The notes under the pieces were generated by a model. That model was not told the origin of the DNA. It did no database searches and worked only from the letters and a program-made list of their open reading frames with translations. Below are positions 1 through 37,591 of a stretch of DNA of 37,591 nt, in pieces. The stretch's first letter is position 1; each line of letters starts with the position of its first letter. A program made the translations under genes and the position numbers. This stretch comes from Streptosporangiaceae bacterium (GTDB lineage: Bacteria > Actinomycetota > Actinomycetes > Streptosporangiales > Streptosporangiaceae), in NCBI GenBank assembly GCA_030039155.1, contig JASHQL010000128.1:1-37591 (forward strand), given 5' to 3'.

Positions 1-1355
1 GCCGCCGGGCGATGACCTGGATTACCGGCGTGGTCGCGTTCCTGGCTGCGGTCCTTGAGTGCTTCACCGGCTACCTGTCCCAGCAGAACTTCGACTCGCA
101 GTGGATCGCCACCAACGGCAAGGACGCGTTCAACGCGGTCGGCGTCGGCGCCTTCTTCAACCTGATGAACTTCGGCCAGATGCTGATGTGGCACATCGTG
201 CTCATCCCGATCATCCTGGTCGCCATCGTCGGCGCGCACGTGCTGCAGGTCCGGATGCGCGGGGTCAGCCACCCGCTGCCGGCCAAGCGGGTCAGCCTGC
301 GTGACCGTGCCGCGCGCAAGGCAGCCGCCGCGGCGGACGCCGGCCCCTGGCGCGGCCCGACCCGGCGCTACGACATCCTCAAGGAAGGCACGATCGCGAC
401 GCTCATCGTCGGCGCCATCGTGCTGCTGATGTCGGCCGTCGTGTCCTCGCCCGACGTGCCGCCGCTGACGATCCAGACCTGGGCGCGGCTGGCACCAGCC
501 GATTTCGTCGGCACCGCTGCCGCCGAGCTGTCCGGCACGCCGTCGGCGGCGGAGCAGAACGTGATCACGCCGGACTACGGCCCGCCCTACAACCACGGCA
601 CCGGGTCGGTGCAGCAGGTCGGCCCGATCAACTGGCAGACGCTCGCCGGAGTCACCCAGCCCATCAACACCGCCAGGGTGTTCGTCCTGCAGCCGCTGGC
701 CAGCCAGGCGGGCAGCGACCCGGTCCTGGCGGCGGCGCTGGCCAGGTACAACTCCGCGTCGCCGGCCCAGCAGTCCAAGTGGGCCACCGCTTACAGCATC
801 GCGTCGGCCAAGGTGAAGTTCGTCGCGGGCGCACCCGTTGTCCCGGTGACCGACGCCGGGCCAGTGCCGGTGATGATGGCCGCCGAGTACCAGATGGCCC
901 GCGGCGGCTCGCTGGACGCTGACCTGCTCGCACAGCGGCAGTTCTACGGCACCAACTTCACCAAGCCGCTGCTGTTCATCGCGGACGGCAACTACTACAA
1001 CAACAAGGCCGCCGCGATGAATCTCACCGGCGACCAGTGGGGCGTGATGAACGAGACCGGCAACTACCCTGGCCAGCCGTGGCTGTGGCTGTACCAGCTG
1101 TGGTATCACGTCAACCCGTTTGGTGACTCGCCGAGCGCGGACATCTGGGCGATCTACCTCACCGGCATCGCCACGGTGCTGCTGCTGCTCGTCCCGTTCA
1201 TCCCCGGCCTGCGGGACATCCCGAGGCTGGTCCCGGTGCACCGGCTGATCTGGCGCAACGGGACACCTGCTGCCGCGGCGACCGGCCAGGCCAGCGACGC
1301 GGCCGCCGTCGGGCCGGCGGATCAAGCCGCAGGCAAGCAGGACGCCAAGTCCTGA
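1..1355 (+). CDS. Cytochrome b/b6-like membrane protein (5' truncated by window edge)
   Basis: Frame is open upstream of the ATG at 12 to the window edge. Contains cyt b-like FTGYL and an HX14H heme-ligand pair (MWHIVLIPIILVAIVGAHVL), several TM segments, and a C-terminal TM region. No PEWY motif seen. Confidence 0.7.
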   Translation, partial: RRAMTWITGVVAFLAAVLECFTGYLSQQNFDSQWIATNGKDAFNAVGVGAFFNLMNFGQMLMWHIVLIPIILVAIVGAHVLQVRMRGVSHPLPAKRVSLRDRAARKAAAAADAGPWRGPTRRYDILKEGTIATLIVGAIVLLMSAVVSSPDVPPLTIQTWARLAPADFVGTAAAELSGTPSAAEQNVITPDYGPPYNHGTGSVQQVGPINWQTLAGVTQPINTARVFVLQPLASQAGSDPVLAAALARYNSASPAQQSKWATAYSIASAKVKFVAGAPVVPVTDAGPVPVMMAAEYQMARGGSLDADLLAQRQFYGTNFTKPLLFIADGNYYNNKAAAMNLTGDQWGVMNETGNYPGQPWLWLYQLWYHVNPFGDSPSADIWAIYLTGIATVLLLLVPFIPGLRDIPRLVPVHRLIWRNGTPAAAATGQASDAAAVGPADQAAGKQDAKS

Positions 1356-1418
1356 GCGTTCGCCAGCGCGCGGACTCGTCAGCTAGCGAGCAGACATCCG
1401 AAGAGAACGGAGCATCCG

Positions 1419-1832
1419 GTGTACGAGAAGATACTGGCGGCGATCGACGAGTCGCAGACGGCGGAGCGCGTGCTGGCCGCGGCGCAGCACCTGGCAGTCC
1501 TCAGCGATGGCGAGGTCTTCGTGCTGCATGTCTGGGAGGGCGAGCCTTCCCTCTACAAGAGCTGCATGGTGACGTCGTACGAGGACGCGCAGCTCATGGT
1601 GAAGCGAGCCATCGAGAAGCTCGGCGCGGCTGGCATCAGGGCGACCGGTGAGGTGGCCGCCAACCTGTATATCCATGCCGCGCGTGAGATCACCTGTTAT
1701 GCCAGGGAACTGGACATGGGCGTGATCGTGATCGGCTCGCACCGCCGGCATGATCTGGCTGCGCGGATGGCCGGCAGCACCGCGCACAAGGTCGTCCACC
1801 TGGCCGACCGGCCGGTCGTCGTCGTCCCGTGA
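1419..1832 (+). CDS. Universal stress protein (UspA family)
   Basis: MYEKILAAIDESQTAERVL...VLHVWEG...GVIVIGSHRRHDLAARMAGSTAHKVVHLADRPVVVVP; GTG start. Confidence 0.85.
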   Translation: MYEKILAAIDESQTAERVLAAAQHLAVLSDGEVFVLHVWEGEPSLYKSCMVTSYEDAQLMVKRAIEKLGAAGIRATGEVAANLYIHAAREITCYARELDMGVIVIGSHRRHDLAARMAGSTAHKVVHLADRPVVVVP

Positions 1833-1911
1833 CGCCGACATCGAGGCGCCGTACGCCTGGTCATGGCCAGCGCCATGCCCTGCCGCGCGGCGGACGCGGA
1901 GGAGCCGGCTG

Positions 1912-2655
1912 TTACGCCGGTTCCAGCAGGTCGGCTAGGTCCGTGACCACCACGTCGGCTCCGTCGGCACGCAGCTCAGCTGCCTGGCCGACGCGATCGA
2001 CGCCGACGACCCAGCCGAACTTGCCGGCCCGGCCAGCCTGCACGCCGGCCAGCGCATCCTCGAAGACCGCAGCTGCGGCCGGTGCCACGCCGACGGCGCG
2101 CGCCGCCGCCAGGTAGGTGTCCGGCGCTGGCTTGCCGCGCAGCTGCTGGCGAGCTGCCAGCACGCCGTCAACGACCGCGGCGAAGCCGGTCAGCCCGGCG
2201 GCGGCAAGCACCTCGTGGCAGTTGGCACTCGAAGACACGACCGCGGTGACGAGGCCAGCTGCCCGCACCGCCGCAAGGTACCTGACCGAGCCAGGGAACG
2301 GCTCGACGCCCTCGGTCGCGAGCAGCCTGAGCAGCAGCTCGTTCTTGGCGTTGCCGAGCCCATGTACCGTGCGGCTGCCGGCCGGGTCGGCGTCGCCGCC
2401 CTCAGGCAGCGTGATGCCGCGCGCGGCCAGGAACGACCTGACGCCGTCCGGCCGGGACTTGCCGTCGACGTACCGGTCGTAGTCGGCGACGGGGTCGAAA
2501 GGGACGTACCGGGTACCGTCTCGCTCGGCACGGTGGCGGAGGAAGTCGTCGAATGTCGCTTCCCAGGCCTTGGCGTGCACCGATGCAGTTTCGGTCAGGA
2601 CGCCGTCCAGGTCGAAGAGGCAAGCCCTGATGCTGTCAGGAAGCCCCGCGGTCAT
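1912..2655 (-). CDS. HAD-family hydrolase, beta-phosphoglucomutase-like
   Basis: [56 protein letters not shown]. Start re-chosen at MTAGLPDS (2655), directly after the stop of the upstream gene. Confidence 0.88.
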
Positions 2656-2660
2656 GGTCG

Positions 2661-3326
2661 CTAGGCGATGATACGGATGCGCCGGCCGGTGACCTGGTCC
2701 GGTACCAGCCTGACGTAGGTGTCTCGGTCGCCGCCCGCCCACGGCTCGATGCCGAGCGCGCTGGCCTTCGCGAGCTCGCCAGGTTCGGTGATGACGCTGG
2801 CCGTCCCGCTGAGCAGGACGCTCCAGCCCTCGCCGAGTGCGTCGTCCAGGTGATCGACGTCGAACGACACCCGCTGGTGATCCGCCCCCTCGGCACCGGC
2901 CCGCGTGCTGCTGCCGGTGCGGAAGACGACGTCGTTCCCGTCCATCTGGTAATTGACCGGTACGGCCACCGGCCCCCGCGTGTCGTCGTACAGGAACCTG
3001 CCGACCCCGCCGGCCGCGATATAGGCCTGGCACTGGTCCGGCGTGAGCTCCTCAAGCTCGCTGTGCCTGGCGGGTCCGCCCTGGCCCGGTGGCAGGTCCA
3101 GGCCAGCCCCGGTCAGCGCCTCCTCCGGCGCGCCGAGCGCGGCGGCGAGCCGGGCGAGCGTGGCCTGGGTCGGGTTTGGCGTGGAGCTCGTCTCCAGGTA
3201 CGCCAGGTAGCCGGGCGACATCCCGGCCTGCCCGGCGGCCTCGTCGCGACTCAGGCCTGCCTTTCGGCGTTGCTCGGCAATTCGCCTGCCAAGGTCTGTG
3301 GCGTGCGTGCCTGCGCCCTCGGCCAT
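2661..3326 (-). CDS. XRE-type HTH fused to PNPOx-like flavin/F420-fold domain
   Basis: N-terminal [32 protein letters not shown] (HTH_3); C-terminal [33 protein letters not shown]...[10 protein letters not shown] (PNPOx fold). Confidence 0.85.
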
Positions 3327-3359
3327 CGCTTCCTCCCTGTCTCGGGCCCGCAGCCAACT

Positions 3360-5801
3360 CTACGGACGCGGGCTGAAGCCGGTAGGGACGTTCGGCCCGG
3401 CTGGTCCGTGGGCAGCCGAGCCCTGGCCTGGTTGCGGCCCGGCGCCCGAGCGGCTGACCGGCTCCCGGCCGGCCGGCTGGCTGAGCCGCGGCTGCGCTGC
3501 GGCAGGCGGCAGGTCAAGGGTGACCGGCTTGCCCGCGGTGAGCGTGAACTCGCGGCCATGATGGCCGACCACCACCGGCGGGCCGGCTTCCAGCGCGTAG
3601 GTCGCGGTTGTCGCGGTGACCTCGGTCCGCAATTGCTGACCGCGGAAGCTGACAGTGAAGGTCAGCCGCGCGATCGGGGCCGGCAGTCGCGGGGCGAAGG
3701 TGAGCTTGCCGTACCGGCTGCGCAGGCCGCCGAAGCCGGCCACCGCGGCGGTCCATGCGCCCGCCAGGGCCGCGAGGTGCAGCCCGTCGGCGACGTTACG
3801 TTCGGTGTCGTCCAGGTCGATGAGCGCCGACTCGGCGAGATAGTCGTATGCCAGGTCAAGCTGGCCGATCTCGGCGGCGATCACCGACTGGGTTGCCGCC
3901 GAGAGCGAAGAGTCGCGGACCGTCAGCCGCTCGTAGTACGCGAAGTTCCTCGCTTTCTGCGCTGCGGTGAAGGCCTCGGGCCGGTGTTGCATGGCGAGGA
4001 CGAGGTCTGCCTGCTTGACGACCTGCTTGCGGTAGAGGTCGAAGTAGGGGAAGTGCCGCAGCAGCGGGTACTGCGCCGCGCTGGTCCTGGCGAAGTCCCA
4101 GACCTCGTGCGCGGTGAAGCCCTCCGCCTGCGGGTGTACACCGAGCTGATCGTCGTACGGGATGGCCATTGCCGCCGCTGCCCGCTGCCAGGCGGCTATC
4201 TCGGCGCTGCTGACGCCGAGCGCGCTGGCCTGCGCCCAGTGCCGCCGCGCTGCGTCGGCCGCGGCCTGCAGATTGTGCTGGGCCATCAGATTCGTGTAGA
4301 CGTTGTTGTCGGCCACCGCGCTGTATTCGTCAGGACCGGTGACGCCGTCGATGCGGAACTCGCCGCCGGTCGCATGGTGGCCGAGCGACTGCCAGAGCCT
4401 GGCGGTCTCCACGAGCAGCTCGAGCCCTGGGTCGGCCTCGAAGCGGGCATCCCCGGTGACATCCACGTACCGGATCACGGCGTCGGCGATGCCGGCGTTG
4501 ACATGGAAGGCGGCTATCCCGGCCGGCCAGTACGCCGAGGACTCGGTGCCGTCGATGGTGCGCCACGGGAACGCGGCGCCGCGCAGGCCGAGCTGCCTGG
4601 CCCGGTCCCGTGCCTGAGCCAGCGTGCTGTGCCGCCAGCGCAGCTCGTCAGCGGCCGCGTCCGGATGGGTGAGCGTGAGCATGGGCAGGACGAACATCTC
4701 GGTGTCCCAGAACGCGTGACCGTCGTATCCGGGGCCGGTGAGACCCTTGGCCGGGATCGGCTGCGTTTCTGCCCTGGCACCGGCCTGGAGCACGTGGAAC
4801 AGGCCGAACCTGATCGCCTGCTGCAGCTCGGGATCGCCGTCGAGCTCGACGTCGGCGCGATGCCAGAACTCGGCCAGGAAGGCCTGCTGCTGCGCAAGCA
4901 GGCCAGGCCAGCCAGTCTGCGCGGCGGTCATCAGCGCGGCCTGCACCTGGTCGCGCAGCGCCGGCAGTGACCTGACCGAGGACCAGCCGTAGCCGACGAA
5001 CTTCACGACGCTGAGCCGCTGCCCCGGCTTGAGGCTCGCGGACACCGTCAGCCTGGCGACGTCTGCCGTGCTCTCGGTTTCTTGCCTGGTCCCTGGCGGA
5101 CCAGCCACGACATGCGCGAATGCGGCTGCCACCCGAAGGTTGCTGAGCTGGGTGCTGTGCACAAGCAGCGCCCTGCCGTCCGCGCCGGCGTGCGACTCGC
5201 CCCGCAGCGCTGACTGCGGCATGTGCCAGCCGCGCGGGTCACCGGCCCCTTCCCCCTGCGGCAGCTCGTTGGCCACCAGCTCGGACTGCACGACGAAGTC
5301 GGCGGGCGCGTCAAGCGGTTCCACCTCGTAGCAGATCGCTGCCACCGCTCGCTGGGTGAGCGATGCCAGCCTGGTCGACCTGACCCGCACGGCCCGGCCG
5401 GCCGGCGATGCCCACTCGGCCACCCGCGCCAGCGTGCCGGCGCGGAAGTCGAGCACCCGCTCGTGCGAGCGCAGGTCACCGTAACGCACGTCGAACGGCT
5501 CGTCGTCCACGAGCAGCCTGATCAGCTTGCCGTTGGTGACGTTGATCACCGACTGGCCGTATTCGGGCAGGCCATAGCCGAACTCGGGGTAACGGATCGG
5601 CCACCGCTCATGGCAGCCGTTCAGGTAGCAGCCAGGCAGGCCGTGCGGCTCGCCCTCGTCGAGATTGCCGCGCCAGCCGATGTGGCCGTTGGACAAGGCG
5701 AACAGCGACTCGGTCTGCCGGAGCGTGTCAAGGTCAAGGCTGGTCTCGCGGAGGCACCAGGCTTCTGCCGGGAAGGCCGGGTGATCGATCATGACCCGCA
5801 C
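3360..5801 (-). CDS. Glycoside hydrolase family 65 protein (disaccharide phosphorylase-like)
   Basis: GYDGHAFWDTEMFVLPML, GVTGPDEYSAVADNNVYTN, FALSNGHIGWRGNLDEGEPHG. True start may be the internal ATG at 5792. Confidence 0.88.
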   Translation of the reverse strand: MRVMIDHPAFPAEAWCLRETSLDLDTLRQTESLFALSNGHIGWRGNLDEGEPHGLPGCYLNGCHERWPIRYPEFGYGLPEYGQSVINVTNGKLIRLLVDDEPFDVRYGDLRSHERVLDFRAGTLARVAEWASPAGRAVRVRSTRLASLTQRAVAAICYEVEPLDAPADFVVQSELVANELPQGEGAGDPRGWHMPQSALRGESHAGADGRALLVHSTQLSNLRVAAAFAHVVAGPPGTRQETESTADVARLTVSASLKPGQRLSVVKFVGYGWSSVRSLPALRDQVQAALMTAAQTGWPGLLAQQQAFLAEFWHRADVELDGDPELQQAIRFGLFHVLQAGARAETQPIPAKGLTGPGYDGHAFWDTEMFVLPMLTLTHPDAAADELRWRHSTLAQARDRARQLGLRGAAFPWRTIDGTESSAYWPAGIAAFHVNAGIADAVIRYVDVTGDARFEADPGLELLVETARLWQSLGHHATGGEFRIDGVTGPDEYSAVADNNVYTNLMAQHNLQAAADAARRHWAQASALGVSSAEIAAWQRAAAAMAIPYDDQLGVHPQAEGFTAHEVWDFARTSAAQYPLLRHFPYFDLYRKQVVKQADLVLAMQHRPEAFTAAQKARNFAYYERLTVRDSSLSAATQSVIAAEIGQLDLAYDYLAESALIDLDDTERNVADGLHLAALAGAWTAAVAGFGGLRSRYGKLTFAPRLPAPIARLTFTVSFRGQQLRTEVTATTATYALEAGPPVVVGHHGREFTLTAGKPVTLDLPPAAAQPRLSQPAGREPVSRSGAGPQPGQGSAAHGPAGPNVPTGFSPRP
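3385..3398 (-). promoter_or_regulatory. DosR-like box upstream of HTH-PNPOx
   Basis: GGGACGTTCGGCCC, about 60 nt upstream of the 3326 start, inside the 3' end of the GH65 gene. Confidence 0.4.
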
Positions 5802-5858
5802 GCTGGCTCGGTGTCGGCGGCGTCTGCCACGGGCTTACTCTAAGTCGGGACTGCTGCG

Positions 5859-8162
5859 TCATTCGACCACGCAGCTCACCGAGAACCGCGCGGCTCCGTC
5901 GTCTGACGGCTCCCTGACCACGCCCTGCACCTCGTTCTCGAAGCCAGGAAACTCGGTGTCCCAGCGCTCGAACAACTGCAGGTAGTCGATGATCGGGCGA
6001 GCCGCCAGGTCGAACCGCTCACCTGGCACGACGACCGGGATGCCGGGCGGGTAGAGCAGGCAGGTGACCGCGCTGACCCGGCCGTCAAGCGCGGCGAGCG
6101 GCACCTGCTCGGTCTTGCCATTCACCAGGCTGGCGAAGGCCGCCGCCGGCGTCTGCGCGGGCTCAGGCAGCTTCTCCGAGATTGCCTCCTGCATGGTCGC
6201 GGTGTTGTACCCGGACAGGAAGCGGTGCATCTGGGCGGCGAGGTCCGCCAGCCCGAGGCCGGCGTACCTGGCGGGGTTCGCGGCGTAGATCTCCGGCAGT
6301 GCCTCGGCGACCGGCATGTTGGCCTCGTATGCCCGGTGGAAGTCGAACAGCTCGGTGAGCAGCGTGCCGGACTTGCCGCGGGTCACCGCGATCGAGAACA
6401 GCACCAGGATTGAGTAGTAGCCGGTCTTCTCCACCACGACGCCGCGGCCGCGGAGGTAGGACGAGACCAGGCTGGCCGGGATGCCCCACCCGGCTGGCTG
6501 CCCGTCCTGCCCGATGCCGGGCGTCACCAGCGTGACCTTGACCGGGTCCAGCATGGCCTCGCCGGGCAGCAGGTCACGGTAGCCGTGCCATGACGCGCCT
6601 GGCACGAGCTGCCAGCTGGCCTGGTCGACCTCGAGCGCGGCGGCCGGCCCGGAACTGTGGCTGGTCCACCCGTCTGCCGTCCCGTCGCCGGTGGTAGGCG
6701 GCTGGAACACCCTGAACCACCAGCCGCCGCTCCCGGTGACCCGGTCAGCTACGGCTGCCATTTCCCTGCGGAAGGCCACGGCCTCGCCGATCGCGTCGTC
6801 GATCAGGGCGCGCCCCGCCGGCCCCTCCATCATCCGGGTCGCGACGTCCAGCGAGGCGACGATGCCGTATTGCGGCGAGGTCGAGGTGTGCAGCATGAAC
6901 GCCTCGTTGAAGCGCGGGCGCGGCAGCGGTGTCCGGCCCTGCCTGATGTGGATCATGGACGCCTGAGACAGCGCGGCCAGCATCTTGTGCGTCGACATGG
7001 TGGTGAGCACGGTCGGCACCGACGGGTCTGCGTGACCGTCAGCTGCCATGCCGTAATGGCGTGCGTACACGGGGTGGAACGCCGCGTACGGGATCCACGC
7101 CTCGTCAAGCAGCACGTGCTCGGCCACCTGGCCAAGGCACCGCACCAGCATCGCGGCGTCATACATGGTCCCGTCGTAGGTGGAGTTGGTCACCACGGCC
7201 AGCTTGGCGCGCTCCGGCGGCTGGCCGCCGACCAGCGGGTTGGCGGCGATCCTCCGCCTGATCGCGGCTGGGTCCAGCTGGCCGGCCCGGATCGGCCCGA
7301 TCAGGCCAAGGTGATTGCGGCCTGACTGCAGCCACACCGGGATGGCGCCGGTCTGGATGACCGAGTTGACGATCGACTTGTGGCAGTTCCGGTCGAGCAG
7401 CACCACGTCGCCGGGCGACACGATCGCGCGGAACACGATCTGATTCGACATCGTGGTGCCGTTGGTCACGAAATAGGTCTCGTCGGCACCGAACACCCGC
7501 GCCGCGTTTGCCTCAGCGGCGCCGACCACCCCTTCGTGCTCGAGGATCGAGCCAAGCTCAGGAACCGAGGACGAGATGTCAGAGCGCAGGAACGTCTCCC
7601 CGGCGAAGTCGAAGAACAGCCGGCCGGCCGGCGACTTCAGGAACGCCAGCCCGCCCATGTGCCCTGGCGTGTGCCACGAATAGCGGTACTCCCTGACGTA
7701 CTTCTCCAGCGCGCCGAAGAACGGCGGGAGCAGGCTGTCCCGGTACTGCTGCATCGCGGTGGTGATGTGGCCGACGATCCACTGCGGCGTGTCCTCGGTG
7801 ATCCAGATCGCGCCAGACAGCGATTCCGCGAGCTCGGGGCCGAGGTCCTGCACCGAGAGGCCCTCGGTGAGCAGGAACGACGGAAGTCCGTTGAACCTAG
7901 CCCTGGCGATGGCGAGTAGCTGGCGCGGCGACCTGATCAGGTCTGGCGGCGCGCCGCTCTCCGCCCAGCCGACCAGCACCGCGCCAAGCTCGGGATGGGT
8001 CCGCAGCATCAGCTCACCGTCGCCGTAGCCGTCGGCCTCCAGCACGGTCAGGCCGTGGTGGTGCAGCTCGCCGATGATCCGCTTGACCGCGGTCCGCACC
8101 GCCAGGCCGGCCTCGCTCCGGTCATGAACGACGAGCACCGGCATCGCGCTCAGGGTCTCCAT
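5859..8162 (-). CDS. Orn/Lys/Arg decarboxylase (AdiA/LdcI-like, receiver-like N-terminal wing + PLP domain)
   Basis: WHTPGHMGGLAFLKSPAGRLFFDF, VTNGTTMSNQIV, LDEAWIPYAAFHP, MSTHKML (PLP lysine). Start re-chosen at METLSAMPVLVV, with rc RBS GGAGGTG. Confidence 0.88.
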   Translation of the reverse strand: METLSAMPVLVVHDRSEAGLAVRTAVKRIIGELHHHGLTVLEADGYGDGELMLRTHPELGAVLVGWAESGAPPDLIRSPRQLLAIARARFNGLPSFLLTEGLSVQDLGPELAESLSGAIWITEDTPQWIVGHITTAMQQYRDSLLPPFFGALEKYVREYRYSWHTPGHMGGLAFLKSPAGRLFFDFAGETFLRSDISSSVPELGSILEHEGVVGAAEANAARVFGADETYFVTNGTTMSNQIVFRAIVSPGDVVLLDRNCHKSIVNSVIQTGAIPVWLQSGRNHLGLIGPIRAGQLDPAAIRRRIAANPLVGGQPPERAKLAVVTNSTYDGTMYDAAMLVRCLGQVAEHVLLDEAWIPYAAFHPVYARHYGMAADGHADPSVPTVLTTMSTHKMLAALSQASMIHIRQGRTPLPRPRFNEAFMLHTSTSPQYGIVASLDVATRMMEGPAGRALIDDAIGEAVAFRREMAAVADRVTGSGGWWFRVFQPPTTGDGTADGWTSHSSGPAAALEVDQASWQLVPGASWHGYRDLLPGEAMLDPVKVTLVTPGIGQDGQPAGWGIPASLVSSYLRGRGVVVEKTGYYSILVLFSIAVTRGKSGTLLTELFDFHRAYEANMPVAEALPEIYAANPARYAGLGLADLAAQMHRFLSGYNTATMQEAISEKLPEPAQTPAAAFASLVNGKTEQVPLAALDGRVSAVTCLLYPPGIPVVVPGERFDLAARPIIDYLQLFERWDTEFPGFENEVQGVVREPSDDGAARFSVSCVVE

Positions 8163-8226
8163 GGCACACCTCCGCGTCGGGTTCACCGCTTCCGAGGCTC
8201 GTGCCGTCTGGCCCGCTGGCAGTAGA

Positions 8227-8238
8227 GCCGAACGTCCC
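8227..8238 (-). promoter_or_regulatory. DosR-like box upstream of decarboxylase 1
   Basis: GCCGAACGTCCC (rc GGGACGTTCGGC), about 65 nt upstream of the 8162 start. Confidence 0.5.
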
Positions 8239-8296
8239 TGGCACGCAGGGCCGGCCGGCCACGGCGGCACGCGCAGGGACCATCAGCAATCAGCAC

Positions 8297-8308
8297 GGGA
8301 CCTTCGGC
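8297..8308 (+). promoter_or_regulatory. DosR-like box upstream of permease
   Basis: GGGACCTTCGGC, about 78 nt upstream of the 8386 start. Confidence 0.55.
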
Positions 8309-8385
8309 ACTGCTTGACGGCATCTGGCCAGCCGGATGGTGAGCCTTGGGACGGGCGTGCCGTCCCGGGCTGAAGGGAGCCGGCA

Positions 8386-9900
8386 ATGGCAACGACTTCA
8401 TCAAGGGGGGTGGCCGCCGGCGAACCGGGCAAGGCGCTGAGCGGTCACCCTGCGGCCGCCAGGAAGGTGCGGCCCAAGAGAGTCCTCGGCATGACCAGCC
8501 TGGCGATGATCGACGTCGCCGCGGTGATCAGCCTGCGGAACCTGCCGACCGTCGCGGAGTACGGCTGGGGATCGATCTTCATCTTCGGTCTCGCGCTGGT
8601 CGGTTTCATGATCCCGATTTCGTTCGCCGCGGCCGAGCTGGCCAGCGGCTGGGCCGAGACCGGCGGCGTGTACGTCTGGGTCAGGGAGGCGTTCGGCAAC
8701 AAGTCGGGCGCGGTCGCGATCTGGGCCGACTGGGCGGAGAACCTGGTCTGGTACCCGACCGTGCTGTCGTTCATCGCGGCCTCGCTTGCCTACCTGCTGG
8801 TGCCGGCCTGGGCCAACAACAGGGCCTGGCTGTTCATCGTGATGATGGTGGTCTTCTGGGGCACCACGCTGGCGAACTTCTTCGGCGTGCGCGCATCGGC
8901 CAGGATCAGCACCTGGGGCACGGTGCTCGGCTCGGTGGTACCTGGCATCGTGCTGATCGGCCTTGGCATCGGCTGGCTGGCCAGCGGGCACACGCTGGCC
9001 GCGCCCTACCATGGCGCGCACTCGCTGATGCCCGCGCTCAGCCTGTCCAACCTGGTGTTCTTCTCCGGCGTGCTGCTTGCCTTCGCCGGCATGGAGATGG
9101 CCGGGTTCCACGCCCGCGAGGCCAAGAACCCGAAGAAGGACTTCCCCAAGGCCACGCTGCTTGCCTGCCTGCTGCTCGTCGGGCTGTACGTGCTCGGCAC
9201 CCTGGCGATCGCGGTGGTGGTGCCGCAGCACAAGATCGAGCTGAACTCCGGGCTGCTGCAGGCATTCCAGGTGTTCTTCAACAGGTTCGGGGTGGGCTGG
9301 CTGACCAGGCCGATGTCACTGCTGATCTTCGCAGGCGGCATCGCGCTGCTGTCCACCTGGATGTACGGCCCGGCCCGTGGCTTCATGCGGGCCTCCTTCG
9401 AGGGCGACTTCCCGAAGGTGTTCCAGGGCCATAACAGCAAGCTGGCACCGACCTCGGTGCTCTGGATCCAGGCAGGCATCGGCACGCTGTTCGCGCTGCT
9501 GTTCCTGTTCGAGCCGACGATCAGCGCGTCCTACTGGATCCTGTCGGCACTCACCACGCAGCTACTTGTGATCATGTACGTGCTGATGTTCGCGGCGGTG
9601 ATCCGGCTCCGCTACACCCAGCCGGACCGGCCCCGGCCGTACAAGATCCCAGGCGGCAAGATCGGCGTGTGGATCATGGCCGGCCTCGGCGTGGCCGGCT
9701 GCGTGTTCGCGTTCTACGTGGGCTTCGTCCCGCCATCGCAGATCACCACGGGCAACCACACGCTGTACATCACGCTGATGATCCTCTTCACCGCGGTGCT
9801 GGCGCTGCCGCCGATCATCATCTCCTGGTTCCGCAGGGACTCCTGGAAGGCAGACGCCCAGACCATGGCGGCCGTGCAGGCGTCCGAGGACGAGGAGTAG
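8386..9900 (+). CDS. APC-superfamily amino acid permease/antiporter
   Basis: MTSLAMIDVAAVISLRNLPTVAEYGWGSIF..., about 12 TM segments, AGMEMAGFHAREAKNPKKDFPKA; RBS AGGGAG upstream. Confidence 0.87.
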   Translation: MATTSSRGVAAGEPGKALSGHPAAARKVRPKRVLGMTSLAMIDVAAVISLRNLPTVAEYGWGSIFIFGLALVGFMIPISFAAAELASGWAETGGVYVWVREAFGNKSGAVAIWADWAENLVWYPTVLSFIAASLAYLLVPAWANNRAWLFIVMMVVFWGTTLANFFGVRASARISTWGTVLGSVVPGIVLIGLGIGWLASGHTLAAPYHGAHSLMPALSLSNLVFFSGVLLAFAGMEMAGFHAREAKNPKKDFPKATLLACLLLVGLYVLGTLAIAVVVPQHKIELNSGLLQAFQVFFNRFGVGWLTRPMSLLIFAGGIALLSTWMYGPARGFMRASFEGDFPKVFQGHNSKLAPTSVLWIQAGIGTLFALLFLFEPTISASYWILSALTTQLLVIMYVLMFAAVIRLRYTQPDRPRPYKIPGGKIGVWIMAGLGVAGCVFAFYVGFVPPSQITTGNHTLYITLMILFTAVLALPPIIISWFRRDSWKADAQTMAAVQASEDEE

Positions 9901-9909
9901 CGCAGCCCA

Positions 9910-9945
9910 GCTGGCCCCCAGACGCTCCGGCGCGAGGGGGCCAGC
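9910..9945 (+). terminator. Hairpin after permease gene
   Basis: GCTGGCCCCC / GGGGGCCAGC, perfect 10-bp arms with 16-nt loop, 10 nt after the stop. Confidence 0.6.
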
Positions 9946-9993
9946 GGTGGTTTGAGGCATCAGCCCTGGAACGCACGATGAAGGAGCACCACG

Positions 9994-12414
9994 ATGGAGC
10001 ACTACGACAAGTACCCGGTCCTGCTTGCCGAGCATGAGCTCGGCACCGGATCGGCAATCGACACCGCTACCATGGCGCTGGCATCGGCACTGACCGACCG
10101 CGGCCTGCGGGTGATCACCGCGCGGACGGCAGCGGACGCCAGCTTCGCCATCGCCGCGCACGCAGGCCTCGGTACCGTGCTGCTCGACTGGGACCTGTTC
10201 GACTCCGAGCGCGAGTTGCACGCCCTGCTCGACCAGATCCGCAAGGTGAGCGAGGAACTGCCGGTGTTGCTGCTGGCCGAGCGCGCGGATGTGGAGGGCA
10301 TCCCGCTGTCGGTTGCCGAGCGCACCGACGGGTTCTTCTGGCTGCACGAGGACACTCCGGAGTTCGTGGCAGGCCGGATCGAGCGGCTCGTCCAGGGCTA
10401 CGCCGACCGGCTGCTCTCGCCGTTCTTCGGCGCGCTGAAGCGCTACGTCGACGACTACAACTGGACCTGGTGCTGCCCGGGCCACAACGGCGGCATGTTC
10501 TACCGGAAGACCCCGCTCGGCCGGGCGTTCTTCGACTACGTTGGCGAGCCGTTCCTGCGCGGCGACCTGTGCAACGCGGCGCCGGAACTGGGCTCGATCC
10601 TGCAGCACCAGGGCCCGGTCGCCGACGCCGAGCGTAAGGCCGCTGAGGTGTTCGGCGCTGAGCGCACGTACTTCGTGCTGAACGGCACGTCCACCTCGAA
10701 CAAGATGGTGACGATGTCCCTGCTCACGCCGGGCGACCTGGTGCTGTTCGACCGCAACTGCCACAAGTCGAACCACCACGGCGCGCTGATGATGGCCGGG
10801 GCGATCCCCGTGTACCTGAACCCGACCAGGGACGCCAACGGCATCATCGGCCCGGTTGACCACCGGTTCCTTGACGAGGACTACATCCGCGAGCAGATCA
10901 GGCGCAACCCGCTGGTCACCGACCAGGACGCCTGGCAGCGGCCGCGCCCGTTCCGGCTGGCGATCCTCACCAACACCACCTACGACGGCGTCTGCTACAA
11001 CGAGCGCGAGGTGCTGGACAAGATCGGCCGGCTGTGCGACTACATCCTGTTCGACGAGGCCTGGATGGCCTATGCCAAGTTCCACCCGCTGTTCGTCGAC
11101 CGGTACGGCATGGCGCTGACCGGCCTCGGGCCCGACGACCCCGGCATCTATACCACCCAGTCGACGCACAAGTGCCTGGCCGGCATGTCGCAGGCCTCGC
11201 AGATCCACGTCAGGGACAGCCACCTGCGCGGCCAGCGACGCGAGGTCGGCCATGACCGGTTCAACGAGGTGTTCATGATGCACACCTCGACCTCGCCGCA
11301 GTACAACATGATCGCCTCGCTCGACGTCGGCGCGCAGATCATGCGCGGCCGTCCGGGCTTCGCGCTGGTGGACGAGGCGGTCAGGGAGTCCATCGCGCTG
11401 CGCAAGCAGGTCGAGCGCTACCACGATGAGCTGGCCGCCCGGGCGGCGGACGGCGACCACGCCGGGTGGTTCTTCGACATCTTCGGCCCGCACCAGGTCA
11501 CGGTCACGCCGGAGCAGCTCACCGCTGCTGCCACCGAGCCGTACCTGGACCTGCAGGTGCGCGAGGCGCTGGCGAAGGCCACCGCGGATGGCGGCTTCGC
11601 CGCGACGGCGTGGCGGGAGGTGCCGGACGACATCCTGGCCAGCGTGCCGGAGTGCTGGATGTTCCACGACGGCGACGACTGGCATGACCTCACCGGGCTC
11701 GCGCCCGGCTACGTCATGCTCGACCCCACCAAGTGCTCGCTCACCACGCCGGGCATCGAGGGCGGCCGCAGGTTCGCCGAATCCGGCATCCCGGCAGCCG
11801 TGCCTGCCGCGTTCCTGCGCGCCCGCGGCATCGTGAACGAGAAGACCAGCTTCTACACGATCTTGTTGCTGGTCACTCCGGCCATCGAGCGCGGCAAGTC
11901 CGGCACGCTGCTGTCTGAGCTGCTGGACTTCAAGCGCGGCTACGACCACGACGCCATGGTCGGTGACGTGCTGCCCGCGCTCGCCGAGGCGTACCCGGAC
12001 CGGTACGGGAAAGCCGGGCTGCGCGAACTGTGCGACGAGATGCACGCGGTGTTGCGCGACCGCAATGCCGACCAGCTGCAGAAGGCGGTCTACAACGCCG
12101 AGCACGAGCCCGAGCCGGTGCTGTCCCCGGTGGACGGCCACACGGCCATGCTTCGCGGCAACTGCGAGCTGGTCCCGCTCGGCGAGCTGGCCGGCCGGAT
12201 CGCGGCAAGCCTCATCGTGGTCTACCCGCCAGGCATCGCGATCATGGTTCCGGGCGAGCGGTTCGCCGCGGACTCGGCAGCGGTGGAGTACCTGCGGCTG
12301 TTCGAGGAATGCGACAACCGGTTCCCCGGCTTCGAATCGGAGATGCAGGGCATCTTCCCGCGCCGCGACGAAGACGGCCGGCTGCGCTACTACACCTACG
12401 TGGTCAAGGAGTAG
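9994..12414 (+). CDS. Orn/Lys/Arg decarboxylase, second paralog
   Basis: WCCPGHNGGMFYRKTPLGRAFFDYVGEPF, LNGTSTSNKMV, FDEAWMAYAKFHPLF, QSTHKCLAGMSQASQIH; RBS GGAGC before ATG. Confidence 0.88.
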   Translation: MEHYDKYPVLLAEHELGTGSAIDTATMALASALTDRGLRVITARTAADASFAIAAHAGLGTVLLDWDLFDSERELHALLDQIRKVSEELPVLLLAERADVEGIPLSVAERTDGFFWLHEDTPEFVAGRIERLVQGYADRLLSPFFGALKRYVDDYNWTWCCPGHNGGMFYRKTPLGRAFFDYVGEPFLRGDLCNAAPELGSILQHQGPVADAERKAAEVFGAERTYFVLNGTSTSNKMVTMSLLTPGDLVLFDRNCHKSNHHGALMMAGAIPVYLNPTRDANGIIGPVDHRFLDEDYIREQIRRNPLVTDQDAWQRPRPFRLAILTNTTYDGVCYNEREVLDKIGRLCDYILFDEAWMAYAKFHPLFVDRYGMALTGLGPDDPGIYTTQSTHKCLAGMSQASQIHVRDSHLRGQRREVGHDRFNEVFMMHTSTSPQYNMIASLDVGAQIMRGRPGFALVDEAVRESIALRKQVERYHDELAARAADGDHAGWFFDIFGPHQVTVTPEQLTAAATEPYLDLQVREALAKATADGGFAATAWREVPDDILASVPECWMFHDGDDWHDLTGLAPGYVMLDPTKCSLTTPGIEGGRRFAESGIPAAVPAAFLRARGIVNEKTSFYTILLLVTPAIERGKSGTLLSELLDFKRGYDHDAMVGDVLPALAEAYPDRYGKAGLRELCDEMHAVLRDRNADQLQKAVYNAEHEPEPVLSPVDGHTAMLRGNCELVPLGELAGRIAASLIVVYPPGIAIMVPGERFAADSAAVEYLRLFEECDNRFPGFESEMQGIFPRRDEDGRLRYYTYVVKE

Positions 12415-12422
12415 GCCGGACC

Positions 12423-12463
12423 GCCGAACGTCCTGCCCATCAGCCTCGGGCAGGACGTTCGGC
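12423..12463 (+). terminator. Perfect 16-bp hairpin downstream of decarboxylase 2
   Basis: GCCGAACGTCCTGCCC - 9 nt - GGGCAGGACGTTCGGC; no T-tract. Confidence 0.6.
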
Positions 12464-12583
12464 CTGACCAGCCGGGCAGGACGCAGGTCGCGCGGCTGGG
12501 TGACATCCGGCCCTACCGGCAGGGTGCGGCAAGGCGTGAGCTGGTGGTGACATCGAGGACCAGCGGTTCAGGGGGAGGGCGTC

Positions 12584-13042
12584 ATGACCGAGTCAGCATC
12601 GATCATCGGCGCGCAGCAATTTCTGCGCACGATGCCAGCGGCCTACGTCGAGCGGCTGGCGGCCGTCGGCACGCACATAAGCCTGCCTGCCGGGCACCGG
12701 TTGTTCGAGGAAGGCGGGCCCGCGGACAAGTTCTGGCTGATCGACGCCGGGCAGGTCGCACTCGACGTGCTGATCCCAGGCGACGGCCGGGTGACCATCG
12801 AACGGCTCGGACGCGGCGACGTCGTCGGCCTGTCCTGGTTGCAGCAGCCGTACCAGTGGCGGTATGGCGCCATCACCACCCAGCCGATGCAGGCGTTTGA
12901 GTTTGACGCCAGGCAGGTGCGTGCGGCGTGTGAGCAGGACCCGGCCTTCGGCTACGCGATCGTCTTGCGGTTCATGGCGGTGGCGGCGCGCCGGCTGCAG
13001 GCGACCAGGGCACGCCTGACGGCGGCCTGCGCGGCCGCCTGA
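12584..13042 (+). CDS. Stand-alone cyclic-nucleotide-binding (Crp-like) domain protein, no HTH
   Basis: LPAGHRLFEEGGPADKFWLIDAGQVALDVLIPGDGRVTIERLGRGDVVGLSWL; only 152 aa, no C-terminal DNA-binding domain. Confidence 0.8.
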   Translation: MTESASIIGAQQFLRTMPAAYVERLAAVGTHISLPAGHRLFEEGGPADKFWLIDAGQVALDVLIPGDGRVTIERLGRGDVVGLSWLQQPYQWRYGAITTQPMQAFEFDARQVRAACEQDPAFGYAIVLRFMAVAARRLQATRARLTAACAAA

Positions 13043-13046
13043 CACG

Positions 13047-13092
13047 GCCGGCCGCCTGACAGGGCCGGCCGCCTGACAGGGCCGGCCGCCTG
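13047..13092. repeat. 17-bp tandem repeat (GCCGGCCGCCTGACAGG), about 2.7 copies
   Basis: Units at 13047-13063 and 13064-13080, partial at 13081-13092; a degenerate copy overlaps the preceding stop codon. Confidence 0.8.
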
Positions 13093-13102
13093 GCCCGCGC
13101 TG

Positions 13103-13708
13103 TTAGCCGGCCGACCGCCTGCGGGTCCACTGCGGCTCGACCGCCCGCCAGGCGCGGCCCCATGCGGCCAGGCTGCACCTGGTCATGCAGGCCCGAATGA
13201 CACCAGCGCAGGCCAGCAGCACAAGCCCGAGTACCAGCGTCGCGGCGATCTCCGCCAGCCGCACGTTGTGATCGACCTCGACCGCGGACAGCGGCTGCCG
13301 CGGCCGGTCCGCGTTGTCGAGCCAGATCCGCACGGTCTTGCCCTTGGCTGTTCCTGCTGCCGCGGGCACCGCACCGACGTGACTGCGCCCGCCCACCGTC
13401 CACTTCGCCGGCGTCCAGCTATAGACCTGGCCCATGCCAGGAACGTCGGAGCCGGGCGCCCGCTGCAGCAGGACGGCTACCGCGGGCCGCCACGACCGCT
13501 GGCTGAGCTGCTGCTGCAGGTCAGCCTGGTGGACCAGGCCGCCAGCCAGGCCAGCGGCCAGCGGCGTGAGCAACGCCCAGCCGATGATGGCGGCCGGAAA
13601 AAGCCAGGCCCTCACCCGGTCGCTGCGGCGCAGCAGCTGGTTGCCGTCAACGGCAAGCCGCTGTGCCAGGCGTGCTCGCCATGTGGGCTGCCTGCTCATT
13701 GTCGTCAC
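13103..13708 (-). CDS. Rv1733c-like two-TM membrane protein
   Basis: N- and C-terminal TM segments around a soluble middle region (WTPAKWTVGGRSHVG...GKTVRIWLDNADRPRQPL). Architecture recalled from Rv1733c. Confidence 0.7.
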   Translation of the reverse strand: MTTMSRQPTWRARLAQRLAVDGNQLLRRSDRVRAWLFPAAIIGWALLTPLAAGLAGGLVHQADLQQQLSQRSWRPAVAVLLQRAPGSDVPGMGQVYSWTPAKWTVGGRSHVGAVPAAAGTAKGKTVRIWLDNADRPRQPLSAVEVDHNVRLAEIAATLVLGLVLLACAGVIRACMTRCSLAAWGRAWRAVEPQWTRRRSAG

Positions 13709-13803
13709 CCAGCTGCCGCTAGCAGGTCCGGTGCGCGACCGGCTGGTGCCAGCATCACCCGGTCCCCGCGGGCGCCGTCAGGGCCGATCGGCCCGCCATC
13801 GCA

Positions 13804-13815
13804 AGACCTTTGGCC
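13804..13815 (-). promoter_or_regulatory. DosR-like box upstream of Rv1733c-like gene
   Basis: AGACCTTTGGCC, about 95 nt upstream of the 13708 start. Confidence 0.45.
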
Positions 13816-13827
13816 GGACTGGCCAGG

Positions 13828-14295
13828 TCAAGCACGGCCGGGCTCACCGCGAACGATGACGATCGGGCATGGCGAGTGATGCGCGCAGTGCTGGCTGACC
13901 GAGCCAAGCAGCGCGCCGGCGAACCCGCCGTGCCCGCGGCTGCCCACTACCAGCAGGTCAGCGTGCCCGGCCTCGTGGAGCAGCACTTCTGGCGGGTAGC
14001 CCTGCCTGATGGTCGTGCTGACCTGGACCGCGCTCGCCGGGTCCACGGCGGCCGCGATCGCCGCGCTCGCGGTCTTGGCGGCCAGTTCCGCAAAGTCGGC
14101 GGTTTCCAGCGCTGCCACCGGCGCCCATGAGTATCCGCCGAGTACCGCGGGAATCTGCCAGGCCGTGACGACCTCGACGGAGCTGCCGGTCAGTTCGGCT
14201 TGGCGCACCGCCCAGCGCAGGGCGGCACGTGACGGAGCCGATCCGTCGACGCCCACGACGATTGCCCGGTGCTGACCGGCCTGCTGCTCGGTCAT
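13828..14295 (-). CDS. Universal stress protein, ATP-binding type
   Basis: IVVGVDGSAPSRAALRWAVRQA...LLVVGSRGHGGFAGALLGSVSQHCAHHSPCPIVIV (G-2X-G-9X-GS). Confidence 0.9.
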   Translation of the reverse strand: MTEQQAGQHRAIVVGVDGSAPSRAALRWAVRQAELTGSSVEVVTAWQIPAVLGGYSWAPVAALETADFAELAAKTASAAIAAAVDPASAVQVSTTIRQGYPPEVLLHEAGHADLLVVGSRGHGGFAGALLGSVSQHCAHHSPCPIVIVRGEPGRA

Positions 14296-14326
14296 CGAAT
14301 CCTCCTTCGGCTGGACCGGCCCGCGG

Positions 14327-17056
14327 CTAGCGGAGCCGGCGCAGGTATGGGTCGTAGGGAACTGCGGGCGCGATCCTGATCCGCGCGTCCACGGCGAACA
14401 CCGCGTCCGGCCTGGCCAGCACCGGGTTCAGGTCCAGCTCGGCGATCTCGGCGAAGTCGTCCGCCAGCCTCGACACCCGCAGCAGCAGGTCCGCCAGCGC
14501 CGCGGTGTCGACCGGAGGTGATCCGCGGTGCCCGAGCAGCAGCGGGGAAGCATGCACGCCGTGGATGAGGTCCTCGGCATCAGCCCTGGTCAGCGGGGTG
14601 AGCCTGGCCGCGTGGTCGCCAAGGACCTCGGTGGCAACCCCGCCGAGACCGAACACCACCAGCGGCCCGAACACCGGCTCCTGCACGACCCCGACCAGCA
14701 CCTCGGTGCCGGTCAGCATCGGCTGGACCAGCACCTGGCGAAGGCGTGCGCCGAACGACGCGGCGAGCTCACGGTAGGCCCCGGCGACGTCCTCTTGCCG
14801 CAGGTCGAGCCGGACTGCGCCAGCGTCGGTCTTGTGCACGATGCCCTCGGCATCGGCCTTCAGCACGATGCGGCCGTCGTATTCGGCCGCGGCGGCGATC
14901 GCTGCCGCCTCGCCCCGGACAGCCTTCGTGGGCACGAGCGGGATCTGGTAACAGCCAAGCAGCTGGGCCGCGTCTGGTCCGGGCAGCCAGCCGCCGGCCG
15001 GCTGCGCGATCAGGAACGCCGAGATCAGCTGGCGGGCACCTGCCGCGTCGATGCCCGGCAGGTCAGGCAGTGGTGCCCGCTGGCGCGACCGCCAGGCGCC
15101 GTACCGCGCCGCGCGGGCAAGCGCGCCCGCGGCAGTCTCCGGGTAGGCATAGGCAGGGACGCTGCGGACTGCCGCTGCTTCACCACCGGGGCCGGCCGCC
15201 TGGCCGGCACCTTCACCCGCATCGGCCGGCCCCAGCGGCGGCGCCGGCACGGGCAGCAATCGCACCGCATCGGCCTGGTCAAGCACCGCAAGCGCAACCG
15301 GCTTGGTCAGGCCGGCCGCGAGCGTCGCGGCAGTCAGGTCGGCGATCGCCGTCGGCACCACGATCACCAGGACCGCATCGACCGCGTCGTCAGCCGCGAC
15401 CTCGCGCAGGCATCCGGCGAACGTGTCAGGCCCGACGGCTGCGCTGGTGTCCACCGGATTGGCGACGGCCGCGCCCGGCGGCAGCAGCCTGGTCAGCTTG
15501 CGCCGCGTGCCGCTGCCCAGCGCGGTGACCTGCAGCCCGCTATCCGCGCATGCGTCCGCGGCCAGCACGCCGGCGCCGCCTGCGTTGGACACGATCGCGA
15601 CCCGGTTGCCGGCCGGGCAAGGCTGGCAGGACAGCAGCGCGGCTGCCTCGATGCACTCCCCCAGGCTGTGCGTCGCGATGATGCCGGCCTGGCCGAACAG
15701 GGCCTCCTGGGTGACCACGGGCGTGGCGACCGCGGCGGTGTGCGAAGCCGCCGCCCGCTGGCCGGCCGCGGACCGGCCGCTGATCACCGTGAGCACGGGC
15801 AGCTGCTTGCCCAGCCTGCGGGCGGTGCGCGCGAATGCCCGCGGGTTGCCGAATGACTCGACGTACAGCACGGCGAGCCTGGACGACCCGTCCTGCTCCC
15901 ACCAGGTCAGCAGGTCGTTGCTGGACACGTCGAACTTGTCGCCGACCGAGGCAAAGGAAGAGACGCCGATGCCCAGCCTCGACATGTGCTCGAGCAGCGC
16001 GATGCCCACCCCTCCTGACTGCACCACAAGACCCGCCGTTCCGGCGGCCGGCGGATGCGCGCCGAAGGTGGCATTGAGGCGCAGTGCGGGCACCGCGACG
16101 CCGAAGCAGTTCGGGCCGACCAGGCGCATGCCGTACCTGCGGCAGATCGCCAGCAGGTCGGCCCCCGCACTGCCCAGGCCGGCGGTGATCACGACAAGCG
16201 CACGGACCCCGGACCGGCCGCAGTCGGCCGCCACCGCCGGAACCGCCGCCGCGGGCACCGCCACGACCGCCAGGTCGACGCCGGCGGGCAGGTCGGCGAC
16301 CGAATGACGGCAGTGCAGGCCCTCCATCGAGGTGGCATGCGGGTTCACCGGGTAGACGTTGCCCTGATAGCCGCCGGCCACGATGTTGTGCAGGATCTCC
16401 CGGCCCACGGTGCCGCGCCGGTGGCCGGCCCCGATCACCGCGATCGAGGCGGGCTGCAGCAGTGGCCGCAGGCTTGCCACATCGGCCCGGCTCGCCCGAG
16501 CCGCAACCTTGTCCAGGTAGGCATCGAGCCGGTCGTCGTCGGCTCCTGGCAGCGGCATGTCAAGCCGCACCACGCCATCGGCGTAGTGCCGCTCCACCGG
16601 CAGCCCGGCATCGGCGAACACCCGCTGCATGGCGTAGTTGTCAGGCAGCGTCTCGGCGGCGAATGCGTGCAGGCCGCGCTGCCGCGCCCGCGAGACCAGG
16701 TGCTCGAGGAGCAGGGTCGCGACGCCCTGGCCGTGCATGTCATCGCGAACCGCGAACGCGATCTCGGCGATGCCGGGCCGCTGGGTCGACTCGTAACTGG
16801 CGACACCGACGAGCCTGCCGTCCAGCCAGGCCAGCAGTGCCGCGTGGTCATCATCAGCCGCCCGGCACACCCTGGCCGCCTCCGCCAGCGCGACGTTCTG
16901 GCCGAGGCCGAAGAACCGGAAGTACCGGTTGTCCGCCGACATCTGCTCGTGCATGGCGCGTACGGCGTCGCCGTCCGCTGGAGTGGCCGGCCTGATCCGC
17001 ACCGTCCGGCCGTCAGCCAGCAATGCGAACGAGCCCGGATTCGCTTCGATGGTCAC
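14327..17056 (-). CDS. GNAT acetyltransferase fused to ADP-forming acyl-CoA synthetase-like protein (Pat-like)
   Basis: N-terminal GNAT (VRIRPATPADGDAVRAMHEQMSADNRYFRFFG...IAFAVRDDMHGQGVATLLLEHLV), then CoA-binding (ASIAVIGAGHRRGTVGREILHNI), SHTAA region and C-terminal ATP-grasp (YDGRIVLKADAEGIVHKTDAGAVRLDL). Confidence 0.85.
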   Translation of the reverse strand: MTIEANPGSFALLADGRTVRIRPATPADGDAVRAMHEQMSADNRYFRFFGLGQNVALAEAARVCRAADDDHAALLAWLDGRLVGVASYESTQRPGIAEIAFAVRDDMHGQGVATLLLEHLVSRARQRGLHAFAAETLPDNYAMQRVFADAGLPVERHYADGVVRLDMPLPGADDDRLDAYLDKVAARASRADVASLRPLLQPASIAVIGAGHRRGTVGREILHNIVAGGYQGNVYPVNPHATSMEGLHCRHSVADLPAGVDLAVVAVPAAAVPAVAADCGRSGVRALVVITAGLGSAGADLLAICRRYGMRLVGPNCFGVAVPALRLNATFGAHPPAAGTAGLVVQSGGVGIALLEHMSRLGIGVSSFASVGDKFDVSSNDLLTWWEQDGSSRLAVLYVESFGNPRAFARTARRLGKQLPVLTVISGRSAAGQRAAASHTAAVATPVVTQEALFGQAGIIATHSLGECIEAAALLSCQPCPAGNRVAIVSNAGGAGVLAADACADSGLQVTALGSGTRRKLTRLLPPGAAVANPVDTSAAVGPDTFAGCLREVAADDAVDAVLVIVVPTAIADLTAATLAAGLTKPVALAVLDQADAVRLLPVPAPPLGPADAGEGAGQAAGPGGEAAAVRSVPAYAYPETAAGALARAARYGAWRSRQRAPLPDLPGIDAAGARQLISAFLIAQPAGGWLPGPDAAQLLGCYQIPLVPTKAVRGEAAAIAAAAEYDGRIVLKADAEGIVHKTDAGAVRLDLRQEDVAGAYRELAASFGARLRQVLVQPMLTGTEVLVGVVQEPVFGPLVVFGLGGVATEVLGDHAARLTPLTRADAEDLIHGVHASPLLLGHRGSPPVDTAALADLLLRVSRLADDFAEIAELDLNPVLARPDAVFAVDARIRIAPAVPYDPYLRRLR

Positions 17057-17158
17057 CGCTCACGCTCCATGCGCCGAGATAGCCCGAGTGCCCGTCCTCC
17101 GCAGTCCAGCTTCTGCTCAGGCAGGGTCCAGGCGCACCGGCTGACCGGCCCTGTTCGC

Positions 17159-17170
17159 GGGACCTTCGCC
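17159..17170 (-). promoter_or_regulatory. DosR-like box upstream of Pat-like gene
   Basis: GGGACCTTCGCC, about 103 nt upstream of the 17056 start. Confidence 0.5.
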
Positions 17171-17171
17171 T

Positions 17172-18206
17172 CTAGCCGGCGGCATTGAGGTGGTGCGGCA
17201 CGAGCACGGCTGGAACCGGACGGCGGGTGCTGACCGCGCTCTGTATCACGGTGCCGAGCCTGAGCAGGAGCTGCGGGTAGCTGCCGTCGCCCAGGTGATC
17301 GCGGATGGCCGCACGCAGCCAGCTGACCTCGATGGGCTGGCTATGCAGGGCGGCAGCCACCCCGGACGCGGCGGCCGTCAGCAAGATGGACTGGAGCGCC
17401 TGGCCTGCGCACACCCAGGCGGTCGGGTCGTCCACGTCGGTGGTCAGCAGGCAGACGACGCCGGCGTATCTGGCGGCTGACACACGTGGCCCGCCCGGGA
17501 GTCCCCACCCCTGGCCATGGGCGAAGTCGCGGCCAGGGAAGTAGGGGTCGGTGACCTCGGGGTGCGCCGGGTACGCCGAAGCCTGCACGCCGTCAAGCCG
17601 CAAGCTGCCAGGCGGTGGCGCCCAGGCCGCGAGTTCGCGGGCATACGCGCTGTCCAGCCGCTCGGCGCGGTCTGCTCTCTGGGTGATGCCGGCAAGCGCG
17701 GACCTGGCCTGGTCGGTGACGGCGACCCGCAGCCTGGTGTCGTACCGGGCGGCGCACGCCCTGAGGGCGTCGATGAGGCCGGCCGGCGGCGGCATCGGCT
17801 CGAAGCCGCCCCGGTGCGTGCGGCGGCGCGTTACCTGGCTGAAGAGCCTGCCTTCGGCTGCGGTCTGCGGGGCCTGACGGCGCCAGCGCAACCTGGCGAG
17901 CAGGAACGGATCCGCCGGATCTGGCAGTATCCGCGTCTCGGGCACATAGCCGAGCGACCGAACCGCGAGCTTGCCGGTGAACAGGGCCGCGCCGCAGCTC
18001 ATCAGCAGCTCGCGGCCGCTCGGATCCGCCACGGTCAGCTGGCGGCTGGTGTCGGTCCGCACGGTGATCTCGGAGCCCTGCGCGGTGAATTGCCACGGCT
18101 GAGTGTTATGCACCGACGGTGCCCATATCGCACTTGCCAGCACGTAGGCAGCCACCTCGTCCGCCGTGTGCGGGGACCGCAGGTCCGGCTCGCTGGTCAC
18201 GGTCAT
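17172..18206 (-). CDS. Acg-type nitroreductase-family protein
   Basis: ASAIWAPSVHNTQPWQFTAQGSEITVRTDTSRQLTVADPSGRELLMSCGAALF; start at MTVTSEPD. Confidence 0.85.
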   Translation of the reverse strand: MTVTSEPDLRSPHTADEVAAYVLASAIWAPSVHNTQPWQFTAQGSEITVRTDTSRQLTVADPSGRELLMSCGAALFTGKLAVRSLGYVPETRILPDPADPFLLARLRWRRQAPQTAAEGRLFSQVTRRRTHRGGFEPMPPPAGLIDALRACAARYDTRLRVAVTDQARSALAGITQRADRAERLDSAYARELAAWAPPPGSLRLDGVQASAYPAHPEVTDPYFPGRDFAHGQGWGLPGGPRVSAARYAGVVCLLTTDVDDPTAWVCAGQALQSILLTAAASGVAAALHSQPIEVSWLRAAIRDHLGDGSYPQLLLRLGTVIQSAVSTRRPVPAVLVPHHLNAAG

Positions 18207-18282
18207 CGTTGCCTCCCTCGAGCTGACGCCAGTTGCATGTTCACTCGACGCTCGCATCGGCGCCGGTGCCGGCGCAGCAGCC

Positions 18283-18311
18283 AGAAGTCCCTGGTCTGCA
18301 GGACCTTCGCC
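18283..18311. promoter_or_regulatory. Two DosR-like boxes in divergent nitroreductase / STAS-PAS promoter
   Basis: AGAAGTCCCTGG (18283-18294, rc CCAGGGACTTCT) and AGGACCTTCGCC (18300-18311). Confidence 0.55.
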
Positions 18312-18393
18312 GCACGCTGGCCTGGGCGGGCACCGGCCCGGGCCAGCTGCCCGCCAGCGTCGTCGGCGAGCACGCACTGTGCCAGGCTGCTGC

Positions 18394-19438
18394 CATGGCG
18401 GATGGGACAGTTCCCGGTGAGTGGGTCAGCCGCCGGGCGGTGGTGGCGCTCCCTGAGCACCTGGAGGGACCAGCGGCGGCGCGGGCAGCCGAGCAGCTGC
18501 TGCAGGTGATCGCCGACGGCGCCGCGATCGTGATTGCCGATCTGTCGGCCACGGTGTCCTGCGATCACGCCGGTATCGACGCGCTCAGCCGGGCCTATCT
18601 GCGAGCATCGATCACCCAGGCCGAACTGCGGCTGGTGGTGACCACGACCGCAGCCAGGGAACTCGTGACTGCCGCGGGGCTCGACCGGCTCGTGGCGACG
18701 TTCCCCTCAGTGCCCGGTGCGCTCGCGGCGCCGGCCGGCCACGGGCACGACCATCAGCCGGCCGCGGGCCTGCCATGGCGGGCACGCCAGGAGCCCGGCG
18801 AAGCGGACGGGCCGGCGGCCGGCCGGGTGAGCGCCACGGTCCTGCGCCAGATCATCGATGCGCTCGATGACGGGATCGTGCTGACCGATGACGACGGCAC
18901 GATCTTGCTCGCAAGCCGCAGGCTGGCGTCGATGTTCGGATACGAGCAGCGAGAGCTGGTCGGGCAGCCGGTGGAATGCCTGGTTCCCGCGGGCCTGCGG
19001 GAAGCTCACCGCCAGCAGCGGAGCGCATACCGGATGGAGTCAGCGCCGCGGCCGATGAGCCGCCGCGCGCGGCTGGCAGGCATGCGGAAAGACGGATCGA
19101 GCGTGCCGGTGACGATCACCCTGACCCCGGTGCCAACCACCAGCGGCCGGTTCGTTCTCGGTGTCGTCAGGGACGCGACCCGGTCGCCGCGTGCCGAGGA
19201 CCTGGCCAGCATGGCCTGGGCGGCAGCCGTAGCGCAGGACGACCGCGGCCAGGAACTCCTTGGCCGCGTGGTCAGCAGCCTGTTCCGGGTGGGCCAGAGC
19301 CTGCAGGCTGCCGCGGGCCTGCCTGCCGGGCGGGCCAGGGAACGGCTGACCGATGCGATCGAGCGCCTCGACGAAGTGATCCACGACATCCGCGACCATG
19401 TCTTCCGGTCACCTGAAGACGGCTCCCGGCGGAGCTGA
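18394..19438 (+). CDS. STAS + PAS protein with truncated HisKA_3-like C-terminal helix
   Basis: STAS-like VIADLSATVSCDHAGIDALSRAY; PAS LRQIIDALDDGIVLTDDDGTILLASRRLASMFGYEQRELVGQPVECLVP; tail RLTDAIERLDEVIHDIRDHVF. ORF opens at 18233; start is uncertain. Confidence 0.75.
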
Positions 19439-19445
19439 TCGACGG

Positions 19446-19937
19446 CTAGGTCGGGACCCCAGGCAGCCGCAGCTCGCTGCGGCCGGCGACCGGTGGCTGG
19501 CTGGCGATGGCATCGGCGACCCTGGTCAGGAACGACCGCACAGTTGCGGTGGCGATCCGGTGCAAGATGAGCCGGTCGAGCCCGGCGCCGACCGCGCCGC
19601 CCGGCGGCCCGTAGACCCCGTCAAGGCCAAGCAGCGTCGCCTCGTCACCGTCGGGCGCCAGCGTGATATCGGCGTCGAGCACAGGAAAGACCCGCCCGGC
19701 AACTCCGGTCGCCTCCCACCGCACGGCCAGCACCGTCACGGCGCCCCGCCGCACCGGCTCACTGAACTGCACCAGGACCAGCTTCGACAGCGCCGGCACC
19801 GGGCCCACCCAGGCGAAGCCGTCCGTCCACGCCTGATGCGACTGGTCGATGAGCGCGCTCCCCAGGGTCAGGCTGGCCAGCCGCGCTGCCGCGACGGCGG
19901 CGCTGACCTCAGCCCTGACCTCGGCGCCCACGAACAT
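19446..19937 (-). CDS. SRPBCC-fold protein
   Basis: Paralog of 28343-28813 (both contain FPVLDADI and LDR.ILHR.A.AT.R.FLT). ORF extends to 19988; start chosen to match the paralog's MFV. Confidence 0.7.
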   Translation of the reverse strand: MFVGAEVRAEVSAAVAAARLASLTLGSALIDQSHQAWTDGFAWVGPVPALSKLVLVQFSEPVRRGAVTVLAVRWEATGVAGRVFPVLDADITLAPDGDEATLLGLDGVYGPPGGAVGAGLDRLILHRIATATVRSFLTRVADAIASQPPVAGRSELRLPGVPT

Positions 19938-19994
19938 GCCTGCCATGCGATCAGGCCGGCCAGGCCCGAGTGCAGGGCCGAAAGTCACGGCGCT

Positions 19995-20008
19995 GGACCT
20001 GAAGGTCC
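19995..20008 (-). promoter_or_regulatory. DosR-like palindrome upstream of SRPBCC gene
   Basis: GGACCTGAAGGTCC, 6-bp arms, about 58 nt upstream of 19937. Confidence 0.6.
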
Positions 20009-20325
20009 CGGTGCTGCCCGACGACCGTCCCGGCCGCCGGGAAGATCACGCTCTGGTCCGCACCGGGGTCACGGACACCGTGGGACTTGGCATTTGGACG
20101 GGAACGAAGAGCTTGCGGCAGATCCAGCCGGTGCCGCTGGTCTGGCCCGATGGCAACGCCGCGCGGATGGCTCATGCAGACCGCCGCCCGGTGCCGCAGG
20201 CGTGACCACCGTCAGCAGGTGCCGGGCCGGTAGTCTCTGCCTGCTGACTCGACCGCCATGTCGGCTGAGCGGCATCCGCTCCGCCGAATTACGGACCCGG
20301 GCGGCTGTTGAGGAGGTTGACCCTG

Positions 20326-21534
20326 ATGCCGTGCTCGCTGCACGTGGCCTGGGATGAGGGGCTGCTGGCTTATGATTTCGGGCCCGGCCATCCGCTGGCG
20401 CCGGTCCGGGTGCGGCTGACGGTGGAGCTGGCCAGGGCGCTGGGCGTGCTCGGCGAGCCAACCGTGCTGGTGGCGGCGCCCGCGGCGGCGACCGACGCCG
20501 AGCTTGAGCTGGTCCACGACCCCGGCTACCTCGACACGGTGCGGAAGGCCGGCGCCGCGGCCGCCGCAGGCGGCCTGGCCGGCCTGGACCCGGCAGTGTT
20601 GCTGCGGCACGGGCTGGGCACCGCGGACGTGCCGGTGTTCGCCGGGATGCACGAGGCAGCGGCCGGGGTGGCGGGGGCGACCCTGGCGGCGGCGCAGGCG
20701 GTGTGGTCAGGGGCGGCTGAGCACGGGGCGAGCATCGCGGGCGGGCTGCATCATGCGATGCGCGGGCAGGCGAGCGGGTTCTGCGTGTATAACGACCCGG
20801 CGGTCGCGATCGGCTGGCTGCTGGGGCAGGGCGCGCAGCGGATCGCGTATGTGGACATCGACGTGCACCACGGCGACGGGGTGCAGGCCGCGTTCTGGGA
20901 CGACCCGAGGGTGCTGACGATCAGCGTGCACGAGCACCCGGCCACCCTGTTCCCCGGCACCGGACTGCCATCCGAGACCGGCGGCCGCGCCGCCGCCGGC
21001 ACCGCGGTGAACGTGGCGCTGCCGGCCGGCACCCGTGACGCGGGCTGGCTGCGCGCCATCGACGCGGTCGCGCCGCCGCTGCTGCGCGCGTTCGCACCGC
21101 AGATCCTGGTCAGCCAGCACGGCTGCGACACCCACTGGAGCGACCCGCTGGCCGACCTGCAGGTCAGCATCGACGCGCAGCGCGCCGCGCACGCCCTGAT
21201 CCACCAGCTCGCCCACCAGGCCTGCGGCGGCCGGTGGCTGCTCACCGGCGGCGGCGGCTACCAGCTGGTCCAGGTCGTGCCGCGGACCTGGACCCACCTG
21301 CTGGCCGAGGCCGCCGGCGCGCCCATCGACCCGGCCGCCGCCACCCCGCAGCCGTGGCGCGAGCTCGCCGAACACGCCGCCGGTGAGCCGGCCCCGGAGC
21401 TGATGACCGAAGGCGCCGCCGCCAGCTACTCCCGGTTCGACGCCGGCTACGACCCCGCCGACCCCGTCGACCAGGCCATCCTGGCCACCAGGAACGCCAT
21501 CTTCCCCGCACACGGCCTGCTCCCCCTCCCCTAG
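20326..21534 (+). CDS. Histone-deacetylase-family (AcuC-like) deacetylase
   Basis: GGLHHAMRGQASGFCVYNDPAVAIGWLL, YVDIDVHHGDGVQAAFWDDPRVLTISVHE, GGGGYQLVQVVPRTW; AGGAGG RBS at 20311. Confidence 0.9.
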   Translation: MPCSLHVAWDEGLLAYDFGPGHPLAPVRVRLTVELARALGVLGEPTVLVAAPAAATDAELELVHDPGYLDTVRKAGAAAAAGGLAGLDPAVLLRHGLGTADVPVFAGMHEAAAGVAGATLAAAQAVWSGAAEHGASIAGGLHHAMRGQASGFCVYNDPAVAIGWLLGQGAQRIAYVDIDVHHGDGVQAAFWDDPRVLTISVHEHPATLFPGTGLPSETGGRAAAGTAVNVALPAGTRDAGWLRAIDAVAPPLLRAFAPQILVSQHGCDTHWSDPLADLQVSIDAQRAAHALIHQLAHQACGGRWLLTGGGGYQLVQVVPRTWTHLLAEAAGAPIDPAAATPQPWRELAEHAAGEPAPELMTEGAAASYSRFDAGYDPADPVDQAILATRNAIFPAHGLLPLP

Positions 21535-21601
21535 TCCCGGCAGCGCCCTACCCGCCGGCCGGGTCACCGCAGGCCCGAACCGGGCTGAGCCGGCCTGCGC
21601 G

Positions 21602-22297
21602 TCAGATGCCGCTCGACGACGGGCCCGGCCGGTAGGCCCCCAGCGGGCCTGGCACCGGGTGGCGCCGCGGGAAACTGAGCCGGTTCCGAACCGCGATGAC
21701 GCCGTCAACGTGCCACAGCGTGTCGATCAGGGCCTCCGCTACCGACTCGCTGTCGACCGGGCCCGCTATGGTGACGACTCCGCCAGCGACGGTGACCACG
21801 AAGGCGAGCCGGTCCAGGCAGAAGTCGTCACCGACCACGCCGAGCACGGCCGCCTCGACCTCCTCATCAGACCGGTCGTAGACACTGAGCAGGTCAACCC
21901 GGCTGAGCACGCCAACGAGCCGGCCGGTCGCGTCCACCACTGGCAGCCGCTTCACGTGCCGAGCGTGCATGAGCCTGGCTGCCTCGGCCAGGCTGGCCGT
22001 CGGTCGGATGGTCACGGCCGGCCTGGTCATCAGCTTGCCGGCGGTGAGCGCCTCGGCCTTCACCTTGTCCGAGTGCCGCGCCAGCGGCCCTGGCCCGTGC
22101 CCCGCGAACGCCTCCCTGACCAGGAGGTCACCTTCCGAGACCACCCCGATCACGTGATCGTTGTCGTCGAGCACGGGGAACGCGCTGAACCGCCGCTGCT
22201 GCATGACCATGAGGATGTCCTTGAAGGTGGCCTGCTCCCGTACCGCCACGACTTCGCGCGTCATCAGGTCACTGACTGTGCTCGCCATCGTTCTCAT
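21602..22297 (-). CDS. CBS-domain pair + BON domain protein
   Basis: VSDLMTREVVAVREQATFKDILMVMQQRRFSAFPVLDDNDHVIGVVSEGDLL...MTRPAVTIRPTASLAEAARLMHARHVKRLPVVD; C-terminal BON VTVAGGVVTIAGPVDSESVAEALIDTLWHVDGVIAVRNRL. Confidence 0.9.
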   Translation of the reverse strand: MRTMASTVSDLMTREVVAVREQATFKDILMVMQQRRFSAFPVLDDNDHVIGVVSEGDLLVREAFAGHGPGPLARHSDKVKAEALTAGKLMTRPAVTIRPTASLAEAARLMHARHVKRLPVVDATGRLVGVLSRVDLLSVYDRSDEEVEAAVLGVVGDDFCLDRLAFVVTVAGGVVTIAGPVDSESVAEALIDTLWHVDGVIAVRNRLSFPRRHPVPGPLGAYRPGPSSSGI

Positions 22298-22394
22298 CTC
22301 CTCACCTGTGCCTCACCGCCAGCCTGTGGCTGGGTGCCGGCAAGGCAGCAGGGCCGAACGGCTCGGGCTAGCCGGGCGTTCGATGGAGATCACC

Positions 22395-22408
22395 AGACCA
22401 AGGTCCCG
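22395..22408 (-). promoter_or_regulatory. DosR-like box upstream of CBS-BON gene
   Basis: AGACCAAGGTCCCG (rc CGGGACCTTGGTCT). Confidence 0.65.
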
Positions 22409-22444
22409 GCCTTGGCGGGACCTGCGGCGAGGTCCGCCTGATTG

Positions 22445-22903
22445 CTAGCTTCCTGGCCTGCGGATGCGCCGGCCGGTCACCCGCAGCGGGGTAATCCGGA
22501 TGAAATGATCCCGCGCGCCACCTGGCCACGCCTGCAGGCCGGCTGCCTCTGCCGCGGCCCGCTCGCTGTCATCATCGAGGTGATGCGCCGGGCCCTGGAT
22601 GAGCACGCTCCAGCCCACTTGCGTCTGCCGGTCGAACTCATCGACCTCAAACGCCACGCGGTAGTCAGAGACCTGGTCGCCGGTCCGCAGGTCGGCGGTG
22701 GTCAGGCCCTCCGCCTCAGTTCTCAGCAAGATCGCCCCGTCCTGCAGCAGGTAATTGACCGGCAGGACGGTCAAGTCATATGACCCGGTATAGGCGATCC
22801 GGCCGACGCCGCCGGGCGAGATGAGCCGAAGGCACTCTGCCTCGTCGAGCTGCTCGAGGACCGCATCGTTGCTTGCATCGCCAGAGACAGGCTGCTCGGG
22901 CAT
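22445..22903 (-). CDS. PNPOx-like flavin/F420-fold protein
   Basis: GGVGRIAYTGSYDLTVLPVNYLLQDGAILLRTEAE...GWSVLIQGPAHHL; start at MPEQPVSG. Confidence 0.85.
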   Translation of the reverse strand: MPEQPVSGDASNDAVLEQLDEAECLRLISPGGVGRIAYTGSYDLTVLPVNYLLQDGAILLRTEAEGLTTADLRTGDQVSDYRVAFEVDEFDRQTQVGWSVLIQGPAHHLDDDSERAAAEAAGLQAWPGGARDHFIRITPLRVTGRRIRRPGS

Positions 22904-23000
22904 CTCGCACGCTCCCTTCCTGGCTGATTCAACATTTTCCGGCGCGCGCCGGGAGGCGCGCCAACCGGGGCGCGAGATATCGACCCCGGGCAAGGACGAA

Positions 23001-23453
23001 TCAGTTCGCACTCGCGGCGGGCATCGGCACGATGATCACCGGCAGGGTAGCCAGGTGCAGCACCCGGTTCGCGGTCGTGCCGAAGGTGACAAGTGGCAGG
23101 TCATGATGGCTGCTCGAGCCGAGCGCCAGCAGCCTGGCATCCTGCTCGTGCGCCGCGGCGACGATGGCGCGCGCGACGTGCCGGTAGTCCGCCTCCCTGA
23201 TCAGGCCCTCGGCCGGGACGCCGGCGGCGGTGAACTCGGCGACCACCTCGGACACCAGCTTCTCGCCGGAACCGTCCTGGCAATCGACCTGGATCCGGCC
23301 ATAGCGCCCGGCCGAATATTCGTGCACGTGCAGCACCACGACCTTGTCGCCGGTGTCGGCGGCCAGGTCCTTGATCATCTCCACGGCGGCGGTGACGTGC
23401 TTGCCTGGCTCGTGTCGCGCCGCATCGACTGCCAGCACGATGACCTTGCTCAT
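23001..23453 (-). CDS. Universal stress protein-like, lacking canonical ATP-binding loop
   Basis: MSKVIVLAVDAARHEPGKHV...VVVLHVHEYS...LLALGSSSHHDLPLVTFGTTANRVLHLATLPVIIVP. Confidence 0.85.
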   Translation of the reverse strand: MSKVIVLAVDAARHEPGKHVTAAVEMIKDLAADTGDKVVVLHVHEYSAGRYGRIQVDCQDGSGEKLVSEVVAEFTAAGVPAEGLIREADYRHVARAIVAAAHEQDARLLALGSSSHHDLPLVTFGTTANRVLHLATLPVIIVPMPAASAN

Positions 23454-23533
23454 GACGTCCCTCCGATCAGCATGTGCGGCCCACCGCACGTTGTCCTGCA
23501 GCCAACGATATGGACGAGGTCAGCGCCGCAGTA

Positions 23534-23590
23534 GGGACGAAGGTCCGGTCGCGCGGCGTGGCTGGGCGTGCCCGCGATGCCGAAGGTCCT
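23534..23590. promoter_or_regulatory. Two DosR-like boxes between divergent USP and DUF1918 genes
   Basis: GGGACGAAGGTCCG (23534-23547) and GCCGAAGGTCCT (23579-23590, rc AGGACCTTCGGC). Confidence 0.65.
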
Positions 23591-23682
23591 AGCTGCAGGT
23601 GACCAATGCCTGCTGCCCGGCGGGGCGCCGCCGGGCAGCCTGGGCTGACTGAAATCGAGGCACCAGCCGAAGGAGCGCCGGC

Positions 23683-23904
23683 ATGATCGCGAAGGTGGGC
23701 GACACGCTCGTGATGGACGGTGATCATGCAAGAACCGCGGTCGTCCTGGCGGTACCGCATGCCGACGGCTCGCCGCCTTACGTCGTCAAGTGGCTGGCGA
23801 CCGGCCACCTCGCGATGGTATCGCCAGGCGCGTTCAGCCGGATTGTCCCGGCGGCGCAGCCAGCTGGCGCCGGCCGGGCGCCGCTGCCGCAGGCCGGGCG
23901 GTGA
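23683..23904 (+). CDS. DUF1918-type small protein
   Basis: MIAKVGDTLVMDGDHARTAVVLAVPHADGSPPYVVKWLATGHLAMVSPGAFSRIVP. Confidence 0.75.
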   Translation: MIAKVGDTLVMDGDHARTAVVLAVPHADGSPPYVVKWLATGHLAMVSPGAFSRIVPAAQPAGAGRAPLPQAGR

Positions 23905-23942
23905 TCGTGCAGTCTGACCGAACCTCCCGGACGGCGGGGCCA

Positions 23943-23977
23943 GGGACTTCGGCCGGCCAAGTCAGGACCAAGGTCCC
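23943..23977 (+). promoter_or_regulatory. Two DosR-like boxes upstream of the DosR-like regulator
   Basis: GGGACTTCGGCC (23943-23954) and AGGACCAAGGTCCC (23964-23977), about 85-115 nt upstream of the ATG at 24060. Confidence 0.7.
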
Positions 23978-24059
23978 GCGCCGTGCTGGACATGGCAAAG
24001 CTAGGGTGATGATCAGGTCGGCCGCGCGGGCCGGCTGCTGAGCTGAGGAGCTGCGCGAG

Positions 24060-24728
24060 ATGCCGGACCAGGGCACGGACCACGGGAAGATCAAGGTCTT
24101 CCTGCTCGACGACCACGAGATAGTCCGGCGCGGCGTCCGCGAGCTGCTCGAGGCGGAGCCCGACATCGAGGTCGTCGGCGAGGCAGGCACCGCTGATTCG
24201 GCGCTGGCCAGGATTCCCGCGCTGCGGCCGGATGTCGCCGTCCTTGACGTCCGGCTGCCGGACGGTGACGGCGTCACCGTCTGCCGGGAGATCAGGTCCA
24301 AGATGCCGGAAATCGCCTGCCTCATGCTGACCTCGTTCGGCGACGACGAGGCCCTCTTCGACGCCATCATGGCGGGCGCCGCCGGGTATGTGCTCAAGCA
24401 GATCAGGGGCACCGACCTGGTCGGCGCGGTGCGCACGGTCGCGGCCGGCGAGTCGATGCTCGATCCCGAGGCAGCCAGCAAGGTCATGGCCAGGATGCGC
24501 GACCAGGCCGCCAAGGCTGACCCGCTGGCCGGACTGACCGGCCAGGAGCGCAAGATCCTCGAGCTAATCGGCGAGGGCCTGACCAACCGGCAGATCGGCG
24601 AGCGGATGTACCTGGCCGAGAAGACGGTGAAGAACTACGTGTCGGCGCTGTTCGCCAAGCTGGGCATGGAGCGCAGGACCCAGGCGGCCGCGTACGCCGC
24701 GCACGTCTTCGACCCCGGCCAGCGCTAG
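24060..24728 (+). CDS. devR: NarL/DevR-family response regulator, DosR-like
   Basis: [24 protein letters not shown]...[20 protein letters not shown]...[38 protein letters not shown]; recognition helix matches recalled M. tuberculosis DosR (EKTVKNYVS). Confidence 0.9.
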
Positions 24729-26434
24729 TCGCGGCCGGCCAGCGGCACTCGCCAGACAAGCTCGGTGCCGCCTGCTTCGGCCCGCTCGACGGTCAGCGAG
24801 CCACCGAGCTTGCTCGCCCGCTGCTCGAGATTGCTCAGCCCGCTGCGCCGCGTCGTGTTCTTGATCCCAGAGCCGTTGTCGCGCACCGTCAGCACCAGGT
24901 CAGTCGCCGCGCGCACCCTGACGTCGACCTGGCTGGCGCCAGCGTGCCTGGCCGCATTGGACAGCGCCTCCCTGAGCGCGCCGAGCATCTGCTCGGCGGC
25001 ATCCTCGGGCACGCCGCCGTCGAGGTTCCCGTCGAGCTGCAGCGACGGGGCGAACCCGAGCAGGCCAGTCATCTCATCGGCGATGCCGAGCACCCGCGCT
25101 CGCAGGCTCTCCGCACCGCCGTCCGGACGTGACTGCAGGCCGAAGATCGCGGTGCGGATCTCCCTGATCGTCTCGTCGAGCGCGTCGACGGACCTGGTGA
25201 CCCGGTCGGCGGCCTCCGGGAGCGTGATCAGCGGAATCGAGCCCTGCAGCGACATGCCGGTCGCGTACAGCCGCTGAATCACCAGATCGTGCAGGTCGCG
25301 GGCGATCCGGTCGCGATCCTCGAACACCGCGAGGCGCTCTGCCTGGGCGCGGTGCTCGGCAAGCTCGAGGGCGATCGCCGCCTGGGCAGCGAACGCGTCC
25401 AGCATGCCGACGGCGGCCGGGGCGAGCGGCGCAGAGCCGGGCCGCCGGCCCGCGGTCAGCACGCCGCGGACGTTGCCAGGGCCGCCAAGCGGCACCACGA
25501 CCGCCGGTCCCAGGTTCATATGCTGCCTGGCGACCGCGTCTGCGCGCTGGTCGGAACCGAAGTCGGCCAGGTCCAGCCGGGTCCCGCTGCTGAGCACGCG
25601 TCCGGAAACCGAATTCTCGGCCGGCAGCACCAGGCCAAGCGCGTCCGCGGCGCCGTCGCCGGCCGCGTGCTCGATCTGCAACCGTGACCGGTCCGCGGTT
25701 GGCAGTGCCAGCACGACCAGGTCAGCGCCGGTGAGCTCGAGCGACTTGCTGGTGATCAGCGCGAGCGCCTGCCCGAGCGGAACGCCGGACAACAGGCTGC
25801 TGAAGACCTCGGCGCTGGCGGTCAGCCAGCGCTGCTGGCGGCGCGCCTCGCTGTACAGCCGCGCGTTCTCGATCGCGACACCGGCCGCGCCGGCCAGCGC
25901 CACCAGGACTGCCTCATCCTCCTCGTCGAAGTGGCTGCCATCGCGCTTCTCGGTGAGGTACAGGTTCCCGTACACCTCGTCGCGGATCCGGATCGGCGCG
26001 CCGAGGAACGAGCGCATCGGCGGGTGGCCCTCGGGGAAGCCGGACGAGAGCTCGTGCCGGGCCAGATCAGCGATCCGCACCGGGCGCGGGTCGGTGATCA
26101 GCGCCCCGAGCAGGCCGCGGCCCTCCGGCCAGTGGTGGATGGCGCGGATCTGGTCCTCGGTCAAGCCGACCGGGATGAACTCAGCCAGGCCGCCGTCTTC
26201 GCCGATCACGCCCATGGCCCCATACTTGGCATCGACCAGCGTCACCGCGGCCTCGACGATGCTGCGCAGCACGACCTCGATGTCGAGCGTGGTGCCGACC
26301 GAGACGATCGCCTCGAACAGCGCGTTGACGCGGTCCCTGGTCGCCACCACAGCCTGCAGCCTGACCTGGAGCTCGTCGAGCAGCTCATCGAGGCGGAGGC
26401 TGGGCAGCAACGCCCGTTGCCTGCGGTCACTCAT
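24725..26434 (-). CDS. devS: GAF-GAF-HisKA_3-HATPase sensor kinase, DosS/DosT-like
   Basis: [31 protein letters not shown]...[32 protein letters not shown]...[26 protein letters not shown]...[14 protein letters not shown]...DNGSGI. Start at MSDRRQ chosen; ORF is longer. Confidence 0.88.
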
Positions 26435-26532
26435 GTATCGGACTCCAGCGCGCGGTGCCGGACGGTTGTGATCATATTCCGCCGCCACTTGGCCGGCCAC
26501 CAGGGCCCGGCCGGTGCCATGGTCCCCAGGCT

Positions 26533-26550
26533 CAGGGACCTCCGTCCCTG
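26533..26550 (+). promoter_or_regulatory. Perfect palindromic DosR-like box upstream of nitroreductase 2
   Basis: CAGGGAC-CTCC-GTCCCTG, 7-bp arms, about 46 nt upstream of the 26596 start and about 100 nt upstream of the kinase start. Confidence 0.75.
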
Positions 26551-26595
26551 CCGGTGCCTGGCTGCCGTCGGCAGGCTTTCACCGAGGTGATCGCG

Positions 26596-27735
26596 ATGAT
26601 CGATGTGGCCGCGGGCGCAGCCGCCGGCCAGCGCCGTGCTAGCTCGCCAGCTCGGCAGCTCGGTCCCGACGATATCGCCGTGATCATCGGCGCCGCTGGC
26701 CGTGCGCCGTCGGTGCACAACACCCAGCCGTGGCGGTTCGCCGTCCGCCAAGACACCGTCGACCTGCTGGCCGACCGCCGGCGGATGCTCAGGATCGCCG
26801 ACCCCGACGGCAGGGAGCTGGTCATCAGCTGCGGGGCCGCGCTGTACGGGATGCGCCTCGGCATGCGCAAGCTCGGCTACGTTCCCGTGGTCGAGCTGCT
26901 GCCAGGGCCAGCCGGCTCCGACCTGCTCGCCAGCGTCAGGGCGGGCAGCCGTGCGGCCACCACGCGGGAGGAACGCGAGCTGCTGGCGGCACTACCGCAC
27001 CGGCACACGCACCGCGGGCCGTTCGATCCTGGGCCGGTGGGTCAGCGGTTGCTCCGCGCCCTGTGCGCCGACGCAGCCGGGGAAGGGGTCAGGCTGGACC
27101 TCATCGAGCATCCGGCACAGCTTGACGAGCTGGCCAGGCTTGCGCTGCTGGCTGCCGAAGCAACCAGGTCGAGCGGGGCCAGGCAGGCAGAAGTCGGCCG
27201 GTGGCTGCGGCCGCCGGCCGGATCCGACCGCGACGGCATCGTCGCCAGGTCGTGGTCAGCCGTGCCGGTTCACCGGGGCAGCGCCGGCCAGGCGTGCCCC
27301 GAGGCAGGCCTGCGGCTCCAGCAGCGGGACTTCGGGCGGGCCGGCCTGCTGCCGGCCGGCGGATCACCGCCGTCGGCGACAGCGGTGCTGTGCACTCCGG
27401 CCGACGCCATGACGGACTGGCTCGCCGCCGGGCAGGCACTGCATCGGCTGCTGTTGCGCGCCGCGACCCGCTGGGTGTTCGCCAGCCTCTACACCGAGCC
27501 GCTGGAGATTCCGCAGATCCGCGAGCAGGTTCGTGCCCGGCTCGGGATCGACGGGATGCCGCAGCTGCTGCTGCAGTTTGGCCGGGCCAACACCACGGCG
27601 GCCACCGCGCGCAGGCAGATCGGCGACGTGCTCCGGGCCGAGAAATCCGGATCAGGACCTTCAGCCCGCAGCGCAGGGACGCAGGACCCTAACGGCAGCG
27701 GACGGCACGAACAAGATCGAGGTGGAGAACGTTGA
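26596..27735 (+). CDS. Acg-type nitroreductase-family protein, second paralog
   Basis: IGAAGRAPSVHNTQPWRFAVRQDTVDLLADRRRMLRIADPDGRELVISCGAALYGMRLGMRKLGY; start at MIDVAAG. Confidence 0.85.
   Translation: MIDVAAGAAAGQRRASSPARQLGPDDIAVIIGAAGRAPSVHNTQPWRFAVRQDTVDLLADRRRMLRIADPDGRELVISCGAALYGMRLGMRKLGYVPVVELLPGPAGSDLLASVRAGSRAATTREERELLAALPHRHTHRGPFDPGPVGQRLLRALCADAAGEGVRLDLIEHPAQLDELARLALLAAEATRSSGARQAEVGRWLRPPAGSDRDGIVARSWSAVPVHRGSAGQACPEAGLRLQQRDFGRAGLLPAGGSPPSATAVLCTPADAMTDWLAAGQALHRLLLRAATRWVFASLYTEPLEIPQIREQVRARLGIDGMPQLLLQFGRANTTAATARRQIGDVLRAEKSGSGPSARSAGTQDPNGSGRHEQDRGGER
27654..27689 (+). promoter_or_regulatory. Two DosR-like boxes upstream of USP
   Basis: AGGACCTTCAGCCC (27654-27667) and GGGACGCAGGACCC (27676-27689). 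Confidence 0.5.
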
Positions 27736-27761
27736 GCTTGGCTCGAGAGGAGGAAGCTCCG

Positions 27762-28259
27762 GTGAACAGAACCGTACTGCTTGCCGTCGACGTGGCGGCC
27801 GGCGACGCGACCAGGCATGTCGATGCCGCCGTGCAGATGACCACGGGGCTGATCCGCGACCGCGCCGACCGCGTGATCGTCTTGCATGTCAGGGAGTTCT
27901 CGATTCTCCGGCTGCCCCAGACGATGACTGATTGCGGCGGGGCAACCGGACAGCACACCGTCGAGCGGGTCGTCTCCCGGCTCCGCGGGGCCGGGATCCA
28001 CGCAGACGGTGTGATCAGGGAGGCTGACATCGGGCACGTCGCGGCGACGATCCTGGACGCGGCGCGGGAGTTCGATGCCAGCCTGATCGTGCTCGGGTCC
28101 AGCTGCAAGACAGCCATCCGGCGGGTGCCCGTCGCCAGTGTGGCGGCACATCTGCTGCACGCGGCTGGCGTGCCGGTCCTCATCGTGCCGCCAGTGCAGC
28201 CAGCCAGCAGCCCGGTTCGGCCGGCCCGGCCTGCCGTCCCGAGCCAGCTGGGCCGCTGA
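27762..28259 (+). CDS. Universal stress protein-like, lacking canonical ATP-binding loop
   Basis: VNRTVLLAVDVAAGDATRHV...VIVLHVREFS...LIVLGSSCKTAIRRVPVASVAAHLLHAAGVPVLIVPP; GTG start after AGGAGG. ORF track start at 27732 (TTG). Confidence 0.82.
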   Translation: MNRTVLLAVDVAAGDATRHVDAAVQMTTGLIRDRADRVIVLHVREFSILRLPQTMTDCGGATGQHTVERVVSRLRGAGIHADGVIREADIGHVAATILDAAREFDASLIVLGSSCKTAIRRVPVASVAAHLLHAAGVPVLIVPPVQPASSPVRPARPAVPSQLGR

Positions 28260-28342
28260 TGCGGTTGCCCGGCAGGCCGAGGCCCGATCAGCCCCGCCCG
28301 CGATAGTTGCGCTTGCAGCAGTACCTCGAAGGACTTGCGGCC

Positions 28343-28813
28343 ATGTTCGTCAGTGACGAGATCGTGGTACCGGTCGGTTTCGCCGAAGCGCAGGCGCGGC
28401 TGGAGACCATCATGCGCGGCGGCGACCTGCTGCGCCCGTCGGCAGATGCCTACGACCAGGGCCTGGCCACGACCGTCAGGGTGGGCCCGGCACCGATGCT
28501 GTCCCGGCTCGTCGAGGTGCAGTTCATGGAGCTTGTCACGCACGGGGATGCCTGCGTGCTGACGCTGCGGTGGCAGGTAGCCGGCGCCGGCGGCGGCCTG
28601 TTCCCGGTCCTGGACGCGGACATCAGCATCAGGCCAGCGGGTGACGGCGGCACGCTGCTGCGGCTCGACGGCTCCTACCGGCCGCCGCTCGGGATGATCG
28701 GTGACAGCCTCGACCGTGCCATCCTGCACCGGGTTGCCGACGCGACCATCCGCGCCTTCCTGACCGGACTGACCGGCGTGCTGACTCGTTCCGCAGCCGA
28801 ACGCGGTCGCTGA
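28343..28813 (+). CDS. SRPBCC-fold protein, paralog of 19446-19937
   Basis: MFVSDEIVVPVGFAEAQARLETIM...VQFMELVTHGDACVLTLRWQVAGAGGGLFPVLDADISIRP...LDRAILHRVADATIRAFLT. Confidence 0.72.
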   Translation: MFVSDEIVVPVGFAEAQARLETIMRGGDLLRPSADAYDQGLATTVRVGPAPMLSRLVEVQFMELVTHGDACVLTLRWQVAGAGGGLFPVLDADISIRPAGDGGTLLRLDGSYRPPLGMIGDSLDRAILHRVADATIRAFLTGLTGVLTRSAAERGR

Positions 28814-28821
28814 CCCCGCCA

Positions 28822-28859
28822 GGGACTCAGGACCGAGCAGGTCAGTACCTAGGTCCCTG
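28822..28859 (+). promoter_or_regulatory. Two DosR-like boxes upstream of Hsp20
   Basis: GGGACTCAGGACC (28822-28834) and GTACCTAGGTCCCTG (28845-28859, rc CAGGGACCTAGGTAC). Confidence 0.65.
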
Positions 28860-28915
28860 TCGGGTGGCCGGCGGCTTTCGTTGACTGGAGACGAGCAGCG
28901 AAGGAGGGCAGCAAC

Positions 28916-29326
28916 ATGACCACCGCCGAGCAATCGCAGCAGCCGGCCGACTGGGCCGGATCACCGATCTCCACGTTGCACCCGTTCGGCCGGCATGTGC
29001 TTGATGTCCGCGTCGAGCAATACCCGGACGGACCCAGGTACGTCGTGCGCTTCGAGCTGCCTGGCATCGACCCGGAACGCGACCTGAAGGTCACGATCGA
29101 GACCGGCACGCTCATGGTCAGGGCGGAGCGGCGTGATGTCGGCCCGGCCGGACGGCAGAGCGAGTTCCGGTACGGCACGCTGGCGCGGCACGTGGCCCTG
29201 CCCCTCGGCTCGAATCCGCAGGACGTCACCGCCGTGTATCAGCACGGGATCCTGACCGTCGGCATCGGCATGGAGCCCGAGCACCGGCATACGGCCAGGA
29301 CGGTCCAGGTGACCGTCAAGCCCTGA
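28916..29326 (+). CDS. Hsp20/alpha-crystallin small heat shock protein
   Basis: YVVRFELPGIDPERDLKVTIETGTLMVRAERR...EFRYGTLARHVALPLGSNPQDVTAVYQHGILTVGIGM. Confidence 0.9.
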   Translation: MTTAEQSQQPADWAGSPISTLHPFGRHVLDVRVEQYPDGPRYVVRFELPGIDPERDLKVTIETGTLMVRAERRDVGPAGRQSEFRYGTLARHVALPLGSNPQDVTAVYQHGILTVGIGMEPEHRHTARTVQVTVKP

Positions 29327-29421
29327 CAACGTCACGGGCGGAAGGGCAGCCTGGGATCCGCGGCAGGCATGACGGCCGGGCGCTCGATCGGCCCGGCCCC
29401 CCGAAGACGTGCGTCAGCTGG

Positions 29422-30465
29422 TCAGTCGGCGCTGAGCACCACCTTGACTGCGCCGGAGTCGGCTGGGGATGCGAAGACCTGGTACGCGCGCTCGAATTCG
29501 TCGAAGCCGAACCGGTGGCTGACCAGCTTGCCTGCGTCCAGCTGGCCGCACTCGACCAGGCGCAGCAGCGCAGGGATCGAGCAGGTGTCGACCAGGCCGG
29601 TCGTGATCGTGAGGTCCCTGGGCCACTGATCTTCCAGGTGCAGCGTGATAGGCCGACCGTGCACGCCGACATTCGCGACCCGGCCGCCTGCTCTGGTCAG
29701 CTTGATCGCCATCTCGAAGGTCTCGGGCGAGCCGACCGCCTCGATCACCACGTCCGCGCCAAGCCCGTCAGTCAGTGATCGCACCGTCGAGAGCGGATCT
29801 TCTTGCAGGTCGTTGACCGTCACATCGGCGCCGAGCCGGCGTGCCGCCGCGAGCCTCGGCTCGGCCTTGTCGATGGCCACGACATGGCTCGGGCTGAACA
29901 GCCTCGCGCCCATGATCGCGGCCAGGCCCACCGGTCCCGATCCGATCACGACGACGACATCTCCCGGCTGCACGTGGCCGTTCAGCGCGCCGACCTCATA
30001 GCCGGTCGGCAGTACGTCGGCCAGCATGAGCGCCTGCTCGTCGGTCACGCCGCCGGGAATCCGGTACGCCGAGTTGTGCGCGAACGGAACGCGGACGTAC
30101 TCGGCCTGGGTGCCGTCGTAGCAGCGGCCGAGCAGCCAGCCGCCGCCCCCGATGCACTGCCCGTAATGACCGGCATGGCAATACCGGCAGCGGCCGCACG
30201 CCGAGATGGCCGGGACCAGCACGCGGTCGCCGGGGCTGATGCCATGCACGTCGCTGGCGACCTCGTCAACGACGCCGACCGCCTCGTGGCCGAGGATCCG
30301 GCCGGGCCGTACGGCCGGCACGTCACCCTGGAGGATGTGCAGGTCGGTGCCGCAGATCGTGGTGGCGGTCACGCGCACGACCGCATCACGCTCATCGGTG
30401 ACCTCAGGATCCGGCACCTCTTCCAACGACCGGCTTCCTGGCCCGTGAAAGACGACGGCCTTCAT
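29422..30465 (-). CDS. Zinc-dependent alcohol dehydrogenase family protein
   Basis: MKAVVFHGPGSRSLEEVPDPEV...ICGTDLHILQGDVPAVRPGRILGHEAVGVVDEV...CGRCRYCHAGHYGQC...VVVIGSGPVGLAAIMGARLF. Confidence 0.9.
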   Translation of the reverse strand: MKAVVFHGPGSRSLEEVPDPEVTDERDAVVRVTATTICGTDLHILQGDVPAVRPGRILGHEAVGVVDEVASDVHGISPGDRVLVPAISACGRCRYCHAGHYGQCIGGGGWLLGRCYDGTQAEYVRVPFAHNSAYRIPGGVTDEQALMLADVLPTGYEVGALNGHVQPGDVVVVIGSGPVGLAAIMGARLFSPSHVVAIDKAEPRLAAARRLGADVTVNDLQEDPLSTVRSLTDGLGADVVIEAVGSPETFEMAIKLTRAGGRVANVGVHGRPITLHLEDQWPRDLTITTGLVDTCSIPALLRLVECGQLDAGKLVSHRFGFDEFERAYQVFASPADSGAVKVVLSAD

Positions 30466-30533
30466 GGTTCCTCCCGCGCACGTTGACGGCACTCCTTGAG
30501 TCAGCTTCCTGGTCAGGCCGGCGCGCCAGTAGA

Positions 30534-30579
30534 GCCTTTCGTCCCGGCGCATGGCCCTGCTGGTCAGGGACCTTTGGCC
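30534..30579. promoter_or_regulatory. Two DosR-like boxes between divergent ADH and CBS-BON genes
   Basis: GCCTTTCGTCCC (30534-30545, rc GGGACGAAAGGC) and GGGACCTTTGGCC (30567-30579). Confidence 0.6.
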
Positions 30580-30650
30580 ATGCCGCAGCAACCCTGTCCC
30601 TGGCGATCCTGGGGCCAGAACAGGCAGCACGATGAAGGAGGCGGTCGGCG

Positions 30651-31331
30651 ATGCGGACGAAGGCCTCAACCGTCGGCGACGTGATGACCAGGCGGGTCAT
30701 CGCAGTCCGCGAGGACGCTGAGTTCAGGGAGATTATCGGCGTCCTCAGGGGGTGCCGGGTGAGCGCGGTGCCGGTGCTGAGTCGCGACAACCGGGTCATC
30801 GGCGTGGTCTCGGCATGTGACCTGCTGTACAAGGAGACAGATCCCGACCTGCCGGTCGGCACCTTCCGGCTGGCCTGGCGGCTGCACCAGCCCGGTAAGG
30901 CCGGTGCCGTCGTGGCGGCCGACCTGATGACCTCGCCGGCCATCACGGTCAGCCCGCAGACATCGGTGCGGGAAGCCGCACGGCTCATGCAGCAGAACCA
31001 CATCAAGCGGCTGCCGGTCGTGACCGACGAGGGCGCGCTGGTCGGGATCATCAGCAGGATCGACGTGCTGACCGTCTATGAGCGGCCGGACGAGGACATC
31101 TGGAACGAGGTGGTACTCGGCCTGATCGCCGAACTACCCGACCGCGCAGGCGACCAGCTGACCGCCTCGGTCCGGGCAGGCATCGTCACCGTGACCGGGC
31201 CAGTGGGCGACCGCGGCCTGGCACTGCGCTTGGTTGGCAGGATCCGGCACCTGGAGGGCGTCGTCGCGGCCCGCGACCGGATGAGCTACCCGCCGGAACC
31301 GTATCCGGCCGGCCGGGCCGGCGGGCCCTAG
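30651..31331 (+). CDS. CBS-domain pair + BON domain protein, second paralog
   Basis: TVGDVMTRRVIAVREDAEFREIIGVLRGCRVSAVPVLSRDNRVIGVVSACDLL...ARLMQQNHIKRLPVVTDEGALVGIISRIDVLTVYERPDEDI...GIVTVTGPVGDRGLALRLVGRIRHLEGVVAARDRM. Confidence 0.9.
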   Translation: MRTKASTVGDVMTRRVIAVREDAEFREIIGVLRGCRVSAVPVLSRDNRVIGVVSACDLLYKETDPDLPVGTFRLAWRLHQPGKAGAVVAADLMTSPAITVSPQTSVREAARLMQQNHIKRLPVVTDEGALVGIISRIDVLTVYERPDEDIWNEVVLGLIAELPDRAGDQLTASVRAGIVTVTGPVGDRGLALRLVGRIRHLEGVVAARDRMSYPPEPYPAGRAGGP

Positions 31332-31350
31332 CCGGCCCAAGGGCCGCCAG

Positions 31351-31364
31351 GGGACCAATGTCCC
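31351..31364 (+). promoter_or_regulatory. DosR-like palindromic box upstream of USP
   Basis: GGGAC-CAAT-GTCCC, perfect 5-bp arms with 4-nt spacer, about 87 nt upstream of 31451. Confidence 0.75.
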
Positions 31365-31450
31365 GCGACGGGGTGACCGAGGGCACTGTCCGGTCTGTAC
31401 CTGCGGCGCGCACCATTCATCGAGACTGACTTGCCGCGAAAGGCGAGCCC

Positions 31451-31915
31451 ATGGACAGGGAGCAAGACATGCCAGGAATCACTGCCGGCGTTGACGGGTC
31501 GGACAACTCCATCAGGGCGCTGGATTGGGCCATGCACGAGGCCACGATCCGGCACGTCGAGCTCAGGGTCCTGGCCGTACACGACGCCATCGCCAATTAC
31601 TGGTCGGGCAGCCCAGTCACCGTGCTGGAGGACGAGCAAGCGGTCGTCCGCACCCGGCAGGCTGCCGAGGACGCGACCGCCAAGGCGGCGGCCAGGCTGA
31701 GCAGCGGCCAGCCTCCTGCCGTCACCGTGCAGACCGTGCACGGGTTCGCGGCCGAGGAGCTGATCAAGGCATCCGCCGATAGCGAACTGCTCGTGCTCGG
31801 AGCGCGCGGTGGCGGCTTTGCCAGGCACATTCTCGGCTCGGTCAGCACCAAGGTCGTGCACCACGCAGGCTGTCCCGTCGTGCTGGTGCCAGCAAGCGAG
31901 GAACGCCGGCCGTGA
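31451..31915 (+). CDS. Universal stress protein, ATP-binding type
   Basis: ITAGVDGSDNSIRALDWAMHEA...LLVLGARGGGFARHILGSVSTKVVHHAGCPVVLVP. Confidence 0.9.
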   Translation: MDREQDMPGITAGVDGSDNSIRALDWAMHEATIRHVELRVLAVHDAIANYWSGSPVTVLEDEQAVVRTRQAAEDATAKAAARLSSGQPPAVTVQTVHGFAAEELIKASADSELLVLGARGGGFARHILGSVSTKVVHHAGCPVVLVPASEERRP

Positions 31916-31981
31916 CCGTCAGGGTCGGCAGCAACGGATCCGGCCTGCTCGAAGCAGACAGCGATCTCCTGGGAGGATCAG

Positions 31982-32992
31982 ATGAAAGCAGCAGTCGTGC
32001 GGCGGTTCGGCGAGCCGCTGGTGATCGAGGACAGGCCAGTCCCTGAGCCTGGTCCTGGCCAGATCACCGTCCGGATGCAGGCCTCGGGCCTGTGCCACAC
32101 CGACATCCACGCGGCCAACGGCGACTGGCCGGTGAAGCCGACCCCGCCATTCGTGCCAGGGCATGAAGGCGTCGGCACCGTGCACGCCATCGGCGACGGC
32201 GTGACCGGCGTGGCGCCCGGTGAGCTGGTTGCCGTGCCGTGGCTTGGCTACGCCTGCGGTACCTGCAGGTATTGCCAGACTGGCTGGGAGACGCTCTGCC
32301 TGAAGCAGCAGAACACCGGGTACTCGGTGGACGGCTGCTACGCGGAGTACTTCCTGGCAGAGGCGGCGTTTGCCGCCCCGGTCCCGGCAGGCGTTGACCC
32401 GTTTGACGCGGCGCCGCTGACCTGCGCCGGCGTCACCACCTACAAGGCGGTGAAGGTCGGGAACGTGCGGCCCACCGACCTGGTCGCAATCTCGGGCATC
32501 GGCGGCCTCGGCCACCTGGCCCTGCAGTACGCGAAGATTTCCGGCGGCACGGTGGCGGCAATCGACGTCACCGACGAGAAGCTGCAGCTGGCCAAGGAAC
32601 TCGGCGCCGACCTGGTGATCGACGCCAGGTCGCAGGACCCCGCCAAGGTGCTGCGGGCGCACGGCGGCGCGGACGTCGCGATCGGGCTCGCGGTGGACAG
32701 CAGGTCCTTCGCGACCGCCTACGCCGGCCTGCGCAGGGGCGGCCGGCTGGTGCTGGTGGCGCTGCCCGCGGCCGGGGAGCTCAGCATCCCGGTGTTCGAC
32801 ACCGTGCTGAACGGGACGTCGGTGATCGGCTCGATCGTCGGCACCCGGGCCGACCTCGCCGACGTCTTCGCGCTGCACGCGCTCGGCCGGACCAGGGTGA
32901 TCTACGAGACCCGCGACCTCGGCTCGGTCAACGAGTCCATCGCCGAGGTGCTGCAGGGAAAGGCAAGGGCACGGCTGGTGCTGCGGCCCTAG
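31982..32992 (+). CDS. Zinc-dependent alcohol dehydrogenase, AdhP-like
   Basis: MKAAVVRRFGEPLVIEDRPVPEPGPGQITVRMQASGLCHTDIHAANGDWPVKPTPPFVPGHEGVGTV...CGTCRYCQTGWETLC...ISGIGGLGHLALQYAK. Confidence 0.92.
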   Translation: MKAAVVRRFGEPLVIEDRPVPEPGPGQITVRMQASGLCHTDIHAANGDWPVKPTPPFVPGHEGVGTVHAIGDGVTGVAPGELVAVPWLGYACGTCRYCQTGWETLCLKQQNTGYSVDGCYAEYFLAEAAFAAPVPAGVDPFDAAPLTCAGVTTYKAVKVGNVRPTDLVAISGIGGLGHLALQYAKISGGTVAAIDVTDEKLQLAKELGADLVIDARSQDPAKVLRAHGGADVAIGLAVDSRSFATAYAGLRRGGRLVLVALPAAGELSIPVFDTVLNGTSVIGSIVGTRADLADVFALHALGRTRVIYETRDLGSVNESIAEVLQGKARARLVLRP

Positions 32993-33029
32993 CCGGCCGG
33001 GATCCCCGCGAGAGCAGGCTGGCCAGTCC

Positions 33030-33500
33030 GTGGCTGGCCGGACACGAGAAGGGACGAAGACGATGCCTGGGATCACAGTGGGTATCGACGGATCGGACAA
33101 TGCTCATCACGCGCTGATCTGGGCCATGCAGGAAGCGGCGCTGCGTGACCTGCCGCTGACGGTCCTGACGGTGCACGAGACGATCGCCAGCTACTGGACC
33201 CGCCGGCCGCTCGACTTCACCGGCGACGACGAGCTGGTTGCGCAGGCCCGCCAGGCCGCCGAGCAGGCTGTCGCGGAGGTCGCCAGGGACCTCGGACTTG
33301 ACGGCCGGCCGCGCGTCACGGTGACCGCGATCAACGGCTTCGCCGCGCAGACGCTGGTCGATGCCTCCGCCGACGCCGACATGCTGGTCGTGGGCACGCG
33401 CGGCGGCGGCGGATTCCCGCACCTGCACCTCGGCGCGATCAGCAGCCAGGTCGTCCACCACGCGAAGTGCCCGGTGGTCGTGGTGCCGCACGACCGGTAG
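33030..33500 (+). CDS. Universal stress protein, ATP-binding type
   Basis: MPGITVGIDGSDNAHHALIWAMQEAALRDLPL...MLVVGTRGGGGFPHLHLGAISSQVVHHAKCPVVVVP; likely start is the ATG at 33063. Confidence 0.9.
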   Translation: MAGRTREGTKTMPGITVGIDGSDNAHHALIWAMQEAALRDLPLTVLTVHETIASYWTRRPLDFTGDDELVAQARQAAEQAVAEVARDLGLDGRPRVTVTAINGFAAQTLVDASADADMLVVGTRGGGGFPHLHLGAISSQVVHHAKCPVVVVPHDR

Positions 33501-33516
33501 GGCCGGCGAGCCGGCC
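33501..33516. terminator. Short palindrome between convergent USP and WS/DGAT genes
   Basis: GGCCGGC-GA-GCCGGCC directly after the USP stop. The 2-nt spacer is short for an RNA hairpin loop. Confidence 0.4.
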
Positions 33517-33532
33517 TTGGCAGGACCAGGCG

Positions 33533-34972
33533 CTAGGCCGCGCCGACCGCCGCGGCCGCCTTGGCCAGGTGCTCAAGCTCGTCGGCCAGGTAGCCGGCCA
33601 TCCGGTCGATGTCCGGCACCAGCTCGCGGCAGCCGGTCAGGCCGAAGTGCAGCCTGCCCAGGTAGCCGATCACGGTGATGTTGAGGCCCTGGCCGTCGGT
33701 GATGACCGACACCGGGTAGTGCGCGAGCAGCCTGGCCCCGCACAGGTAGACCGGGATGTTCGGGCCTGGCACGTTCGAGATGCACAAGTTGAACGGCGGC
33801 AGCCGGTGCAGCACCCCGGTGGCGAACACCACCCGCGCGGCCCGCGCGGTCAGGGCCGGCGGCGCGAAGTCGGTGATCTGGTCGACCAGCCCCTGCGGGA
33901 TCGCCGCCTGCTGGGCCTTGGCTGCCTTGGTCGCCACGTGCACGGCGGCCAGCCGGTCGGCCGGATCGGCCAGGTGGGTGGGCAGCATGGCCAGCATCGC
34001 GGACACCTTGTTGCCGAGCGCGCCCTTGCTCGCCGGGTCCCTGACCGACACCGGGATCATCGCCACCAGCGGGGCGGCCGGCAGTGCTTCGTGGTCGGCC
34101 AGCCAGCGCCGCAGCGCGCCGGCGCACATGGCCATCACCACGTCGTTCACCGAGACGCCGAACGCGTTCTTCACCGACTTGACGGTGTCCAGGTCGACGC
34201 TGCGGAAGGCAAGCCGCCGGTGCGCGGTGATCGGCCGGTTGAACGGCGTGGCCGGGGCGCGGGCCGGCGAGGTCTGGATGACCTCGCCGTCGCCGTGGTT
34301 GAGGCCGAGCAGCCCGCCGACCACCGAGCCGAGCGGCGCTGCCAGCTGCGGCACGGTCCTGATCAGCTGATTGGTCATCTTGACCGTCTCGACCGGCCGC
34401 CAGGCCAGCCGCAGCGTCGCGATCGCGGCCAGGCCAGCCAGGCTCGGCGGCCTGGCCGGCCGGAACGGCTCGCTGGCCGGCAGGTCCCGGCCGTCCGGGC
34501 TCAGGTCGAGCAGCACGGTCAGCAGCTCGGCACCGGAGGCGCCGTCGATCGCCGAGTGATGGATCTTGGTGTAGACCGCCGCCCGGCGCTTGGCCAGGCC
34601 GGTGATCAGGTAGATCTCCCAGAGCGGCTTGCTGCGGTCGAGCGGCCTGGCGTGCAGCCTGGCGACCTGCTCGGTGAGCTGGCTCTCCGAGCCCGGCCGC
34701 GGCAGCGCCAGCTCGCGGATGTGGTACTCGATGTCGAAGTCCGGGTCATCGACCCAGTACGGCTGGTCGAGCCCGAGCGGCACGTGCATCAGCTTGCGGC
34801 GCAGCACCGGCACCAGCGGCAGCCGCTGTGCCATCACCTCGGTCAGCCTGGCGAGCGTGAGCGGCCGCGGCGCGTCCTTGGTGTCCACGATGGAGACGCC
34901 GCCGACGTGCCCGGTGGAGTTGGCGGTCTCCAGCGCCAGGAACGCGGCGTCAAGTCCGGTGAGCTGCTGCAT
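33533..34972 (-). CDS. Wax ester synthase/diacylglycerol acyltransferase (WS/DGAT)
   Basis: MQQLTGLDAAFLALETANSTGHVGGVSI; HHSAIDG (HHxxxDG) catalytic motif; NVPGPNIPVYLCGARL; start re-chosen at 34972. Confidence 0.93.
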   Translation of the reverse strand: MQQLTGLDAAFLALETANSTGHVGGVSIVDTKDAPRPLTLARLTEVMAQRLPLVPVLRRKLMHVPLGLDQPYWVDDPDFDIEYHIRELALPRPGSESQLTEQVARLHARPLDRSKPLWEIYLITGLAKRRAAVYTKIHHSAIDGASGAELLTVLLDLSPDGRDLPASEPFRPARPPSLAGLAAIATLRLAWRPVETVKMTNQLIRTVPQLAAPLGSVVGGLLGLNHGDGEVIQTSPARAPATPFNRPITAHRRLAFRSVDLDTVKSVKNAFGVSVNDVVMAMCAGALRRWLADHEALPAAPLVAMIPVSVRDPASKGALGNKVSAMLAMLPTHLADPADRLAAVHVATKAAKAQQAAIPQGLVDQITDFAPPALTARAARVVFATGVLHRLPPFNLCISNVPGPNIPVYLCGARLLAHYPVSVITDGQGLNITVIGYLGRLHFGLTGCRELVPDIDRMAGYLADELEHLAKAAAAVGAA

Positions 34973-35003
34973 GCCGACCACCCCTGCCTTGGTATCGCCT
35001 GCG

Positions 35004-35801
35004 TCAGGACCTGTCCGGGTAGAGCCGGCGCAGTGGCGCCGGCGGCCGGAACGCGGTGTGCTGCCCGGCCGGGACGGCCAGCCGGTCTGCCACCAGCCAG
35101 AGCGTGGCCGGATCCACGCCGAAGCCCAGGTGGGCGCACCTGACCTCGACGTTCTCGTGCAGCGGCGACTCCGGCTCGATGCAGGCCTGCCACGCGACGA
35201 TCCCGTCCCGCCTTGAGTACACCGCCGTCGAGGCGACGCCGATCGGGCGCGCCACCTCCTCGGCCGACGGCAGCCGGCCGTCCGCATGCAGGTGGCTGCG
35301 CCGCCGGTAGGCCGCATCCGCCCTGCTCTGCCGCGGGTCGGTCAGCGCGAACGGGCTGCCGAGCGTGATCACCCGGCGCACCAGCTCCGGCCGCCGCCTG
35401 GCCAGTTCGCGTGCGTAGATGCCGCCGAGGCTCCAGCCGATGACCGACACCGGCCCGCCGGTGCTGTCGGCAAGCCTCGCCAGCGCGCGCGGCAGCTCGT
35501 CAAGCACCGCCTCGGTCGGCCCGAGGTTCCGGCCCAGGTCCCAGCCGTGCACCTGGTAGCCGAGCCGCCTGATGAACCCGCGCAGCACGAGCGTGCTCGA
35601 GTCGGTGGCCAGCAGGCCAGGCAGCACCAGCACGCCGTGCCCGTCGCCGGCTGGCACCAGGGACAGCCACGGCACCGACAGCGGCAGCGTGACGAGCTCC
35701 GCCATGCCCCTGGCTGGCTCGGTCAGCAGCAGCCAGAGTGGCGGCGGGGTCACCAGCTGCTCGGCGTCGGCCGTAGCTGATGGCTCTTGCAGTACCGGCA
35801 T
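35004..35801 (-). CDS. Alpha/beta hydrolase
   Basis: VLVLPGLLATDSSTLVLRGFIRRLGYQVHGWDLGRNLG; nucleophile elbow GWSLGG; HLGFGVDP; 31 nt upstream of WS/DGAT. Confidence 0.85.
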   Translation of the reverse strand: MPVLQEPSATADAEQLVTPPPLWLLLTEPARGMAELVTLPLSVPWLSLVPAGDGHGVLVLPGLLATDSSTLVLRGFIRRLGYQVHGWDLGRNLGPTEAVLDELPRALARLADSTGGPVSVIGWSLGGIYARELARRRPELVRRVITLGSPFALTDPRQSRADAAYRRRSHLHADGRLPSAEEVARPIGVASTAVYSRRDGIVAWQACIEPESPLHENVEVRCAHLGFGVDPATLWLVADRLAVPAGQHTAFRPPAPLRRLYPDRS

Positions 35802-35974
35802 TCCAGCTCCGCTTCTGCCGCGACGACATAGTGAGCATATGTCCGGTGCGTGCCACCGGGAAGCTGGGTCAGCGCCCGTCAGGGCAGCCCTGTTGGCCGG
35901 TTTCCCGGATCCGCACGCCGCCCAGCGGCCACAATTGGGGCGATCTGATCGCGGCACGAACGGGGGCGCCGGAC

Positions 35975-37591
35975 ATGCGGCAATGGCGAGCCAGGTGCGT
36001 CCGCACGCTCGCGGCGTCAGCCGTGCTGCTCGGTGCGGCCGGCTTCGGCGGCCAGCCGGCCGCGGTCGCGGCGGCCGCAAGCTCCTGCCCGCTGCCCTCC
36101 GGCGGGCAGCTTCAGGGCATCGACGTTTCCTCGCTGAACCACCCGGGCGATGCGCCGATCGACTGGCCGCAGGTTGCGAGCTGCGGCTACCGGTTCGCGT
36201 TCGTCAAGGTCAGCGAGGGCTCGTACTACGTCAACAGCTACTACCAGGCCGACCTTGCCGGCGCCGAGGATGCCGGGCTGCTGGCAGCGCCTTATCAGTT
36301 TGCGATCCCGAACTACTCGGGCGGCACGCTGCAGGCGGACTACGCGGTCAACAATGCCGATCTCCAGCCGAACGGCATGACGCTGCCGCTCACCGTGGAC
36401 CTGGAGCCCGACCCCTACGTCAGCCAGGACCACACCAACGAGTGCTACGGGCTCAGCGCGGCAAAGATGGTGTCCTGGATCAGGGCCTTCGTCACCGAGG
36501 CGGCCAGGCGCACCGGTCAGCTGCCGATCATCTACACCACCGCGGCGTGGTGGAACAAGTGCACGGACCGGAGCGAGGCGTTCGCCGCCGATCCGCTCTG
36601 GGTGGCCCAGTACGGCGTCTCCCAGCCGGCCCTGCCGGCCGGCTGGGCCGGCTACGCCTACTGGCAGTACAGCGCGACCGCCACCGTCACCGGCATCGAG
36701 AACCAGGCCGACGCGGACTACTTCAACGACGCGGCGATGCAGCTTGCCGTGCCGGCGACGCAGAGCGACGCGACCGGCAGCACGGTGCAGCTCAACGTCG
36801 GCTCGCTGAACGCGGCCGCCGGGCAGCAGCTCAGCTACACCGCAGCCGGACTGCCGTCCGGGCTGGCCATCAACCCCTCGACCGGCGTCATCTCCGGCCA
36901 GCTCGGCAGCAGCCCGGCCACGGCGCAGGTGACCGTGACGGCCACCGCGGCCGGCGGGCCGGCCGGCTCGGTGTCGTTCGGCTGGCAGGTGCACGGCCCG
37001 GTCACCCTGGCCAGCGTGCCGAACCAGGCAAGCACGGCAGGTGCGCCGGCCCGGCTGCAGCTACAGGCCGCCGACGGGCTGCCTGGCTGCTCGCTCACGT
37101 TCACCGCGGCCGGCCTGCCGCCCGGCCTGTCGGTCAGCAGCTGCGGGCTGATCACCGGCTGGCTGCAGGCGCCGGGCAATTCGGCGGTCACGGTCAGCGT
37201 CGCCGACAGCAGCGGCGCGGTGCTCGGCACGACCACGTTCAGCTGGCACGTCGGCGCCGCCGACCGCACCGGCCAGCCGGCCGGCCAGGTCCGGCTGAAC
37301 ACCGCAGGCAAGTGCCTCGACCAGCTTTCGGCAGGCCGCGCCGGGATCTGGCGCTGCGATCATCGCGCCGGCGAGCGGTGGCGGATCGGCCAGGACGGCA
37401 CGCTCAGGATCGGCGGCAGGTGCCTGTCCGCGCCCGCCAGCGGAACCGGCAGCGCGGTGACGCTGGCCAACTGCGACGGCAGCACGGCCCAGCAGTGGCA
37501 GCCGGGCAGCGGCGCGACGCTGGCCAGCGTGCGTGCTGGCCGCTGCCTGGCGGCCGCGGCCAGCCGCAACGGCGCCGCGGTGCAGCTAGCC
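35975..37591 (+). CDS. Secreted GH25 lysozyme-like protein with Ig-like and ricin-type beta-trefoil regions (3' truncated by window)
   Basis: Hand translation from ATG 35975: signal peptide, LQGIDVSSLNHPGDAPIDWPQV, FAFVKVSEGSYYVN, LTVDLEPD, GYAYWQYSATATV, Ig-like repeats (LNVGSLNAAAGQQLSYTAAGLPSGLAINPSTGVISG), then CLDQLSAGRAGIWRCDHRAGERWRIG. Absent from the ORF track, probably because no stop is in the window. Confidence 0.85.
   Translation, partial: MRQWRARCVRTLAASAVLLGAAGFGGQPAAVAAAASSCPLPSGGQLQGIDVSSLNHPGDAPIDWPQVASCGYRFAFVKVSEGSYYVNSYYQADLAGAEDAGLLAAPYQFAIPNYSGGTLQADYAVNNADLQPNGMTLPLTVDLEPDPYVSQDHTNECYGLSAAKMVSWIRAFVTEAARRTGQLPIIYTTAAWWNKCTDRSEAFAADPLWVAQYGVSQPALPAGWAGYAYWQYSATATVTGIENQADADYFNDAAMQLAVPATQSDATGSTVQLNVGSLNAAAGQQLSYTAAGLPSGLAINPSTGVISGQLGSSPATAQVTVTATAAGGPAGSVSFGWQVHGPVTLASVPNQASTAGAPARLQLQAADGLPGCSLTFTAAGLPPGLSVSSCGLITGWLQAPGNSAVTVSVADSSGAVLGTTTFSWHVGAADRTGQPAGQVRLNTAGKCLDQLSAGRAGIWRCDHRAGERWRIGQDGTLRIGGRCLSAPASGTGSAVTLANCDGSTAQQWQPGSGATLASVRAGRCLAAAASRNGAAVQLA

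Follow-up and report, generated by a model that had tools for sequence, protein, structure and literature searches.

A divergent decarboxylase-permease module with DosR-type boxes in an actinobacterial dormancy island

Results

Gene arrangement at the decarboxylase-permease locus

The window, i.e., the whole 37,591 nt stretch analyzed here, derives from an uncultured actinobacterium and corresponds to contig C531 (37.6 kb) of the draft, MAG-like assembly G000 (4.8 Mb, 599 contigs, 88% complete). Open reading frame and profile searches of the window yielded odc1, an APC permease gene and odc2, all intact, in the arrangement GH65 <- odc1 <-> permease -> odc2 -> cNMP-binding protein. This confirmed the original prediction of two divergent Orn/Lys/Arg decarboxylases flanking an APC permease; both enzymes are full-length and wing-bearing. 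Within the whole draft genome, they are the only genes of the Orn/Lys/Arg family above the family cut-off.

The odc1 gene (5859–8162, minus strand) encodes a wing-bearing amino-acid decarboxylase of the Lys/Arg branch, as assigned by the Pfam domains OKR_DC_1_N/1/1_C, phmmer, a phylogenetic tree and the EKT motif. Its reading frame is open to 8270, and the ATG at 8162 was chosen as start based on a GGAGG Shine-Dalgarno sequence and homology. Directly 3′ of odc1, on the same strand and separated by 66 bp, lies a gene of the GH65 glycoside phosphorylase/hydrolase type (3360–5792, minus strand; Pfam), possibly in one operon with odc1. The permease gene (8386–9900, plus strand) encodes an APC permease of the GadC branch and probable amino acid/amine exchanger, judged from the NCBIfam GadC models and the structure 4dji. 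It is followed by odc2 (9994–12414, plus strand), encoding a wing-bearing amino-acid decarboxylase of the ornithine branch (NF010092, 676 bits; tree).

A GC-rich hairpin visible in the sequence between the permease gene and odc2 (9909–9946, plus strand; fold z −2.2) is a possible attenuator or processing site. Downstream of odc2 follows a perfect 16 bp inverted repeat with box-like arms (AGGACGTTCGGC; 12423–12463; fold z −6.6), likely a terminator stem. These arms, upstream of the cNMP gene, score 14.0 bits with the weight matrix described below, and the repeat may serve both as terminator stem and as box-like site for that gene. Scans for sigma-70 promoters and U-tract terminators gave matches at or below chance.

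The module lies within a DosR-type island

The original prediction placed the module in a dormancy island, and the gene content of the contig bears this out. Besides DosR and DosS orthologues, profile searches of the window identified at least six universal stress proteins (USPs), two nitroreductase-family proteins, HSP20, CBS and CBS-BON proteins, two zinc alcohol dehydrogenases, WS/DGAT, a GNAT-fused acyl-CoA synthetase and an HDAC-fold protein. The DosR orthologue (24060–24728, plus strand) has M. tuberculosis DevR as its best solved match (3c3w, 280 bits), which spans 205 residues and is nearly identical in the recognition-helix region (TVKNYVS...); dosR also has its own box at 23966–23977. 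Next to it lies a gene for a DosS/DosT-like GAF-GAF histidine kinase (24725–26490, minus strand), the GAF-A domain of which best matches 2vzw and the DevS GAF-A structures. This kinase is the putative cognate oxygen/redox sensor of the island DosR. The two genes are convergent with a 4 bp overlap, whereas in S. coelicolor osdR and osdK share one operon.

We conclude that the region is a genuine DosR-type island. It extends leftwards, because contig C472 of the same assembly overlaps window positions 1–200 (199 of 200 bases, one mismatch) and holds a further perfect box, GGGACCTTGGTCCC, between cytochrome-b-like and PsiE-like genes. Two more DosR-type boxes were noticed on contig C58 of this genome (stretch positions 1157–1282).

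The cNMP-binding protein (12584–13042) stands alone near the GNAT-fused ADP-type acyl-CoA synthetase (14327–17056). These neighbors recall a split form of the mycobacterial cNMP-GNAT protein Pat and recur in a related genome (G951, see below). An HDAC/AcuC-fold protein (20308–21534) shares the island with the GNAT-fused synthetase, and acetylation control within the island is possible.

Both divergent promoters carry DosR-type boxes

As originally predicted, DosR-like boxes lie in the divergent region 8163–8385, where they exceed chance and match the published OsdR core. The box of odc1, CAGGGACGTTCGGCTCTA (8223–8240, minus strand), is located 61–78 bp before the odc1 ATG and scores 18.1 bits; its 12-mer core GGGACGTTCGGC occupies 8227–8238 (minus strand). 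The box of the permease-odc2 unit, ACGGGACCTTCGGCACTG (8295–8312, plus strand), is located 74–91 bp before the permease ATG and scores 13.4 bits, with the core GGGACCTTCGGC at 8297–8308 (plus strand). A weak third box-like site, GGGACCATCAGC (8274–8291, plus strand), forms a direct repeat 21 bp before the permease box and is considered only tentative because it reaches just 5.7 bits.

The strict M. tuberculosis consensus TTSGGGACTWWAGTCCCSAA gave best window matches of only 14/20, mixed with matches in coding sequence, and we therefore adopted the local form GGGACNTTNGNC. This pattern has 8 matches in the window compared to 0.20 after dinucleotide shuffling (none of 100 shuffled versions reached 8) and only 25 in the whole 4.8 Mb draft genome, hence 0.195 expected in the contig (Poisson P about 4e-11 for 8), statistics that are somewhat optimistic because the pattern was chosen with the originally predicted boxes in view. 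A control with the reversed pattern had 0 matches in the window. All eight boxes are located 65–110 bp upstream of island genes, namely those for HTH-PNPOx, odc1, the permease, acs (box at 17159, 109 bp before the gene), CBS-BON, dosR, CBS/adh and usp5.

For scoring, a weight matrix was trained on the six window sites outside the module, leaving out both module sites. Random 223 bp stretches of related genomes reached 18.1 bits in 0 and 13.4 bits in 0.2% of draws, corresponding to a P per 223 bp of <0.001 for the odc1 box and 0.002 for the permease box. Of 0.6 million background positions, four scored at least 13.4 bits and not one came to 18. Independent checks on the boxes are the published OsdR sites and the genome G640 described below. 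The S. coelicolor OsdR table gives AGGGACCTTCGGCCCC and CGGGACCTTCGGCCCT, with the same core as the window boxes, and the identical core GGGACCTTCGGC occurs upstream of narG2 (PMC5069765).

Two decarboxylases of old and separate branches

Both enzymes possess an N-terminal wing, a PLP-binding major and a C-terminal domain (Pfam PF03709, PF01276, PF03711). The original prediction called them paralogs. They do belong to the same superfamily and share 43% identity, but instead of a generic pair they appear to be members of two old branches, a Lys type and an Orn type. The closest solved relative of odc1 by phmmer is P. aeruginosa LdcA (6q6i, 46% identity, 695 bits); its closest named relatives are from methanogens (48%). 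In a tree of 131 sequences, odc1 and its orthologue from G640 grouped within the Lys/Arg branch but in a clade of their own (support 100) that included none of AdiA, LdcA and CadA, and odc2 formed one clade (100) with its G640 and G938 relatives, sister to the SpeC/SpeF group (100); the exact placements are tentative because of long branches and a quick method.

The glutamate of the EKT motif, which presumably contacts the side-chain amine of the substrate, is present in CadA, LdcC, LdcA, SpeC, SpeF and both window enzymes; AdiA and three enzymes closely related to it have another residue there. Among 73 alignment columns separating lysine from ornithine decarboxylases, odc1 is LDC-type in 47 and ODC-type in 11, but it falls into its own clade beside LdcA. 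odc2 is mixed in such columns (24 LDC-like versus 19 ODC-like) and ODC-like in columns separating ornithine from arginine decarboxylases (113 versus 51). Its best model of all is the ornithine decarboxylase NF010092, with 676 bits below the curated cut-off of 794. Judged from these residues, odc1 is probably lysine-decarboxylase-like and odc2 ornithine-decarboxylase-like, and arginine appears disfavored as a substrate. AdiA identity was ruled out by scores of 666 and 594 bits for the two enzymes against the NF011603 equivalog (>1167 bits), and the AdiA motif PTRT is replaced by [VN]EKT in both.

A permease of the GadC branch

The permease scores 460, 450 and 241 bits with the NCBIfam GadC models (equivalog cut-offs 640–673), and its best solved relative is GadC (4dji). 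Its C-terminus is short, without the long tail of E. coli GadC, and profile searches for a gadB partner at the locus found none; with the sub-cut-off scores, this excluded the GadC equivalog name. The AdiC/CadB/PotE antiporter family was likewise rejected (TIGR00905, 96 bits compared to >409). The permease thus belongs to the Glu/GABA (GadC) branch of the APC superfamily and not to the classic AdiC/CadB/PotE antiporters. Because the scores fall short of the curated values, we give none of the names AdiA, GadC or AdiC/CadB/PotE to these proteins. The original prediction, which likened the module to classic acid-resistance or polyamine systems, is refined in this respect.

Transporters of the GadC branch are known for Glu/GABA or Tyr/tyramine exchange, and Lys/Orn exchange by this permease is therefore hypothetical. 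Genes of the odc1 type adjoin GadC-type permeases in Alphaproteobacteria, Verrucomicrobiota, Micrarchaeota, Actinomycetota, Endozoicomonas and others; this pairing is therefore widespread and not unique to the DosR island.

The module is conserved in a second actinobacterial order

We surveyed permease homologs in about 1,770 genome look-ups (overlapping searches). Beyond the order of the window, a permease 74% identical was found in a single genome, G640. G640 belongs to another actinobacterial order and has the same divergent arrangement, with odc1 56% and odc2 72% identical to the window enzymes. Its permease-odc2 gap is only 5 bp, compared to the hairpin-bearing gap in the window. The complete module was present in 1 of 13 genomes of this order. 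The same contig encodes two DosR homologs (67 and 71%), several USPs, CydAB, CBS, PNPOx and ADH; thus, what is new here is that G640 carries the same module in its own DosR/USP/CydAB island. Just upstream of its cytochrome bd oxidase genes (L147, 3182–5713), a strong DosR-type box, GGGACCTTCGTCCC, was observed.

The 12-mer box occurs 36 times in G640, 42 times in G938 and 92 times in G951. At such high counts it is not specific alone, and we therefore used spacing and the matrix in these genomes. The two best matrix sites in the odc1-permease gap of G640 score 11.8 and 11.6 bits, weaker than those of the window, each score being reached in about 0.5% of random 174 bp stretches. They lie 58–75 and 77–94 bp before the start codons, compared to 61–78 and 74–91 in the window. 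Both being within three bases of the window placement has a chance of about 3e-8 at the background rate, with the threshold set afterwards. One of the sites is a near-perfect palindrome, GGGACC-TGT-GGTCCT. The comparison indicates that the module is conserved in a second actinobacterial order, with box-like sites of matching geometry. Boxes lacking from orthologous promoters had been named beforehand as evidence against the prediction; the G640 promoters carry box-like sites.

DosR coupling of the module, as originally proposed, is strengthened by the box statistics, the OsdR core and the G640 geometry, and on these sequence data DosR regulation appears well supported.

Sister islands carry arginine deiminase genes

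The proposed survey of related genomes thus returned the full module with boxes in G640, but the module lineage is rare. Window genome aside, close odc2 relatives were present in 1 of 349 genomes of the window's order (G938, 81%), and a search of G938 for odc1 or a close permease found neither. The island around its odc2 also encodes HSP20, arginine deiminase (ADI), ornithine carbamoyltransferase (OTC), CBS-BON and PNPOx; at the second deiminase locus of this genome, the Acs gene is separated from an antiporter gene by a stretch with a box. In G951, an antiporter-ADI-OTC operon with GGGACGTAGGTCCT upstream adjoins genes for USP, cNMP, PNPOx and GNAT-Acs, neighbors of the kinds that occur in the window. 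G938 and G951 represent two other genera of the window's family. The ADI/OTC/antiporter genes with DosR-type boxes are at L209 217–3982 (G951:C196) and, in G938, at L208 4817–6827 and L179 62–3043. In the stretches examined, the arginine deiminase genes of G000 had no box at the matrix threshold. Taken together, these loci suggest that DosR islands are repeatedly linked with the catabolism of basic amino acids.

A first search had also returned an odc1-type gene in 20 other genomes of the window's order. Because these genes are solo, only 42–50% identical and had neither an exact box within 1.5 kb nor window-type island genes in the flanks examined, they do not represent an orthologous context. 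The methanogen relatives of odc1 had no window-like permease in the stretches examined, which argues against a simple transfer of the module.

Discussion

The module may bear on how non-growing actinobacteria keep their membrane energized without oxygen. We suggest that it is a DosR-controlled decarboxylation/antiport module, proton-consuming and membrane-charging during hypoxia, and put the probability of this reading at roughly 0.6. When oxygen falls, the GAF-containing DosS-like kinase would sense it and activate DosR, which would bind the two divergent boxes and induce both the permease-odc2 unit and odc1, the latter possibly together with the GH65 gene. The permease would take up a basic amino acid and release an amine. 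In the cytosol, odc1 would act on lysine-type and odc2 on ornithine-type substrates, each decarboxylation using one proton. With a cation-for-dication stoichiometry, exchange and proton consumption together could hold membrane potential and internal pH once respiration has ceased. For other substrates, it is established that amino-acid decarboxylation together with electrogenic antiport generates a proton motive force. Such an energetic role would fit respiration-less hypoxic cells best, with pH balance accompanying it, and the module would be an alternative to the arginine-deiminase route of the sister islands. The arrangement shared by two distantly related actinobacteria suggests that amino-acid fermentation may keep cells energized without oxygen. 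Against the module reading speak the weaker boxes of G640, the draft state of the window genome, the rarity of the lineage, the known substrates of GadC-branch transporters and the mixed specificity columns of odc2; moreover, one permease serves two enzymes, and the hairpin splits permease and odc2 in the window.

The module could instead be chiefly a proton sink in acid stress, like enterobacterial CadAB, AdiAC or SpeF-PotE, with its island position secondary. The wing-domain enzymes are of the same superfamily, the decarboxylase-antiporter layout is shared, and the roles overlap since hypoxic fermentation acidifies cells; ADI, too, makes ammonia and can raise pH. Nevertheless, we regard this as rather unlikely: the permease falls outside the AdiC/CadB/PotE type and has no long C-terminal tail like that of GadC, both promoters bear DosR boxes, and the sister islands hold the ADI energy pathway instead of further acid genes. 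Because close island relatives carry ADI in the same neighborhood, acid resistance is weaker than proton-consuming hypoxic fermentation as an explanation. The literature treats LdcA, LdcC and SpeC as enzymes that make polyamines and not as acid-stress enzymes (PMC8983666), and LdcA is the nearest solved relative of odc1. This would suit a supply of putrescine and cadaverine that protects DNA or membranes during dormancy, with the permease as polyamine exporter or uptake system. However, two enzymes exceed biosynthetic need, and an adjacent co-directional exchanger (5 bp away in G640) suits flux or export over retention; polyamine synthesis alone leaves it unexplained and is improbable in our view.

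The sporadic distribution, with no close relatives among the 349 genomes of the order apart from G938, and the distant methanogen affinity of odc1 might also reflect a horizontally acquired module that landed beside the dosR island, outside its control. High-scoring boxes in both divergent promoters, the same module with matching box spacing in the dosR island of another order, and odc2 alone in such an island in a third genome make such a passenger very improbable.

If DosR directly controls proton-consuming decarboxylation in some lineages, its regulon exceeds stress proteins and lipid storage and can also carry interchangeable fermentation cassettes. A broader version, to which we give somewhat less than even odds, is that some actinobacteria outside Mycobacterium and Streptomyces keep whole amino-acid fermentation cassettes (Lys/Orn decarboxylation-antiport or ADI) in the DosR regulon at one island neighborhood, dormancy being powered by a decarboxylation-driven membrane potential via a GadC-branch exchanger of new Lys/Orn-for-amine specificity. 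As it involves defined boxes and three genes and has a second natural example, the DosR hypothesis can be tested directly.

Comparison with known systems

Compared with P. aeruginosa LdcA (6q6i), odc1 shares the full-length colinear fold and the EKT motif; it differs in its separate clade with G640 and its pairing with a GadC-type permease. Like SpeC/SpeF, to which it is a sister branch, odc2 fits the ornithine decarboxylase model best, but it falls into its own clade with ~41–43% identity and mixed specificity columns, and the window permease is not PotE. The match to M. tuberculosis Rv2531c (9n0n), a probable amino-acid decarboxylase of the common superfamily, is distant (E about 1e-44) and covers the core only; the Rv2531c substrate is unknown (PMC12910592). 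The permease shares its APC branch with the glutamate/GABA antiporter GadC (4dji; 460 bits) but stays below the equivalog cut-off, has a shorter C-terminus, and its partner enzymes are predicted basic-amino-acid decarboxylases instead of GadB.

A route that leads from arginine via ADI and ODC to putrescine has been described for lactic acid bacteria, and acid defense is often the main effect of such routes (PMC5838238). G938 likewise unites ADI, OTC and odc2 in one island, whereas the route of lactic acid bacteria has no known tie to a dormancy regulator that senses oxygen.

Searching the literature for decarboxylases among DosR-regulated genes gave no relevant hits. In agreement with the original prediction, which did not associate such modules with the mycobacterial DosR regulon, neither the published OsdR table nor the main texts examined on that regulon mention an amino-acid decarboxylase/antiporter module. 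With the M. tuberculosis DosR/DevR and S. coelicolor OsdR regulons (PMC5069765), the window shares an orthologous regulator and kinase, the USP/nitroreductase/ADH/PNPOx island and boxes of the GGGACC...GGYCCY type, the likeness to Mycobacterium being drawn by analogy; it differs in the convergent orientation of dosR and dosS.
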